From: Mesorhizobium sp. PAMC28654
Lineage (GTDB): Bacteria; Pseudomonadota; Alphaproteobacteria; Rhizobiales; Rhizobiaceae
NCBI RefSeq assembly: GCF_020616515.1
Contig: NZ_CP085135.1
Location: 5,999,001-6,063,000 of the forward strand
Length of the DNA: 64,000 nt
Direction: 5' to 3'
The position numbers and the translations under genes were made by a program. Positions 1 through 64,000 of this stretch are shown here, piece after piece; position 1 is the first letter of the stretch, and every line of letters begins with the position of its first letter. The notes under the pieces are model-generated. The model was not told the DNA's origin. It ran no database searches and saw only the letters and a program-made list of their open reading frames with translations.

Positions 1-120
1 AATGTAATGTAGCAATCACTTCATTGAGAGGCGACCCCGAGGTGATCGGGCGTTGCATTTTTGTCATGTCCTTGGGCGACCGGGAAAGCGTTTTCGCCGT
101 AGATCCAGAGCCCGTTGACG

Positions 121-417
121 CTATCTGTCGGAGGAGACGAACAACGAGGCGGCGATCTGGGCGCGCAGGCCGGCGGGGCGTTCCTTTGCCTTGAGCAGGC
201 CTTGTTCGCGGGCGGCGCGCTCGAAGGCGGACCATGCGACGGCCGGCCGGCATGCGCCGTTTTCAGCCGCGACCAGAAGCTGTGCCGCGGTCTTGTAGCT
301 CTTCGCTTCCTTGTTGCACCAATGGCCTGCAAGGGCCCTGCGCGCGTCGGGGATCGAGGTGACCACCATGGAGCGGGCGTCGATGAAGCGAATGGTCAAG
401 GCGGGCAGGGCGCGCAT
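121..417 (-). CDS. DUF982 domain protein
   Basis: A 98-residue protein with the DUF982 pattern seen in rhizobial small proteins: a short beta start (MRALPALTIRFID), a Trp-centred segment (RALAGHWCNKEAKSY) and a C-terminal AWSAFERAAREQGLL helix. The function of DUF982 is unknown. I chose the ATG at 417 because GAGG lies 8 nt upstream; an in-frame ATG at 462 would overlap the preceding gene and has weaker support. The stop is at 121-123. It follows a 38-residue membrane protein by 10 nt, so the two are probably co-transcribed. The family call rests on pattern recognition only. Confidence 0.7.
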   Translation of the reverse strand: MRALPALTIRFIDARSMVVTSIPDARRALAGHWCNKEAKSYKTAAQLLVAAENGACRPAVAWSAFERAAREQGLLKAKERPAGLRAQIAASLFVSSDR

Positions 418-427
418 GGCGACCGCC

Positions 428-544
428 TCACCAGCCGAGCCACTCGCGCGTGCGCCAGGCAAGGCCAGCGAAGGGCGTGACGAGAACGAGAAACACCAGC
501 ATCATCGTCAACGGGTGTCTGGTCATCGAGGGTCGCGGAGCCAT
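428..544 (-). CDS. small single-pass membrane protein
   Basis: A 38-residue ORF starting MAPRPSMTRH, followed by a hydrophobic stretch (LTMMLVFLVLVTPFAGLAW) long enough to span the membrane and a short basic/aromatic tail. AAAGGTG lies about 9 nt before the ATG, a good ribosome binding site. It sits 10 nt upstream of the DUF982 gene on the same strand, suggesting a two-gene operon. It matches no family I can name; small membrane peptides of this kind often act as regulators or membrane anchors, but nothing here shows that directly. Confidence 0.55.
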   Translation of the reverse strand: MAPRPSMTRHPLTMMLVFLVLVTPFAGLAWRTREWLGW

Positions 545-791
545 CGCTAGGTCACCTTTTGCTTCTGAGAATGTTGCTTCTGAGAACGCCGTTTTGCAAA
601 CCGCAGGTGTAACGTCACTTCGGCCAAGTGGTTGCATCGCCACGCTGGCGGAATTGGCCAGGTGGCGGCATTCATCCCGCGGGGCAGGGGGACGGTTCAG
701 GGCGTTGGTTCGAGGCGGCGCCGGGGCCGAGAAGCGATATGCCGTGCGATGCCTGCGGATCATTCACGCGAACCCGTTGGCGGAACCTGTT

Positions 792-816
792 GGAACCTTC
801 TGGCCATCGGGGCGTT
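792..816 (+). promoter_or_regulatory. EcfG-type general stress promoter
   Basis: GGAAC (792-796), 16 nt, then CGTT (813-816) matches the alphaproteobacterial EcfG consensus GGAAC-N16/17-CGTT for the general stress response. No protein gene follows. The predicted start near 822 leads directly into two hairpins and a terminator, so the promoter probably drives a small RNA. Confidence 0.65.
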
Positions 817-821
817 TTGAA

Positions 822-896
822 TACGGATCGCCCCCCTCGCGATCCCAAGCCCCAAGTACAGCCCCGCCGGTCTCCCCGTCCGGTGGGGCTTTATTG
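822..896 (+). ncRNA. candidate stress-induced small RNA with C-rich loops
   Basis: About 70 nt between an EcfG-type promoter and an intrinsic terminator. The first hairpin pairs GGATCGC (825-831) with GCGATCC (839-845) around the loop CCCCCTC. The second is the terminator stem (860-870 with 880-890) around the loop TCTCCCCGT. C-rich, CCUCC-like loops on two short hairpins recall alphaproteobacterial small RNAs with anti-Shine-Dalgarno loops. No ORF of useful length fits. The call is inferred from promoter, structure and terminator; no sequence family was recognised. Confidence 0.55.
860..896 (+). terminator. strong intrinsic terminator
   Basis: An 11-bp stem (AGCCCCGCCGG 860-870 with CCGGTGGGGCT 880-890, one G-U pair) and a 9-nt loop, followed by TTATTGTCTT. 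It ends the putative small RNA that begins near 822. Confidence 0.75.
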
Positions 897-966
897 TCTT
901 GGCGGCCCCCTTTGCGTCGGCAGCCTGGAACAATCAATTTTCCAGCAATCGCGCGTCGCGAAAGGG

Positions 967-1001
967 TTGACATGGAACAACCTGGGCGCGAGTTTCCGCC
1001 C
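967..1001 (+). promoter_or_regulatory. promoter and operator-like palindrome, peptide copy 1
   Basis: TTGACA (967-972), exactly 17 bp, then GAGTTT (990-995). The same layout precedes all four peptide genes. An inverted repeat, GGGCGcGAgTTTcCGCCC (984-1001), overlaps the -10 position and could bind a regulator. Confidence 0.6.
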
Positions 1002-1024
1002 ATGTCCATTTTGGGGAGTCGGGA

Positions 1025-1123
1025 ATGAAGAAAATCTACGAGAAGCCGGTTCTGGTTCGCCGCGAGAAACTGTCGAAGGTCACGGCGGCCTTGCCACTAA
1101 GCGGTAACAATGGTCCGGCCTGA
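1025..1123 (+). CDS. putative RiPP precursor peptide, copy 1
   Basis: A 32-residue peptide. Residues 1-21 begin MKKIYEKPVLVRREKL and end KVTA; the tail is ALPLSGNNGPA. Y5, P8, L10 and T20 sit at -17, -14, -12 and -2 relative to residue 22, which is the spacing of the lasso-peptide leader motif. The tail has no Asp or Glu, which a lasso ring needs at core position 7-9, so the modification type is open. GGGGAG lies 8 nt before the ATG. It has its own promoter upstream and is followed by a weak hairpin and a T-rich stretch near 1138-1163. It is first of four tandem paralogues. It was recognised from leader conservation, not from a maturase. Confidence 0.7.
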   Translation: MKKIYEKPVLVRREKLSKVTAALPLSGNNGPA

Positions 1124-1297
1124 CGATTTTCGTCGGTCCGCCAGGGTGGCCTTTTCTTTCTCGGTTCCCGGCGCCTGAATTGCCGCGGTGCATGGCCTGG
1201 CCGGCTTCCTCCGCCGGGTTTTCAGGCATTCGCGGGCTATCCTGCTCACCATTTCGGGAAACAATCGATCTTCAAGCATTCGCACGCCGCGACCGCA

Positions 1298-1332
1298 TTG
1301 ACATCGGGCAAGCCGGGCGCGAATTTTCGCCC
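1298..1332 (+). promoter_or_regulatory. promoter and operator-like palindrome, peptide copy 2
   Basis: TTGACA (1298-1303), 17 bp, GAATTT (1321-1326). The palindrome GGGCGcGAATTTtCGCCC (1315-1332) is the most symmetrical of the set and overlaps the -10 position. Confidence 0.6.
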
Positions 1333-1343
1333 GCATCACTCAT

Positions 1344-1377
1344 GGGGAATTGGGAATGAAGGGGAATTGGGAATGAA
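1344..1377 (+). repeat. 17-bp tandem duplication over RBS and start codon
   Basis: GGGGAATTGGGAATGAA occurs at 1344-1360 and again at 1361-1377. Each unit contains a Shine-Dalgarno-like GGGGA and an ATG. The first ATG (1356) opens a six-codon frame, MKGNWE, whose TGA (1374-1376) overlaps the ATG of peptide copy 2 (1373-1375) in an ATGA arrangement, so translation could be coupled. The other three copies have no duplication. Confidence 0.9.
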
Positions 1378-1465
1378 GAAAATCTACGAGAAGCCTGTGT
1401 TGGTTCGCCGCGAAAAACTGTCGAAGGTCACGGCTATCCCGCTGAATTCGTCGAAGTCGGTCTGA
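1373..1465 (+). CDS. putative RiPP precursor peptide, copy 2
   Basis: A 30-residue peptide with the same 21-residue leader as copy 1 and a different tail, IPLNSSKSV. Leader codons differ from the other copies only at a few synonymous positions, while the tail shares no clear alignment, as expected for a conserved leader with a diversifying core. The ATG is at 1373; an upstream duplicate of the ribosome binding site and start creates a short overlapping leader frame. A terminator hairpin follows at 1476-1508. The biochemical fate of the tail is unknown. Confidence 0.7.
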   Translation: MKKIYEKPVLVRREKLSKVTAIPLNSSKSV

Positions 1466-1475
1466 CGGTTTCATC

Positions 1476-1508
1476 AGCCCGCCGCCGACAGGGGAGGCGG
1501 GCTTTTCT
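1476..1508 (+). terminator. intrinsic terminator after peptide copy 2
   Basis: AGCCCGCC (1476-1483) pairs with GGCGGGCT (1496-1503), followed by TTTCTTTG. The same stem recurs after copy 3. Confidence 0.8.
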
Positions 1509-1660
1509 TTGCCGCGATTCCAGGTCCCGGTGCCTGGGTTCTCGCCGGAGCATTCGGCCCGGCGAGCTCTCTTCGCGGTGATTTCCCGCATTTTGGGGGC
1601 TTTCTTGCATCAGTGGGCGGAGAACAGGTCATTATCCGGATCTGATACGTCGGCTATGGA

Positions 1661-1689
1661 TTGACATGCAAACAAGCGGGGGTGAGCTT
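1661..1689 (+). promoter_or_regulatory. promoter, peptide copy 3
   Basis: TTGACA (1661-1666), 17 bp, GAGCTT (1684-1689). The GGGCG/CGCCC palindrome seen over the -10 of copies 1 and 2 is not preserved here, so copy 3 may be regulated differently. Confidence 0.55.
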
Positions 1690-1718
1690 GCAACCGTATC
1701 CATGGCGGGAGACGGGGC

Positions 1719-1808
1719 ATGAAGAAAATCTACGAGAAGCCGGTGCTTGTGCGCCGCGAAAAACTGTCGAAGGTCACGGCCGGTGGGTCACCATCGAGGC
1801 CGACCTGA
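1719..1808 (+). CDS. putative RiPP precursor peptide, copy 3
   Basis: A 29-residue peptide with the invariant leader (Y5, P8, L10, T20) and the tail GGSPSRPT. The tail starts with Gly at residue 22, the usual first core residue of lasso peptides, but it has no acidic residue. GGGAG lies about 8 nt before the ATG. It is followed within 8 nt by a terminator. Its promoter lacks the palindrome found at copies 1 and 2. Confidence 0.7.
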   Translation: MKKIYEKPVLVRREKLSKVTAGGSPSRPT

Positions 1809-1815
1809 CCTGACC

Positions 1816-1842
1816 AGCCCGCCGCCAGGGGTGGCGGGCTTC
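1816..1842 (+). terminator. intrinsic terminator after peptide copy 3
   Basis: AGCCCGCC (1816-1823) pairs with GGCGGGCT (1833-1840). The T-tract after it is short. Confidence 0.65.
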
Positions 1843-1912
1843 CTGCTTCGAGGTCTGAATTTTCACCGGCCGGAAACAGGACGTGGTCCAACGACTACAT
1901 GGGTGTCGCGGG

Positions 1913-1947
1913 TTGACATGAGGCCGGCTGGACGCGAGTTTCCGCCC
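1913..1947 (+). promoter_or_regulatory. promoter and weak palindrome, peptide copy 4
   Basis: TTGACA (1913-1918), 17 bp, GAGTTT (1936-1941). The palindrome is present but imperfect (GGACG ... CCGCCC). Confidence 0.6.
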
Positions 1948-1970
1948 GTATCCATTTTGGGGAGTCGGGG

Positions 1971-2060
1971 ATGAAGAAAATCTACGAGAAGCCGGTGCTT
2001 GTGCGCCGCGAAAAACTGTCAAGGGTCACGGCCGCTCCGTCTAATTCGAACGCGCCTTGA
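1971..2060 (+). CDS. putative RiPP precursor peptide, copy 4
   Basis: A 29-residue peptide with the leader identical except for Lys18 to Arg, and the tail APSNSNAP. The upstream region from TTGACA to the ATG is closest to that of copy 1, suggesting a recent duplication of a unit of roughly 100-150 bp including the promoter. A strong terminator follows at 2074. The four tails share only a bias to Ser, Asn, Pro, Ala and Gly. Confidence 0.7.
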   Translation: MKKIYEKPVLVRREKLSRVTAAPSNSNAP

Positions 2061-2072
2061 TCTTTTCGATCA

Positions 2073-2106
2073 GCCCGCCACCCGCAAGGTGGCGGGTTTT
2101 TCGTTT
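2073..2106 (+). terminator. strong intrinsic terminator after peptide copy 4
   Basis: CCCGCCACC (2074-2082) pairs perfectly with GGTGGCGGG (2088-2096), loop CGCAA, followed by TTTTTCGTTT. It ends the peptide array and faces the convergent sulfotransferase gene. Confidence 0.9.
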
Positions 2107-2168
2107 CTGGGACTGGATTGCCGCCGTGGCATCCGCGCCAGCACCATCGTGTCGGTCGTCGGCTCGCT

Positions 2169-2909
2169 CTATCCCAGCCACAACAGCAGGGCGGCGAGCA
2201 CCAGCAGAATGGCGGCGATCGACAAGCCCAGCATGATGTAGGAGCCGTTGACGATCTCGGCGATGATCTTCTTGATGGTCGCGCGGTCGTTGAGGTTGGG
2301 GAAGGGCTCGTCGGGCTCGGGCACGCCCAGGAAGCGGCACAGCGGGCTCCAGCCCTCGGTTACCTTGAACAGCAGCAGTTGGTCCGGCGGCACCGCCGCC
2401 TGCACCTCCTCGATATAGGTGCTGTAGCGCGCGATCGCCTTGTCGCGGTCGTCCATCACGCCGTTCAGCGTGCGGCCCCACACCAGCTTGCTCGACATGT
2501 CGCCGAATTTCCAGCCGAACGGCGTCAGCCATTCCAGGATCTTGAACTGCCAGACATTCTTGGTGAAATAGATCGTGTCGACGGTGCTGTCATACCAGGC
2601 TGCGGGGCCGCGCGGATGAAGAGTGAGCAGCACCTTGGCGTCGGGGTAGGCGGAGAGCAATTCCTTCCACACGCAGCAGCCGGGGTTGTCGACCGTCGCC
2701 GTGTAGTTGGCGAACACCTGGTTCCAGTCCTGCTGGCTGCCCGGCGGGCTGTTGGCCACCTTGCGCCAGAAATCGAGATGGCCCTTGTTGGCCTTGTTCA
2801 GGATCACTTCCTGCATGTGGTAGCAGGGAAAGCCGAGCCTGTTCAGCGCGGCGAAGGTCGACCACGTGCCCGTACGGCCGAAACCTGCCCCGATGACCTT
2901 GAGCGTCAT
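2169..2909 (-). CDS. sulfotransferase family protein
   Basis: A 246-residue protein of the sulfotransferase superfamily that transfers sulfate from PAPS. The N-terminus MTLKVIGAGFGRTGTWSTF carries the 5'-phosphosulfate-binding loop pattern followed by the AALNRLGFPCYHM helix common in this subgroup. Later features are DAKVLLTLHPRGPAAWYDS (the 3'-phosphate side) and a C-terminal hydrophobic segment (IMLGLSIAAILLVLAALLLWL) that probably anchors it in the membrane. The acceptor is unknown. It converges on the peptide array; a role in modifying those peptides is only a speculation from position. Confidence 0.8.
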   Translation of the reverse strand: MTLKVIGAGFGRTGTWSTFAALNRLGFPCYHMQEVILNKANKGHLDFWRKVANSPPGSQQDWNQVFANYTATVDNPGCCVWKELLSAYPDAKVLLTLHPRGPAAWYDSTVDTIYFTKNVWQFKILEWLTPFGWKFGDMSSKLVWGRTLNGVMDDRDKAIARYSTYIEEVQAAVPPDQLLLFKVTEGWSPLCRFLGVPEPDEPFPNLNDRATIKKIIAEIVNGSYIMLGLSIAAILLVLAALLLWLG

Positions 2910-3123
2910 TTTCCTGTTCCCCTCACTGGCCGTCCCCTTGGCCGCTGACCCCCTTTCACGGGTTATTTCAGTGCGGGCTCATGTTGCCCCCGCATGGATT
3001 GGTGCGCAACGAATTTCCTCGTCAGTGGGGAAAAACACTACAGACATGTCGTCAATCCGGCTTCATCTGGAATGGGTTGGCGTTGCCGCCATCGAGGATA
3101 GTTCCCAAGCCTGGCCGGCAAGA

Positions 3124-4344
3124 TCAATCGACGCAGCCCGGAGCGGCAGGCGCGCCGGCGAAACGGTCCCGCGTCCACGTCATCAAGTCGGCGGTCAGGG
3201 GCGAACCCTCCGCGACCAGCGACAGGTGGCCGACGCCCGGGTAGGACAGGAAATCGACGGGCTGGCCGGCGGCGCAACGCGATTTGACATAGGCCTGCTG
3301 CATCCGCGGAAGGACCGCGTCGTCGTCCTCCCCCTGAGCGATCAGCAGCGGCGCATTGATTGCGCCGCGCGGCGTGTTCTGCTCCAGCCGTGCGCCAAGC
3401 GGGCCGGATGCAGCGTCTTGCCAGAACGCGCCGCCGCGCGGCAGCAGCGCGGTTTCGGCCACAGAGAACAGCGTTTCCTTGCCACCCAGGCAGCGTCGGG
3501 CGATGTCGCCAGCAAGGGTTCTCGACCACCAGCCCATATAGTCGCCGGGCCGAACGTCCGGATAGGCGGCGGAATAGGCGCGCATGACATAGGCCGACAC
3601 GATCTTGCCGAGGATCGTGGACTGCCCATCCTCGACAAGCTCCCTGAGGTCGCTGGCCGGCGCGAAAGCGGCAATGCCGGCGAGCTTGAGTTCCGGCGCG
3701 TAATCGGACGCGCGCATGCCCGCCCACAATGCGCTGTGGCCGCCTTGCGAATGGCCCCAGACCACAAGCTTGTCGTCCAGCCTCGGCTCGCCCATGCGGC
3801 GCGCGGCGCGAACCGCGTCGAGCACGGCGCGCGCCGCCTCATCGCCGACCAGATAGGCATGGCCGCCCGAGCCGCCTTGAACCCCAAGGCCGATATAGTC
3901 CGTCGCGACATAGGCCCAGCCGGCATCGAGCAGCGGTTGCAGCGCCGGGACATTGTCGAACGGGTGCTCCATCACGGAGGGGGCACAACCCGCCGCGATG
4001 CCCGTCGTGCCATGCGCCCAGGCGATGATGGGCCGACTGTCCGTGGCCGGTTGCCGCGACACCATCACGATGGCGCTGGCCACGGCCGGCGTGTTGTCGG
4101 CCCGGGTCGTCGCATAGAGGATCCGCCAGGCCCGCGCGTTGTCGGGAACGTCGCGCGTGAACGGCTCGCTGGCGATCAGCGTTCCGGCCGGGGCGACCGG
4201 ATCGGAAACCCTGGAATAGAAGGCGTCGGGCATGGCTGGCTCGCAATACCACCATGCCAGCGCAATCAGGATGCAGGCGGCAAAGCCGATCCAGGCAAGG
4301 GCGCGGGCCAAACGTGCGAAGATCCTGCGCCGTCCTGTTGCCAT
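3124..4344 (-). CDS. secretory lipase-type alpha/beta hydrolase
   Basis: A 406-residue hydrolase with an N-terminal basic/hydrophobic anchor (LARALAWIGFAACILIALAW) and the alpha/beta-hydrolase core. The nucleophile elbow is GHSQGGHSA, the acid is probably in IAQGEDDDAV and the His in GVGHLSL, so the triad looks intact. It matches the secretory lipase family known from fungi and actinobacteria, acting on esters outside the cytoplasm. A paralogue of the same length and domain order lies at 25138-26358. It is divergent from the aminotransferase gene, with a 173-bp spacer. Confidence 0.8.
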   Translation of the reverse strand: MATGRRRIFARLARALAWIGFAACILIALAWWYCEPAMPDAFYSRVSDPVAPAGTLIASEPFTRDVPDNARAWRILYATTRADNTPAVASAIVMVSRQPATDSRPIIAWAHGTTGIAAGCAPSVMEHPFDNVPALQPLLDAGWAYVATDYIGLGVQGGSGGHAYLVGDEAARAVLDAVRAARRMGEPRLDDKLVVWGHSQGGHSALWAGMRASDYAPELKLAGIAAFAPASDLRELVEDGQSTILGKIVSAYVMRAYSAAYPDVRPGDYMGWWSRTLAGDIARRCLGGKETLFSVAETALLPRGGAFWQDAASGPLGARLEQNTPRGAINAPLLIAQGEDDDAVLPRMQQAYVKSRCAAGQPVDFLSYPGVGHLSLVAEGSPLTADLMTWTRDRFAGAPAAPGCVD

Positions 4345-4517
4345 GTGGTCCCCTCGGTTGCGGCGATTGTGGCATGAAAACAGGTTGTTTCCACTTTGAG
4401 TCCGCTGCGAATGTCTGTAACTGGCGCGATCACATAGACCTTCTGGCTATTCCAGAGGGCGCTGACCGGTGATAATAGGTCAGCGAGATTGACCTAATTA
4501 CCACCGACTGGGAGGTC

Positions 4518-5726
4518 GTGTTGACTTTGATGGACCTGTTGGCGTCGCGCTCGTCGCGCATGAAGGCGTCGGAAATCCGCGAACTGCTGAAGCTGCTCGA
4601 CCAGCCCGACATCATCTCCTTTGCCGGCGGCATTCCCGACCCTTCGCTGTTTCCGTCCGCCGCGATCGCCGATGCCTATGCCTCGGTGCTCGCCGGCGCG
4701 GAGGCGGGGGCCGCACTGCAATACCAGGTCAGCGAAGGCTATTTGCCGCTGCGGCGGTGGCTGGTCGGCTTGATGAGCGACCTTGGCGTGCCTTGCGACG
4801 AGGGCAACATCCTCATCACTTCCGGCTCGCAGCAGGGGCTGGATTATCTGGGCAAGCTTTTTCTCTCGCCTGGCGACACCGCGCTGGTGACATGGCCGAC
4901 CTATCTCGGCGCGCTGCAGGCCTTCAACGCCTATGAGCCGCGCTACGACCGGCTGACGCCGGATGGCGGCAACATGACGCCGTCGGCCTATCGCGCCGCG
5001 GCCGCCGCCAATGGCGGACGGCCGAAATTCGCCTATCTGGTGCCCGATTTCGCCAATCCGACCGGCGAGACCTTGAACCGGAAGCAGCGCGAGGCGGTGC
5101 TCGACCTCGCCGGCGAACTCGACATCGCCGTCATCGAGGACGCCGCCTATCGCGCGCTGCGCTATGACGGCGAGGCCGTGCCGCCGATCCTGGCGCTGGA
5201 CTGCGCTCGCTCCGGCGGCATCGACAAGGCGCGCACCATCTATTGCGGCTCGTTCTCAAAGATCCTGTCGCCGGGCATGCGGGTGGGCTGGATCTGCGCG
5301 CCGCGCGCCGTCATCGAAAAACTCGTCCTGATGAAGCAGGCGTCGGATCTGCACAGCCCGTCGATCAACCAGATGGTCATGCATCGCGCCGCCGAAGCCG
5401 TCTTCGACGGCCAGGTCGAGAAACTCATCGGCGCCTATGGCGCGCGCCGTGACGCGCTGCTCGCCGCGCTTGAGGCTCACATGCCCGAGGGCGTGACCTG
5501 GAGCCGTCCGGAGGGCGGCATGTTCGTCTGGGTGACGCTGCCGGAGGGCATCGACGCCACCGAGCTTCTGGCACGGTCGGTCAAGGAAGCGCGCGTCGCC
5601 TTCGTGCCCGGCAACGCCTTTTACGCCGACGGAACCGGGCGCAACACGCTGCGCCTGTCCTTCACGCTCGCCGACCATCGCGCGGTGAGCGAGGGGATTC
5701 CGAGACTTGCGGCGCTGCTGAAGTAG
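4518..5726 (+). CDS. PLP-dependent aminotransferase, class I/II
   Basis: A fold-type I aminotransferase of about 400 residues. The start ASRSSRMKASEIRELLKLL and FAGGIPDPSLFP resemble the 2-aminoadipate/kynurenine (LysN, MocR-lineage) group. ITSGSQQGLDYLGKLFL, VPDFANPTG and SFSKILSPGMRVGW (PLP Lys) are all present. The substrate is not determined. The start is uncertain: GTG 4518 is only 2 nt from GGGAGG, and TTG 4521, TTG 4527 and ATG 4530 are in frame with better spacing. It stands alone, so context does not help assign the pathway. Confidence 0.85.
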   Translation: MLTLMDLLASRSSRMKASEIRELLKLLDQPDIISFAGGIPDPSLFPSAAIADAYASVLAGAEAGAALQYQVSEGYLPLRRWLVGLMSDLGVPCDEGNILITSGSQQGLDYLGKLFLSPGDTALVTWPTYLGALQAFNAYEPRYDRLTPDGGNMTPSAYRAAAAANGGRPKFAYLVPDFANPTGETLNRKQREAVLDLAGELDIAVIEDAAYRALRYDGEAVPPILALDCARSGGIDKARTIYCGSFSKILSPGMRVGWICAPRAVIEKLVLMKQASDLHSPSINQMVMHRAAEAVFDGQVEKLIGAYGARRDALLAALEAHMPEGVTWSRPEGGMFVWVTLPEGIDATELLARSVKEARVAFVPGNAFYADGTGRNTLRLSFTLADHRAVSEGIPRLAALLK

Positions 5727-5748
5727 GCGCCTAGGGTGGCGACATCCA

Positions 5749-5784
5749 ATCTCCCCCACGAGGGGGAGATCGGCGGCTTCGCCG
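5749..5784. repeat. intergenic double hairpin repeat
   Basis: ATCTCCCCC (5749-5757), loop ACGA, GGGGGAGAT (5762-5770) is a perfect 9-bp stem. It is followed directly by CGGCG-GCTT-CGCCG. This looks like a dispersed rhizobial intergenic palindrome and may also stop transcription after the aminotransferase gene. Confidence 0.6.
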
Positions 5785-5871
5785 TCCCGCTATTCATTGA
5801 CCCTTGAGCCGTCTGGCTTGAAGTGACAGGCTGGCGGCGGCTAGGCATGTTCGCCGGCCGAGAGAGATACG

Positions 5872-6636
5872 ATGCCCAGCGCCCCATCACCCCGCATCAT
5901 CCTGCTGCTCGGCAGCGCGCCCGATGTCGTGCGCTGCGAGGCCTGGCCGAAGGCAGCCTTCAGCCGGATCGTGGCCATCAACAATGCCTGGCGCGTGCGC
6001 CCCGACTGGGATTTTCTCGTCCATGCCGGCGATTTCCCGGCGGACCGGCTGCCGGCGGATGCAAGGCTGCGGCAGGCGCAGATCTTCAGCGCCTCGCACT
6101 ATGTGCCGGCGCAGAACGCCTTTGGCGGCTTCGTCTATGCCGGCGCCACCATGGCGCTGACGGCGGCCTACTGGACCATCCACAGCCAGAGGCCGGATGT
6201 GCTGGCATTCCTTGGCTGCGACATGATCTATGACAGGCCGGACAAGACGCATTTTTATGGCGTCGGCCGCCCCGATCCGCTGCGCGATGACGTGACGCTG
6301 CGCAATCTCGAGGCGAAGTCGAACCGGCTGCTGGTGCAGGCGCTGAAGCGCGACTGCCTGTGCGTCAACCTGTCGGACCTGCCGCGCAGCCGCCTGACTT
6401 TTCCAAGGCTGAGTTTCGATGGACTGACGGGCCTGACCCCGGAGCGGATCGCCGCGATGCGGTCGGAAATTCTCGCCGGCATCCGTCTCGACCAGGCGGA
6501 AAAGGCGGAGAAAGCTGAGCAGGAGCTGGGCTATTTCTATGAAGACGGCATGTACTGGAACCATCTCGACGAGATCGACGAGCGGCCGCTCGCCGATATC
6601 GACCGGATGTGGATTTCGGCGGTGGAGGGAAATTGA
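5872..6636 (+). CDS. hypothetical protein, possible Rossmann-like glycosyltransferase fold
   Basis: A 254-residue protein I cannot assign to a family. It starts with a beta strand and glycine turn (RIILLLGSAPDVVRC), then AINNAWRVRPDWDFLVHAGDF and FLGCDMIYDRPDKTHFYG, an arrangement like that in DUF115-type or sialyltransferase-like proteins, which combine a GSAP nucleotide loop with a later acidic motif. The C-terminus contains a Lys/Glu-rich helix (QAEKAEKAEQELGYFYEDG). There is no signal peptide. A small membrane protein gene follows 20 nt after the stop. Confidence 0.6.
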   Translation: MPSAPSPRIILLLGSAPDVVRCEAWPKAAFSRIVAINNAWRVRPDWDFLVHAGDFPADRLPADARLRQAQIFSASHYVPAQNAFGGFVYAGATMALTAAYWTIHSQRPDVLAFLGCDMIYDRPDKTHFYGVGRPDPLRDDVTLRNLEAKSNRLLVQALKRDCLCVNLSDLPRSRLTFPRLSFDGLTGLTPERIAAMRSEILAGIRLDQAEKAEKAEQELGYFYEDGMYWNHLDEIDERPLADIDRMWISAVEGN

Positions 6637-6656
6637 GACGCTTCCTCGAGGATTCA

Positions 6657-7031
6657 ATGGCGCGGGGTGGCCTATACTTCCTGCGCCTGAGATCGACGGC
6701 AAAAGCAGGCATGGCGAGGCAAGCCATGGCTCGCTCGGCACGTCTGGGACCGCGGTGGGGGGCAGCGTTCCTTATGATTGGCGGCGCGGCTCTTCGAAAC
6801 TACAGCACTCGTGCCTGGACGCTGGCCGTTGCCGCACTTTGCGTCATCCTGGCCCTTATCTCGATATGGGGCTTCTATCGGTATTGGCCCAGCCGTGAGT
6901 TGCGGATGAAGGGCAATGCCGTCGCTGCATGGGGGCACGTCGCCGAGGTGTCGATCTATCTTATTGTTGTTCTGCTCGTCCTCTATTTCACGCCGACTAG
7001 CGTTTGGCTGTCCGCCATCGAAGGGCACTGA
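6657..7031 (+). CDS. small two-pass membrane protein
   Basis: A 124-residue ORF. The N-terminus is basic, and two hydrophobic segments (WTLAVAALCVILALISIWGFY and VSIYLIVVLLVLYFTPTSVWL) flank a short loop, giving a two-helix topology. The ATG at 6657 has GAGG 6-7 nt upstream; later starts at 6711, 6726 or 6774 would keep both helices. No family recognised. A hairpin at 7041 separates it from the convergent gene. Confidence 0.5.
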   Translation: MARGGLYFLRLRSTAKAGMARQAMARSARLGPRWGAAFLMIGGAALRNYSTRAWTLAVAALCVILALISIWGFYRYWPSRELRMKGNAVAAWGHVAEVSIYLIVVLLVLYFTPTSVWLSAIEGH

Positions 7032-7040
7032 CACAAACGA

Positions 7041-7064
7041 ATGGCGGGCCGTGCGACCCGCCAT
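7041..7064. terminator. bidirectional hairpin between convergent genes
   Basis: ATGGCGGG (7041-7048) and CCCGCCAT (7057-7064) form a perfect 8-bp stem between the two convergent stop codons. T-tracts are poor on both sides. Confidence 0.5.
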
Positions 7065-7082
7065 CCTCGTGGTCGTGGAAAA

Positions 7083-7358
7083 TCAGCCCTTGCCGGCGAG
7101 CGTGTGCAGCTTATCGCAGAACTCGGCATGCGGCTTGCTCATCGCCGCGTCGTTGCATTCCTTCATCATGGCGCTCTTGTGCCGCTTGGATTCCTTGTCC
7201 CAGACCTTCTTCATGTCGGCATCCGACTTCATGGTCGTCATTGCCTTGTCGGTAAAGAAGGGGGCCATCATCTTTGGCTGGTCGAGGATGCCGGCAAATG
7301 CAGAACCGGCGATTACTGATGCGGCCAATACTCCCAGGCAGACGGTTTTGATGTTCAT
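7083..7358 (-). CDS. small secreted helical protein
   Basis: A 91-residue protein with a clear signal peptide (MNIKTVCLGVLAASVIAGSAFA) and a mature chain of about 69 residues rich in Lys, Met and Asp. Two Cys (ECNDAAM and EFCDKL) could form a disulfide. The pattern fits small periplasmic proteins of unknown function common in Mesorhizobium. It is convergent with the two-pass membrane protein. Nothing indicates a ligand. Confidence 0.65.
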   Translation of the reverse strand: MNIKTVCLGVLAASVIAGSAFAGILDQPKMMAPFFTDKAMTTMKSDADMKKVWDKESKRHKSAMMKECNDAAMSKPHAEFCDKLHTLAGKG

Positions 7359-7754
7359 GGATTATCTCTTCCCTGTTTTTGCCCCCGGATGAGGGCACAT
7401 CATCAATATCATTTTTGGAAGATTGATTTAGAGGTAGCTGATATTGGTTGCTGTCACGTTTCGGTGAGCGTGACGGCCGAAAAGCATGCCTTCAGGCTGA
7501 ACCCGAGTGGAACCGGTTTTCGAAAAAAGACCATGCTCGGACAGACGGATAGAGCCTCCCGAGTTCAGTGGCAGGCTCCAGGGAACATTTCGCCGGCGGC
7601 GTGGTTGTTGCGGTGGCCAGCCTGCTGACGCGTCTGGTCTCACAGGTCCTGTCGAGGAACCAGGGCCCGTCACCGTGAGGTGGCGGGCTTTCCGTTTTTG
7701 GTGGCAGGAGCGCGGCGTCAGGCCGCCCAGGTGGCCGCCCTGTGCAGGTTCGGC
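7359..7754. other. 396-bp intergenic region, no gene recognised
   Basis: No convincing ORF. It contains a degenerate member of the GGAACCGGTTTTC...CATGCTC repeat family near 7508-7543 and a terminator-like hairpin at 7665-7700 with no gene in front of it. Confidence 0.5.
7665..7700 (+). terminator. orphan intrinsic terminator
   Basis: GCCCGTCACC (7665-7674), loop GTGA, GGTGGCGGGC (7679-7688), then TTTCCGTTTTTG: a 10-bp stem with one G-U pair. It points to a plus-strand transcript, but no coding gene precedes it. The stem resembles the peptide-array terminators. Confidence 0.6.
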
Positions 7755-8627
7755 TTACTCGGCCGCCGCAGCCAGCTTGTCCTGCGTCTTGGTGTCGAAA
7801 TCGCTGGCGTCGTGGCGCTCGAGCAACTGCATGGAAGGTTCACCGAAGGCGCGGTTGACCATGCGCCCGCGCTTCACCGCCGGCCTTTCGTCGATCGCCT
7901 TGGCCCAGCGCTGCACGTGCTTGTACTCGTGCACCGACAGGAACTCGGCTGAGTCATTGTACATGCGGCCGAGCACCAGCCCGCCATACCAGGGCCAAAC
8001 AGCCATATCGGCGATCGTATAGTCGCCACCGCCCAGATATTCGTTGTCAGCCAGCCGGCGGTCGAGCACGTCCAGTTGCCGCTTGGTCTCCATCGAGAAA
8101 CGGTCGATGGCGTATTCGAATTTTTCGGGCGCGTAGGCGTAGAAATGGCCGAAGCCGCCGCCGAGATAGGGGGCCGAGCCCATCTGCCAGAACAGCCAGG
8201 ACAGTACCTCCGCGCGCGCTGGCTGGTCGGTCGGCAGGAATTCGCCGAACTTTTCCGCCAGGTAGACCAGGATCGAGCCGGATTCGAAGATGCGGACCGG
8301 CTTCTTGCCGCCGCGGTCCATCAAGGCGGGGATCTTGGAGTTGGGATTGACCTCGACGAAGCCGCTGCCGAACTGGTCGCCATCGCCGATCTTGATCAGC
8401 CAGGCGTCATATTCCGCGCCCTTGTGGCCCAGAGCCAGCAGTTCCTCCAGCATGATCGTCACCTTGACGCCATTGGGCGTCGCCAGCGAATAGAGCTGCA
8501 GCGGGTGCTTGCCCACCGGCAGTTCCTTGTCATGCGTGGAGCCGGCGATCGGGCGGTTGATGTTGGCGAAGGTGCCGCCATTGCCCTGTTTCCAGGTCCA
8601 GACTTTCGGGGGTGTGTATTCGGTCAT
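7755..8627 (-). CDS. yghU: glutathione-dependent disulfide-bond oxidoreductase, YghU type
   Basis: A 290-residue glutathione transferase-fold protein of the YghU/YfcG nu class, which reduces disulfides with two bound glutathiones. It has the long N-terminal extension typical of YghU (VWTWKQGNGGTFANINRPIAG) and the thioredoxin-like domain from about residue 45 (LQLYSLATPNGVKVTIMLEE). Later come the VNPNSKIPALMD and FESGSILVYLAEKFG glutathione-site motifs and a helical C-terminal domain with DYTIADMAVWPW. It is cytosolic. It is monocistronic; a palindrome at 8725-8742 lies in its promoter region. Confidence 0.88.
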   Translation of the reverse strand: MTEYTPPKVWTWKQGNGGTFANINRPIAGSTHDKELPVGKHPLQLYSLATPNGVKVTIMLEELLALGHKGAEYDAWLIKIGDGDQFGSGFVEVNPNSKIPALMDRGGKKPVRIFESGSILVYLAEKFGEFLPTDQPARAEVLSWLFWQMGSAPYLGGGFGHFYAYAPEKFEYAIDRFSMETKRQLDVLDRRLADNEYLGGGDYTIADMAVWPWYGGLVLGRMYNDSAEFLSVHEYKHVQRWAKAIDERPAVKRGRMVNRAFGEPSMQLLERHDASDFDTKTQDKLAAAAE

Positions 8628-8724
8628 CTCGGAAGGCCTCGTGTTTTGGGTGGGGCGAAGGATGATTTGAGGTTGATGGGGCGGGCTGGCTACAGGTAAG
8701 ATACAACGGGCTGCAAAGGGGGAA

Positions 8725-8742
8725 GTTCAACTTACGTTGAAC
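8725..8742. promoter_or_regulatory. operator-like palindrome upstream of yghU
   Basis: GTTCAAC-TTAC-GTTGAAC, perfect 7-bp arms, about 100 bp upstream of the yghU start. No regulator gene is adjacent, so the binding protein is unknown. Confidence 0.5.
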
Positions 8743-8837
8743 TATTGTCAACGCGGGCGCCGCCCCTCATTGTCCTGCCGGACGTTCGTCGTTCGAAAAG
8801 CCAAGCAATTGGCTTTTCGTCCGCTGTGCGGACCACT

Positions 8838-8985
8838 CCTCAACTCCCCTATAGTGACGGGGAGAAAGATGCTGACCGCGACGCCGACGCCCTTTCTGCA
8901 ACGCTCACAATTGGCGAAATCCTCGATGACGGCGTCCTTCGCCCCGTTTACGGGGAGAAGTGCCCGGCAGGGCGATGAGGGGCGG
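8838..8985. repeat. RIME-like intergenic mosaic element
   Basis: It contains CTCCCCT...ACGGGGAG near 8840-8864 and CCCCGTTTACGGGG followed by AGAAGTGCCCGGCAGGGCGATGAGGGG near 8942-8981, typical of rhizobial intergenic mosaic elements. It has no coding potential. Ends are approximate. Confidence 0.6.
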
Positions 8986-9083
8986 CGCCAAGATCGGTAA
9001 TTGGCCTTCCCACAACCCCTTGCGCCTTGCCGCGCGTGGCATACCTATAGAACATGATAGCAAAGCCGACCCAGGATAAGAGC

Positions 9084-9989
9084 ATGACCATCAATCCCCA
9101 TCTGCGCTCCGTCGTTGCGGTGCGCGCCACTGTTCCCGATGACGCCTTTACGGCGAATGCGCTGGGCACGCGCCGGGAAGGCAGCGGCGTGGTTATAAGG
9201 GACAATGGGCTGGTGCTGACCATCGGCTATCTCATCACCGAGGCCGAGGAGGTCTGGCTGACCGACCATAGCGGGCGCGTGGTGCCGGCGCATGCGCTGG
9301 CCTACGACCAGGAGTCAGGGTTTGGGCTGGTGCAGGCGCTGGCGCCGCTCGGCCTGCCGGCGGTTACCCTGGGCGACGCGGCCAAGACCAAGGTCGGCGA
9401 TGCAGTGGTGCTGACCGACGGTATCGGCCAGTCCGTGCAGGCCCACATCGTCACCAAGCAGGAATTCGCCGGCTATTGGGAATATCTGCTGGACGAGGCG
9501 ATCTTCATCGCCCCGGCGCATCCGTCATGGGGAGGTGCCGCGCTGTTCGGGGCCGATGGCACACTGCTCGGCATCGGCTCGCTGCGCCTGCAGATGAGCC
9601 GCAACGGCGACGTCGCCGATATCAACATGGTGGTGCCCATCAACCTGTTGCCGCCGATCCTCGACGATCTGCTGACGCGCGGCCAGGTGGCGAGGCCGCC
9701 GCGCCCGTGGCTCGGCGCGCTTTCGGCTGAAAGCGATGGCAAGGTGGTGGTGATGAGCGTCACCGAAGGCGGCCCCGCCGCCAAGGCCGGCCTGCGCCAG
9801 GGCGACGTCATCTCGGATGTGCGCGACGGCGAAGTCGACGGGCTCGCCGATTTCTATCGCAAGCTGTGGGACAGCGGCCCGGCGGGTGCTGAAATCCCGA
9901 TGCGCGTGGTGCGCGACGGCCGCGAAACCTGGCTGCGGGTGAAATCAGCCGATCGTGCGAGTTTCCTGAGGAAGCCGCATCTGCAGTAG
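9084..9989 (+). CDS. HtrA-like S1C protein lacking the catalytic triad
   Basis: A 301-residue protein with a trypsin-like domain and a C-terminal PDZ domain (KVVVMSVTEGGPAAKAGLRQGDVI), the layout of DegP/HtrA. All three catalytic positions are replaced when aligned to DegP. The His region NNHVV reads IGYLI, the Asp region SDIAL reads SGFGL, and the Ser loop GNSGG reads PSWGG. There is no signal peptide, so it may be cytosolic. It is probably a non-proteolytic scaffold or peptide-binding protein. ATG 9084 has AGGA 8 nt upstream and is preferred to ATG 9054. It stands alone. Confidence 0.75.
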   Translation: MTINPHLRSVVAVRATVPDDAFTANALGTRREGSGVVIRDNGLVLTIGYLITEAEEVWLTDHSGRVVPAHALAYDQESGFGLVQALAPLGLPAVTLGDAAKTKVGDAVVLTDGIGQSVQAHIVTKQEFAGYWEYLLDEAIFIAPAHPSWGGAALFGADGTLLGIGSLRLQMSRNGDVADINMVVPINLLPPILDDLLTRGQVARPPRPWLGALSAESDGKVVVMSVTEGGPAAKAGLRQGDVISDVRDGEVDGLADFYRKLWDSGPAGAEIPMRVVRDGRETWLRVKSADRASFLRKPHLQ

Positions 9990-10040
9990 GCGGCGCGCCT
10001 TTCCATTCGCGGATCGCGATGCACTTTTCGGGATCATGCT

Positions 10041-10517
10041 CTAGGAATCGGCTGGTGAGACAGCCGAGGCCACAGCCTGCGCGGCGACTGCAAGCTGGGA
10101 CATGACATCCACCGCGACACGCGATGCCTCCTCGCCAAGAGCCTCAGCCAACCGGACCCGGGCACGCTCCTAGGTGGCCATGGATTCATCCATCAGCCGG
10201 CGCCCCCCGTCGGTAAGCACCAGGCGTTTGCCGGCTCGGCCCCGCCCCCCATGGTTACGCACGAGCTCCCTCCGCTCGAGGCTCTTTACGCTACGGCTGA
10301 GGGTAGTGGCGTCGACCCCTGCGCGCGCCGCCAGTTCAGCGAGCGTTGGCTCATGGCTGCCGCCAATCCCCACCAGAAGGCTGAACTGCTCAGCGGTGAT
10401 CCCCAAGGGTCGAAAGCAGGCATTGTAGTAGCGCGTGAGCGCTCGCGCGGTGACCCGGGCCTGGAAGGCCGGGCACTCGGTTTCGACGCGGCGATAGAGA
10501 TCAGAAGCCTCTGTCAT
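10041..10517 (-). pseudogene. MarR family regulator with in-frame amber codon
   Basis: The first 115 residues form a MarR winged-helix protein (TLAELAARAGVDATTLSRSVKSLERRELV, GRAGKRLVLTDGG). A TAG follows MDESMAT, and the same frame then continues as ERARVRLAEALGEEASRV up to a stop at 10041. In MarR proteins this point usually reads W-E-R-A-x, so TGG to TAG is the simple explanation. The C-terminal dimerisation helix would be lost unless read through. ATG 10517 is chosen as the family-like start. It is divergent from a DUF1330 gene that is also broken. Confidence 0.75.
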
Positions 10518-10546
10518 TTGCGGGTCCTCGACAAGCTTCGAATCAT

Positions 10547-10567
10547 ATAATACTGTATATGCATTAT
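10547..10567. promoter_or_regulatory. possible MarR operator
   Basis: An AT-rich imperfect inverted repeat (ATAAT ... ATTAT arms) in the divergent region between the MarR and DUF1330 genes, where an autoregulatory MarR site would be expected. Confidence 0.35.
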
Positions 10568-10584
10568 TGTTAGGGAGCCGCGCC

Positions 10585-10925
10585 ATGACGGCCTATGTTC
10601 ACGTCAATCTACGTATAAAAGATCCGGCCAGACAAGCCGCGCTTGCGCCGCGCTTTCAGGCGGCGCTGCAGGCAGCAGGAGGCCGCATCCTCCACTTCGG
10701 GCCGGTGACCCAGATGCTGGAAGGGGACGTGGCGCCATTGCCCATGGCCGGCATCTTCGAATTCGCGACCTTGGCCGACGCGCTGGCGTTCTATCATCGG
10801 AGTACGCGCCGATCAAGGTTGAGCGCGACGCGGCGCAGGAAGCGCGCATGTTTGTCGTCGACGCCGGGCTGAGTGGCCCAAGACCGCGTTCGTCCGGCTA
10901 CGGACGGGTTCCGCCCCGTTTGTGA
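10585..10925 (+). pseudogene. DUF1330 family protein, frameshifted
   Basis: The start MTAYVHVNLRIKDPARQAAL and GIFEFATLADALAFYH match DUF1330, a ferredoxin-like dimeric alpha-beta barrel family of about 95-100 residues. After FYH (about 10796) the frame is wrong. The expected C-terminus, EYAPIKVERDAAQEARMFVV, is encoded in a different frame from 10800. A single missing base in the codon after FYH explains this. The downstream frame stops at 10923. It is paired with a nonsense-mutated MarR gene. Confidence 0.7.
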
Positions 10926-11251
10926 TCTTCGCGGCAAAGGGCTGCCTACGGAGCCGCTGCCTTGCCATTGTCCGGAACCGGGGCGTGGGCACGGGGTAGC
11001 CGCGGCGTGACAAGGGCACCGCCGGATTCAAGCTGGCCGTTATCGTTGGCCGTTGCGGCTACGACAGGCACAATCCGGCAAGAAGTATCCCCAGGGGGCA
11101 AGCTCGGCCTCGAAAATGTGGACCAAACGAAAAGACCGCGCTTGCTTTCGCAAGGCGGCCTTTTCGCGGGAGGAGGTCAGAAGAGCCGGAGCCAATCCCG
11201 AAAACTGGGAGCGGGTTTTCGAAAAGGCCCGGACAGATAGATGGACGTCAA
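10926..11251. other. 326-bp intergenic region
   Basis: No gene recognised. A terminator-like hairpin lies at 11134-11166 on the plus strand and a degenerate CCCGAAAA...GGTTTTCG repeat near 11196-11225. Confidence 0.5.
11134..11166 (+). terminator. orphan terminator-like hairpin
   Basis: GACCGCGCTTGC pairs with GCAAGGCGGCC (one bulged base) around TTTC, followed by TTTTCG. No plus-strand gene directly precedes it except the DUF1330 pseudogene about 210 bp upstream. Confidence 0.45.
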
Positions 11252-11596
11252 TCAGGCCTTGGTTGCCTTGCGGACGTGGTGCTTGCGGTGATGATGCTTG
11301 CGGACGTGATGCTTGTGGGTGTGGTGCTTCTTGACGTGATGCCTGTTGTGGTGGTGATGACGGTGATGCTTGCGGACGTGGTGGTGCCGGCGATGTTTGC
11401 GGATCCGCTTGTGGCTGGGGGACTGGGCGCGCGTCTGCGTCGCGGCAGCCGGGGTGGTGGTCGTCGTGGTCGCGGCCGGAGCGGTCGTTGTCGTGGCCGG
11501 AGCGGTGGTTGTCGTCTGGGCGTTGGCGTCGACAACCGGCATCGAGAAGGCGAGGGCGAGAGCCAAGCCGAGGGCGGAGAGGATGGACTTGTTCAC
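11252..11596 (-). CDS. secreted histidine/lysine-rich protein
   Basis: A 114-residue protein. A signal peptide (NKSILSALGLALALAFSMPVVDANAQ) is followed by a Thr/Ala-rich linker (about residues 27-55) and a C-terminal half built of HHHV, KHH, RHHHH and KKHH runs. More than a third of that half is His, implying metal (Ni, Zn or Cu) binding or a strongly basic pH-sensitive surface. The GTG start at 11596 is chosen because AAGGA lies 9 nt upstream; an ATG 21 nt earlier lacks this. No family with known function was recognised. Confidence 0.65.
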   Translation of the reverse strand: MNKSILSALGLALALAFSMPVVDANAQTTTTAPATTTTAPAATTTTTTPAAATQTRAQSPSHKRIRKHRRHHHVRKHHRHHHHNRHHVKKHHTHKHHVRKHHHRKHHVRKATKA

Positions 11597-11639
11597 TTGT
11601 ATCATTCCTTGTTTCAAATGATGATTGTTGATGGGAGGT

Positions 11640-11931
11640 TCACTGGCCTTGGTCGTCCGGTGTCACTCCAAGGAGCTTCAGGGCGTTGGCGAGGGTCCGG
11701 ATGCCTTGTGCCTGCTTGTGGTCGGCACAAAACTGGGATGCGCGCCGCTGAAGCGCTGTTGCCTGCGCGGCCTGCGTCGCGTTGGCTTGTTTCGAGGGCC
11801 TCGTCGAGTTGAAGACTGAGCCGGTCGCAATGTTGGCTCCGGGTGATGGCCGCCTGCGCGGGCTGCCCGACCGCAAGCATGGCGAGCGACATGCCAAGCA
11901 GTGCTCCCATCCATCCATACGATCGTTGCAT
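11640..11931 (-). pseudogene. secreted Cys-containing small protein, frameshifted
   Basis: The start MQRSYGWMGALLGMSLAMLA is a signal peptide, then AITRSQHCDRLSLQLDEALE. After this the frame is lost, and the continuation (QAAQATALQRRASQFC, then TLANALKLLGVTPDDQGQ) lies in another frame ending at 11640. The joined product would be a periplasmic helical protein of about 95 residues with two Cys. The shift lies near 11790-11800. It could be a sequencing error. It lies just upstream of the His-rich gene on the same strand. Confidence 0.6.
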
Positions 11932-12241
11932 TGTCAGCCATCGCCCCGTCTGCTTTCGCGGCAACCGGTATCTCCGGCGCCCACGGATAGGGTTATGACA
12001 GCGGATTCTTTCGCCAGTTTTTCCCAACTGTTGAATCTTGTTTCTGGATTGTTTCCCGAGCGGTGGACCAGGATGCGATCCAACGTAGGGTCGCGGCACT
12101 TGGGCTGGCGGCCACCAACCGGCCAGCGGTGGACAGGGTCTCATGAACGAGACATCGTCAGTTCGACGAGGTCGGGCGCTGGCTCGGCCCCCTCAAGAAC
12201 ATCCCGGCGGAGGCGAGACCGCGTATCGGGAGACGGGATTT
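11932..12241. other. 310-bp intergenic region
   Basis: I see no gene, hairpin or repeat that I can support here. Confidence 0.5.
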
Positions 12242-13270
12242 TCAATCGCCGGGTGCGACATCGTCCTCGGCATCCCCCGACGCATAGTGGCGCACGACCC
12301 AGGACCGGAACAGCGCGACGGCAGGATCGACCATGTCGTCGGGATGGACGGTAAGATAGTAGCCGAAGCCGCTGGGGCTGGCCGTTTGCGGGGAGAGAGC
12401 GACAAGGCGGCCGTCGGCAAACTCGGCCGCGAACATGTCGGGATCGACCAGCGTGATGCCACCGCCGGCTATGGCATGTTGCACGGCAAGCGCCTCGGTT
12501 TCGAAGGCAAGGCCACGCGCGGCGCCGAGATCGATGCCGCAATGGCGGGCGTGGATCGACCAGAAGATATCAAAGGGCTCACCTTCCAGCTTGACGTGCA
12601 GCAGTTCGTTGGCGCGTAGAAAATCGGCAAGGCCAAGCCCCTGCGCCCGCGCGGCAAGCCACGGCGCGCAGGCTGGCGTCTGGTTGATCATCCAGAGCGG
12701 ATCGCGGATGACGTCGCCAAGGTGAGGACGGTCGAAAACGACCGCGATGTCGACGCTGCGTCCTGCCGGCAGGCCAATGCCATTGCTGCTTGATATGTCG
12801 ATCGGCACGTCGGGAAAGGCGCGGCGGAACTCGGCAATCAGGGACAGTCCCGCGACATGCAGGAAGGTCGGCGGCATGTGAACCTTGAGGATGCGGCCGC
12901 TGGGACCGGGTTCGCGCCTCAGCATTTTCAGCGTTTCTTCCATGCGGTCGAAGGATCCTGTCACCACCGGCAGCAGGGCTGCGCCGGCGGCGGTGAGTGA
13001 CATGCCCTGCGCGCGTCGTTCCAGCAGCCGGCAGCCGAGATATTCCTCCAGCCGACCGACATGCCGGCTGAGCGCGCTCTGCGAAATATGCAACGCCGCG
13101 GCCGCGCCGGTGAAGCTGAGCCGTCCACCGACCGCCTCGAAGGCGCGCAGCGCGTTCAGCGGCAACCAGACCCGGCCGCCCCTCTGGTCATCAGTAGTCT
13201 CGGCCGCCGGCACGGTGCCGGCCGCATCGGCGGAAGGAAGCGTCGAACCCTTGCTTCCTTTTTTACTCAT
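12242..13270 (-). CDS. LysR family transcriptional regulator
   Basis: A 342-residue LysR-type regulator. A Ser/Thr/Ala-rich N-terminal extension of about 35 residues precedes the winged helix (LNALRAFEAVGGRLSFTGAAAALHISQSALSRHVGRLEEYLG). A periplasmic-binding-like effector domain follows, with GLAFETEALAVQHAIAGGGITLV. It resembles GcvA-type members. ATG 13270 is preferred to an in-frame ATG 48 codons upstream. It is divergent from the Rieske oxygenase gene with a 109-bp spacer, so it most likely controls that gene. Confidence 0.85.
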   Translation of the reverse strand: MSKKGSKGSTLPSADAAGTVPAAETTDDQRGGRVWLPLNALRAFEAVGGRLSFTGAAAALHISQSALSRHVGRLEEYLGCRLLERRAQGMSLTAAGAALLPVVTGSFDRMEETLKMLRREPGPSGRILKVHMPPTFLHVAGLSLIAEFRRAFPDVPIDISSSNGIGLPAGRSVDIAVVFDRPHLGDVIRDPLWMINQTPACAPWLAARAQGLGLADFLRANELLHVKLEGEPFDIFWSIHARHCGIDLGAARGLAFETEALAVQHAIAGGGITLVDPDMFAAEFADGRLVALSPQTASPSGFGYYLTVHPDDMVDPAVALFRSWVVRHYASGDAEDDVAPGD

Positions 13271-13379
13271 TGTCCGTCTCCGCCTTGTCGCGGTTTGCCC
13301 GCATTCGATAGGGTCATCTAAAAACGCAATTTGAACAGTTCCAGCCTGGGTGCCATGGTGACCCAAAAGGAAAACAGCC

Positions 13380-14723
13380 ATGCTCGATCTGGAGAGAATC
13401 CGCGACCTCGTCAACCAGCGCCGGCCCGGCCATACGTTGCCGCGGGACCTCTATAACAGTCCCGAGGCGTTCAAGTTCGATCTCGACGCCATATTCGGCC
13501 AATCGTGGATCCTGGCGGGATTCACCTGCGAGATCCCGCGGCCGCGCGGCTATCTCGCCGTCAGCGTTGGCGGCTCCCCCGTGGTTATCACGCGCGACGG
13601 TGAAGGCGTCTATCGTGCCTTCCACAATTCCTGCCGTCACCGTGGAGCGCAGGTTTGCGCCGAGGGGGCGGGCGGACGGGCGCGCCTGACCTGCCCCTAT
13701 CACCAGTGGGTGTATGATCTCGACGGCAGGCTGGTCCATGCCCGCATGCCGGAAACCTTCGAGCGGGCCGAGCACGGGCTGCGGCCAGTGCATCTCGAGA
13801 ATGTAGCCGGCGCGCTGTTCGTCTGCCTCGCCGAGACGCCGCCTTCCTTCGCGCGCTTCCGCGCCGATCTCGAGCCGCTGCTTGCCCCGCACAGGCTGGA
13901 GGAGGCCAAGATCGCCTTCCAGAATACGCTGGTCGAGCGCGGCAACTGGAAGCTTGTGATGGAGAATGCGCGTGAGTGCTACCATTGCGGCGTCAGCCAT
14001 CCCGAACTGTGCCTGACCTTCCCCATCGCGGCCAGCGTCGACGGGCATTTCGCGGTCGCGGAGGATCCGCACTATGCGGCCTTCGCCGCCCGGGTCGAGG
14101 AAGCCGGGCTCGGCATGGGCCCGTTCGTCGGTCCATGGTGGCAGGTCGAGCGCTTTCCGCTCAACAAGGGGCATGTCGGGCTCACCATCGACGGCGCGCT
14201 TGCATGCAGGAAGCCGATGGTCGAGGGCGCCGGCGACATCGGCTCACTGCGCTGGGCCATCGAGCCGCACGGTTTCTGCCATTCGACCGCCGACACCACG
14301 GTCTATTTCAGCGCCATGCCGACGGCGGCGGGAGAGACGGTGGTGACCTGCAAATGGCTGGTACACAAGGACGCGGTGGAGGGCGTCGACTACGACATCG
14401 AGCATCTCACCGCCTTGTGGAACGTGACCAATCTCCAGGACCGGGACCTGGTGGAGGTCAATCAGCGCGGCGTGAACTCGGTGGGATATGTACCCGGGCC
14501 CTACAGCCTGCCCGACGAAGCCTATGTCCAGCGCTTCGTCGACTGGTACTGCGACAAGGCCATGGACTATATCGCGGCGCGCACGGGCGTGGACGCAAGG
14601 CCAATCGAACTGCGCGGCGTGATCTCCGGCGCCGTCGAGAGCAACCTCACGCCGGCCCCGGATTTGCAAGCAAGCGCCGGTCGAGATTCGCTGGAGAAAA
14701 ACGGCGCGCTGGCCTCGGATTAA
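13380..14723 (+). CDS. Rieske oxygenase alpha subunit, Stc2/GbcA-like
   Basis: A 447-residue ring-hydroxylating-type oxygenase. The Rieske cluster motif is C-R-H-R-G ... C-P-Y-H-Q-W (about residues 85-110), and the mononuclear iron region is ENARECYHCGVSHPEL. In this subfamily (stachydrine demethylase Stc2, glycine betaine monooxygenase GbcA) the substrates are quaternary amines and the products are N-demethylated. Electrons come from a separate flavin reductase, which is not adjacent. The substrate is inferred from family only. LysR control is likely. A second paralogue lies at 46282. Confidence 0.8.
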   Translation: MLDLERIRDLVNQRRPGHTLPRDLYNSPEAFKFDLDAIFGQSWILAGFTCEIPRPRGYLAVSVGGSPVVITRDGEGVYRAFHNSCRHRGAQVCAEGAGGRARLTCPYHQWVYDLDGRLVHARMPETFERAEHGLRPVHLENVAGALFVCLAETPPSFARFRADLEPLLAPHRLEEAKIAFQNTLVERGNWKLVMENARECYHCGVSHPELCLTFPIAASVDGHFAVAEDPHYAAFAARVEEAGLGMGPFVGPWWQVERFPLNKGHVGLTIDGALACRKPMVEGAGDIGSLRWAIEPHGFCHSTADTTVYFSAMPTAAGETVVTCKWLVHKDAVEGVDYDIEHLTALWNVTNLQDRDLVEVNQRGVNSVGYVPGPYSLPDEAYVQRFVDWYCDKAMDYIAARTGVDARPIELRGVISGAVESNLTPAPDLQASAGRDSLEKNGALASD

Positions 14724-14845
14724 GCTGAACGACCACGCTGCTCCACGCCCGCATGGCGGTGCATGCCGGTCATCGTGCCCCATGCTGGAGAATTCCGATG
14801 TTCCCGACATCGCCAAGGTGTTAGGAATTGGTGGAGTTGCGAGGG

Positions 14846-15241
14846 ATGCGACCGGTGAGGATACGGCGGAAACGATGGGATTGGTGGGTTGCGCTGGCCG
14901 CGACCTGCGTCCTGATGTTTCAGCTGACGACGGGTGCGCTCGCCTTTGATCCGGAGGCCAACGCCTTCCAGCTGGACGCGTTCGGCAATCCGCTGTGCCT
15001 CAACGGCATCGACCATTCCGGACCAGGCCAGGGCGACAGCGGCCATTCAAAGCAGCCGGGGTGCTGCCTGGCGGGATGCTGCCTGTCATCAGCGGCCCTC
15101 ATGCCACCGCCGGACATCGCGTCGCTGCCGCTCAAGATGGCGGCGTCTTCGCAAGTCGTCATTCCCCTTCGGCCGACCCTTTTCTTTTCGGATCGCGGCT
15201 ACGTTCCGGGCAATCCCCGGGCGCCCCCTTTGATGGGCTGA
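14846..15241 (+). CDS. DUF2946-like copper-locus protein
   Basis: A 131-residue protein with an N-terminal membrane segment (WWVALAATCVLMFQLTTGALA) and a conserved-looking C-x-N-G-x-D-H ... K-Q-P-G-C-C-L-A-G-C-C pattern, as in DUF2946 proteins found with copper genes. The Cys and His residues could bind copper in the periplasm. ATG 14846 has GGTGGAG about 9 nt upstream. It precedes copC and copD on the same strand. Confidence 0.6.
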   Translation: MRPVRIRRKRWDWWVALAATCVLMFQLTTGALAFDPEANAFQLDAFGNPLCLNGIDHSGPGQGDSGHSKQPGCCLAGCCLSSAALMPPPDIASLPLKMAASSQVVIPLRPTLFFSDRGYVPGNPRAPPLMG

Positions 15242-15247
15242 GCCCCC

Positions 15248-15270
15248 CTCCAGACGCAAAGCGTCTGGAG
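15248..15270. promoter_or_regulatory. perfect hairpin before copC
   Basis: CTCCAGACGC-AAA-GCGTCTGGAG, a 10-bp perfect stem with a 3-nt loop just after the DUF2946-like stop. There is no T-tract, so it may be an mRNA processing or stability element, not a terminator. Confidence 0.5.
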
Positions 15271-15429
15271 ACCATCCTAAAACCATCCACGGACATGTTC
15301 GGCGCGTAGCGATTTGCGGCAGGTCAGCTCAAGCGATCCTCGCTGGAGCCCCCGCGCCGCCCGCGAGCCGGCAAGTCCGGAAAAAACAATGCAGGTGATC
15401 GGCCTGCGCCCATCCTGAAAGGAATTCCC

Positions 15430-15801
15430 ATGTCCAGAACCGCTCTTGCCTCCACCATCGCCATCGCCGCCGTCATCGCTGTTACCGGCGAGGCTTTCGC
15501 CCATGCGCAGCTAAAATCGGCCGTTCCGCCGGTGGGCGGCTCCGTCACCGCTTCGCCTTCCGTCATCGATCTCACCTTCTCGGAAAATCTGAACTTCAAG
15601 TTCTCCGGCATCAAGGTCACCGGCCCCGACAAGAAGGCGGTGAAGATGGGCGAGGGGATGCTGATGGACAGCGACACCACGCTGATGGTTCCCGTTACCG
15701 GAACACTGGCTGACGGCAGCTACAAGGTCGACTGGCACGCCCTGTCGGCCGATGGCCACAAGACCCATGGCAGCTACAATTTCACCGTGAAGTCCAAGTG
15801 A
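15430..15801 (+). CDS. copC: copper resistance protein CopC
   Basis: A 123-residue periplasmic copper carrier. A signal peptide ends at GEAFA, and the mature chain starts HAQLKSAVPPVGG, placing the N-terminal copper-ligand His at +1. Near the C-terminus, VDWHALSADGHKTHGSYNF supplies the second set of His ligands. The length matches the CopC/YobA family. Its stop overlaps the copD start by 4 nt, so the two are translationally coupled. It delivers copper to CopD at the inner membrane. Confidence 0.9.
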   Translation: MSRTALASTIAIAAVIAVTGEAFAHAQLKSAVPPVGGSVTASPSVIDLTFSENLNFKFSGIKVTGPDKKAVKMGEGMLMDSDTTLMVPVTGTLADGSYKVDWHALSADGHKTHGSYNFTVKSK

Positions 15802-16682
15802 CTGTTGACGCCGCCCTTTCCGGCTGCCGGTTCCTGCACTTTGCGTCCGCGATGCTCCTGTGGGGAGCTTTTGCCTTCCTGCGGACGCTGGTGCCCTCGG
15901 ATCTCGCTGCCGGCATAGGGCGGCGTCTGCGATGGCTGTGGATCGTTGCGGCCGCGATAGCGGTTGCAACGATCGCCGCCGGTTTGCCCCTGGAAGCCGC
16001 GATGATCGGCGACGGCTGGGCCGACGCTTTCGATCCGGTGACGCTGCGGGCGGTGTTGTTCGAGACGACGGTCGGTCATGCCTGGCTGGGGCAGGCCTTC
16101 GCGGCGCTGCTTCTGCTGGCGGCATTCGCGGCACCCGAGCGGATGCGAATGGCAGCCGTTGCACTGGCGGCGGGTCTGGCCACGGCCAGCGCGGCGCTGA
16201 CCGGACATGCGGTGATGCAGGCCGGCTGGACCGGCATCGCGCATCGCCTCAACGATGCCTGCCATATCCTCGCCGGCGGCGCCTGGCTTGGCGCGCTCGT
16301 GCCGTTGCTGATGGTGCACAGGGCATTCGACCGGCCGGAAAGCCGGCGGCAGGCGGGAACGGCGCTGAGGAAATTCTCATTCGCCGGGCATTTCGCCGTG
16401 GCTGTCGTGCTGCTGTCCGGCGTGGCCAACACGATGCTGGTGCTCGGCCGCTGGCCGACGCAATGGTCGTCACCCTATCAGGCGATGCTTGCCGCCAAGA
16501 TCGCTGTCGTGGCTGTCATGACCGGCCTTGCCATCGTCAATCGATACCATTTCGTTCCGAGACTGGCTGGGCTTCCAGACGATAGCATGCGCGCCATCCG
16601 GCTGGTCACGATCGCCGAGATCGTGCTGGGCGTGGTGGTTGTCGGGCTGGTCTCGGTGTTCGGGATGCTGGAACCGGCATGA
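15798..16682 (+). CDS. copD: copper homeostasis membrane protein CopD
   Basis: A 294-residue inner membrane protein with about eight hydrophobic segments and the CopD features WGAFAFLRTL, GHAWLGQAF and LNDACHILAGGAWLGALVPLL. The GTG start at 15798 overlaps the copC stop (GTGA). With CopC it probably moves copper across the inner membrane. An IS630 copy is inserted 13 bp after its stop, so the original terminator may have been displaced. Confidence 0.88.
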   Translation: MTVDAALSGCRFLHFASAMLLWGAFAFLRTLVPSDLAAGIGRRLRWLWIVAAAIAVATIAAGLPLEAAMIGDGWADAFDPVTLRAVLFETTVGHAWLGQAFAALLLLAAFAAPERMRMAAVALAAGLATASAALTGHAVMQAGWTGIAHRLNDACHILAGGAWLGALVPLLMVHRAFDRPESRRQAGTALRKFSFAGHFAVAVVLLSGVANTMLVLGRWPTQWSSPYQAMLAAKIAVVAVMTGLAIVNRYHFVPRLAGLPDDSMRAIRLVTIAEIVLGVVVVGLVSVFGMLEPA

Positions 16683-16697
16683 GCGGCGCGGGCGCTA

Positions 16698-17751
16698 GAG
16701 CAGAATCTGATCATTCCGGCTCATATCCTGTTGCGGCGAAGTAGTTGGCGCACTCGGTTGGTGTGAAGCAAGGCAGTGCGGCGCTGATGGTATCCCACAA
16801 TTCCGCGACGGTTCGTGCGGCGGCTTTGCGTAGAATCGATTTCAGCTTGGAAAAGGCGTTCTCGATCGGGTTGAAGTCGGGGGAATAGGGCGGGAGGAAC
16901 ATCATCCTTGCGCCGGTTGCTTCGATCGCCACACGGGCGGCTGCGCTTTTGTGCGCCGGCAGGTTGTCGAGGATCACGACATCGTCGGGCCGCAGCGTCG
17001 GCACGAGAACCTGCTCGACATAGGCGACAAACCATTCGCCAGTCATCGGGCCGTCCAGGACCATTGGCGCGGTCATGCCAGTGAGGCGCAGGGCGCCGGT
17101 GAACGTCGTCGTCTTCCAATGGCCATGCGGGATTGGCGATCGGCACCGCATCCCGCGCTTCGTGCGCCCCCGCAGTCGAGCCATCTTTGTCGAGGCTCCG
17201 GTCTCGTCGATGAAGACCAGATGCTCGGGATCAAGATCGGGCTGGGCGTCGAACCAGGCGTTTCGTCGCGCCGCCACGTCTGGCCGCTCCTGCTCGCTGG
17301 CGTGCGCCGTTTTTTTTGAAGGTCATGGAGTGACGATCGAGAAACCGCCAGATCGTGCTCGTCGCAAACGACGCGCCATGCTCCTGTCGCAGCAACTCGG
17401 CGAGTTCGACCAGCGTGATGTCCACCCGCCTCTCGATCGCCGCCAGGATGATGTCGCGATACGCTTCAACGCGGTGGGACCGCCTGTCGCCGCCCTGCGG
17501 CTTTGCGCAGGTGGCTCCGGTCTCGCGCCATTCCCGGACCCAACGCACCGAGCTTGCCGCCGCCACGCCAAATCGCGCCGCTGCCGCCCGTCGCGACAGG
17601 CCGCCATCAACCGCTGCGACCACCCGAGCCCGCAAATCTTCCGATAAGGATTTCGCCATGCCATGCCGGCCTCCGAATCCAGCAGATATGCTGAATCAGA
17701 TTTCCAATCCCAACGAAACCCCTATCGATTCTATCCGCTCGGATTTTGCTC
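16698..17751 (-). mobile_element. IS630 family element, copy 1
   Basis: A 1054-bp element flanked by TA at 16696-16697 and 17752-17753, the TA target duplication of IS630/Tc1-mariner elements. The ends GAGCAGAATCTGA and GAGCAAAATCCGA (inverted) match at 11 of 13. It is inverted relative to copies 2 and 3. All six reading frames agree between the copies, so the DNA is essentially identical and transposition was recent. Confidence 0.95.
16711..17659 (-). CDS. IS630 transposase, two frames joined by slippage
   Basis: The first frame (17659-17231) starts MAKSLSEDLRARVVAAVDGG and carries the helix-turn-helix and linker. The second frame (from about 17300 to 16711) carries the DDE domain: LVFIDETGAS, VILDNLPAHKSAA and FLPPYSPDFNPIENAFSKLK. 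The frames meet at a run of eight A in the coding strand, where loss of one A would fuse them. Similar slippage is known in IS630 elements. It is probably functional because three identical copies exist here. Confidence 0.9.
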
Positions 17752-17753
17752 TA

Positions 17754-18161
17754 GCAGGCTGTTGGAGAACCTCTATGGAGATACAATTATGCTCTGTGGC
17801 AGATTGAAAATTTTCTACTATGCATTGTGGACGCGTATGGCGGCTTCCAATGGGATTTCGACGGCGTGCGAGAGTTCGATGAGCGGCGCCATTGCGCGCG
17901 TCGGAGGGCGGAGCGCCCAGTGCTGGCGCTGCGGCGGCAAGGCGAGAAACGCCAAGTCGATACTATTCGGATCCGTACGCCACCGCTCCGAAGTTTCTCC
18001 CGGTGCCCGACTTCAGACAGGCTCTCGCCCACGCAGCCGAATGATTTTGCGCCGTTTGGACAGGGTAGAGTCAACCGGAAATCCAGTTCTCAGTCTGTTG
18101 CTGACATCGCTGAAGACAGCGGTTATCTTCCATGAAACTCTAGCGCCAAGCAGTTCAGATA
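17754..18161. other. 408-bp region beside IS630 copy 1
   Basis: No gene recognised. The composition is somewhat more AT-rich than its neighbours. It may contain a decayed segment displaced by the insertion. Confidence 0.4.
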
Positions 18162-18515
18162 ATGCCAGTGATTTCGGATACCAATATCCTAAGCGACGCA
18201 GTGGCTAGCGGTATCGTTCTTATTGTCCTCACCTCGGCCACATTCTACTGCGTTCATGTACTTCTGAAAGCATGGAGAACAGGTTCCATTCGGTCAAGAA
18301 CTGGGCTCGTTCTCCGAAGCTCAGACGTTCTGATTTTCCGGCGCCTAGTTGGCGCTACCGCCTTCGCGGTTGCTTTACTTACACTTTGCCTTTTTGCTGT
18401 CACTGCCGAATTTATGCGGCATACGTTCGGCATCAGCGCGCTACTCTGGGGAGTGGCACTCGTTGTCTTGACCCTCTTTTTTATGGCGGCTTTCGCCGCC
18501 AAGTTTAGTCGATAA
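18162..18515 (+). CDS. small three-pass membrane protein
   Basis: A 117-residue ORF with three hydrophobic segments (about residues 15-35 SGIVLIVLTSATFYCVHVLL, 62-83 GATAFAVALLTLCLFAVTAE, 89-112 ISALLWGVALVVLTLFFMAAF). The ribosome binding site is poor and the codon use is less GC-biased than the surroundings, suggesting acquired or decaying DNA. No family recognised. It is convergent with the cobalt operon, with only 7 bp between stops. Confidence 0.45.
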   Translation: MPVISDTNILSDAVASGIVLIVLTSATFYCVHVLLKAWRTGSIRSRTGLVLRSSDVLIFRRLVGATAFAVALLTLCLFAVTAEFMRHTFGISALLWGVALVVLTLFFMAAFAAKFSR

Positions 18516-18522
18516 GCTTGGT

Positions 18523-19176
18523 CTACGTGGGCTTGATGCCGCCGGGCTCATCGCTTCGCCGACCCTTTGGACCCGCGAGCGCCATCACGCCCGCCACGAG
18601 CATCAGCGCCAGCATGGCAAACGTCATCAGGCTGGGCACGTGGAAGAAGATGCCGCTCCAGCCAGGGGAGATGATGTTCGCCGTGTTGAAGGCTTCGCCG
18701 CTGAACCGGCACATCACGAATGATGCCTGGTTGCGGACCATGTCGGCGTCTATGTCGGAGATCAGCGCCTGCACGGCGTCCTTCTGGTCGCCCATCTCCT
18801 GCATGTAGACGAGCAGCGCTTGTGCCGCCGACAGGTAGGCATGGCCGCATTCGTTGAAGGGGCTTTCCTCGTCGCGCAGGCTGCCGGGCACCAGGCCCCA
18901 CAGGCAGTAGCTGTACTGGATATTGCCGTAGTTCATCAGCCGCCTGAATGTCAGGTCGGTCCGTTGCTGGCGCGCGGCGAGGTCGAGGATCCTGCCGCGA
19001 TAGTCGGCGATGACAGCCATCTGGCCGTGGGTGAGGCTGGGGATCGGGATGCCGCTGGTCGGTCCGCCGATGCTGACGCTGTGGGCACCGGCGGGAGCGG
19101 CCAGGGCGAAAAGCAGAACGGCGCCCACGAGGGACGCCGCCGCAAGGCGCACAGAACTTGTGGCGCGCCGGATCAT
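18523..19176 (-). CDS. hypothetical exported protein of the cobalt operon
   Basis: A 217-residue protein with an N-terminal signal (AAASLVGAVLLFALAAPAGAHS), a mature domain with DYRGRILDLAARQQRTD, four Cys, and a C-terminal membrane helix (LMTFAMLALMLVAGVMALAG). It starts 4 nt after the cbtA stop, so it is in the same B12-riboswitch operon. The first mature residues AHSVSIGG hold a His. I recognise no family. Position suggests a periplasmic, membrane-anchored accessory to cobalt uptake. Confidence 0.6.
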   Translation of the reverse strand: MIRRATSSVRLAAASLVGAVLLFALAAPAGAHSVSIGGPTSGIPIPSLTHGQMAVIADYRGRILDLAARQQRTDLTFRRLMNYGNIQYSYCLWGLVPGSLRDEESPFNECGHAYLSAAQALLVYMQEMGDQKDAVQALISDIDADMVRNQASFVMCRFSGEAFNTANIISPGWSGIFFHVPSLMTFAMLALMLVAGVMALAGPKGRRSDEPGGIKPT

Positions 19177-19180
19177 GCGG

Positions 19181-19927
19181 CTAGCGCATGGCCGGCCGTT
19201 TGGAGACCGGGCGGGTAAGCTGGCCGCCGTAGCTGCGTTCGACCACGGCGCCGAAGACGAGGCCGATGGTGGTCCACAGCACGACGTGGATGCCGAGCGA
19301 GGCGACGCGGAAGCGCCAGAGCAGGTCAGCCGAGAACTTTTCCGGCACTTCGTTGATGGGCGGCAGCGCGTACTGGACGAGGGCGATGAAGATGATGAAG
19401 GCCGCCCCGGCGATGATCGTCGCGTTCCAGGCGCCATATTGCGCCCACAGCCGTCGCGCCAGCGCCACGGCGGCGACCTGCGCCGCGATGGAAACCACCA
19501 GCATGACGAAGAACAGCTCCGTGCGCGCGCCGATCGTATCGGGATTGCCGACGGAGGGCGGATTGGCCGGATATTTGATGTAGGGCACCAGGACGATGGC
19601 AACGAAGCCGGCCAGCGCCAGAAGGACGGCGGTGCCGCGCGGACCGAAATTGCTGACGCGGCCATAGGTATAGGCGAACACCAGCGAGAACAGCCCGCCG
19701 ACCGCCGCGCCATAGACCAGCACCCCGGTCAACAGGCCAAGGCCTGCCTGTGTCGAACGGCTGACGATTTCGGGTTCGGGCACTTCGCCCGCGGCCTGGG
19801 CGTTTGCCTCCTCGAAGGCGATGGCGCGGTCGACCTGCGGCTCGCCATAGATCCTGGCGAAGCCGAATGCGAGAATGCCGGCGAAGATGCCGACCAGCAT
19901 CCCGCGAAGAAGAAGATTTCCAACCAT
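19181..19927 (-). CDS. cbtA: cobalt transporter subunit CbtA
   Basis: A 248-residue inner membrane protein with about six helices. MVGNLLLRGMLVGIFAGILAF, then a loop with EPQVDRAIAFEEAN, then STQAGLGLLTGVLVYGAAVGGLFSLVFAY, are typical of CbtA. It is predicted to import cobalt for cobalamin synthesis together with CbtB. ATG 19927 gives the family-like start. It lies downstream of cbtB under a cobalamin riboswitch, so expression should fall when B12 is plentiful. Confidence 0.88.
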   Translation of the reverse strand: MVGNLLLRGMLVGIFAGILAFGFARIYGEPQVDRAIAFEEANAQAAGEVPEPEIVSRSTQAGLGLLTGVLVYGAAVGGLFSLVFAYTYGRVSNFGPRGTAVLLALAGFVAIVLVPYIKYPANPPSVGNPDTIGARTELFFVMLVVSIAAQVAAVALARRLWAQYGAWNATIIAGAAFIIFIALVQYALPPINEVPEKFSADLLWRFRVASLGIHVVLWTTIGLVFGAVVERSYGGQLTRPVSKRPAMR

Positions 19928-20085
19928 GACCGTTGTCCCCACGGCATGACCGTGCCGCCCTTGGGCAGGGATCATGCGTTTGCTGCATTTTCATTGCATT
20001 GCAAGACCGTAACGCGCCCCTGAGGGACGCGCGGCCTAAAGCACTATGTCAATTGCCCGAAGCGCGCGCTTGCGGGCGCGATGCA

Positions 20086-20295
20086 TCAGTGACAGGGGAA
20101 GCCAAGCAGATGGCGGCCATCATGCACGAATTCGTGCACACCCATGCCGGAGATCAGCGAGGTCGCGCCTTGCTCGGCGCCGATGAAATAGATCGCCAGC
20201 ATCAGCAGAAGACCGCCGAAGATCGCCCACGGCAAAAGTTCTTTCAAAGGGATCGGCACCGGACCGTAGGTGGGTGCGAAAGTAGCGTTGGACAT
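20086..20295 (-). CDS. cbtB: cobalt transporter subunit CbtB
   Basis: A 69-residue single-pass protein: a helix (LLPWAIFGGLLLMLAIYFIGAEQ) followed by the conserved C-terminal His motif HEFVHDGRHLLGFPCH, which is the expected metal-binding signature of CbtB. It is the first gene after the cobalamin riboswitch, with cbtA 158 bp downstream. Confidence 0.9.
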   Translation of the reverse strand: MSNATFAPTYGPVPIPLKELLPWAIFGGLLLMLAIYFIGAEQGATSLISGMGVHEFVHDGRHLLGFPCH

Positions 20296-20304
20296 ATGGA
20301 CCTC

Positions 20305-20455
20305 TCCTGGGATGCTGCGTCCCGTTCATCGACCTCAGCTACGGGAGAAGGCCTGACTTTCAGCAAGAATATTGCCGATCACAGTGGCGCGACCGTGCCG
20401 GATTTACACCGGCTTCCAAACCCGTATCGTTGAAGACAATATCCACCGGATCGAT
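20305..20455 (-). promoter_or_regulatory. cobalamin riboswitch
   Basis: Read on the minus strand it contains GAAGCCGGTGTAAATCCGGC, then the B12-box GCGCCACTGTGA, then AGTCAGG, in the order and spacing of the cobalamin element. It ends about 10 nt upstream of cbtB. It is expected to repress the cbtB-cbtA operon when adenosylcobalamin is bound. Ends are approximate. Confidence 0.92.
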
Positions 20456-20552
20456 AGCCGTCAACGAATTGTGGCTGGCCATGACCGATTGTGTATATGG
20501 CGCGGCTTGCCGGGCCGTGGGCAATCGTCCGGCCACAAGGAAAGCGCTTCTC

Positions 20553-21125
20553 ATGCTCGTACGCCTCACCATGATCCGCAGCGGGGCAACGCCCGCGACG
20601 CGCAAGGGGGCGTTTGCGCTTGATGAGCCGCTGGAGCCGCGCGCCCACGAGTTGGCGGCGGCTGTGGGGGCGAGGTTGCGCCGTGCCGACCGCGTGCTGA
20701 CGAGCCCGACGCCGCGGGCCCGGCAGACGGCCGAGGCGATGTCGCTGCAAGCATCCGTCGAACCTCTTCTGGCGGAGCAGGACCATGGACGCTGGGCCGG
20801 CAAGAGCCTTGAAGCGGTGCATGCCGATGATCCCCAGGGCATAGCGGCCTGGCTTGCCGACCCCGATGCCGCCCCGCATGGCGGCGAATCGCTGGCGGAT
20901 GTGTCGCGCCGGGCTTCGACGTTCATGGATCGCCTGATGGCGGAGCGCGGCCACACCATCGTGGTGACGCATGCCAGCGTCATTCGCGCGGCAATAGTCC
21001 ATGTCCTAGGCGCGCCACTTGCCGCCTGCCGCAGGATCGACATCGAGCCGCTGGGCGTCACCGAGTTCTCCAGCGACGGACGCCGCTGGATGCTCAGGAT
21101 CACCAGGTCGGAGAAGGCCGATTGA
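20553..21125 (+). CDS. histidine phosphatase superfamily protein with altered active site
   Basis: A 190-residue protein with the branch-1 histidine phosphatase fold: SPTPRARQTAEAM, DHGRWAGKSLEAV, HGGESLADVSRR and VVTHASVIRAAI are all present. The N-terminal catalytic motif, normally R-H-G, reads MIRSGAT, so the phosphate-accepting His is Ser. Phosphatase activity is therefore doubtful. ATG 20553 has AAGGAAAG upstream. It is divergent from the B12-riboswitch operon, a position where CobC-like phosphatases often occur. Confidence 0.75.
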   Translation: MLVRLTMIRSGATPATRKGAFALDEPLEPRAHELAAAVGARLRRADRVLTSPTPRARQTAEAMSLQASVEPLLAEQDHGRWAGKSLEAVHADDPQGIAAWLADPDAAPHGGESLADVSRRASTFMDRLMAERGHTIVVTHASVIRAAIVHVLGAPLAACRRIDIEPLGVTEFSSDGRRWMLRITRSEKAD

Positions 21126-21185
21126 GCGTGTGATAGGCACGTCTTAGAAAGCGGCGTGACAAACAACACTTGAAGGCGTATATTG

Positions 21186-21205
21186 ACATAAAGATGTCTT
21201 TATGT
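21186..21205. promoter_or_regulatory. operator-like palindrome upstream of metH
   Basis: ACATAAAGATGTCTTTATGT, perfect 9-bp arms, 35 bp before the metH start. It resembles the AAAGATATCTTT-type sites of the ArsR-family regulator SahR, which controls methionine-cycle genes in proteobacteria. No arsR gene is in the window. Confidence 0.6.
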
Positions 21206-21239
21206 GACTTGGGTTCGCGTGTCGCCCCAAGGATAAAAA

Positions 21240-25043
<3,804 letters not shown>

Positions 25044-25065
25044 GGGCGGCTCTATCTTCCCGTTT

Positions 25066-25137
25066 GAGCATGATCTCGGACAAACGGGGACCGTTTGTCC
25101 GAGAAAACCGGTTCCCACTTTTCGGGATCATGATCGG
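25066..25137. repeat. dispersed palindromic repeat (GATCATG/CCGGTT family)
   Basis: GAGCATGATC...GGATCATGATC surround a 13-14 bp stem (CTCGGACAAACGG 25075-25087 with CCGTTTGTCCGAG 25091-25103) and an AAACCGGTT block. Related copies or fragments occur at 60101-60143, near 10027-10043, 7508-7543 and 11196-11225. Confidence 0.8.
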
Positions 25138-26358
25138 TCAGGAATTTCCGCAGTTGCTCGGTGCCGGCGCTCCCGCGAAACGGCCCGCGATCCATGCCAT
25201 GGCATCGCTGGCGGAGTGCCGCGCGGCAAAGGCATGGCCCACGCCTTTCAGTCTTTCCAGCTCGACCTTGCTACCACGGCGACATAGTCCTTTTACATAA
25301 GCCATGGTAACCGAAGGCCGCACCAGATTATCCTTTGTGCCCTGCGCGATGAACACGGGAATGCGGGACGGCAGCGGCCCGGGCGTATTGTCGGCAAGCA
25401 GATGCTTCCAGGGTTGCAGGTCGGAGAGATCGTTGACGCTCAGGAAGCTATGTTCCAGCGCCCTGGTTGGGCCGCGGCGGTCGAGAACGTCGAACCAGCG
25501 CTCGATGCACTTGCCCGCCAATTTGTTCACGACGGGCAGGGCCCGCGGCATCACGACATGATCGATCGGCGCGACATAGACCCGCGACCAGGACCATAGC
25601 GTCATCGCGGTTATGTTGTTGCCGCCGCCAGTGCCTTGGTCCTCGCGCATCAATTCGGCAAGTTCGGTCGCCGGCGCGGCGGCAGCGACACCAACCAGGT
25701 GCAATTCCGGCGCATAGGCGGATGCGAGAAGCCCGCTATAAAGTGCTGCATGCCCGCCCTGCGAGTGGCCCCAGACGGCGAAATTGTCGCTCGCGCCGGC
25801 ATCCGGAATCTGTCGGGCGGCGCGCACGGAATCGAGCACGGCCCGGCCTTCGCTCGTCCCGACAAGATAGGGGTGGGGCCCCGCCCGGTCGATCCCAAGA
25901 CCCGGATAGTCGGTGGCGGTCACGACATATCCGCGCGCCAGCGCATCCCGCAATCCCTGGACCGAAGAGAAGAACACTCTCGCCCTGGAGGGCCCGCATT
26001 GAGGCTCGACGCCTGTCGTGGGATGCGCCCACGCTACAATTGGCCGGCCGCCGGTCGGTATGTGCCCGGCGGGTACGACGACCACGCCTGATACAGGGAT
26101 TGGTTCGCCCGACAGGCCTGTCGACATATAGATGATGCGATAGGCTGTTGAGCCATCCGGGGCGCCGGACATGCGTTGTGCACTGACCAGCGACCCGGGA
26201 AGGTCCGATGCCTGCGCCCGGCCCGTCGTGAATGCCGCCGCGATCAACATGGCAACGGCAAGGAAAAGCCCCGCCAGTACTTGACCGGCTGGGAATGCGG
26301 CATCGCGTCCGCCGTGAATTATGTCGGCCTGGGGCCGGATGGATATTCTGGTGCTCAT
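25138..26358 (-). CDS. secretory lipase-type alpha/beta hydrolase, second copy
   Basis: 406 residues, with a signal-like N-terminus (FLAVAMLIAAAFTTGRAQA) and GHSQGGHAA at the nucleophile, QGTKDNLVRP for the acid and KGVGHAFAA for the His. It is a paralogue of the 3124-4344 protein, with the same length and layout (AWAHPTTGVEP, ATDYPGLGIDR). It is predicted to act on esters or peptides outside the cytoplasm. It is convergent with metH, separated by a palindromic repeat. Confidence 0.8.
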   Translation of the reverse strand: MSTRISIRPQADIIHGGRDAAFPAGQVLAGLFLAVAMLIAAAFTTGRAQASDLPGSLVSAQRMSGAPDGSTAYRIIYMSTGLSGEPIPVSGVVVVPAGHIPTGGRPIVAWAHPTTGVEPQCGPSRARVFFSSVQGLRDALARGYVVTATDYPGLGIDRAGPHPYLVGTSEGRAVLDSVRAARQIPDAGASDNFAVWGHSQGGHAALYSGLLASAYAPELHLVGVAAAAPATELAELMREDQGTGGGNNITAMTLWSWSRVYVAPIDHVVMPRALPVVNKLAGKCIERWFDVLDRRGPTRALEHSFLSVNDLSDLQPWKHLLADNTPGPLPSRIPVFIAQGTKDNLVRPSVTMAYVKGLCRRGSKVELERLKGVGHAFAARHSASDAMAWIAGRFAGAPAPSNCGNS

Positions 26359-26619
26359 GATCGGTCCTCAACGGTGATCAATGTGGGGGAACCGGGCCGA
26401 TGTCGGTAGCGCATATTTGCGCGTCAATCGCCGGCCGACCGCCGTGCAATTGATCCGGCGTATACTCGCGGGCCTCTCGGATCAGGCCAGCGGCTGTAAC
26501 AATGGCCATTTCTACCAATTCTGGCGGGTGACAGCAATTCCAGCCGCACGGCGCGGGTCTGGCGAAAGGCTCTACGACGGGAGGCGTGAGGCCTTCCCGT
26601 CGCGAACGCGGCATCCGCC

Positions 26620-26916
26620 TCAGTTGGGCCAGCAACGCCGGCCACCGCCACCGAGATGATAGCCGGGAGGGCATGGGTTCCACTGATACGGGCGCTGTGA
26701 ATAATAGCCCCACGGATAAGGCCCGCGACCAAAGCGATGGCAGGCGCCGCCCGGACCCCTATACCAGCCGGGTCCGCAGCCATCGGCGACGTAGATCAAG
26801 CGGGCCGACGGCTGTCCCGTCGAATCCAAAGCGAGGCTTTGTGCCCGTGAGGTGCCAGCCGCACCAAGGGTCATGACGGCAGCAGCCGCCACGGTCAGAA
26901 GCATCTTGGAAGTCAT
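26620..26916 (-). CDS. small secreted Gly/Cys-rich protein (GCG_CRPN-like)
   Basis: A 98-residue protein with a signal peptide (MTSKMLLTVAAAAVMTLGAAG...SRAQ), then VADGCGPGWYRGPGGACHRFG and WNPCPPGYHLGGGGRRCWPN. The GCG motif followed by Gly/Tyr/Pro-rich sequence with paired Cys fits the GCG_CRPN prefix domain family of small rhizobial exported proteins, whose function is unknown. ATG 26916 is chosen because AGGA lies 8 nt upstream; ATG 26925 has no proper spacing. Confidence 0.65.
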   Translation of the reverse strand: MTSKMLLTVAAAAVMTLGAAGTSRAQSLALDSTGQPSARLIYVADGCGPGWYRGPGGACHRFGRGPYPWGYYSQRPYQWNPCPPGYHLGGGGRRCWPN

Positions 26917-27033
26917 TTTTCTCATCCTGTTGTTGTTGATAAAAGCCGCCGCCTTCGTGGCGCGCGGAGTCATTTCGACCACGCCAGCTTTGGTGCCTGT
27001 TCGAGCTTGCTTTGCCTCGGTCAAGCGTCTATC

Positions 27034-27102
27034 TAGACGGTGTCTAAATGCTCCTTTCTCTCATCTCGCGAAGGGAGTCAACAGAAATCTAGACGGTGTA
27101 AG
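27034..27102. promoter_or_regulatory. two TetR-type operator sites
   Basis: TAGAC-GGT-GTCTA at 27034-27046 is a perfect palindrome. TAGAC-GGT-GTAAG at 27090-27102 repeats its first half and centre. Both precede the TetR start at 27112, which suggests autoregulation. Confidence 0.65.
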
Positions 27103-27111
27103 GATTTAATT

Positions 27112-27705
27112 TTGGAGCAACTCAAACCCTACCATCACGGTGCCCTGCGCGATGCGCTGCTCGCGGCCGCCGAGTCCATATTGCGGCGGGACGGCCTGCC
27201 GGCCCTGACACTTCGCGCCATTGCACGCGAGGCAGGCGTGTCGCACGGCGCGCCCGGTCATCACTTCAAGGACCTGTCGGAATTGTTGAGCGAACTTGCC
27301 GCCCTGGGTTTCGAGCGCCTGACGTCGATGATGCAGGAGGTGAGCCCCACGGAGCCGAACTGGAGGATCGCGGCCAGTCACGCCTACGTGGCCTTTGCGA
27401 TCGACAATCCCGGCCTGTTCTCGCTGATGTTTCGGGGCGAGCGGCTCAATGCGGACAATCCTCGCCTACTCGCCGCGAGACAAAGCGTATTTGGCGTCCT
27501 GGTGCAGTTCGGCAGCAGCTCGGACCTTGCTGAGGATCGCACGCGCATCGGCGCCATGACCGCGCAATGGTGCCTCCTGCATGGCTATGCCGTTCTTGCG
27601 ATCGATGGCCGTCTCGCCCGGCTGATGGCGATCGCCCCGCCAGGGACCGATACGATGGGGTTGCTGGACTTCGCCCTCACGTACCAGGCTGGAAACAAAA
27701 TCTGA
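27112..27705 (+). CDS. TetR/AcrR family regulator (WHG-domain type)
   Basis: A 197-residue regulator. It starts EQLKPYHHGALRDALLAAAESIL, then the helix-turn-helix LTLRAIAREAGVSHGAPGHHFKD, then a C-terminal domain with the WCLLHGYAVLAIDG pattern of WHG-domain TetRs. The TTG start at 27112 is chosen because AAGGA lies 7 nt upstream and the family starts here; an upstream GTG would place the operator inside the gene. Targets other than itself are not apparent. Confidence 0.8.
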   Translation: MEQLKPYHHGALRDALLAAAESILRRDGLPALTLRAIAREAGVSHGAPGHHFKDLSELLSELAALGFERLTSMMQEVSPTEPNWRIAASHAYVAFAIDNPGLFSLMFRGERLNADNPRLLAARQSVFGVLVQFGSSSDLAEDRTRIGAMTAQWCLLHGYAVLAIDGRLARLMAIAPPGTDTMGLLDFALTYQAGNKI

Positions 27706-27747
27706 CGGAAAGGGAACCGGCTCCGATCCTGTCCAACCGTGATCCAC

Positions 27748-28413
27748 CTATCGAACGGTTGCGATGCCGGCCAGAATGAGGTCGATGCCGGCCAGGAATT
27801 GCTCGCGGTCGTCGTGCTCGCGCAGTTGCGTCGCCAGCTGGCGCACGAACGGGTACTGCTCGGGGTCGAGCCGAGCCCACTGCGCGGCGACGCTGCCGAG
27901 GAACGCCGAGCGATCCGTGTCGCGTGGGAGGCGGCGGGCGTTCGCGGCGTTTTGTCCGGCGGCGCCGAGGATATAGCTGACGAGCGTTGACCAGGCGTTG
28001 AACCGCTGTTGTTCGGGAACGCCGAGCGCCTGGAGCTGGCCGCCTATGCCTTCGGATACAAGCAGCATGGCGGGTTCAAACGGCTCGCGGGAAAGCTGGG
28101 CGCCGGCCCAGGGATGTGCGTCGATCGCGTCGAACAGGCCAAGCGCAATGGCACGGATCGTCTCCCTAGGCTCCGCATCGCTGGCCACGCCAGTCATGGC
28201 TCGAGCGATGATGTCGATGGTGGCCGCCGCGAGCAGCTCGTTCTTGTCGGCGACGTGCCAGTAGATCGCACCGGCCCCGGTTGCCAGGCGGGCCGCCAGC
28301 GCGCGGAAGGTGAGGGCGCTCTCGCCCTCGGTGTCGAGGATCTCGATCGCGGCCTCGACGATCCGTTCCTTTGAGAGCGCGTCCGTGCGCCGTTCGATTC
28401 GCTTGTTCGCCAT
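27748..28413 (-). CDS. TetR family regulator of the adjacent flavoprotein
   Basis: A 221-residue regulator: KRIERRTDALSKERIVEAAIEILDTEG, then LTFRALAARLATGAGAIYWHVADKNELL (helix-turn-helix), and a C-terminal ligand domain. It is similar to TetR proteins next to TetX-type monooxygenases. ATG 28413 gives a family-like N-terminus. It is divergent from the flavoprotein, with two identical-type palindromes between the genes. Confidence 0.85.
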   Translation of the reverse strand: MANKRIERRTDALSKERIVEAAIEILDTEGESALTFRALAARLATGAGAIYWHVADKNELLAAATIDIIARAMTGVASDAEPRETIRAIALGLFDAIDAHPWAGAQLSREPFEPAMLLVSEGIGGQLQALGVPEQQRFNAWSTLVSYILGAAGQNAANARRLPRDTDRSAFLGSVAAQWARLDPEQYPFVRQLATQLREHDDREQFLAGIDLILAGIATVR

Positions 28414-28433
28414 GGGTGCCATCTTGACATGAA

Positions 28434-28475
28434 TGGAACGGTGTTCCAATTATATGTTTATGGAACAGTGTTCCA
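28434..28475. promoter_or_regulatory. paired TetR operators
   Basis: TGGAAC-GGT-GTTCCA (28434-28448) and TGGAAC-AGT-GTTCCA (28461-28475), perfect palindromes with centres 27 bp apart, in the divergent promoter of tetR and the flavoprotein gene. Confidence 0.85.
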
Positions 28476-28497
28476 GTCCAATTTTGAAAGGAAGAAG

Positions 28498-29652
28498 ATG
28501 ACACCCCCAGTCACGATCATCGGTGCGGGGCTTGGCGGCCTCACGCTGGCACGCGTCCTCCACGTCCACGGCATTGCCGCGACGATCTACGAGGCCGAGC
28601 CCTCGGCCGAGGCCCGCACGCAGGGCGGACAGCTCGACATTCACGAATACAACGGGCAAGTCGCGCTCGAAGCGGCCGGCCTCTTCGACGCGTTCCGTGC
28701 CATCATCCACGAGGGCGGCCAGGCTTCGCGCGTGCTCGACCAGCACGGTGCGGTGCTGTTCGAAGAGCTCGATGACGGCACCGGTGGGCGTCCCGAAGTT
28801 CTGCGCGGCGATCTCAGGCGCATTCTCATCGAATCCTTGCCCGCGCACACGATCCAATGGGGAAAGAAGCTCGCCGGTGTCGCGGCGCTAGGCTTCGGCC
28901 GCCACGAGCTGACATTCGCCGACGGGTCGACGGTCAGCACCGAACTCCTCGTCGGCGCGGACGGCGCCTGGTCGAAGGTCCGGCCGCTGCTGTCGGACGC
29001 AAAGCCCGAATATGTCGGCGCGTCGTTCATCGAGACCTATCTGTACGACGCCGACGTGCGGCATCCCGCGGCGGCCGAAGCGGCGGGCAGCGGCGCGCTG
29101 TTCGCGCTCGCCCCGGGAAAGGGGATTTCAGCGCATCGCGAGGCGGGGGGCGTTCTTCACACCTATGTCCAGCTGAAGCGGCCCGCCGCGTGGTTCACCG
29201 GCATCGACTTCAGCGACGCCCGCGCCGCGAGCGCCCGCATCGCCGCCGAGTTCGACGGGTGGGCGCCAGCGCTCACCGCGCTCATCACCGACGGCGAAAC
29301 CCCGCCGGTCCTGCGCACCATCAACGCGCTGCCGAACAGCCACCGATGGGACCGCGTGCCCGGGGTGACCCTGTTGGGCGACGCCGCGCACCTGGCGCCG
29401 CCGGCCGGCGAAGGCGCGAACCTGGCAATGTTCGACGGCGCGGAACTGGCAAAGGCGATCGCCGCGCATCCCGATGACATCGAAGTGGCACTTACCGCCT
29501 ACGAGGCGGCGATGTTCCCGCGCAGCGAAGCGGAAGCCGTCGATGCACACCAGATCCTCGATCTCTGCATCGGCGAGCGGGCGCCGTTCGGACTGGTCGA
29601 CTTCTTCGCCCGCGCGTCGAAAGGGGAGACCAAGGGAGCCGCGCGGTCCTGA
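28498..29652 (+). CDS. FAD-dependent monooxygenase, TetX-like
   Basis: A 384-residue flavoprotein hydroxylase. TIIGAGLGGLTLARVLHVHG is the dinucleotide fold, LVGADGAWSKVR the DG motif, and GVTLLGDAAHLAPPAGEGAN the GD motif. QGGQLDIHEYNGQVAL is typical of TetX-like enzymes. It probably hydroxylates an aromatic or antibiotic-like substrate using NADPH. ATG 28498 follows AAAGGAAG. The adjacent TetR and paired operators imply induction by the substrate. Confidence 0.85.
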   Translation: MTPPVTIIGAGLGGLTLARVLHVHGIAATIYEAEPSAEARTQGGQLDIHEYNGQVALEAAGLFDAFRAIIHEGGQASRVLDQHGAVLFEELDDGTGGRPEVLRGDLRRILIESLPAHTIQWGKKLAGVAALGFGRHELTFADGSTVSTELLVGADGAWSKVRPLLSDAKPEYVGASFIETYLYDADVRHPAAAEAAGSGALFALAPGKGISAHREAGGVLHTYVQLKRPAAWFTGIDFSDARAASARIAAEFDGWAPALTALITDGETPPVLRTINALPNSHRWDRVPGVTLLGDAAHLAPPAGEGANLAMFDGAELAKAIAAHPDDIEVALTAYEAAMFPRSEAEAVDAHQILDLCIGERAPFGLVDFFARASKGETKGAARS

Positions 29653-29715
29653 TCCGCATCGCTGACGGTCCGGGTTCCATTGCCGCTGTTGCTGTTGAAC
29701 GCCAGAATACGCGTC

Positions 29716-29847
29716 GTGAAGAATATCCAGATCATCGACGGCGCCGTGAACGCTACCTTCAGCGTGTTCCAGGCAACAGAGCAGGAGTACGCTGCGCGTC
29801 CACGCGCCTGGGCAATACAACAATCTCACCTTCTGATGGCGCTATAG
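29716..29847 (+). pseudogene. possible N-terminal gene fragment
   Basis: A 43-codon frame from GTG 29716 reads KNIQIIDGAVNATFSVFQAT and then EQEYAA before changing character (RPRAWAIQQ). The first 26 residues look like a genuine protein start (strand-turn-helix), the rest does not. I take it as a truncated remnant. Its end overlaps the end of the convergent GNAT gene by 6 bp. Confidence 0.3.
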
Positions 29848-30329
29848 CTGCTTCTTCATCACCTCGAACATATTCCCAGACTCCTCTATCCTCTCAACCG
29901 AGCGCCAACCAAACCTGGTGTAGTATGCTGTTAGCCAGCCGGTGGCCGCATAGAGATACAGATCTGACGACCCGCCATTCTTCGCCGCTGCGCATATGGC
30001 TGACATCAAGGCCTCGCCAATTCTCTTGCCCCGATGCTCCACGGGCACGTAGAGACTTGATAGCCAAGGTCGCCAATAGTCATGGGATTGCAGGTCACAC
30101 TCAACCAGCAATGCAACGCCAACCGGGTGCTCGTTTAGAAAGGCGCATGCCAACAGTTCATTGTCACTGTTTGCAACCTCGTTGCACCAGGAAAGAGTGT
30201 CGTCGTAACAATAGCCCTGTGCTTGGCCCACTCGGCGCTCAGCCATCTGGCTACCAGTGGGATAGCGGCCGAGTCTTCGGCGAGTGACACTACTCGTATA
30301 GGCTGAACCCCACCTTCAGTCCGAATCAA
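29842..30329 (-). pseudogene. GNAT family acetyltransferase, frameshifted
   Basis: The N-terminal frame (from 30329: MIRTEGGVQPIRVVSLAED, then PLVARWLSAEWAK) and the C-terminal frame (QAQGYCYDDTLSWCNEV ... SSLYVPVEHRGKRIGEALMSAI, ending 29842) join naturally near 30228. One base is missing in the GCCAAGCAC region. The C-terminal part has the acetyl-CoA loop R-G-K-R-I-G. It is broken, or a sequencing error. Confidence 0.7.
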
Positions 30330-30370
30330 GGTATTGATGGGACTCTCTCCGTATTCGGCTTAAGCGGTGG

Positions 30371-31147
30371 TCAGGGGCGCGGCCCCGAAGCCAGTTCGTC
30401 AGGACGCAGCGTCAGCACCGACACGCCGGAAGCCGTAACGGCAACGGTGTGCTCGAACTGCGCGGAAAGCGAGCCGTCTCTCGTCACGACAGTCCAGCCG
30501 TCAGCCTCGGTTCTCACACTGCGTCGGCCCCGATTGAGCATAGGCTCGATGGTGAAGACCATGCCTTCACGCAGCGCGAGGCCGGTTCCCGGCTTGCCGC
30601 AGTGCAGAACCTGCGGTTCCTCGTGCATCTCCCGGCCGATGCCGTGGCCGCAAAATTCACGCACCACGGAATAGCCGTTGCGCTTGGCATGTCGTTCGAT
30701 CGCCCAGCCAATGTCTCCGAGCCGCGCGCCCGGACGAACCGCCCGGATGCCCATCCACATGGCTTCGTAGGTGGTCTGGACCTGCCTCCTGGCGGCTGGA
30801 TTTACCGCGCCAACCAGATAGGTTTTGCTGGAATCCGCGATATAGCCGTTTTTCTCAAGCGTGATGTCGAAATTGACGATGTCGCCGTCCCGAAGCACGT
30901 TCGATTGCGATGGGACGCCGTGGCAGACCACATCGTTCACAGAGGAATTCAACACAAAGCCATAGCCATATTGGCCCTTGCTCGCGGGTCGGGCCTGGAG
31001 ATCGCCGACGATGAACTGCTCGACCATCTCATTGACCTGGAGCGTCGACATGCCGGCGAGCGAGGTACGATCGAGCAGGCCGAACACGGACGCCAGCAGC
31101 CGCCCGGATTCGGCCAGCAACGCCAGTTCCCGAGGCTGCTTCGTCAT
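30371..31147 (-). CDS. map: type I methionine aminopeptidase paired with a ParD-like protein
   Basis: A 258-residue metalloenzyme that removes the initiator Met. All ligand positions known from E. coli MetAP are present: VVCHGVP (His), VNFDITL (Asp), IADSSKT (Asp), FCGHGIGREMHEEP (His), FTIEPML (Glu) and SAQFEHTVAVT (Glu). ATG 31147 overlaps the stop of the ParD-like gene by 4 nt (ATGA), so the two are coupled. It is probably a second, accessory copy and not the housekeeping map, which usually lies elsewhere. Confidence 0.9.
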   Translation of the reverse strand: MTKQPRELALLAESGRLLASVFGLLDRTSLAGMSTLQVNEMVEQFIVGDLQARPASKGQYGYGFVLNSSVNDVVCHGVPSQSNVLRDGDIVNFDITLEKNGYIADSSKTYLVGAVNPAARRQVQTTYEAMWMGIRAVRPGARLGDIGWAIERHAKRNGYSVVREFCGHGIGREMHEEPQVLHCGKPGTGLALREGMVFTIEPMLNRGRRSVRTEADGWTVVTRDGSLSAQFEHTVAVTASGVSVLTLRPDELASGPRP

Positions 31148-31350
31148 GCTTCGGCAAGTGGTTGAGCCGAAACACCTGCGGAACCAAGCTCGCGCTTGAT
31201 TATCTCGGTGAAGCTGAGCGTCGGATTGGTCTCGCAGAGCATGCCGACCTTGATCCAGTAGGCGGCCTGCGCATTGATCGAACGACACGATACCTTGCTC
31301 GCCCTGCGCAGCAGATCGTGCAGATCATCATCTATGTTCACAATGCCCAT
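31144..31350 (-). CDS. ParD-like antitoxin-type protein
   Basis: A 68-residue protein: MGIVNIDDDLHDLLRRASKV, then SRSINAQAAYWIKVGMLCE, then NPTLSFTEIIKREL. This is the ParD-like family (ribbon-helix-helix-like N-terminus), classed as antitoxin-like, found next to methionine aminopeptidase genes. It is the first gene of a two-gene operon with an operator-like repeat cluster just upstream, as in autoregulated antitoxins. No ParE toxin is nearby. Confidence 0.75.
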   Translation of the reverse strand: MGIVNIDDDLHDLLRRASKVSCRSINAQAAYWIKVGMLCETNPTLSFTEIIKRELGSAGVSAQPLAEA

Positions 31351-31362
31351 TGGGTGTTCCCG

Positions 31363-31390
31363 TATACGAATCGTATATGGAGCGTATATA
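31363..31390. promoter_or_regulatory. operator cluster upstream of the ParD-like gene
   Basis: TATACGA-A-TCGTATA (31363-31377) is a 15-bp palindrome, followed by a further CGTATATA (31383-31390). Three CGTATA half-sites just before the start codon fit autoregulation by a ribbon-helix-helix protein. Confidence 0.6.
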
Positions 31391-32088
31391 TGTCATGGAT
31401 GAGAAAGCCAATGACGTGACTGAGCCGGACAAGGTGTGATGGAAAATACTCGACCCATTGAACCGACGCCGATCATGTTGGGCGATTGCCGAGATCACCA
31501 AGTATTTTGAGAGTGAGCCCGAGCTGGGCTCTGCCGATGGTAACCGCTTCGACGTTCTAGCCAAACGCACGCCCTATGAGATTGGCACCGGCCTTCGAGC
31601 CTCCCGGTCCGTGTCAGGAATCGCAACTGATTCGCCTTGGCGACCAATCCAGCTACTTTTCGCGTGAGAGGCAGAATCCACCCAGAAAAAGTCAGGTCGG
31701 AGAACCATCGGTCAGGCTCCCTGCCGGCGCAGCCAAAACGCATCGCCGCCCACGCGGAATGCTGAACAAGATATAGCGTTTCCCTCGTAGGTGCCGGTAG
31801 ATATCCACAAGATATCGCATTCCCGGCGGATTCCGACGGGTTCCAGCTTCCATCGGAGGCACGGGTTCACCAAGTGAACGCCACTCGATCAAGGCCGTGA
31901 AATACTTGCCTGATTTGGAAATGATCTCAACTGTGTCAGATATAGCACAGTCAACCCGCGCAAATCAGATACGCGTGGAGCGGGGAAGAATTCCGTAACG
32001 CGTGAAACCGAGTGAGGCCTGCCTTGGCAGGGCCGCTCTCGGATTCTGCCGAATCGGAGCTCTCCCGGGGCGGGGGACGACTGCGGCA
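31391..32088. other. 698-bp region before the autotransporter gene
   Basis: No gene I can support. A minus-strand frame at 31692-31892 (66 codons, EWRSLGEPVPPMEAGTRRNP) has no ribosome binding site or family resemblance. The autotransporter promoter should lie near 31930-32070, but no clear hexamers stand out. Confidence 0.4.
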
Positions 32089-35000
32089 ATGAAGAATATT
32101 AGTGTGCCCGTAATTGGGCTGAAGGCTCTGCGCCGGTCCGCCCGGTCGAGCGTGTTTGGACTCCTGACGGCCTCGATACTGCTTCTGCCCGTGGGCAGGG
32201 CGTTCGCGTTGGCGGTCGGCGATCAGGTCTACAACCCCAAATCCGACAGTTTCGAAACGATAGTCCAAATCCCGTCACCGCCCAATGGCTGGGTGGTGAC
32301 CTCGGTCATCGTCGACGGCAAAACCACCTTCAACGCCTTCATCGTCACTCCGCCCGACGTCGGCACAACCTACGTCTCCGGCGGAACGACCTACAAGGTT
32401 CTTTCCTACGATACGACGACGGTCGATGGCCAAACCTACTACACCGGCATTGTCGTCGAGAACGAGACCGACTCCAGTAATCCGAAAACCACGCTCAACG
32501 CCTATCAGATCGGGGTGCAGGTTGATGGTGGCGCGCTAGGCGGTGACGGTAGCGGCGGCACGGTGACCCAAGGCAACGATGTGCGCTTTGTCGACAACCG
32601 GACCGGTTCCAACGGTTCGGGCGGCTCCAATGCCTATGGCATCAAGATCGACTTCGGCATTCTCGGCAGCCTGACCATTGGCGTGAGCGGCTCCGACGGC
32701 CAGCCGGGCGGCAACGGACCGAAGATCATTGACACGCTGCCCTCGACCGACAGCTATAGTTCCAGCGATACCGGCAAGGCCGCGGTCGAGATCTCCAGCG
32801 TTGGCGGCGATGGCGGCAAGGGCGGCGATTCTTACGGCAATCAGAAGGCGCGCCAGGGTGGCGCCGCCGGCCAGGGTGGCGACATCACGCTGACCTCTGC
32901 GGCGACGATTACCACCAATGCGAGCGGCGCCGACGGCATCCACGTGATGAGCAAGGGTGGCCAGGGCGGCGCCGGCGGCAGTGGCTACATCTTCAGCCAA
33001 GGCGGCTCTGGCGGCCCGCCGACGACCGGCGGTACGGTCATCGTCAACAATAGCGGCCAGATCACCACCAATCAGGAGAAGTCGGTCGGCATCTTTGCCC
33101 AGTCGATCGGCGGCGGCGGCGGTGCGGGCGGCGACAGCTTCGGCATCGTCGGCCTGCCCGGCTCGGCCTCGGCCGGCGGCGATGGCGGTATGGTCACCGT
33201 GGGCAATACCGGCGTCATCGAGACCAAGGGTGCGCGTTCCTATGGCATCTGGGCGCAGTCGCTCGGCGGCAGCGGCGGCGATGCCGGTGATGCCGGTGGC
33301 ATCGTCGCGCTGGGCAACAAGCTCGGCTCCGGCGGCGGCACCGGCAACACCGCGACCGTCAACAACAATGCCGGCGGCAGCATCACCACCTATGGCGTCG
33401 GTGCCTTCGGCATCCTGGCGCAGTCGATCGGCGGCGGCGGCGGCGACGCGGGCGGCGCTGGCGGCCTCGTCGCCATCGGTGGCGACGCCGGCTCCGGCGG
33501 CGACGGCGGAACCGTCATCGTCACCAATGCCGCGGGCAACGTCATCAGGACGTTCGGCGGCTCGGATACGAGCGTCACCGAGCTCGGCCCCGCCATCACG
33601 GATGTCGGCGCCGACGCGATCGTGGCGCAGTCGATCGGCGGCGGCGGCGGCAATGGCTCGGGCAGCGGCGGCCTGGTGGCGATCGGCGGCGAGGGCAGTG
33701 CCGGCGGCGGCGGCGGGACGGTGTCCGTCACCAATGATGGTACGCTCATCACCATCGGACCCAAGGCGCGCGGCATCTTCGCCCAGTCGATCGGCGGCGG
33801 CGGCGGCAATGGCGGCGACAGCGGCGGCCTCGTCGCGATCGGCGGCAAGGGCTCCTCCACCAGCAATGGCGGCACGGTCACCGTCAACAATACGGGCACC
33901 ATCACGACCGCGGGCACCGCCATCCAGGCGGAGTCGATCGGCGGCGGTGGCGGCGATGGCGGCTCCAGTGCCGGCCTCTTCTCCATCGGCGGCTCTGGCG
34001 GCGGCGGCGGCGACGGTCTCGGAGTCACAGTGAACTCCTCCGGCCGCCTGACCACCAGCGGCGACAATTCCGTCGGCATCCTCGCCCAGTCGCTCGGCGG
34101 CGGCGGCGGCAATGGCGGCGGCTCTTATACCGCTGGTGCGCCGATCTCGATCGCCATTGGCGGCGCCGGCGACAAGGGCGGCAACGGCGGATCGGTCGAG
34201 GTCAACCACGTGGCCACGCCCGGCGATCTCAGCCACCTTGTCACTTCCGTGATCAATACCGGCACGCGCACCACCAACGGTCAGGGCCAAACGGTCGTCA
34301 CCGGCAACAAGGCCTATGGCGTCTTCGCGCAGTCGGTCGGCGGCGGCGGCGGCAGGGGTGGTCTTGCGGTCTCGATCGCGAACGGCACCTCCGGCGCCGG
34401 CGCCAGTTTCGCGATTGGCGGCAGCGGCGGCCTTGGCGGCAACGGCGAGGACGTGACTGTCAACTACAAGGGCTACATCACCACCCAAGGCGATAGCGCC
34501 TACGGCATCTTCGCGCAGAGCGTCGGCGGCGGCGGCGGAGATGGCGGCGGCGCCGTCGCGGTCAGCGGCGGTGGCGCGTTCAGTTTCGGCCTTGCCATGG
34601 GTGGCAAGGGCGGCGTGGCGGGCGATGGAGATATAGTCACCGTCAACACCGCCGGCGGCACGATCGAGACCTTCGGCCTCCAGTCCTATGGCATCTTCGC
34701 GCAGAGCGTTGGCGGCGGCGGCGGCAATGGCGGCTTTGCCGGCGGCGGCACGCTGGGCGCGGTGGCGATGACGGTCACGCTCGGCGGCGATGCGGGCACG
34801 GGCGGCCTCGCCAAAGCCGTGACGGTCAACAATGCCTCGACGATCATCACCCACCAGAACGGGGCGATCGGCATCAACGCGCAGAGTCTCGGCGGCGGCG
34901 GCGGCAATGGTGGTTTCGCCATCTCCGGCGCCATCGCGGTCGGCGCTGTTTCGGCGGCGGTCGGCGGCCACGGCGGCGGCGGCAGCAATGGCGGCACCGT

Positions 35001-38000
35001 CACGGTGGACAACCAAGGCGACATCACCACCTCCGGCGACAAGGCCTACGGCATCCTGGCGCAGTCGGTGGGCGGCGGCGGCGGCAATGGCGGCTCAGCG
35101 GTCGCCTTCACGCTGGGCGTCTCGCCCGATCCGGCCGAAATCCCCACCGTGGCGGTCTCGATCTCGGTTGGCGGCGGCGGCGGCGATGGGAGCATCGCCG
35201 ATATCGTCCATGTCACCAATGGCGGCAGCATCACCACCCATGGCACGGACGCCCACGGCATCTGGGCGCAGAGCATCGGTGGCGGCGGCGGCATTGGCGG
35301 CTACGCGGCCAGCGGCTCGATGACCATCGGCGGCGGCGCCAACATTGAGGTCGCGGTCGGCGGCACTGGCGGTAAGGGCGAGACCGCCGGCGCCGTCATC
35401 GTCGACGCGGGCAAGGACAGCGATGGCAACATCATCGCGGATTCCATCATCACCACCTTCGGCATCGGCGCCAACGGCATCCGCGCGCAGTCGATCGGCG
35501 GCGGCGGCGGCGATGGCGGCTTCGCGGTCGGCGTGAACATCGGCATTAACAACAGCGAGTTGCTCCAAGGAAACATCGGCGTCACGGTCGGTGGCAGCGG
35601 CGGCGTTGCCGGTGACGGCTCGACGGTGACGGTGAACAACTGGTCGGGCATCCGGACCTATGGCGACAACGCCGTCGGCATCTATGCGCAGAGCGCGGGC
35701 GGCGGTGGCGGCGATGGCGGCAACGCCATCACCGGCGTGCTCGGCTGGGCGAACGCCACCAGTTCGAGCGCGCAGACGGTCAATATCTCGGTCGCGGTCG
35801 GCGGCAAGGGCGGTGCGGCCGGCGATGGCGAGGATGTGACCGTCCACAATTACGGCAGCATCGAGACCGGCCTCGATACTCAAACGGTCGATGCCGAAGG
35901 CGATCCGATCATTACCGGCAACAGCGCCTATGGCATCTTCGCTCAGTCGATCGGCGGCGGAGGCGGCATTGGCGGCCGGGCCAACTCGATCAACGTGCTG
36001 GTCGGCAAGGGCGACGCGCCTCCCGACGCCCAAACCAACATCGCCATGTCGGTCGCGGTCGGCGGCGATGGCGGCGGCGCCGGTAATGGCGGCCATGTGG
36101 CCGTCACCAATAGCGGCGATATCGTCACCAATGCCTCCCTCTCGGACGGCATCTACGCGCAAAGCGTGGGCGGCGGTGGCGGTGCCGGCGGCAATGGTCT
36201 GCTCGGCACCGGCGAACTGATTCCGGTCCCGGTGGCGCTGATCGCCAACGTGCTGATGGGCAAGACCAAGATCTACAGCAATCTCGGCATCGCGGTCGGC
36301 GGTAATGACGGCAGCACCGGAACCGGCGGCCTCGTCGAGGTTACCAACACCGGCGACATCACCACGAAGGGCAGCAATTCCAACGGCATCTTCGCGCAAT
36401 CGGTCGGCGGCGGCGGCGGTGTCGGCGGCAAAGCCAATATCGGCGCCACCGGAACGCTCGGCATCGGCGGCAGGGGCACCAGCGGCGGCGACGGCGGCAT
36501 CGTCACCGTCACCAACAATGGCAACGGCAAGATCGAGACCTTCGGCGCGGCCTCCAACGGCATCTTCGCGCAGTCGGTCGGCGGTGGCGGTGGCGTCGCC
36601 GGCAATGTCGACCGCGTGCTGGAAAGCGCGATGGGGCCGATCCCGGCACTCAATCTCGGCATCGGCCTGGCGTTCGGGCAAGGCGCTGGTGACGGCGGTT
36701 CGGGCAAGGACGTCACCGTCGAGGGCAACGGGGCGATCATCACCCATGGCTCGTCCTCGGCCGGCATCTTCGCGCAGTCGGTCGGTGGCGGCGGCGGCAT
36801 TCTCGGCACGCTCGGCAACGAGCTGATCCCCGGTATCCACGACGTCACGAACTGGGCCGTCGGCAGCAATGGCGACGCCGGCGATTCCGGCATCGTCCAC
36901 GTCAACTATGCCGGCGCGATCGACACCTATGGCGACGGCTCCATCGGCATCTTCGCGCAGAGCAATGGCGGCACGAAGGATACGACACAGCAGTATCTCG
37001 GCACCGCCGGCAACGTCACGGTCGATCTCACCGGCTCGGTGGTCACCCATGCCGCCGGCACCGACGCAATCGTCGCGCAGAGCAAGGCGGTCGAGGGCAA
37101 CGGCGACATCGCCATCAACCTCAACAGCACCAACGGCCTTGTAAAGGGCGGCGCCACCGACGCCACCCATGTTGGCGTCGGTGTCTGGATCATCGACGGC
37201 GCCACCAACACGATCAGCAACAAGGGCACGATCACGACCGCGAGTGGCACCGCCGGTGGCTGGGCGATCCTTTCCGGCGTGGGCAACGAGGACGTGACCA
37301 ATTATGGCACGGTCACCGGCTCCTTCGATCTCGGCACCGGCGCCAACAGCTTCACCAACAAGGCCGGCGCGACCTTCAATGCCGGTTCCTACGCCCAGCT
37401 CGGCGGCGACAACCTCTTCACCGACAGCGGCTATTTCTCGCCGGGCGGCGACGGCAATGTGATGACGACCAACCTCGACGGCAATTGGAACCAGTCCTCG
37501 ACCGGCATCTATAAGCTCGACGTCGACCTCGATCCTGGATCGGACCTCATCAACGTCAGCGGCACGGCCGATCTGAACGGTGCGGTTGCCGTAAACATAT
37601 TGAACCCAGCCGCGGCGAAGCCCGGCAGCCAGGACTTCCTGATCCTCTATGCGCATGATGGGGTAACCCACGACGGGTTGAAGCTGAACGCGTTACCCAG
37701 TGCGGTCGCGCAGTATCAACTGCAGTTCCCAGATAGCGACAACGTTTACCTCAACGTCGACATCAACTTCGCCCCCATCGGCCTGACCAGGAACCAGACC
37801 TTGATCGGGAACGCCGTCAACGCGATCCAGACCGGCCAGCCACCTGCGAGCTTCAACAAGATCGCCGCGGCGCTGTTCTACGTTCCGACGCTCGGCCAAC
37901 TGGGCGGGGTCTACGATTCGATTTCCGGCGAGGGCGTGTCGGGCGTCCAGCAGCCCCAATTCGACGCCTACGGCACCTTCCTGTCCTCGATGACACGCCA

Positions 38001-39003
38001 GTCCGACTTCTGGCGCACCGGCCTCGGCACGGATCCGATGGACCAGACCATCGCGCCGCAGGCCTATGACGAGCCGAAGGCCAAGAAGGATGCGTTCGGT
38101 GCCTTGCAGAAGGCGCCCGACGAGCGGCGCTGGAGCTATTGGGCGACCGCCGGCGGCAGCACCGGCCAACTCGCTGGCAACGCGGCCGTCGGCAGTGCCG
38201 AGACCGTCTACCAGGGCGGCAGCTTCGCCGCGGGCTTCGATTCCGTTGGCGATCCGGACGTCATGATGGGCTTTGCCATGGGTGGCGCGGCTACCTCCTT
38301 TGCCGTGCCGGATCGAGCCACCAGCGGCAATATCATCGGCGGCCAGGTCGGGGCCCATCTCGCCCGCAAATGGGACCAGTTCTACATCAATGGGGCGCTC
38401 GCCTTCGGTCTCTACAACAACAACATCGACCGCGACGCCAGCGTTCCCGGCTCGAACGCACCGCTCGACCCGATTGCCGGTCTCCCGACCGAGCACTGGA
38501 AAAGCAATTTCCTGAGCGCCGGCTTGGGCACAAGCATGGAAGCCGGCTGGCGGCAGACGGTGGGCGAGGGCGCCATCACGCCTTTTGCCGGAGTGCAGTT
38601 CTCGATGCTGTCGATGGACGCCTTCAACGAGACCTCGATCGGCGGGGGCGCGCTTGGCCTCAGCTTCGACAGCCGCGCGGTCCTGTCGCTGCCGGTCTCG
38701 CTCGGCCTGCAACTCGACACGACGGTGGACGTCGGCAACGGCAAGTCGCTGCAGGCCTGGGGCCGGGCAGCCTGGGTGCATGAGTTCGAGCCGGACCGCT
38801 CGGTCAAGCCGGAGTTCCAGGCAGCTCCCGGCTATCCCCTCGTCATCCAGGGCGCCGCGGCCGCCGAGAATGCCGTTGCGGTCGACGCCGGGCTGAAGAT
38901 GAACCTTGCCAACAACACCTCGATGTTCACCACCTTCGACGGCAAGTTCGGGCAGGGCGTGCAGACCTATGGCGGCAATGTCGGCTTCAAGGTGAACTGG
39001 TAG
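32089..39003 (+). CDS. giant glycine-repeat autotransporter
   Basis: A 2304-residue type V secretion protein. A long signal peptide (LRRSARSSVFGLLTASILLLPVGRAFA) leads into about 200 non-repetitive residues. About 20 repeats of the form AQS-[IVL]-GGGGG-x-GG follow (about residues 237-1627), each preceded by a beta-helix-like rung (for example VTVNNTGTITT, then YGIFAQS). A spacer and a C-terminal beta-barrel (about 2005-2304, from WSYWATAGG) end in FKVNW. The passenger should be a long beta-solenoid on the cell surface. ATG 32089 is preferred to 32002. The function may be adhesion. Confidence 0.9.
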   Translation: MKNISVPVIGLKALRRSARSSVFGLLTASILLLPVGRAFALAVGDQVYNPKSDSFETIVQIPSPPNGWVVTSVIVDGKTTFNAFIVTPPDVGTTYVSGGTTYKVLSYDTTTVDGQTYYTGIVVENETDSSNPKTTLNAYQIGVQVDGGALGGDGSGGTVTQGNDVRFVDNRTGSNGSGGSNAYGIKIDFGILGSLTIGVSGSDGQPGGNGPKIIDTLPSTDSYSSSDTGKAAVEISSVGGDGGKGGDSYGNQKARQGGAAGQGGDITLTSAATITTNASGADGIHVMSKGGQGGAGGSGYIFSQGGSGGPPTTGGTVIVNNSGQITTNQEKSVGIFAQSIGGGGGAGGDSFGIVGLPGSASAGGDGGMVTVGNTGVIETKGARSYGIWAQSLGGSGGDAGDAGGIVALGNKLGSGGGTGNTATVNNNAGGSITTYGVGAFGILAQSIGGGGGDAGGAGGLVAIGGDAGSGGDGGTVIVTNAAGNVIRTFGGSDTSVTELGPAITDVGADAIVAQSIGGGGGNGSGSGGLVAIGGEGSAGGGGGTVSVTNDGTLITIGPKARGIFAQSIGGGGGNGGDSGGLVAIGGKGSSTSNGGTVTVNNTGTITTAGTAIQAESIGGGGGDGGSSAGLFSIGGSGGGGGDGLGVTVNSSGRLTTSGDNSVGILAQSLGGGGGNGGGSYTAGAPISIAIGGAGDKGGNGGSVEVNHVATPGDLSHLVTSVINTGTRTTNGQGQTVVTGNKAYGVFAQSVGGGGGRGGLAVSIANGTSGAGASFAIGGSGGLGGNGEDVTVNYKGYITTQGDSAYGIFAQSVGGGGGDGGGAVAVSGGGAFSFGLAMGGKGGVAGDGDIVTVNTAGGTIETFGLQSYGIFAQSVGGGGGNGGFAGGGTLGAVAMTVTLGGDAGTGGLAKAVTVNNASTIITHQNGAIGINAQSLGGGGGNGGFAISGAIAVGAVSAAVGGHGGGGSNGGTVTVDNQGDITTSGDKAYGILAQSVGGGGGNGGSAVAFTLGVSPDPAEIPTVAVSISVGGGGGDGSIADIVHVTNGGSITTHGTDAHGIWAQSIGGGGGIGGYAASGSMTIGGGANIEVAVGGTGGKGETAGAVIVDAGKDSDGNIIADSIITTFGIGANGIRAQSIGGGGGDGGFAVGVNIGINNSELLQGNIGVTVGGSGGVAGDGSTVTVNNWSGIRTYGDNAVGIYAQSAGGGGGDGGNAITGVLGWANATSSSAQTVNISVAVGGKGGAAGDGEDVTVHNYGSIETGLDTQTVDAEGDPIITGNSAYGIFAQSIGGGGGIGGRANSINVLVGKGDAPPDAQTNIAMSVAVGGDGGGAGNGGHVAVTNSGDIVTNASLSDGIYAQSVGGGGGAGGNGLLGTGELIPVPVALIANVLMGKTKIYSNLGIAVGGNDGSTGTGGLVEVTNTGDITTKGSNSNGIFAQSVGGGGGVGGKANIGATGTLGIGGRGTSGGDGGIVTVTNNGNGKIETFGAASNGIFAQSVGGGGGVAGNVDRVLESAMGPIPALNLGIGLAFGQGAGDGGSGKDVTVEGNGAIITHGSSSAGIFAQSVGGGGGILGTLGNELIPGIHDVTNWAVGSNGDAGDSGIVHVNYAGAIDTYGDGSIGIFAQSNGGTKDTTQQYLGTAGNVTVDLTGSVVTHAAGTDAIVAQSKAVEGNGDIAINLNSTNGLVKGGATDATHVGVGVWIIDGATNTISNKGTITTASGTAGGWAILSGVGNEDVTNYGTVTGSFDLGTGANSFTNKAGATFNAGSYAQLGGDNLFTDSGYFSPGGDGNVMTTNLDGNWNQSSTGIYKLDVDLDPGSDLINVSGTADLNGAVAVNILNPAAAKPGSQDFLILYAHDGVTHDGLKLNALPSAVAQYQLQFPDSDNVYLNVDINFAPIGLTRNQTLIGNAVNAIQTGQPPASFNKIAAALFYVPTLGQLGGVYDSISGEGVSGVQQPQFDAYGTFLSSMTRQSDFWRTGLGTDPMDQTIAPQAYDEPKAKKDAFGALQKAPDERRWSYWATAGGSTGQLAGNAAVGSAETVYQGGSFAAGFDSVGDPDVMMGFAMGGAATSFAVPDRATSGNIIGGQVGAHLARKWDQFYINGALAFGLYNNNIDRDASVPGSNAPLDPIAGLPTEHWKSNFLSAGLGTSMEAGWRQTVGEGAITPFAGVQFSMLSMDAFNETSIGGGALGLSFDSRAVLSLPVSLGLQLDTTVDVGNGKSLQAWGRAAWVHEFEPDRSVKPEFQAAPGYPLVIQGAAAAENAVAVDAGLKMNLANNTSMFTTFDGKFGQGVQTYGGNVGFKVNW
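32800..37100 (+). repeat. coding repeat array in the autotransporter passenger
   Basis: About 20 imperfect units of roughly 150-300 bp, each with a GCGCAGTCG(A/G)TCGGCGGCGG-type core. Lengths vary because of insertions between rungs. Long minus-strand frames over this region are shadows of the biased codon pattern. Confidence 0.85.
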
Positions 39004-39113
39004 GGGGCTACTGAACAATTTCCGATTTCAAATGAGTTGTGTATCGGGAGTTAAAGAGTCCTAGACATCCTCTTTGCCCTTTGATTTTGTAAAAAAGGGT
39101 TTGGGGGATAATT

Positions 39114-39743
39114 ATGAAGTTTCGAGTTTTTGTATTCGCGGTATTTGCCGCGACCGTTTCCGGTTGCCAATACAAGGCGGAGCCGCTGCCGATTGCCTCT
39201 TACAATGTATATTCATCCTACGGCGACAAGCTGCCGGGCAAATACCTGCTTTATGTGGACCCAAGTGCACTGAGCCGTGACATAAAGCCGTCTGACATGA
39301 ACTGTGCGGCTCACACGTTTCCGCTTGATTTGCGATCCGGCTTCAAGGGATCGGTTAGCAAGACCTTCGCGACTCTCGTCACCGAGCTGCAGCTCGTCGA
39401 GCGGCCCGTCGATCGAGCTGATCTGGCTGCTCAGGGTGCCAAGGGAATGATCATCGTCAAGGGTGAAGAGTTCGATGGCCGGCTTCGCGTCGTTCCAGGG
39501 TTCTGGACGGTCGGGATGGAAACAGAAGTTCAACTTGCAGCATCGATCATCGTCGATGGGCCTAAAGGCCGGCTCCTGGGCTCCACCGTTGCAGGGGAAG
39601 GAAATGCCCAAGGTGACGCGGGTGCATTCTGTGAAGGCGGAGCAAAGGCGCTCATTGATTCAGCCGAAAAGGCGTTGAAGCAGACCGTCGGACGACTGGG
39701 CGAGGCTCTTACGAACTCGGAGCGTGTCCGGAAGGGATCTTGA
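39114..39743 (+). CDS. lipoprotein of unknown function
   Basis: A 209-residue protein with a lipoprotein signal: MKFRVFVFAVFAATVSGC, lipobox VSGC with Cys at 18. The mature part has alternating strands (KGMIIVKGEEFDGRLRVV, TEVQLAASIIVDGPKGRLL) and a C-terminal helix (ALIDSAEKALKQTVGRLGEAL). The pattern resembles lipoproteins of the LptE/YajG type, without clear membership. It lies 110 bp after the autotransporter and may assist it, but this is only positional. Confidence 0.65.
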   Translation: MKFRVFVFAVFAATVSGCQYKAEPLPIASYNVYSSYGDKLPGKYLLYVDPSALSRDIKPSDMNCAAHTFPLDLRSGFKGSVSKTFATLVTELQLVERPVDRADLAAQGAKGMIIVKGEEFDGRLRVVPGFWTVGMETEVQLAASIIVDGPKGRLLGSTVAGEGNAQGDAGAFCEGGAKALIDSAEKALKQTVGRLGEALTNSERVRKGS

Positions 39744-39755
39744 AATCTCGAATGT

Positions 39756-39840
39756 GCCCGTGGGGCCCACGGCACGGGCTGCGCTATCCAGGCATGCCTT
39801 TTTCGGCGCCGATGCGGCGGCCGCAGACGGCCGCCGCATC
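39756..39840 (+). terminator. two hairpins after the lipoprotein gene
   Basis: GCCCGTG (39756-39762) pairs with CACGGGC (39773-39779). GATGCGGCGGCC (39811-39822) pairs perfectly with GGCCGCCGCATC (39829-39840), loop GCAGAC. A CTTTTTC lies between them. Confidence 0.6.
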
Positions 39841-39953
39841 GAGATCTGATCGAGTGGCCACTTCGTTCATTTAAGGTAGAAGTGGCCGGCCAGTCGGCGG
39901 TGCGCGTCGGCTGTGCCAACGGGATCCGCGACGAATGGATGCTCAGTGACGGG

Positions 39954-40358
39954 CTATTGCATGGCGGAGGGGTTCATCCACAGGAACTCCCAGACGTTGC
40001 CGTCGGGGTCCTCGATGTGGCGGTTGAACATGAAGCCGAGATCCTGTGCTGGATTAGGATCGGCGCGGCCGCCCGCCGCCACGCCTTTTTCGATTGTGGC
40101 ATTGACCTCGTCCTTGCTGCCGACGGTGAGCGCGATCAGCATCTGGCTGTCACGCCTGGCGTCACCGATCCGCCGCGCCGTGAACTGGCTGTAGTGCTGG
40201 TGCGTAAGCAACATGACCCCGATCGCGTCGGAGAACATGATCGAACTGGCCTGATCGCTCGAGAACTGGGGGTTCAGCGAGCCTCCGATCGCGAGATAAA
40301 AGTTTGTCGCCGCCTGCAGATCGCGCACCGGCAGATTGAGGAAGATCATCTTGGTCAT
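39954..40358 (-). CDS. VOC family (glyoxalase/bleomycin-resistance fold) protein
   Basis: A 134-residue protein starting MTKMIFLNLPVRDLQAATNFY and ending HIEDPDGNVWEFLWMNPSA, with the two-beta-alpha-beta-module layout of vicinal oxygen chelate proteins. The Glu near the C-terminus (WEFLW) is a usual metal ligand. The substrate is unknown. It is divergent from a TetR gene with palindromes in between, so it is probably the TetR target. Confidence 0.8.
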   Translation of the reverse strand: MTKMIFLNLPVRDLQAATNFYLAIGGSLNPQFSSDQASSIMFSDAIGVMLLTHQHYSQFTARRIGDARRDSQMLIALTVGSKDEVNATIEKGVAAGGRADPNPAQDLGFMFNRHIEDPDGNVWEFLWMNPSAMQ

Positions 40359-40385
40359 CGGTCTAAGCCTTGCCTTCGTTGACGG

Positions 40386-40450
40386 GTACTGGTCAGTCCA
40401 GTACTGTGGCTGACAGCTATCATGCGGGAACGGTACCGTCTAGTACTGGT
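40386..40450. promoter_or_regulatory. TetR operator cluster
   Basis: GTACTGG-TCAGT-CCAGTAC (40386-40404) is a perfect palindrome. ACGGTACCGT (40429-40438) and a half-site TAGTACTGG (40441-40449) follow, between the divergent VOC and TetR genes. Confidence 0.7.
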
Positions 40451-40461
40451 AATGGGGCGAC

Positions 40462-41094
40462 ATGAAAATCGACGGTGAGACCAGATCGGCCCGCAAGGAT
40501 CGTGAAATCATTCAGGCGGCCACGGCGGCGTTCATCGGCAAGGGTTACGACGGAACCAGCATGGAGGAGATCGCCACCAGGGCGGGGGCTTCCAAGCAGA
40601 CCGTCTACAAGCATTTCAAGGACAAGGAGACGCTTTTCGCCGAAGTCGTTCTGGCGACCGCGACCCAGGCCAACGATGTCATTGAATCCGTGACGACACT
40701 CCTTTCCGAGGCGAAATTCCTGGAGGGTGGCCTGCAGCAGCTTGCCCGGCGATTGATAGCGATGCTCATGGATGAAGAGTTGTTGAAGCTGCGGCGCCTG
40801 ATCATCGCCAACGCGGATCGGATGCCGCAGCTTGGCCGCGGTTGGTACGAGAAAGGTTTTGAGCGCATGCTCGCCTCGATGGCGTCATGCTTTCAAAAGC
40901 TCACCAGTCGAGGCTTGATGAAGACCAATGACCCCCATTTGGCGGCCAGTCATTTTTTTGGAATGCTTCTGTGGATCCCGATGAACGAAGCGATGTTCAC
41001 AGGAAGCAATCAGCGCTCGAAGGCCGAACTTGAACGGCACGCCGATGCCTCGGTCGAGGCGTTTCTCGTCGCCTATGGGGTGCAGCCGAAATAG
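40462..41094 (+). CDS. TetR/AcrR family regulator
   Basis: A 210-residue regulator. The N-terminal helix-turn-helix is MEEIATRAGASKQTVYKHFKDKETLF. The C-terminal domain (about 80-205) is of the AefR/AcrR type (LRRLIIANADRMPQLGRGWYEKG). ATG 40462 follows GGGGCGAC. It is divergent from the VOC gene and shares its operator region. An IS630 copy begins 100 bp after the stop. Confidence 0.85.
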   Translation: MKIDGETRSARKDREIIQAATAAFIGKGYDGTSMEEIATRAGASKQTVYKHFKDKETLFAEVVLATATQANDVIESVTTLLSEAKFLEGGLQQLARRLIAMLMDEELLKLRRLIIANADRMPQLGRGWYEKGFERMLASMASCFQKLTSRGLMKTNDPHLAASHFFGMLLWIPMNEAMFTGSNQRSKAELERHADASVEAFLVAYGVQPK

Positions 41095-41196
41095 TCGCGT
41101 TGCCGCAGTCCTCGTGCGGCCTTCTCCGCGTGGCGCTTGCGGTGGATGAGAACGCCTAAATGTCGCGCGACCCTTGCCTTTGGCGACCGTAATCTA

Positions 41197-42250
41197 GAGC
41201 AAAATCCGAGCGGATAGAATCGATAGGGGTTTCGTTGGGATTGGAAATCTGATTCAGCATATCTGCTGGATTCGGAGGCCGGCATGGCATGGCGAAATCC
41301 TTATCGGAAGATTTGCGGGCTCGGGTGGTCGCAGCGGTTGATGGCGGCCTGTCGCGACGGGCGGCAGCGGCGCGATTTGGCGTGGCGGCGGCAAGCTCGG
41401 TGCGTTGGGTCCGGGAATGGCGCGAGACCGGAGCCACCTGCGCAAAGCCGCAGGGCGGCGACAGGCGGTCCCACCGCGTTGAAGCGTATCGCGACATCAT
41501 CCTGGCGGCGATCGAGAGGCGGGTGGACATCACGCTGGTCGAACTCGCCGAGTTGCTGCGACAGGAGCATGGCGCGTCGTTTGCGACGAGCACGATCTGG
41601 CGGTTTCTCGATCGTCACTCCATGACCTTCAAAAAAAACGGCGCACGCCAGCGAGCAGGAGCGGCCAGACGTGGCGGCGCGACGAAACGCCTGGTTCGAC
41701 GCCCAGCCCGATCTTGATCCCGAGCATCTGGTCTTCATCGACGAGACCGGAGCCTCGACAAAGATGGCTCGACTGCGGGGGCGCACGAAGCGCGGGATGC
41801 GGTGCCGATCGCCAATCCCGCATGGCCATTGGAAGACGACGACGTTCACCGGCGCCCTGCGCCTCACTGGCATGACCGCGCCAATGGTCCTGGACGGCCC
41901 GATGACTGGCGAATGGTTTGTCGCCTATGTCGAGCAGGTTCTCGTGCCGACGCTGCGGCCCGACGATGTCGTGATCCTCGACAACCTGCCGGCGCACAAA
42001 AGCGCAGCCGCCCGTGTGGCGATCGAAGCAACCGGCGCAAGGATGATGTTCCTCCCGCCCTATTCCCCCGACTTCAACCCGATCGAGAACGCCTTTTCCA
42101 AGCTGAAATCGATTCTACGCAAAGCCGCCGCACGAACCGTCGCGGAATTGTGGGATACCATCAGCGCCGCACTGCCTTGCTTCACACCAACCGAGTGCGC
42201 CAACTACTTCGCCGCAACAGGATATGAGCCGGAATGATCAGATTCTGCTC
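41197..42250 (+). mobile_element. IS630 family element, copy 2
   Basis: 1054 bp, flanked by TA at 41195-41196 and 42251-42252. It is identical in all reading frames to copies 1 and 3, in direct orientation with copy 3. Its right end is 67 bp before the photolyase start and may have replaced that gene's promoter. Confidence 0.95.
41289..42237 (+). CDS. IS630 transposase, two frames joined by slippage
   Basis: Same product as in copy 1. The first frame runs 41289-41717, and the second enters at the A8 run (41631-41638) and ends at 42237. The second frame directly after the run reads KKTAHASEQERPDVAARR, linking to the DDE domain. Confidence 0.9.
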
Positions 42251-42317
42251 TAGTTCATCGGATGTATGGGTCGGTGGCGCTCGCAGGGCGCGTCGCGGAC
42301 CGCTCCGGAGTTGCCTG

Positions 42318-43748
42318 ATGACCAGCAATGATGCCCCTATCCTCGTCCTGTTCCGGAACGATTTGCGGATCCGCGACAACCGGGCGCTCGCGGCGGCCGC
42401 CGCCACGGGCCGGCCCGTCGTGCCATTGTTCATCCTCGACGAGGAGGGCCAGGGGGCGCGCCGTAGTGGCGCGGCCAGCCGTTGGTGGCTGCACCATTCG
42501 CTCGACGCTCTGGCGCGAGACCTGGACGGACTGGGCGCGCGGCTCATCCTGCGGCAGGGCGCGACGCAAGGGATCGTCGCCGAGGCGCTCGAAGCGACGA
42601 GGGCCGGCTCGGTGTTCTGGAACCGCCGCTATGCGCCGGCCGACATAGCGACGGACAAGGCCATGATGGCGAAGCTGCGCGAAGACGGCTTCGTGGCGGA
42701 AAGCTTCGAGGGCTTCCTGCTGCATGAGCCGTTGAGGCTCAGGACGCAGGCGGGCGATTTCTACAAGGTGTTCACGCCGTTCTACCGGAAGCTGTCGGAA
42801 CTGCAGCATCGCCATCCGGTCGACGCGCCGGCTTCACTCGCCGGCTGGAAGGGGAAACTGCATGGCGATCCGCTCGGCGCGTTCGCGCTGCTGCCGGGCA
42901 GGCCGGACTGGTCGGGCGGACTTTCCGAGCGGTGGCAGCCCGGCGAGGAGGGCGCTTTGCGCCGCCTCGAAACCTTCGTCGACGACCACCTCGACGGCTA
43001 CGCCGAAAACCGTGACTTTCCAGGCGAAGACGGCACGTCCGGGCTTTCGCCGCATCTCGCGCATGGCGAGATCACGCCGTTCCAGATCATGGCCGCCGTC
43101 AGCAGCAAACGCTCGGCGGACGCCGAAACCTTCAGAAAGGAGGTCGGCTGGCGCGAGTTCTCCTACCACTTGCTCTTCAACCTGCCGAAAATCGACAGGG
43201 AGAACATCCGCGACGAATTCGATGCCTTCGAATGGCAGGGCGCCGAAGCCGAGATGAAGGCATGGCGGCGGGGGCTGACCGGCTACCCAATCGTCGATGC
43301 CGGCCTGCGCGAATTGTGGCGCACGGGCTGGATGCACAATCGCGTGCGCATGATCGTGGCGTCGTTTCTGGTCAAGGACCTGCTGATCGACTGGCGAGAA
43401 GGCGAGGCGTGGTTCTGGGACACGCTGGTCGACGCCGACGCGGCGAGCAATCCCGCGAGCTGGCAGTGGGTGGCCGGATCGGGCGCCGACGCCGCGCCCT
43501 ACTTCCGCATCTTCAATCCGGTTCTGCAGGGCGAGAAATTCGACCCCCGGGGCATCTATGTCCGCCGCTACGTGCCGGAACTCGCCGGGCTGCCCGACAA
43601 GTACATCCACCGTCCCTGGGAAGCGCCGGCGCAGGTGCTGCGACAGTGCGGGCTGACGCTCGGAAAGGACTATCCGCACCCGGTGGTGGACCATGCCGTG
43701 GCCAGGGACAGGGCCTTGGCGGCCTATCGCAGCGCGCGCGGGCAGTGA
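42318..43748 (+). CDS. phrB: deoxyribodipyrimidine photolyase
   Basis: A 476-residue class I-type photolyase that repairs UV-induced cyclobutane dimers with light, using FAD and an antenna pigment. The N-terminal antenna domain starts PILVLFRNDLRIRDNRALAA. The FAD-binding domain includes GEITPFQIM, VGWREFSYHLLF, WRRGLTGYPIVDAGLRELW, TGWMHNRVRMIVASFLVKDLL and ASWQWVAGSGADAAPYFRIF. ATG 42318 has CGGAG 7 nt upstream; an earlier in-frame ATG lies in the IS630 end and is rejected. Confidence 0.93.
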   Translation: MTSNDAPILVLFRNDLRIRDNRALAAAAATGRPVVPLFILDEEGQGARRSGAASRWWLHHSLDALARDLDGLGARLILRQGATQGIVAEALEATRAGSVFWNRRYAPADIATDKAMMAKLREDGFVAESFEGFLLHEPLRLRTQAGDFYKVFTPFYRKLSELQHRHPVDAPASLAGWKGKLHGDPLGAFALLPGRPDWSGGLSERWQPGEEGALRRLETFVDDHLDGYAENRDFPGEDGTSGLSPHLAHGEITPFQIMAAVSSKRSADAETFRKEVGWREFSYHLLFNLPKIDRENIRDEFDAFEWQGAEAEMKAWRRGLTGYPIVDAGLRELWRTGWMHNRVRMIVASFLVKDLLIDWREGEAWFWDTLVDADAASNPASWQWVAGSGADAAPYFRIFNPVLQGEKFDPRGIYVRRYVPELAGLPDKYIHRPWEAPAQVLRQCGLTLGKDYPHPVVDHAVARDRALAAYRSARGQ

Positions 43749-43775
43749 CATTCCTTCCGCCGGGCGGGCTTCGCC

Positions 43776-44333
43776 TCAGCCAGGCAGCAAACCCATCGCC
43801 AACTCGATCAGCTCGAGCTGGTAGCGCTTTTCGATCTGCTGTCCCGCGAAGACGAGACGGTAGATGATCGGAGCAACCAGCAGGTCTATCAGCCGATCCG
43901 GGTCCGGTGCGGGCTCGGATCGGCCGGTTGCACGGTTCACCAGCACCTCAAAATTCGCCTGGGCGTATCCGGCGGCGCGGCGCGCGAGCGCCGTATTGGC
44001 AACCCGTTCCTGGATCAGCGCGAAGCCGACGCCCGTCGAGATGTCGTCGACGAAGCGTTCGGGCCATATTTCCAGATCGCCCCGCAACGACCCGGAATCA
44101 GGAAGGTCGGCGTCCGGCCGGAAACGCTCCGCGGCGACATCGGCCAGGAGCTCGCCGACCGTCCCCCATCGCCGGTAGATGGTCGACGGCGTGACGTTCG
44201 CCCGTTCGGCGATCATCGGCACGCTGAGCTCAACGGTTTCGATTTCGGCCCTGAGGGCTTTTACGGCCTCATGAACGGCTTTCTGTATCCGCTCGCTGCG
44301 TCCACCCGGTCGGATCAGGGGAGGGCCGGACAT
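43776..44333 (-). CDS. TetR family regulator
   Basis: A 185-residue regulator: RSERIQKAVHEAVKALRAE, then VPMIAERANVTPSTIYRRWGTVGELL (helix-turn-helix), and a C-terminal domain with LIDLLVAPIIYRLVFAGQ typical of the TetR C-terminal-11/16 groups. It is convergent with phrB and divergent from the FtsI-like gene. A 12-bp palindrome lies just upstream of its start. Confidence 0.85.
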   Translation of the reverse strand: MSGPPLIRPGGRSERIQKAVHEAVKALRAEIETVELSVPMIAERANVTPSTIYRRWGTVGELLADVAAERFRPDADLPDSGSLRGDLEIWPERFVDDISTGVGFALIQERVANTALARRAAGYAQANFEVLVNRATGRSEPAPDPDRLIDLLVAPIIYRLVFAGQQIEKRYQLELIELAMGLLPG

Positions 44334-44345
44334 GGTAAAAAACCG

Positions 44346-44357
44346 TTAATCGATTAA
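44346..44357. promoter_or_regulatory. operator-like palindrome
   Basis: TTAATCGATTAA, a perfect 12-bp palindrome, 13 bp upstream of the TetR start and 67 bp before the FtsI-like gene, so it could control both. Confidence 0.55.
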
Positions 44358-44423
44358 AGCTAAGGAATTGCATTAAGGCGACGGGCAATGCCCCTTCGCA
44401 TCGACTGACCAAGGCCTTAGCAG

Positions 44424-46127
44424 ATGTATTCGCTTCGTTCCAATATCTTTCCGTTTTCGTTGTTGCGGCCACGCCAGGGGAACCCTTCGGTGGATGGCGA
44501 GCGCAAGCGCGGCCGCCGGCGCATGGCGATCACTATGGCGGCCTTTGCGTCTATTTTCTGCATCATCGGGGCGCGCCTGGTGTTCTATGGTTCGTCCACA
44601 CCGCATGCGGCGGACGTTCTCGTGCGGCCAGTCGGCGCGGCGCGGCCCGACATCATCGACCGCAACGGGACGATACTGGCGACCGACCTGCGCATGGCGT
44701 CGCTCTATGCCGAGCCACGGCGGATCGTGGACGCGAACGAAGCTGTGGAAAAGCTAGGCAGTGTGCTGCCCGAGCTCGATTACGAGCAGACCTATCACAA
44801 GCTCAGGAGTGGGTCGGGCTTCATCTGGCTGAGGCGGCAGCTTACCCCTCGGCAGCAGCAGGATGTGCTGGCCCTGGGCATTCCCGGCATCGGCTTTCGC
44901 CCTGAAATCAAGCGCTTCTATCCAGGTGGCGTCCAGGCGTCGCACATATTGGGACTGACCAACATCGACAATGTCGGCCTGTCTGGAATGGAGAAATGGA
45001 TCGACGATCAATGGCTCGTCGACCTCCGCGGCGCGGGCCTGGGGGGCAGCGGTGCGTTCCAGCCGGTCCAGCTGTCGATCGATGCGCGTGTCCAGCATGT
45101 CGTCCATGACGAGCTTTCGCGCGCGATGGAACGATACAAGGCCACGGCGGCGGGCGGCGTGATCCTGAACGTCAAGACCGGCGAGGTGATGGCCATGGTC
45201 TCGCTTCCGGACTACGACCCCAACAATCCGTTCAACGCCCAGGAGAAGGATCGGCTCAATCGCATGTCGGCCGGCACGGCCGAGATGGGCTCGACGATCA
45301 AGACGTTCACGACCGCGATGGCGCTCGAGATCGGCGGCGCCAGCATCTCGACGATGTTCGACGCCAGCGCGCCCATCATTGTCGGCCGGCAAAGGGTGCG
45401 TGATGCCCATGGCAAGGGGCGGCCCCTGTCGCTGGAGGAGGTCTTCCTGTTTTCCTCCAATATCGGTTCGGCCAAGGAGGCGATGATGGTCGGGGTGGAG
45501 CGGCATCGCGCCTTCCTGGAGCGGATGGGCCTTCTGTCGCGCATGACGACCGAGCTTCCGGAGGTCGCGCGGCCCGTCCAGCCGAAGGTGTGGAAGCAGG
45601 CGACGTCGATCACCGCCGCCTTCGGCCACGGCTTTGCCACGACCCCGCTTCAGACGGCGGTCGGCATCGCGGCCATCTTGAACCAGGGCAAGCTCGTTCC
45701 GGCGACGTTCATCCGCAGGTCCGAGCAGGCCAGGGCGATCGCCCAGACCGTGGTCAGCGAAGAGACGAGCAGAAGCATGCGCTATCTCTATCGCCTCAAC
45801 GGGATAAAGGGCTCGGGGCGGCGCGCCAACATCATGGGCTTCCGCGTCGGCGGGAAAACCGGCACGGCAGAGAAGGTCGTTGCCGGGCGCTATGCCAAGA
45901 ACCACAATTTCAACGTCTTCGCGGCGGCCTTTCCGATGAACGATCCGCAATTCGTCGTCCTTGTCGTCGTGGACGATCCGAGACCGGAGCGTCCACGCAT
46001 GGGCATCACCGCCGCCTCCAACGCCGCGCCGGTGGCAGGCGCGATCATCGAAAGGACGGCGGCGATGCTTGGCGTGCGGCCCGATTTTACCGATGACACC
46101 CAGCTCACGGTCAACAGTCTTCGGTGA
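44424..46127 (+). CDS. stand-alone FtsI-like penicillin-binding protein
   Basis: A 567-residue class B transpeptidase. One N-terminal membrane helix (AITMAAFASIFCIIGARLVFYG) is followed by the pedestal domain (RPDIIDRNGTILATDL, then GFRPEIKRFYPGG) and the transpeptidase domain. The domain has S-x-x-K in MGSTIKTFT, S-x-N in FSSNIGSAK and K-T-G in GGKTGTAEKV, so all catalytic motifs are intact. It is not in a division cluster; neighbours are a TetR gene and a Rieske oxygenase. It is probably an accessory copy of FtsI/PBP3 for septal or stress-specific peptidoglycan synthesis. Confidence 0.85.
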   Translation: MYSLRSNIFPFSLLRPRQGNPSVDGERKRGRRRMAITMAAFASIFCIIGARLVFYGSSTPHAADVLVRPVGAARPDIIDRNGTILATDLRMASLYAEPRRIVDANEAVEKLGSVLPELDYEQTYHKLRSGSGFIWLRRQLTPRQQQDVLALGIPGIGFRPEIKRFYPGGVQASHILGLTNIDNVGLSGMEKWIDDQWLVDLRGAGLGGSGAFQPVQLSIDARVQHVVHDELSRAMERYKATAAGGVILNVKTGEVMAMVSLPDYDPNNPFNAQEKDRLNRMSAGTAEMGSTIKTFTTAMALEIGGASISTMFDASAPIIVGRQRVRDAHGKGRPLSLEEVFLFSSNIGSAKEAMMVGVERHRAFLERMGLLSRMTTELPEVARPVQPKVWKQATSITAAFGHGFATTPLQTAVGIAAILNQGKLVPATFIRRSEQARAIAQTVVSEETSRSMRYLYRLNGIKGSGRRANIMGFRVGGKTGTAEKVVAGRYAKNHNFNVFAAAFPMNDPQFVVLVVVDDPRPERPRMGITAASNAAPVAGAIIERTAAMLGVRPDFTDDTQLTVNSLR

Positions 46128-46281
46128 TGGCCGGTTTCGATGGCGTGGCGGCTCGCCTGCCGGCGGCGTCGGTCAGCTGTGCCAACGGAATCCGCTCTTG
46201 GGTACCGAGCCTCGGCGTCGACATCCCGGCGGCGGCCAGTTACCATCAAGGGATACAAACAGCCAGACAAGGGAACGGCAG

Positions 46282-47511
46282 ATGAGCGTGCGTCCTCTCC
46301 AGCAAACCCACACCGAAGGCGATGCCATCGACCATCTGGTCGCGTCGCACCGGCCGGGCCATGGCCTGGTCCGCGCCTTCTATCATGACCCCGCCATCTA
46401 CGCGCGCGACATGGAACGGGTGTTCCGTCGCCATTGGCATTGCCTGGCGCATGCCAGCGTCATTCCCAACCCCGGCGACTTCGAACTGTTCAAGCTGGGC
46501 GACGAGGCCGTCATCCTGACGCATGGCATGGATGGAACCATCCATGCCATGCTCAATGTCTGCCGCCATCGCGGCGCGGAAGTCTGCACCAAGGAGAAGG
46601 GCAATGCGAAGATGTTCGTGTGCCCCTACCACGCCTGGGCCTATTCCAATGACGGATCGCTGCGCGCGGCGCGGCTGATGCCCAAGGATTTCGACCGCGC
46701 GGCGCATGGGCTGAAGAAGCTGCATGTGCGCGTCGCCGAGGGTCTGGTGTTCATCTCCTTCGCCGAGACCCCCTTGGATTTCGATCCGATCGAGCAGTCG
46801 CTGCGCACCAGCTGCGGCCAGTATGGCTGGGCCGACGCCAAGGTCGCGTACCGGCAGAGCTATCCGGTCGACGCCAACTGGAAGCTCGCCGTTGAGAACT
46901 ATGTCGAGTGCTATCATTGCGGCCCTGCGCATCCGGAATATTCGCAGACGCATGCGCTGGAAAAGCCCAAGGAGATGATCGAGCAGCTCAACGCGGCGAT
47001 GGAGCAGCGCACCTGCGCGCTCGGCATCGAGATCCACAGCGGCAACCGCTGGCAAAATTCGGCCGCCGGACAGGAAGCGATCGATACGTTCCGCTACGCG
47101 CTCTATGACGGCGTTTCGAGCGGCAGCCAGGACGGCTCGCCGGTGGCGCCGCTGATGGGCCGTTTCACCGACTATGATGGCGGCGTCACCTCCATCCACC
47201 TCGGCGGCACCAGTTTCCTGGTCTGCTATCCCGACCACGGCATGATCTATCGCTTCATTCCCAAGACTGCCGACACCTGCGAGATGGAACTGATCTGGCT
47301 GGTGCGTGGCGACGCGGTCGAGGGCGAGGATTACGACCTCGAAAAGCTGACCTGGCTTTGGAAGGTCACCACCGACGAGGACAAGAAGATCATCGAGCAC
47401 ACCTCGCGTGGCGTGCGCTCGCATTATTTCGTGCCGGGTCCGATCGCGCCGATGGAATATAACGAGCTGCGCTACATCAACTGGTACCTCGAAGAACTCG
47501 CTCGCGCCTGA
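46282..47511 (+). CDS. Rieske oxygenase alpha subunit, GbcA-like, second copy
   Basis: A 409-residue oxygenase with the Rieske motif C-R-H-R-G ... C-P-Y-H-A-W (about residues 93-117) and the mononuclear iron region VENYVECYHCGPAHPEY, where Glu replaces the Asp of classic aromatic dioxygenases as in GbcA/Stc2-type enzymes. It is likely an amine demethylase or hydroxylase. The start at 46282 follows AAGGGAAC. No reductase partner is adjacent. It shares layout with the 13380-14723 protein. Confidence 0.8.
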   Translation: MSVRPLQQTHTEGDAIDHLVASHRPGHGLVRAFYHDPAIYARDMERVFRRHWHCLAHASVIPNPGDFELFKLGDEAVILTHGMDGTIHAMLNVCRHRGAEVCTKEKGNAKMFVCPYHAWAYSNDGSLRAARLMPKDFDRAAHGLKKLHVRVAEGLVFISFAETPLDFDPIEQSLRTSCGQYGWADAKVAYRQSYPVDANWKLAVENYVECYHCGPAHPEYSQTHALEKPKEMIEQLNAAMEQRTCALGIEIHSGNRWQNSAAGQEAIDTFRYALYDGVSSGSQDGSPVAPLMGRFTDYDGGVTSIHLGGTSFLVCYPDHGMIYRFIPKTADTCEMELIWLVRGDAVEGEDYDLEKLTWLWKVTTDEDKKIIEHTSRGVRSHYFVPGPIAPMEYNELRYINWYLEELARA

Positions 47512-47548
47512 CAAAACCGATGGCGGATGACATGCGCAGGACCGGCTG

Positions 47549-48148
47549 ATGGCGCCGGTCAAGGTCGATCCCGACAAGGTCAGGGAGTTCGAGGATTCGG
47601 CCAGTTTTCATGCCTGGCTGGCTGGGCATCACGACGCGGAAAGCGAAGTCTGGATCAAGGTCCACAAGGTGGGTTCGGGGCTGAAATCGATCACGCCCAA
47701 GCAAGCCATCGACGTGGTGCTGTGCTTTGGCTGGATCGACGCCGTGCGCAAGTCCTTCGACGACAAGAGCTTCCTGCAGCGCTATACGCCGCGCGGCAGG
47801 AACAGCATCTGGAGCAAGATCAACATCGACAATGTCGCCCGGCTGGTCGAGGAAGGCCGCATGACCGGGCATGGCCTCAAACAGGTCGAGGCGGCCAAGG
47901 CCGACGGCCGCTGGGACCGCGCCTATGGCAGCGGCAAGGGCATGAAGATCCCCGACGACCTGCAGGCGGCCATCGACGCCGAGCCGGAGGCCAGGGCGAT
48001 GCTCGGCAAGCTCAGCGCGCAGAACCGTTTCGCGCTGGCCTTCCGCACCCACAACTTGAAGACCGAAGCCGGCCGCAGGAAGAAGATCGAGGGCTTCGTC
48101 GAGATGCTGAAGCGCGGCGAGACGATCCATCCGCAACGCGGGACTTAA
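47549..48148 (+). CDS. YdeI/OmpD-associated family protein
   Basis: A 199-residue protein with the YdeI-type pattern: ASFHAWLAGHHDAESEVWIKV, ITPKQAIDVVLCFGWIDAVR, SFLQRYTPRGRNSIWSKIN, and a basic C-terminal helix (AGRRKKIEGFVEMLKRGE). Family members are linked to resistance to polymyxin and cationic peptides and bacteriocin protection; the biochemical role is unclear. It starts 37 nt after the Rieske oxygenase stop on the same strand and may be co-transcribed. Confidence 0.8.
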   Translation: MAPVKVDPDKVREFEDSASFHAWLAGHHDAESEVWIKVHKVGSGLKSITPKQAIDVVLCFGWIDAVRKSFDDKSFLQRYTPRGRNSIWSKINIDNVARLVEEGRMTGHGLKQVEAAKADGRWDRAYGSGKGMKIPDDLQAAIDAEPEARAMLGKLSAQNRFALAFRTHNLKTEAGRRKKIEGFVEMLKRGETIHPQRGT

Positions 48149-48198
48149 GCTTTTTTGGGGGCCGCGATGCAATTTCATCGCCGGCGCCTGACGGCTGA

Positions 48199-48957
48199 CT
48201 AGACGGCGGCCTGGCTCTCGCGGATCAGGCTGACGACGAGTTGATCCACGCTGGGATCGTCAAGGCTGACGACATGGGCCATCCGGATCGCGTCCCTCGG
48301 GCGGATCCTGGTCACGTGCTGGCGCATGATCACCGACACGAAGGCAGGCCCGGAGCCGGTCAACACCATGGCCTGGCCCCTGAGGACGGGTTCCGAGATC
48401 GGCGCCCACTGCACGGCCATCAGCGATGGTTCTCCCACCGGCCGGCGGTTGACGCCGTTGAAATAGATCCAGTTCAGGCGCGAGATGGCCACGCCATAAT
48501 GGTTGCCGCGCGCTCGCGCCAGCGTGGCGGGTCCATGGCGCTCCACCCAGCCGGTGACCCTTCGGAACGTGACAATCTCGGTCTCGCGCCGCACGAATGT
48601 CACTGATCGCATCAGGAGGTCGGCCTGGCCGGGAATCGAAAAATAGGTGAAATAGATGCCGCCGGCGATCGCCGGGGTCGGGGGACGCGTCAAGCTCTCG
48701 AACAGGCTTCTGGAAATCGGCGGCAGGCCCGCAATGCGCGTTCCCTGCTCGGTCTGGTCCTGGTAGAGTTCATCTTCGTCGATGCCGAAGTAATCGCAGA
48801 TCAGCTTGGCCGTCTTCTTGTTGGGAACGGTGGTGCCCTGCAGGTAGCGCTCGAACTGTGTTAGGTTAATATCAAGCTCGCGGCAGACAGCACTGACGGA
48901 GGCATGGCTTTCGCACAGCCGTTTCAGGTTTTCCGAAATATTCTTGCGAATTGGCAC
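48199..48957 (-). CDS. XRE-family helix-turn-helix regulator
   Basis: A 252-residue protein. The N-terminal helix-turn-helix (NISENLKRLCESHASVSAVCRELDINLTQFERYLQG, about 5-60) is Xre/Cro type. A C-terminal domain of about 180 residues follows, probably effector-sensing. The GTG start at 48957 is chosen because GGGGA lies 9 nt upstream. Targets are unknown; it is divergent from two hypothetical genes about 250 bp away. Confidence 0.7.
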   Translation of the reverse strand: MPIRKNISENLKRLCESHASVSAVCRELDINLTQFERYLQGTTVPNKKTAKLICDYFGIDEDELYQDQTEQGTRIAGLPPISRSLFESLTRPPTPAIAGGIYFTYFSIPGQADLLMRSVTFVRRETEIVTFRRVTGWVERHGPATLARARGNHYGVAISRLNWIYFNGVNRRPVGEPSLMAVQWAPISEPVLRGQAMVLTGSGPAFVSVIMRQHVTRIRPRDAIRMAHVVSLDDPSVDQLVVSLIRESQAAV

Positions 48958-49206
48958 GTCATCGTCCCCGCCGCGACAGACGTCCGAACTCGAACCACTT
49001 GCTCGCCTAGTCCCCAACCAATATTGCACCAATTTTCATCCGCCGCGATTGCCTCGCGAAAAAATGACCGCGTATATGTCTACAACCTGCAAAAGACCGA
49101 GAAACCGTACGTTTCCGACATTTTGGCTAGGCAAATCATCAGAATGGGCGTATTTCCGGTTGCAAGAGCGACCCGTTTTTGCGGACCGGCCTCTCGACAT
49201 CGTGGG

Positions 49207-49506
49207 ATGGAGAGCGGTGTGGACAATACCGACCTGCGCGACCTTCTTGAATTTACGCATACCCAGTTGAACACGATTCGCAAGGCTGTCGCGACAAGCG
49301 GGCATGCCAGGGCGATGTTCAGTATCGATTGCCTGGTTGGCGCCGCCGCCGAACAGGCGAAATGCAAACTTGCCGGCCTGAATTGCGGCGACATGCCGAT
49401 GGGCCGTCGTATTGACGTAGTCGATGACGGTGTGGTGGCGCCGGGCAAGCTTGTGTCAGGCAGGGCAGGGCAGGGTGTTTCACCACGGCCAAGGCGGTCC
49501 CCTTGA
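49207..49506 (+). CDS. hypothetical protein
   Basis: A 99-residue ORF. The N-terminal half is helical (NTDLRDLLEFTHTQLNTIRK, then AVATSGHARAMFSIDCLVG) and looks like a real protein, while the last 30 residues are Arg/Gly/Pro-rich. No family recognised. GTG 49219 is an alternative start. Its stop overlaps the TTG start of the next gene (TTGA), suggesting coupling. Confidence 0.4.
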   Translation: MESGVDNTDLRDLLEFTHTQLNTIRKAVATSGHARAMFSIDCLVGAAAEQAKCKLAGLNCGDMPMGRRIDVVDDGVVAPGKLVSGRAGQGVSPRPRRSP

Positions 49507-49922
49507 GCCTGTTCACAAGACTTCGCGCCAGCAGCGTTTCGGCAAGTGTGATCCCCTATAAATTCGTGCTTTTGGAATCCGGCATTCCCAAAGCGGACAG
49601 GCCCGATGAGAATGTCAAAGCCTTCGTCGCCGAAAGGGCGGGCTTCAAGGCGGTGAAGGGCTGGCTGATCCTCCATGGCGCCATTCTCGACAAGCATGTC
49701 GTCATCGAGCAGGTCAGGACGGGAGCCCGCTTTGACGTGACGCCGCTGATGGTTTCAGCCCCCTTCTTCGAGCATCCAGGCCCCGTTGAGGAATTCGAGG
49801 GATTGTGCGGGCAGATCAGCCTGCCTTACTGGCCGGGTCCGACCGCGATTGTTCGGGCTCCGGCTGAGATCGATCCCACAGCGGCGGCTCCGGTAGAGTC
49901 CGAAAAAGAACCAGGAGAGTGA
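49503..49922 (+). CDS. hypothetical protein
   Basis: A 139-residue protein: SVIPYKFVLLESGIPKADRP, then GWLILHGAILDKHVVIEQVR, FDVTPLMVSAPFFEHPGP, and an acidic C-terminus. There is no signal peptide or recognised domain. The TTG start overlaps the preceding stop by 4 nt. A 9-bp hairpin follows at 49937-49972. Confidence 0.5.
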   Translation: MSLFTRLRASSVSASVIPYKFVLLESGIPKADRPDENVKAFVAERAGFKAVKGWLILHGAILDKHVVIEQVRTGARFDVTPLMVSAPFFEHPGPVEEFEGLCGQISLPYWPGPTAIVRAPAEIDPTAAAPVESEKEPGE

Positions 49923-49936
49923 CAGGGCCGGTGGCT

Positions 49937-49972
49937 AAGTCCGTCTTCCTGTTTGATGGATTTGACGGACTT
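49937..49972 (+). terminator. hairpin after the hypothetical gene
   Basis: AAGTCCGTC (49937-49945) pairs with GACGGACTT (49964-49972), 18-nt loop. There is no T-tract, so termination is uncertain. Confidence 0.35.
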
Positions 49973-49997
49973 GCCGCTGAACGATAGCATCCCAACC

Positions 49998-50066
49998 ATG
50001 AGCAAGACTCTTGCAGTTTCAATCACCTCTACGACCACCGCGCAGCGGTGGGTGTTAGACGCATGA
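49998..50066 (+). other. possible leader peptide with attenuator-like hairpins
   Basis: A 22-codon frame, MSKTLAVSITSTTTAQRW-VLDA, contains Thr-Ser-Thr-Thr-Thr. Its 3' half forms the hairpin ACCACCGC-GCA-GCGGTGGGT (50034-50053), and an intrinsic terminator follows 28 nt after the stop. There is no ribosome binding site to speak of. The layout is that of an amino-acid attenuator, but no biosynthetic gene follows. Confidence 0.3.
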
Positions 50067-50093
50067 ACTGAGCTTGTTCATTTGCTGACAACC

Positions 50094-50121
50094 AACCCGC
50101 CGGAGACGAGCGGGTTTTTTT
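50094..50121 (+). terminator. intrinsic terminator
   Basis: AACCCGC (50094-50100) pairs with GCGGGTT (50110-50116), followed by a run of T. It ends whatever transcript crosses 49998-50066 before the nucleotidyltransferase gene. Confidence 0.75.
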
Positions 50122-50276
50122 GTGCCCGGTTTCCCCGCATTCGAGGACGAAGTCGTGGACAATAATGGAAAGCGCATTCTTGCAAATCGTGCGTTGGCCG
50201 TTGCCAATGAGTGTCTTGCTACCCGCTTCGCAGGCGCTGGTTTGGACTTGCTTCGGTAAAGTGGAGAGCGGGTTGC

Positions 50277-51137
50277 TCATTCGGCGGCGTTTCGCTCGAA
50301 CTGCATCGGGCTGATGTAGTCGAGCGCGGAATGCCGCCGGATGGGATTGTAGAAGCCGTCGATATATCGGGCAATGGCGGCTTGGGCATCGGCGCGGGTA
50401 AGGAAAGAGGTGCGCCAGATCAGTTCAGTTTTCAGCGTCTTGAAGAATGTTTCGACCATGGCGTTATCAAAGCAATTGCCCTTGCCTGACATTGAGATGA
50501 TGACGCCGGCGGCACGCAATTCGGCTTGGTAGTCGATAGAACAATATTGGCTGCCGCGGTCGGAGTGGTGAATGAGGCCGGGTTCCGGCTGCCGCATGAC
50601 GAACGCCTTGTTGAGCGCTGCCAGAGCCAGGCTGCGGTGTAGCCGGTTGCCAGCAGCCCAGCCAACGACCTTGCGGGCAAACAGATCGATGACGACAGCA
50701 AGGTACAACCAGCCCTCCCGCGTCCAGATGTAGGAGATGTCGGCACCCCATTTCTGGTTGGGACCAGTGGCGGCAAAATCCTGGTCGATGACATTGGGGG
50801 CAACCGGAAAGGCGTGTTCGCTGTCCGTCGTGCGCTTGAACCGCCGCTTCTGTCTTGCCTGGAGGCCATTCTCCCGCATCAGACGCGCCGTTCGTCGCCG
50901 GCCAATGGCAAAGCCATTGTCTTGCAGTTCCCGCGTCATGCGCGGGCTACCATAGGTTCCGTTCGACAGCGCGAACGACGATCGCACATGCGCCAGCATT
51001 ATCATGTCGTCGCGCTGCCGGCGGCACGCCGGCCGGCGCCCCCAGGCAAAGTAGCCGCTCGGGCTGACACCCAGCGTCGCGCACAAACGGTCCACAGGGA
51101 AATCCTTCTTCGCCTGGTCGATGAGCGCGAACCTCAC
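50277..51137 (-). CDS. IS3 transposase OrfB
   Basis: The 286-residue catalytic part of an IS3 transposase. KRRFKRTTDSEHAFPVAPN is followed by the DDE core: WGADISYIWTREGWLYLAVV (Asp), LIHHSDRGSQYCS (Asp) and NAMVETFFKTLKTEL (Glu). Its start overlaps the OrfA stop by 4 nt. It is normally expressed as an OrfAB fusion by -1 frameshifting. Confidence 0.93.
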   Translation of the reverse strand: MRFALIDQAKKDFPVDRLCATLGVSPSGYFAWGRRPACRRQRDDMIMLAHVRSSFALSNGTYGSPRMTRELQDNGFAIGRRRTARLMRENGLQARQKRRFKRTTDSEHAFPVAPNVIDQDFAATGPNQKWGADISYIWTREGWLYLAVVIDLFARKVVGWAAGNRLHRSLALAALNKAFVMRQPEPGLIHHSDRGSQYCSIDYQAELRAAGVIISMSGKGNCFDNAMVETFFKTLKTELIWRTSFLTRADAQAAIARYIDGFYNPIRRHSALDYISPMQFERNAAE

Positions 51138-51427
51138 CGACTTCCCTCCTTGACGAAAAAAGCCGTCGCCCGTTTCAAGATATCCCGCTCCTGCCGAAGG
51201 ATTTCATTCTCCCGCCGCAGCCGTTTCAATTCAGCGGCGACATCAGCATCAGGCGGACGCCCAGGATCGCCCATCTCACGATCCAGCTGCCGACCCATCC
51301 ATCGCGTCAGCGTCGAGAAACCAACACCAAGATCCTCCGCGATCTGCCGCTTCGTCCGACCGCTCGTTCGCACAAGGCCAACCGCCTCCGCCTTGAACGC
51401 ATCCGTAAACTGTCTCTGTTTCGTCAT
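51134..51427 (-). CDS. IS3 OrfA, helix-turn-helix protein
   Basis: 97 residues: MTKQRQFTDAFKAEAVGLVR, then GRTKRQIAEDLGVGFSTLTRWM (helix-turn-helix), and a leucine-zipper-like C-terminal helix (LKRLRRENEILRQERDILKR). It binds the ends of the element. Confidence 0.93.
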   Translation of the reverse strand: MTKQRQFTDAFKAEAVGLVRTSGRTKRQIAEDLGVGFSTLTRWMGRQLDREMGDPGRPPDADVAAELKRLRRENEILRQERDILKRATAFFVKEGSR

Positions 51428-52191
51428 CGAGGTCGCCTTTCATCAGAAGGAAACTCTCCACTTTTTCGGGGCAAGTCCAGTTTTGCCTATGTGGCAGGTT
51501 CACTCATGCGTGGGGAAGGCACTGAGTTTTCGGATATCGATCTGGTGGTGGTCTTTCCGTCCTTGGAAAGAGCCTGGCGAGAATCGTTCGTGCAGGACGG
51601 CTTTCCGATCGAAGCATTCGTCCATGATCCGCGGACGCTGGCCTATTTCCTTCGTCACGACGCGCACAGCGGATATCCAATCATGGTGGATATGGTGGCG
51701 ACCGGCGACATAGTTGGATCGGACAAGGACAAGGCGCGCTCAATTCAGACAGAGGCGACGAAGGTCCTGATGGAAGGGCCAAAACCTCTTGCAGGCCAGA
51801 ACCACGATATCTTGCGGTACCAGGTAACCGATCTCGCCGACGATCTGCGTGGCGAGCGTCCGCCTGAGGAAATCGCGGCCATTGCAGTGCAGCTCTATCA
51901 AAAACTGGCCGACCTCATTCTATCGGGGCGTGGCGCGTGGTGCGGCAGAGGAAAATGGATACCAAGACTGCTGAAGAGGCTCGATGCTGAACTGGCAACC
52001 GAATTTGAAGTCGCCTTCAGGCTCGCGGTGCAAGGCGATGGAGCCAGATTTCTGGCCTTGGCCGATAAGGAGCTTGCCTTGCATGGCGGCCGCTATTTCG
52101 AGGGCTATAGACAGGAGGCCCCACTTGAGGCGCGCCGCGTCGAATAGAAACGAGGACATATTGGTGAAGCATGATTTGAGGTCATGCTTGC

Positions 52192-53778
52192 CTAGTTGGT
52201 CACCTGTTCGCCATCAAACGATACTTCCTGGCCCTCGCCGACGGCGACCGTGCGGTGAAGGTTCAGCTTCTTGCCGCTGAATGTCAGAATAATTTCTTGC
52301 TGTTCGCCAAACCCAAGGACGGGTGCGTCGATCACGAAGGTCTCCTCGTTCAGCCACGTCCCCTTGGCCTCGGTGATGTGGCCAATGCCGGGGTCGGAGG
52401 CTTTCGGCGCCCCTTTGCGATAGAACCCATAGAGCCCCATCGGCTGGCTGTACTTCACGGAGGAGCCGACCGGATAGCGCGAAGCGAATTCAACTTCAAA
52501 ATGCGGATGAGTGTCGGTTAGATCGAGGGCAAACGACTTTAGTCCGAATTCGTTGTCGGGGAATTTGTAGGTCTTTCCCGAGATCGCGGAAGCGATGCCG
52601 GGCGTTGGGCCGACGGGCGTCGACTTTTCGACCGCGGCGTCCTTGATCGCGCTGGCAAGCTGCCCGAGGGCGTTCGGGTTCGGTGGCAGCACCGACCCGG
52701 ACTTGACCGCGCCGGAAACAGCATCGATCAGGGTATTATACCGGACCTGCTTCCTGGCGGTGGTCACCACGACGACATCCAGATCGGGAAACACCACGAT
52801 CAACTGGCCGTTCTTGCCGTTCATCATGTAAACGTGCCTGTCGGGAAACACCCAGATAAAGTTGGAATAGCTCTCGTTAGGGTCATCCGACGCGTGCACA
52901 TTCACGAGCGTATGGTTCAAAACATCCGCCCAGCCCTGCGGAAGCAGCTGCTTTCCCTCCCATTCGCCATGGTGCAAATACAAATAACCGAGCTTCGCCA
53001 TGTCGCGCGGCAGCAGATACAGCATGCCGTGTCCCATCGTGAGACCTTGGGGATCGCGGTCCCAGTGCCAATCAACAATGCCCAAGGGATCAAAGAGCTT
53101 TTCCCTCGCATAATCCTCGGCGAGCTTTCCGGTCAGCCTGGTGATAACAGCCGATACCAGATCCGGGTTGCCGTTGCTGTAATTGAAGATCTGTCCCGGT
53201 GGATGCGACATGGGACGATCGAGAATGAATTGGGTCCAATCGGAGCTCCGTGCCAGATCGAACATGGACTGCTGCCTGCCGCCCTCAAATCCCTGATCCC
53301 AATCGAACCCGGGAGTCATGTCCAGAAGGTTCTGGACCGTGATGGCTTTCTTTCGGTCATCGACATTTGCAATGTGGCGATCGGTGAAGAAATCCAGCAT
53401 GGGATGATCGAGACGGTCGAGCAGGCCGTCCTTGTAGACCATCCCGAGAAGGGTGCCGGTAACAGCCTTGGTTGCAGAGAACATGTTGTGCGGGATGTCA
53501 GCCGTGTAGGGAGCGTAGGAGGCCTCCGTGACAATGCGTCCATGGCTCACGACGAGCAGACTGTCGAAGCCGTGGCTTGCGCCATAGTCGACAAGCTTGG
53601 CCAGCGCCGACGAATCCATGCCTTGCTCTTCCGGCGTGGATGCCAGCCATTCCTTGGTTGGCCATGGTGATTGATCGGGGTCGTCGGCGCGCGCCGGTCC
53701 GAGGCAAAGGCAGGTCAGCAGGGCACATAAGCTCAACACCGCGCCCCAAACGAAGCGCTTCTTCACTGGCATGCGCAT
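52192..53778 (-). CDS. serine hydrolase of the beta-lactamase fold
   Basis: A 528-residue exported protein. The signal region is KKRFVWGAVLSLCALLTCLCLGPARA. The beta-lactamase/transpeptidase-like domain has S-x-x-K in MFSATKAVTG, Y-x-N in FNYSNGNPD and a likely HxG-type motif near MMNGKNGQ. A C-terminal beta-rich domain (about 370-528) follows. It resembles class C beta-lactamase-like esterases and 6-aminohexanoate-dimer hydrolase-type proteins. The substrate is unknown. ATG 53778 is preferred to the ATG 39 codons upstream. Confidence 0.8.
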   Translation of the reverse strand: MRMPVKKRFVWGAVLSLCALLTCLCLGPARADDPDQSPWPTKEWLASTPEEQGMDSSALAKLVDYGASHGFDSLLVVSHGRIVTEASYAPYTADIPHNMFSATKAVTGTLLGMVYKDGLLDRLDHPMLDFFTDRHIANVDDRKKAITVQNLLDMTPGFDWDQGFEGGRQQSMFDLARSSDWTQFILDRPMSHPPGQIFNYSNGNPDLVSAVITRLTGKLAEDYAREKLFDPLGIVDWHWDRDPQGLTMGHGMLYLLPRDMAKLGYLYLHHGEWEGKQLLPQGWADVLNHTLVNVHASDDPNESYSNFIWVFPDRHVYMMNGKNGQLIVVFPDLDVVVVTTARKQVRYNTLIDAVSGAVKSGSVLPPNPNALGQLASAIKDAAVEKSTPVGPTPGIASAISGKTYKFPDNEFGLKSFALDLTDTHPHFEVEFASRYPVGSSVKYSQPMGLYGFYRKGAPKASDPGIGHITEAKGTWLNEETFVIDAPVLGFGEQQEIILTFSGKKLNLHRTVAVGEGQEVSFDGEQVTN

Positions 53779-53891
53779 GCTGGTCTCCGTGCTAGGACGA
53801 CCCACCCCGCGGGAAGATATAGCATGCGCGGATCGCCACGGAAGCGAAGCCGACCCGGATTTTGAGCCGCGCCGGGTCCGGCCGACGGGGG

Positions 53892-54614
53892 TCACGCCTG
53901 GGCGGCGCCGATGTCTCCGATCAGCCTGGCATATTCCGCTTCCGCCTCGCCATAGCTGCCATTGGCCAGCTCGATGAGCCCGGCGCGGTCGCGGATGATG
54001 ACCTCGCCCCGGCGGGAGCGGATGAGCGAGCGGCCTTCGAGCAGCTGCAGGGTGATGGTGACGCCAGGCCGTCTCACGCCAAGCATGCTGGCGAGGAATT
54101 CATGCGTGATGGCCATGCGTTCGTCTGGCAGCCTGTCGTCGCACATGAGCAGCCAGCGGGCCAGGCGCTCCTCTAGCTTCAGCTGGGCATTGGCGAGCGC
54201 GGTGCAGCCGGTCTGGGTCTGCATGTAGTTGACGAAGCGCAGCAAATAGAGGCGCAAGGTCGGGCTTGCCGCCAGCGCGGCGTTGAAATGGGTGGCATCG
54301 ATGCGGATGGCTTCGCCTTCGAACAGCATCGAGCATGCATGCGCGGCACGGTCGTCCCCCATCACCAGCGACGCCCCGGTCATGCCTTCGAAGCCAATGA
54401 AACCCACCTCGGCGCCATGTCCGCTCGCGGTCCTGGCAATCACGGCGGCGATGCCGTGTTCCATGAAATGGACGGCTTCGATCGGCGTGTCGGGGGTGAC
54501 GAGCATGGCCCGCAACGGCAGGCCGCGACGCGTCATATAGGGTTGGATCAGCGCCAGATCGTCTGGCATCATCCGCCGCAACAGCTCGTTCCGATACGGT
54601 CGAGGATCAGACAT
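53892..54614 (-). CDS. Crp/Fnr family regulator
   Basis: A 240-residue regulator: a cyclic-nucleotide-binding-like sensor (LPLRAMLVTPDTPIEAVHFMEHGIAAVI, then GFEGMTGASLVMG) and a winged helix (ERMAITHEFLASMLGVRRPGVTITLQLLEGRSLI). No Cys cluster for an iron-sulfur centre is visible, so it is not FNR-like in sensing. ATG 54614 gives the usual start (MSDPRPYRNELLRRM). It stands alone. Confidence 0.85.
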   Translation of the reverse strand: MSDPRPYRNELLRRMMPDDLALIQPYMTRRGLPLRAMLVTPDTPIEAVHFMEHGIAAVIARTASGHGAEVGFIGFEGMTGASLVMGDDRAAHACSMLFEGEAIRIDATHFNAALAASPTLRLYLLRFVNYMQTQTGCTALANAQLKLEERLARWLLMCDDRLPDERMAITHEFLASMLGVRRPGVTITLQLLEGRSLIRSRRGEVIIRDRAGLIELANGSYGEAEAEYARLIGDIGAAQA

Positions 54615-55023
54615 GGCGCGGCCCGACAGGGGGCACGAGCCGTCCAACCTCCGCCATGCCCGGGGCAACGCGTTGGCACTTTCCAGCATATGGGGAATGG
54701 AAACAGAAAGACTCAAGAATGCGGCATTGAATTCGATTCACGGCGACCCCCATCGCCCGAATACGAAAAGATCGATCTCAACGTTAGTGTTGGAATCGTA
54801 CCAACCCCCATTGGTATAAAAGCGACATAGTTCTGAGCCAAAGGCGTGTTAAGTTAGCCGGCTTACGAGATGACTTCGCCGTGGTTGCGGATAGCCGTTC
54901 GCGACCACGATGCTTGCCGCTCAGGCCCGGGTTTGTCGGCCTGCCGCTGGCCCCCGCAGTGGCCTCGAAAGCTTGCGGTCACAATCGCGGCATCGCGCTA
55001 TTTCAGGATTCCCTGATGTGCTA
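54615..55023. other. 409-bp region before IS630 copy 3
   Basis: No gene recognised. The crp-like promoter should lie near 54620-54800. Confidence 0.4.
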
Positions 55024-56077
55024 GAGCAAAATCCGAGCGGATAGAATCGATAGGGGTTTCGTTGGGATTGGAAATCTGATTCAGCATATCTGCTGGATTC
55101 GGAGGCCGGCATGGCATGGCGAAATCCTTATCGGAAGATTTGCGGGCTCGGGTGGTCGCAGCGGTTGATGGCGGCCTGTCGCGACGGGCGGCAGCGGCGC
55201 GATTTGGCGTGGCGGCGGCAAGCTCGGTGCGTTGGGTCCGGGAATGGCGCGAGACCGGAGCCACCTGCGCAAAGCCGCAGGGCGGCGACAGGCGGTCCCA
55301 CCGCGTTGAAGCGTATCGCGACATCATCCTGGCGGCGATCGAGAGGCGGGTGGACATCACGCTGGTCGAACTCGCCGAGTTGCTGCGACAGGAGCATGGC
55401 GCGTCGTTTGCGACGAGCACGATCTGGCGGTTTCTCGATCGTCACTCCATGACCTTCAAAAAAAACGGCGCACGCCAGCGAGCAGGAGCGGCCAGACGTG
55501 GCGGCGCGACGAAACGCCTGGTTCGACGCCCAGCCCGATCTTGATCCCGAGCATCTGGTCTTCATCGACGAGACCGGAGCCTCGACAAAGATGGCTCGAC
55601 TGCGGGGGCGCACGAAGCGCGGGATGCGGTGCCGATCGCCAATCCCGCATGGCCATTGGAAGACGACGACGTTCACCGGCGCCCTGCGCCTCACTGGCAT
55701 GACCGCGCCAATGGTCCTGGACGGCCCGATGACTGGCGAATGGTTTGTCGCCTATGTCGAGCAGGTTCTCGTGCCGACGCTGCGGCCCGACGATGTCGTG
55801 ATCCTCGACAACCTGCCGGCGCACAAAAGCGCAGCCGCCCGTGTGGCGATCGAAGCAACCGGCGCAAGGATGATGTTCCTCCCGCCCTATTCCCCCGACT
55901 TCAACCCGATCGAGAACGCCTTTTCCAAGCTGAAATCGATTCTACGCAAAGCCGCCGCACGAACCGTCGCGGAATTGTGGGATACCATCAGCGCCGCACT
56001 GCCTTGCTTCACACCAACCGAGTGCGCCAACTACTTCGCCGCAACAGGATATGAGCCGGAATGATCAGATTCTGCTC
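55024..56077 (+). mobile_element. IS630 family element, copy 3
   Basis: 1054 bp, flanked by TA at 55022-55023 and 56078-56079, in direct orientation with copy 2, and 12.8 kb from it. Same ends and coding content as copies 1 and 2. Its right end lies 13 bp before the ATG of a small gene. Confidence 0.95.
55116..56064 (+). CDS. IS630 transposase, two frames joined by slippage
   Basis: The same two-frame transposase as in the other copies: first frame 55116-55544, DDE frame ending at 56064, junction at the A8 run at 55458-55465. Confidence 0.9.
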
Positions 56078-56090
56078 TATCGCGGCGTCA

Positions 56091-56291
56091 ATGTGGGAGC
56101 CTATCGCCAGCGCGCCGCCGGACCGGCTTGTACAAGTGGCCATGATCAGCTCCGGCAAGCTGACACCCTTGCGCTTTCCTTGCCGGCTTTCCGGGACCGG
56201 CTGGGTGCATGCCGTGACCGACGAGCCGATCGGCGTCGAGCCGACGCACTGGCGCGAATGGCATATACGCATGGTGATCCGCGACGATTGA
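56091..56291 (+). CDS. small hypothetical protein, promoter displaced by IS630
   Basis: A 66-residue protein, MWEPIASAPPDRLVQVAMIS, then LRFPCRLSGTGWVHAVTDEP and PTHWREWHIRM. The W-x-P-I-x-S-A-P start and P-T-H-W-R-x-W end are a common rhizobial small-protein pattern without known function. The IS630 end lies 13 bp upstream of the ATG, so the native ribosome binding site and promoter were probably removed. Confidence 0.6.
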   Translation: MWEPIASAPPDRLVQVAMISSGKLTPLRFPCRLSGTGWVHAVTDEPIGVEPTHWREWHIRMVIRDD

Positions 56292-56314
56292 GCACCCCCG
56301 GCGGATGGTTCCCG

Positions 56315-57451
56315 TCAGCCGGCCGTGATCGCCGCCGCGATGGCGCGGGCCTGCAGCCGCGCATTGGCGAAGCAGCCGCGGATGCTCGGCCGCATGCCGG
56401 TGAACCACAGGCCGGGCAGGCGCTGATCGTTGCCGGCGCCGTTGAAAAGCGGATACCCCTTGGCGTCGAGCACGCCGAGCTTGCCGACCATCTGTTCGAG
56501 CCCCGTGCGGTAGCCCGTGGCGGCGATGACGATGTCGGGGCGGATCCGCTGGCCATTGGCGAGGATCACGCCGTCGCGGGTGAACTGGCCGATCTCCGGC
56601 AGCACCTCGATCTTGCCGGCCTTGATGGCGTCGACAGCGCCGTCGTCGGATGCAATCGCCACATAGTCGCCGGCCAGGCGGCTGGCGCCGCCGACGCAGG
56701 CGGCCGGCAGATTGAACCGCGTCAGGTCGCCGAAGGCCATGCGTTGGGCCATCCGCAACAGCGTGTCCGCCAGCCGCACCGGCAGGCGCGCGATATAGGG
56801 CGACATCAGGTGAACCGGGATGTTGAAGAGGCGCTTGGGCAGCAGCGTCGGGCCGTGCCGCGCGGACAGCCAGATGGCTGATGTGTCGACGCGGGCCAGA
56901 TGATTGAGCACGTCGAAGCCCGAATTGCCGGCGCCGACCACCAGGACCTTCTTGCCCGCGTAGTCGCCGGCATCGCCGAAATCGGCCGAATGTATGATCT
57001 GGCCGGGAAACTCCGCCATGCCTTTCCATTTTGGAATGCAAGGGGTGCGGTCGCGCCCGGTGGCGATGATGACATGGGCGGCGGTCCGCGTCCCCATGTT
57101 GGTGGCGATCGTCCAATGGCTGCCGGTGAAGGCGATCTCGTCGATGCAGACGCCAAATTCGATCGGCAGCCGGTGATGGCTGCGGAACTGGTCGAGGTGA
57201 TCGACGACCACGGATTTGTCCGGAAAGGCCGGGGTGCCCGCTGGGTAGTCGAGGCCGGGCAAGCTCGAAAGCGAGCGATGCGTGTTCAGATGCAGGTCAT
57301 GGTGCCGTCGCCGCCACGGCTCGCCGATGCGGTCTTCCTTCTCCAGAAGCCGTACGTGCAGACCCGCCTTGATCAGGGCATGGGTGGCGGCAAGGCCGGC
57401 CGCGCCGGCACCGATCACGATGACTCCGTCGAAGATCCTGGTTCCATGCAT
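56315..57451 (-). CDS. flavin-containing monooxygenase-type oxidoreductase
   Basis: A 378-residue protein with two dinucleotide-binding motifs: FAD at VIVIGAGAAGLAATHALIKAG and NADPH at VLVVGAGNSGFDVLNHLARV, as in the FMO/Baeyer-Villiger group. WRRRHHDLHLNTHRSLSSLP and IVIAATGYRTGLE (the ATG motif) support this. It probably oxygenates a small nucleophilic or ketone substrate. ATG 57451 is chosen; the longer frame has no family-like N-terminus. It is convergent with the small hypothetical gene. Confidence 0.85.
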   Translation of the reverse strand: MHGTRIFDGVIVIGAGAAGLAATHALIKAGLHVRLLEKEDRIGEPWRRRHHDLHLNTHRSLSSLPGLDYPAGTPAFPDKSVVVDHLDQFRSHHRLPIEFGVCIDEIAFTGSHWTIATNMGTRTAAHVIIATGRDRTPCIPKWKGMAEFPGQIIHSADFGDAGDYAGKKVLVVGAGNSGFDVLNHLARVDTSAIWLSARHGPTLLPKRLFNIPVHLMSPYIARLPVRLADTLLRMAQRMAFGDLTRFNLPAACVGGASRLAGDYVAIASDDGAVDAIKAGKIEVLPEIGQFTRDGVILANGQRIRPDIVIAATGYRTGLEQMVGKLGVLDAKGYPLFNGAGNDQRLPGLWFTGMRPSIRGCFANARLQARAIAAAITAG

Positions 57452-57609
57452 GGCTGGGTGCCTCGGCAACAAAAACAAATCCGCGCTTGACCACCCAACC
57501 ACATCAAGCACGAACCGCCGGCGAACACCGGTCGAGCCGCTGATATATTTACTTTGTGGCGACAGCCCAGATAATGGCCGGCGCTCCCAGTACACATTCC
57601 TGTTACCGT

Positions 57610-59232
57610 TCAGTCGCGGATGGCCCGCGCCGCCTTCCGCAGCAGTTCGAACGCGCCGAAGCGCTTGTCGTGAAGCGCCTTCAGTGGCCCGCCGGCCGGA
57701 CGGTAGATCTCGCCCATGGTGGCCATGCCGGTCATCGCCGATATCAGGTCGGGATAGCGTCCCGCCGCCACCGCGCCGAGCATGGCCGATCCGAGCAGCA
57801 CCGGTTCGGGCGAGGTGGAACTCGCCACCGTCAGTCCTGTCGTGTCGGCGAGAAGCTGGCGGACCAGTTCGCTCTGCGCGGCACCGCCCGAGACCACGAT
57901 GGTGTCGATGGCCAGTCCCTTGCCTGCCATGGCCGCCATGATCTGGCGCACGCCATAGCCGAGGCCGCAGAGGCCGGCGACATAGAGCGCGACGAGGCTG
58001 TCAGGCGAGGTGTCCATGCCGAGCCCGGCGATCAGGCCCTTGGCCTCGGGATCGGCGAAGGGCGAGCGGTTGCCGAGGAATTCGGGGACGACATGCAGGC
58101 CGTCGGCAAGGCGTACGGCCTCGGAAAGGTCGGGGGAGCGTTCGGCTGCCTGGCGAGCAAGCCAGGCCGCGAGGCTGATGCCCTGTGCCTTGGCCCGTGC
58201 GGAGGCCTCGGTCGATGCCGGATGGAAGGAGATGAGATGATCGATCGCCGCGCCCGCCGCCGACTGGCCGCCTTCGCTGAGCCACAGTCCGGGCACCATC
58301 GAGGAGAAATAGGGGCCCCAGACACCGGGCACGAATGCCGGCTCGCTGGTGCTGGCCATGGTGCAGGCGGAGGTGCCGAAGACATAGGCCATGCGCGACT
58401 GCAGGGTGCCGGTGTCGCCGCCGGCCTTGGGGGCCTTGCCGCCGACTGTACCAACGCCGCCGGCATGGGCGTCGATCAGCCCAGCGGCGACAGCCGTTCC
58501 CCGCCGCAGGCCGAAATCAGCGGCGGCGGCCTCGGTCAGGCCTTGGGCCAACGCCGTGCCGCCGGCGACGATCTCGGTGCCGATGCGGGCAAAGCCTTCG
58601 TCGGCGAGTTCGCCGAGCCCGATGGCGCGGAAATAGGCCTCGTCCCAGCGGCTTTCATGCGCGAGGTAGGTCCATTTGCAGGTGACGGTGCAGATAGAGC
58701 GCGCCGTGCTGCCGGTCGCTCGCCATGTCAGATAGTCGGGAAGGTCGAAGAAATACTGCGCCCTGGCAAAGCTGTCGGGCATGTTTTCCTTCAGCCACAG
58801 CAGTTTCGGCGTCTCCATCTCCGGCGAGATCGCGCCGCCGACATAGTCGAGTACAGCGTATTTGCCGGCATTGATGCGTCGTGTCTGGTCGAGCGAGCGA
58901 TGGTCCATCCAGACGATGATGTTGCGCTGGCTGTCGCCGGACGCACCGACGGGCAGGGGAACGCCGTTCTGCCCGATCACGACCAGCGAGCAGGTCGCGT
59001 CGAAGCCGATGCCGGCAACATCGCTGGCATCGACACCGGACGCCGTCACAGCCTCGCGGACGCTGGCCGAGACCGCGCGCCAGATGTCCTCGCTCGACTG
59101 CTCGGCGATCTCGCCGGGTTCGAGGAACAGGGCGATGTCACGCTTGGCCGAGGCCAGCATCGTTCCTTCGCTGTCAAACACACCGGCCCGGGCGCTGCCT
59201 GTGCCGACGTCGACGCCGATGTAGTGGGGCAT
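57610..59232 (-). CDS. FGGY-family pentulose kinase (D-ribulokinase-like)
   Basis: A 540-residue kinase: the phosphate-1 loop IGVDVGTGSARAGVFDSEG, NIIVWMDHRSLDQTRRI, then DAHAGGVGTVGG and the adenosine-site region TIVVSGGAAQSELVRQLLAD. The FGGY pentulose kinase group phosphorylates D-ribulose or similar ketopentoses. It is the last gene of the pentitol operon, after an SDR dehydrogenase, so D-ribulose to D-ribulose-5-phosphate is the likely reaction. Confidence 0.85.
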   Translation of the reverse strand: MPHYIGVDVGTGSARAGVFDSEGTMLASAKRDIALFLEPGEIAEQSSEDIWRAVSASVREAVTASGVDASDVAGIGFDATCSLVVIGQNGVPLPVGASGDSQRNIIVWMDHRSLDQTRRINAGKYAVLDYVGGAISPEMETPKLLWLKENMPDSFARAQYFFDLPDYLTWRATGSTARSICTVTCKWTYLAHESRWDEAYFRAIGLGELADEGFARIGTEIVAGGTALAQGLTEAAAADFGLRRGTAVAAGLIDAHAGGVGTVGGKAPKAGGDTGTLQSRMAYVFGTSACTMASTSEPAFVPGVWGPYFSSMVPGLWLSEGGQSAAGAAIDHLISFHPASTEASARAKAQGISLAAWLARQAAERSPDLSEAVRLADGLHVVPEFLGNRSPFADPEAKGLIAGLGMDTSPDSLVALYVAGLCGLGYGVRQIMAAMAGKGLAIDTIVVSGGAAQSELVRQLLADTTGLTVASSTSPEPVLLGSAMLGAVAAGRYPDLISAMTGMATMGEIYRPAGGPLKALHDKRFGAFELLRKAARAIRD

Positions 59233-59249
59233 GGTTCAGGCTCCGCCGA

Positions 59250-59345
59250 GGGGAGTAAGGGGGTAGGGCAGTAGGGATCAGGGGAGTAAGGCAGTGACGA
59301 CCTGTTCAGCTCACATACTGCCTTACTGCCCTATTCCCCTACTGC
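59250..59345. repeat. nested inverted and direct repeats between kinase and dehydrogenase genes
   Basis: AGGGGAGTAAGGCAGT and ACTGCCTTACTGCCCTATTCCCCT face each other around 59295-59345, and the unit GG(G)CAGTA(A)GG is repeated several times on the left side. It can form a long imperfect hairpin in the operon mRNA. Confidence 0.6.
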
Positions 59346-59346
59346 C

Positions 59347-60075
59347 CTAAAGATCGTTGCTCTGTGGCAGGATCACCAGGTCGCGGATGGTGATGTTGCG
59401 TGGCCGCGTCAGCATGAACATCACGGCTTCGGCGACCTCGACGGGCTGCATCAGGCCGCCGGCGGCGAGTTCCGCCTCCAGCTTGTCCTTCGGCCAGTCG
59501 CTGATCAGCGCGGTCACCACCGGTCCGGGCGCCACCGCGCCGACGCGCAGGCCGTGTTTGGCGACCTGGCGGCGCACCGTGTGGACGAAGGCCTGCACGG
59601 CATGCTTGGAGGCGGTGTAGATCGGCTCCCAGACGACGGGAACGAGCCCGGCGATCGAACTGGTGACGATGATATCACCGGTCTTGCGTTCGATCATGTG
59701 CGGCAGCACCGCGTGGATGGAACGGAACACCGAGTTGATGTTGAGATTCAGCATCCGGTCCCATGCATCTGGATCGCCATCGACAATCTGGCCGCCGACA
59801 TAGGCGCCGGCATTGGCGTGGAAGATGTCGAGCTGGCCGGCCTTGTCCAGTATTTGCGGCATCATGGTCGCGACGCTGGCTGGCTTCATCAGGTCGACCA
59901 CCACGGGAATGGCGTTCGGCCCGAGTTCGGCGCAGATGGTTTTCAGCGCGTCCTCGGCACGGTCGACCAGCGCCACGCGGACGCCCGCCGCGATCAGATG
60001 TTTCGCGCATTCGAGGCCGATGCCCGATGCGGCGCCTGTGATCGCCGCCACCTTGCCTGTTAGATCCTGAGCCAT
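59347..60075 (-). CDS. SDR family polyol dehydrogenase
   Basis: A 242-residue short-chain dehydrogenase: the NAD motif [29 protein letters not shown] (NAG), [22 protein letters not shown] with Ser-Tyr-Lys catalytic residues, and PGPVVTAL. It resembles ribitol 2-dehydrogenases, which convert ribitol to D-ribulose. ATG 60075 is preferred. It lies between the ABC permease and the kinase gene. Confidence 0.82.
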
Positions 60076-60100
60076 GTTGGTCCTCGTGTGTTTGTTGTTG

Positions 60101-60143
60101 AGCATGATCCCGAGAAACCGGTTTCCCGTTTCGGGATCATGCT
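60101..60143. repeat. dispersed palindromic repeat (GATCATG/CCGGTT family)
   Basis: AGCATGATCCCGA (60101-60113) and TCGGGATCATGCT (60131-60143) are perfect 13-bp arms around GAAACCGGTTTCCCGTT. It lies inside the pentitol operon, between permease and dehydrogenase. Confidence 0.85.
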
Positions 60144-60153
60144 CTTGGGGGTG

Positions 60154-61413
60154 TCAGGCGCGGCCGTGGGAAACCCGCGAACGGCGTGCCAGGGAGTCGA
60201 CGATGACAGCGATCGCCAGGACGGCGCCGGTGATCATGTAGCGAAGCGACGACGACAGATCGAGCAAGGTCAGCCCGCTGGCGATCGACTGGATGACGAT
60301 GATGCCGAGCAGGGCGGAATAGGCGCTGCCGCGCCCGCCAAACAGGCTGGTGCCGCCGATGACGGCCGCCGCGATCGCGTTGAGGTTGACGTCGCCGGTG
60401 CCGGCCTGCTGGCTGGCCGAGGCAAGGCGGGCCGCCGACAGCACGCCGCCAAGGGCCGCGAAGGTGGAGCAGGCGGCAAAGGCGCTGAGATAGATCAGCC
60501 GAACCTTGATGCCGGCGCGCCGCGCCGCTTCGCGATTGCCGCCGACGGCGGTCATCGAGCGGCCCCATTTGGTGCGGGTGAGCGCGTAGTTCATCGCCAC
60601 GACCAGGCCGACGAACAGGCCGAACATCCACGGAATGCCGCGCGCCTGGTTGAGGTAGCCGACGATGAGTTCCAGCACCAGCGTGATGGCGACGACGCGC
60701 ACGATGAGGCCGCTAAGCGACGGCGCCGACAGGTTGACCGCGCGACGGCGGCTGATGGTGCGCAGCCCGGTGATGAGCATGACGATGCCGGGCAGGGCCG
60801 CCAGGCCGTAGGAGACCCAGTGGGGCATGACCATGAGCTGGCCGAAATTCACCAGGTTCGAGCCATAGGGCAGGTTGATCGAGCCGGAGGAGCCGAGGAT
60901 GTAGAGCTGCATGCCGAGCACCGCCAGCAGGCCGGCCAGCGTCGAGACGAAGCTTGGCATGCCCAGCCGGTTGAACAGCATCGCGTAGAGGCAGCCGATG
61001 GCCGCACCGAAGGCGAGGGCGGCGAGGATGGCGAGCGCCACCGGCCAGCCCTGGTTGACCCACAGCGTGCCGACGAGAGCCGAGGCAAAGCCGCTGATCG
61101 AGCCGACCGATAGGTCGATCTCGCCGACCATCAGCACGCAGACGATGCCGAGCGCGATGACGCCGACCGTCGAGCAGTCGAACAGCAGGTTGACGAGGTT
61201 GCTGGACGAGACGAACACCGGGTTGAGGCTGGTGAACACGGTCCAGATGATGACGAGGCCGACGACGACGGGCAGCGAGCCGAGATCGCCGGAGCGCACG
61301 CGGTCGAGGAAGGCGCTGAGCGCGCCACCAACACCCGCCTCATGCTTGACGCGGACGTCGCTACGGTCGAGCGCCGTCGAAGCCGATGTGTCGTGCTTGA
61401 TCTCCGAGCTCAT
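60154..61413 (-). CDS. sugar/polyol ABC transporter permease
   Basis: A 419-residue integral membrane protein of the RbsC/XylH/FrcC branch with about 10-12 helices. FVSSSNLVNLLFDCSTVGVIALGIV, GEIDLSVGSISGF and the loop GGNREAARRAGIKV (EAA-like coupling region) are typical. It overlaps the ATPase stop by 4 nt. It transports a pentitol or pentose with the adjacent ATPase and binding protein. Confidence 0.9.
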   Translation of the reverse strand: MSSEIKHDTSASTALDRSDVRVKHEAGVGGALSAFLDRVRSGDLGSLPVVVGLVIIWTVFTSLNPVFVSSSNLVNLLFDCSTVGVIALGIVCVLMVGEIDLSVGSISGFASALVGTLWVNQGWPVALAILAALAFGAAIGCLYAMLFNRLGMPSFVSTLAGLLAVLGMQLYILGSSGSINLPYGSNLVNFGQLMVMPHWVSYGLAALPGIVMLITGLRTISRRRAVNLSAPSLSGLIVRVVAITLVLELIVGYLNQARGIPWMFGLFVGLVVAMNYALTRTKWGRSMTAVGGNREAARRAGIKVRLIYLSAFAACSTFAALGGVLSAARLASASQQAGTGDVNLNAIAAAVIGGTSLFGGRGSAYSALLGIIVIQSIASGLTLLDLSSSLRYMITGAVLAIAVIVDSLARRSRVSHGRA

Positions 61414-62249
61414 GGCCGTTGCTCCTGGTTTTGCTGCGCCTGATTTTGCTGGGTTTGCCGGCGCTCGGCGCGGCGTGAGACAGCATTGTTCGAGGCGCCG
61501 GTGATGGCGCTGACCAGTTCCTGGTTGGAGGCGTCGGGAGCGAAGACGCCGTTGTTGCGGCCAAGCCGCAGCACGACGATGCGGTCGGCGACGGCGCGGA
61601 CATCCTCCATATTGTGGCTGATCATCAGCACGCCGAGGCCGCGTTCACGCACCCGGTCGATGAGGTTCAACACTTCCGCCGTCTGGGCGACGCCAAGGGC
61701 GGCGGTCGGCTCGTCGAGCAGGATGAGCTTTGGTTCGAGCAGCAGCGAGCGGGCGATGGCGACGGTCTGGCGCTGGCCGCCCGACAGCGAGGCGACCACT
61801 TCGCGAACGCTGGGAATACGCGCCGACAATTCGTTGAGCAGCGTCCAGGCGCGGATTTCCATCGCCACCTCGTCCAGCCGCAGCGGATTCAACTCCTTGC
61901 CGAGGAAGATGTTGGCGACGACGTCGAGGTTCTCGCACAGCGCCAGGTCCTGGAAGACGGTGGCGATGCCCAACGTCAGCGCCGCGCTCGGGTCGGGCAT
62001 GGTAACGGGCTTGCCGCGAAAATTGATGGCGCCGGAGCTTGGCTGATGGACGCCGGCAAGGATCTTCACCAGTGTCGACTTGCCGGCGCCATTGTCGCCG
62101 ACCAGCGCCACGACTTCGCCGGCATGCACGTCGAGATCGATGTCGGTCAGCGCGGAGACGGCGCCGAAATTCTTCGAGATACCACGCAGGCTGAGCACCA
62201 GTTCGCCGGTCGAAACCGGTCTGTCGGCGATGTCGGTCATGGGGGGCAA
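61410..62249 (-). CDS. sugar/polyol ABC transporter ATPase
   Basis: A 279-residue ATPase with a single nucleotide-binding domain, unlike the double RbsA type and like FrcA. Walker A is LVGDNGAGKSTLVK, the Q-loop FQDLALCENL, the signature LSGGQRQTVAIARSLLL, Walker B LILLDEPTAAL and the switch His MISHN. The C-terminus is Gln/Arg-rich. The start overlaps nothing; a GAAA-loop hairpin separates it from the binding-protein gene. Confidence 0.92.
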   Translation of the reverse strand: MPPMTDIADRPVSTGELVLSLRGISKNFGAVSALTDIDLDVHAGEVVALVGDNGAGKSTLVKILAGVHQPSSGAINFRGKPVTMPDPSAALTLGIATVFQDLALCENLDVVANIFLGKELNPLRLDEVAMEIRAWTLLNELSARIPSVREVVASLSGGQRQTVAIARSLLLEPKLILLDEPTAALGVAQTAEVLNLIDRVRERGLGVLMISHNMEDVRAVADRIVVLRLGRNNGVFAPDASNQELVSAITGASNNAVSRRAERRQTQQNQAQQNQEQRP

Positions 62250-62277
62250 ACCTTTCCGGAGGGCCGGTCAAGAGTGG

Positions 62278-62305
62278 GTGTCCGGCCGCGAAAGCGGCCA
62301 GACAC
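62278..62305 (-). promoter_or_regulatory. intercistronic hairpin with GAAA loop (plus-strand reading)
   Basis: GTGTC-C-GGCCGC-GAAA-GCGGCC-A-GACAC, an 11-bp stem with one mismatch, just downstream of the binding-protein stop. Hairpins here usually stabilise the binding-protein mRNA and reduce read-through to the ATPase. Confidence 0.6.
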
Positions 62306-62318
62306 GGGGAGAACTCCC

Positions 62319-63380
62319 TTAGTTGATGATGCCGAGCTTCTTGCAGCCCTCGACATAGCGGTCGACGCAGAGCTCGGCGGCCGTGTTGATCTTCTTGTCG
62401 ATGATCTCGGCCTTGAGGTTTTCCTGCGTCACAACAGCCGGCGTGAATAGCTGCGAGGGGGTGTCGTACAAGGTCATCTCGGCCTTAGGCGTCTCGCCCG
62501 ACAGGAGCTTGATGACGACGTTGGCGGCGGCGGCGGCGACGATCTCGCTCGGCTTGGAGATGGTGTTGTACTGGTCGCCGGCGATGATCAGCTGTAGGGC
62601 CGCGATCGTGGCGTCATTGCCGGTGACCGGCGGCACAGGATCGACACCGGCCGCCTTGAAGGCGGCGATGGCGCCGCCGCCAGTGCCGTCATTGGCGGCG
62701 ACGACGCCGAGGATCTTGGTCGAGAAGCGGGTGATCTGGCCGCTCGCCCATTGCTGCGCCTTCGGCGGCGCCCATTCCGGCGTGTCGTATTCGGCCAGGA
62801 TCGGATAGCCGCTGTTGTCCAGGCCTTCATGGATGCCCTTCTTGATCAGGCCGGCGGCCGCGTCGGTCGGCGAACCGTTGATCTGCAGCAGGCCGCCGCT
62901 GGCGGGGTCGACCTTGTTGGCCTTCAGATGCGCGATCAGCGAATCCGCGATGGCCTTGCCGATGCCCTCGTTGTTGAAGGAGACGTAGAAATCGGCGGGC
63001 GCGGTCGGGATCGGCCGGTCATACGCGATGACCTTGATGCCCTGGCTTTGCGCCAGCTTGACCAGCGAGGCGGCGGCCGTCGAGTCGACGGGGTCGAGCA
63101 CGATCGCCTTGGCGCCTTGCGAGATGACCGAGTTGAACTGCTGCTGCTGGCGCGAGATATCGGCATCGGCGTTCTGGTAGAGCACCTTGCAGCCAGGGCA
63201 GAGTTTTTTCATCTCGGCGGCAAAGCCCGGGTAGTCGTGCTGCTCGTAGCGGGTCGAGGCCTGGTCGGGCATCAGGAAGGCGACCGTGGCATCGGTAACG
63301 GGGGCGGCGAAAGCGGTGCCGGCAAGGAGAGAAAGTGCGAGCGCTGCCGCACTGGTCGATTTCCAGGCAAATGTGGTCAT
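62319..63380 (-). CDS. periplasmic sugar/polyol-binding protein
   Basis: A 353-residue type I periplasmic binding protein of the XylF/ChvE group. The signal peptide is TSAAALALSLLAGTAFA. The mature chain has VAFLMPDQASTRYEQHDYPG, ISQGAKAIVLDPVDSTAAAS, GIKVIAYDRPIPTAPADFYVSFNN and VNDG-like region VVAANDGTGGGAIAAF. ATG 63380 is chosen at the signal peptide. It is first of the structural genes and delivers substrate to the permease. Confidence 0.92.
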   Translation of the reverse strand: MTTFAWKSTSAAALALSLLAGTAFAAPVTDATVAFLMPDQASTRYEQHDYPGFAAEMKKLCPGCKVLYQNADADISRQQQQFNSVISQGAKAIVLDPVDSTAAASLVKLAQSQGIKVIAYDRPIPTAPADFYVSFNNEGIGKAIADSLIAHLKANKVDPASGGLLQINGSPTDAAAGLIKKGIHEGLDNSGYPILAEYDTPEWAPPKAQQWASGQITRFSTKILGVVAANDGTGGGAIAAFKAAGVDPVPPVTGNDATIAALQLIIAGDQYNTISKPSEIVAAAAANVVIKLLSGETPKAEMTLYDTPSQLFTPAVVTQENLKAEIIDKKINTAAELCVDRYVEGCKKLGIIN

Positions 63381-63641
63381 TCGAATATCTCCGGTTGAAG
63401 AAAAAAGTTTCTCGAAAACCTGAGCGCGGCATGGCGCTGCAGGCCTTGACTGCAAGTGGAACTGCTGCGAGGAATTTGATCAGCGACATCAGGATGATTG
63501 TCCTCGATCATCCTTCAGCGCGTGCCCGCATCCTCCTGATATTGCTGGATTTCAGGACAAGCGATCTCCAGCACGGGGCGCCTCCAACGCACCCGCGTCA
63601 TGCCTTCCAGACTGTGATTGGGCTCCTCCCGTTCCTCCCTT

Positions 63642-64000
63642 TTAGGCGGCGATGTCCGCGTTTATGTTTTCCAGCAAGGTCCTGAAGCGCGATGGCGACA
63701 TGCCCTTCTGCGACAGGAACTGGCGGTTGAAATTCGAGATGTTGTTGTAGCCGGCGGCGAAGCAGATCTCGGTGATCGACGTCTGCGCCTCGCTCATGAG
63801 AAGCTGGCAGGCGAGGTTGATGCGCAGCCGGTTGACATATTGCACCAGAGCCATGCCGGTATGGCGGCGGAAGCTGCGCGAGAAGGCGCTGGGCGTGCGC
63901 CCAGCGATTTCGGCGAGGTCGCTTTCGCTGAACGGCTCGGTCAGATGGGCATTGATGTAGGCGAGCGCCTGGTTGATGCCGGCCGACATGAAGCCGGAGG
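63642..64000 (-). CDS. AraC family regulator, C-terminal part
   Basis: The C-terminal double helix-turn-helix of an AraC regulator (FSESDLAEIAGRTPSAFSRSFRRHTG, then ITEICFAAGYNNISNFNRQFLSQKGMSPSRFR). The frame is open to the window end, and the effector-binding N-terminus (usually about 200 residues) lies outside. It is upstream of the pentitol operon in the same direction and is likely its activator. Confidence 0.88.
   Translation of the reverse strand, partial: SGFMSAGINQALAYINAHLTEPFSESDLAEIAGRTPSAFSRSFRRHTGMALVQYVNRLRINLACQLLMSEAQTSITEICFAAGYNNISNFNRQFLSQKGMSPSRFRTLLENINADIAA

Follow-up and report, generated by a model that had tools for sequence, protein, structure and literature searches.

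In the cyanobacterial prochlorosins, one enzyme set serves many precursors, which share a conserved leader, carry hypervariable cores and are in many cases encoded away from the enzyme. The system described below has the same layout of one set and many precursors, with another leader, other enzymes and another predicted chemistry. The linear polyphosphorylated peptides (LPP) of Bacillota are said to be restricted to that phylum (PMC13381572); as described there, the kinase LppK phosphorylates a linear precursor, the cluster consists of an RRE, a kinase and an NTP transferase with no cyclase, and LppN had no effect in a heterologous host. Among phosphorylated lasso peptides, PMC10368454 describes phosphorylation of core Ser3 of a lasso precursor by BsfK, stimulated by B1. 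PsmN, an NTP-transferase homologue, is tied to hexoses on phosphoserine.

Here we analyzed a 64,000-nucleotide stretch of the Mesorhizobium sp. PAMC28654 chromosome (the window), which contains a tandem array of four short genes. These probably encode RiPP precursors that are served in trans, with the substrates scattered and the enzymes located in one place, and that are phosphorylated and trimmed; we place the probability of this reading at roughly 0.8. The present system was not found in print by a limited literature search, a result which carries little weight.

The four-gene array and its peptide family

The genes of the array, the promoter-like boxes which precede them and the hairpins which follow three of them are given below in window coordinates.

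967..972, + strand, TTGACA of copy 1, resembling a -35 box, 58 nt before the ATG; box kept across the genus
1025..1123, + strand, precursor gene 1, 32 aa; leader 1025-1087; core ALPLSGNNGPA
1298..1303, + strand, TTGACA of copy 2, 75 nt before the ATG
1373..1465, + strand, precursor gene 2, 30 aa; leader 1373-1435; core IPLNSSKSV
1476..1503, + strand, GC-rich hairpin then T-rich DNA, terminator-like, after copy 2 (z -2.6)
1661..1666, + strand, TTGACA of copy 3, 58 nt before the ATG
1719..1808, + strand, precursor gene 3, 29 aa; leader 1719-1781; core GGSPSRPT
1816..1840, + strand, GC-rich hairpin with a weak T tract, terminator-like, after copy 3 (z -2.0)
1913..1918, + strand, TTGACA of copy 4, 58 nt before the ATG
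1971..2060, + strand, precursor gene 4, 29 aa; leader 1971-2033 (K18R); core APSNSNAP
2072..2098, + strand, hairpin of 11 pairs then a T run, intrinsic-terminator-like, after copy 4 (z -5.7)

The initial annotation had described a four-gene tandem array with a near-invariant 21-residue leader and unrelated tails. The array is real: all four ORFs were located, and the 21 aa leader common to copies 1-4, MKKIYEKPVLVRREKLSKVTA, differs at a single residue (K18R in copy 4). Copy 2 forms part of a longer mechanical ORF in the ORF list and has its own ATG at 1373. The likeness of the leaders exceeds chance, since pN/pS was 0.061 over six leaders (the four in the window and two from the orthologous site in G097, the nearest sampled genome) and the genome contains 11 family members. 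On the chromosome of 6,701,426 bases, seven of these lie outside the window, at five sites (about 0.308, 0.862, 3.169, 4.632 and 5.967-5.971 Mb). Columns M1, K2, K3, Y5, P8, L10, L16, S17, V19, A21 and S26 are invariant over the 11 members. As S26 is core position +5, the tails cannot be called unrelated, Ser being found at this position in 11/11 members.

Each gene had also been credited with its own promoter. A TTGACA box precedes every copy, and TTGAC is present at -100 to -30 in 75/96 genus members versus an expectation of 6.6 (50 simulations gave at most 12), so that there is good support for a separate promoter at each gene, even though a consensus scan of the window with an E. coli-type consensus returned no sigma-70 promoter. 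When 73 genes were aligned on the box, TTGAC lay 54-64 nt before the start in 68 and a weak T-rich element followed it by ~17-18 nt. Between the box and the gene of copy 2, part of the ribosome-site and start region is repeated in a short direct duplication (GGGGAATTGGGAATGAAG, window 1349-1378), which leaves a first ATG that soon runs into a stop. The claim that most of the genes have their own terminator agreed with the folding results, as hairpins beat shuffles 3' of copies 2, 3 and 4; after copy 1 no downstream hairpin was better than shuffles (z -0.2). No gathering-score match to Rfam was obtained in window 1-5000.

The absence of a maturase within 10 kb, as stated in the initial annotation, held for the three right and two left neighbours compared with Pfam. 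Sulfotransferase genes of two different Pfam families adjoin two peptide loci (window 2169-2909, minus strand, and L019:10173-11069). The sulfotransferase of the window was rejected as a tailoring enzyme: it is present in 76/140 congeners and, because these include the peptide-less G016, G020 and G035, was treated as a bystander.

Using a leader profile, 96 distinct peptides were gathered from the fetched loci of the genus (lowest 35.8 bits, next candidate 13.5). These are part of the genus set, there being ~150 places in relatives among the matches listed. All 96 contain Y..P, and the core boundary, which we assigned after xTA/xVA, follows TA in 67, VA in 21, AA in 5 and other residues in 3, leaving cores of 5-15 aa. 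The best known profile for the leader was NF033521 (lasso_leader_L3), with scores below its cut-off of 19 bits: 18.9 bits for the member near 3.169 Mb, 13.3 for copy 3 and no match for copies 1, 2 and 4. NCBI lists a closely related peptide under the name "putative RiPP precursor [Mesorhizobium shangrilense]".

Ser was present in 96/96 cores (mean 76.4, maximum 87 in 5,000 shuffles of the pooled residues), at +5 in 66/96 (shuffle mean 15.9, maximum 32) and within +3 to +5 in 86/96 (shuffle mean 40.2, maximum 56); these figures express strength, not probability, because the peptides are related. The codons of Ser +5 were TCN in 55 and AGC in 2 of 57 counted. In several peptides of other genera Thr replaces Ser, for example in APVTVILIP and GPGGTEPDIRPQ, and Ser or Thr occurs within 7 residues of the assigned core boundary in 49/50 other-genus peptides. 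Against the preferred reading, the first Ser of the core shifts anywhere from +1 to +6 among the 96 cores.

An operon at 3.17 Mb with B1, B2 and an HprK-like kinase

One family member (3,169,306-3,169,395, minus strand) adjoins an NTP_transf_5 gene on the plus strand. Past this gene, minus-strand genes encode an HprK-like protein, a Transglut_core3 protein (B2) and a PqqD/RRE protein (B1). The distance from the array in the window to this operon is 2.83 Mb in record coordinates.

The Transglut_core3 protein passes the lasso B2 model NF033537 (65.7 bits versus a cut-off of 33). Asp is expected in the catalytic triad of B2 together with Cys and His; only the latter two are conserved here, which counts against the preferred reading. 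B1 scored over the PqqD cut-off in Pfam and below the NCBIfam cut-offs, and by sequence it matches lasso B1 structures (TfuB1, E 1.1e-5). The kinase fell below the curated cut-offs of both NCBIfam and Pfam; that the kinase, B1 and the leader all stay under NCBIfam thresholds is a further point against. "HprK-related kinase A" (NCBIfam) was rejected as a home for the kinase, with 30 bits versus a cut-off of 200. The protein is 92% identical to one of Mesorhizobium shangrilense. A first structural model, based on 13 closely similar sequences, was of poor quality (pLDDT 57.8), and a second, to which other genera were added, was good. The kinase has the features of the HprK/PEPCK superfamily, namely the fold, a P-loop GxGK[ST] and Asp-Asp. 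In a Foldseek search PEPCKs of the same superfamily ranked above HprKs, another point against the preferred reading.

Genes for B1, B2, the HprK-like kinase and NTP_transf_5, with the neighbouring Acs-like gene, were present in 20/20 fetched congeners, and Dak1 in 19/20. A lasso-type leader peptidase B2 was found in 21/21 Mesorhizobium operons and in 8/8 linked operons of other genera. In the Mesorhizobium operon locus L021, the operon and flanking ORFs scanned gave no Pfam match to a cyclase, an exporter or a signal peptidase, and no macrolactam cyclase was detected beside the eight linked operons either (one lasso cyclase query). The lack of an exporter in the operon argues against the preferred reading, and it favours another, in which the peptides are whole small proteins, for example regulators or tagged kinase partners, and the leader is a tag for docking or targeting. 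Such proteins would also suit the conserved promoter box found at each gene. The constant presence of a lasso-type leader peptidase in the operons speaks against them, as does the evolution of the cores described below, and we consider this reading unlikely.

A separate canonical lasso cluster is situated ~26 kb from the operon (L085:8682-14447, about G000:C1:3196.7-3202.4 kb). It encodes a 50-aa precursor (core GGGGNTAID...), B1, B2, a cyclase (786 bits versus a cut-off of 525), an HprK-like protein and an ABC transporter, and an NTP_transf_5 gene lies at L085 7036-8091 on the opposite strand. The sole strong Asn_synthase match of the genome is in this cluster. Operon and lasso cluster proteins are 17% identical for B2 and 20% for the kinase, which makes a recent duplication unlikely. 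Maturation of the peptides in trans by this complete cluster, as lasso precursors, would be in keeping with the near-threshold lasso_leader_L3 score of one member. B1 and B2 proteins, the YxxPxL leader and Thr at -2 (67/96; Val 21/96) are features in common with lasso peptides. The cores do not fit: Asp/Glu at core 7-9 was found in just 7/96, and core lengths are 5-15 aa. Moreover, the presence of peptides tracks the cyclase-less operon, to which they are adjacent in eight other-genus genomes, while a lasso-type PF13471 gene is present in G016, G020 and G035, none of which has peptides. We rejected lasso maturation in trans on core length, the missing ring acid and this phyletic pattern, and regard it as extremely improbable.

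When compared with the phosphorylated lasso peptides (paeninodin, pseudomycoidin and Bsf; PMC10368454 and PMC9266682), the present system is alike in B1, B2 and an HprK-like kinase, in an NTP transferase in some, in the YxxPxL leader, in Thr or Ile/Val at -2 and in the phosphorylated Ser, which is a prediction here. It differs in that those systems have a cyclase and lasso cores, whereas here there is no cyclase, cores are short and 89/96 have no ring acid.

Likeness to LPP (PMC13381572) extends to a discrete RRE, an HprK-like kinase and an NTP transferase with no cyclase, to a YxxP leader with variable C-terminal parts and a conserved Ser near the core N-terminus, and to genomes which often contain lasso clusters too. 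In that account the LPP leader peptidase is SpI-like and the transporter MsbA-like; here the peptidase is B2, and neither an SpI-like peptidase nor a transporter was found among the L021 operon ORFs. With the transporter of the lasso cluster as query, no match of >=150 bits was obtained in L118-L135. According to the same source, LPP precursors are clustered, number one to three and are 35-200 aa long; here there are 3-29 per kinase-positive congener, mostly unlinked in this genome, with cores of 5-15 aa. Of the LPP leader motif YxxPxVLxHQxIxFETxxS (PMC13381572), YxxP alone is in common. The system probably works like LPP, yet we do not count it as an LPP member, because the leader peptidase, the transporter and the full leader motif differ.

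Co-occurrence and linkage of peptides and operon

Among 37 congeners (own genome included), 29 had a second, lower-scoring PF13471 gene, and these were the same 29 which had strong peptide matches. The remaining eight had no such second gene, and one of them, G006, gave a single weak peptide match (E 0.014). A survey of 140 congeners (minimum completeness 95) counted peptides at E up to 1e-3 and the operon kinase at E up to 1e-60. Homologous leaders are present in other Mesorhizobium genomes, with peptides in 97/140. The kinase was found in 93: both occurred in 93, neither in 43, peptides only in 4 and kinase only in 0 (Fisher's p ~8e-32, with shared ancestry ignored). The four congeners with peptides only (two in G076 and a single one in each of G077, G145 and G155) are evidence against the preferred reading. 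Kinase-positive congeners contained 3 to 29 peptides, the record being 29 matches in G082.

In operon-negative congeners Dak1 was found in 10/12 tried, at 0.3-1.5 kb from Acs in 10/10, and nothing between the two genes matched the four operon proteins (10/10). The operon is therefore gained or lost as a whole, together with the peptides. A peptide gene is located within the operon or at its border in 7/21 Mesorhizobium operon loci (L021, L062, L066, L071, L072, L073, L080).

Peptides were detected in 19/297 genomes drawn from the family, which we take to be Rhizobiaceae in GTDB, and 14 of these belong to nine other genera. The kinase was present in 13/14 of the latter and in 0/19 peptide-negative genomes tested in this draw; the exception, G312, had one weak peptide match and adds to the evidence against. 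From 13 of the 14 genomes, 18 regions were fetched. Peptides lay beside the operon in 8/18 regions, in eight genomes, with up to 10 peptides (L118). In 9/18 peptides occurred without the operon, and some of the other-genus peptide loci are far from it, a further weakness of the preferred reading; L127 had neither, despite an earlier peptide match there. A class-wide kinase search, in which five candidates per genome were scored, recovered own genome and one other (E 7e-21) of 385.

The initial annotation had suggested that the precursors may be served in trans by an unlinked enzyme, and the operon of B1, B2, kinase and NTP_transf_5, which co-occurs with the peptides and adjoins them in other genera, bears this out. 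With respect to the genes named there as candidates for co-occurrence, B1/RRE and B2 were found and a cyclase was not found in the operon.

An AMP-binding (adenylate-forming) enzyme of ~475 aa was observed in 4/8 linked other-genus operons, with 52-74% identity among the four. The fetched Mesorhizobium operon regions gave only weak matches of this enzyme to the Acs-like neighbour.

L118:10758-12164, AMP-binding enzyme gene
L120:12025-13491, AMP-binding enzyme gene
L122:12859-14286, AMP-binding enzyme gene
L126:5145-6572, AMP-binding enzyme gene

At L129:9938-11588 (G429), a peptide gene lies just before a region weakly matching the lasso cyclase query (80 bits), so that this member may have a cyclase-like gene as its neighbour.

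Core variation and predicted products

Leaders are under purifying selection and cores change fast save for the hydroxyl residue, pN/pS being 0.36 over 83 genus leaders and 0.93 over core codons 1-7 of 79 peptides. In G097 the sequence on either side of the array shows 88 to 93% identity, and the site has two genes instead of four, with cores APLPSGNPT and GTPPSNTSASPP; the first of these peptides is identical to P0001 of M. shangrilense. Such differences at one site between near relatives, together with the contrast in pN/pS, argue against whole small proteins. Turnover is incomplete, as some loci keep their cores in two genomes (VACPISHPCG, L102 and L109).

Exactly two Cys, always flanking Ser, were present in 19/96 cores, with a spacing of 4-6 residues at L033, L093, L096, L102, L106, L107, L109, L110 and others; a disulfide or other ring around the Ser is possible. 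The same pairs would also suit a reading in which the kinase activates Ser as a leaving group to give dehydrated or thioether-bridged, lanthipeptide-like products. This we consider very unlikely, as 77/96 cores contain no Cys and the operon genes match no lyase or lanthionine cyclase families.

For phosphorylated and trimmed precursors served in trans, we infer the enzymatic steps, the exact cleavage site, export and function by analogy with the systems introduced above. The precursor would consist of a leader, 21 aa long here, in which YxxPxL is the motif for RRE binding, a lasso-type cleavage site, placed by us after mostly Thr or Val at -2 and Ala at -1, and a core of 5-15 aa in which every residue may vary apart from the Ser or, in some other genera, Thr. 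B1, the discrete RRE encoded at 3.17 Mb, would bind the leader and present the precursor, the HprK-fold kinase would phosphorylate the conserved Ser/Thr, and B2 would cut the leader off. NTP_transf_5 may then attach a further moiety to the phosphate, perhaps a sugar or a nucleotide, and export could proceed via a transporter such as the ABC type encoded in the lasso cluster. As the operon has no cyclase and 89/96 cores have no acid at positions 7-9, the products should be short linear phosphopeptides, forming a natural combinatorial library.

The odds are about even that these peptides form a RiPP class of their own among alphaproteobacteria related to Mesorhizobium, in which a cyclase-less, lasso-derived machine acts on a genome-wide, fast-evolving linear library and places a phosphate-linked sugar or nucleotide on one Ser/Thr. 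If so, the genes for the precursors spread and change place without the enzymes, under a common promoter box and up to 29 per genome, and strain-specific peptide mixtures could serve in signalling or in contests among strains. The preferred reading by itself ties orphan peptides, of which one bears at NCBI just the name quoted above, to a specific enzyme set with a predicted modified residue. It would be a case of combinatorial RiPP biosynthesis, in which a single operon acts on substrates that are partly dispersed, change rapidly and may number in the dozens. It would also put cyclase-less phosphopeptide RiPPs outside Bacillota, with another leader peptidase (cf. PMC13381572).

Some of the longer cores contain GPTG/GPAG-like repeats, for example SGAIGPTGPTG (L026, L027, L032, L092, L103), which are collagen-like.
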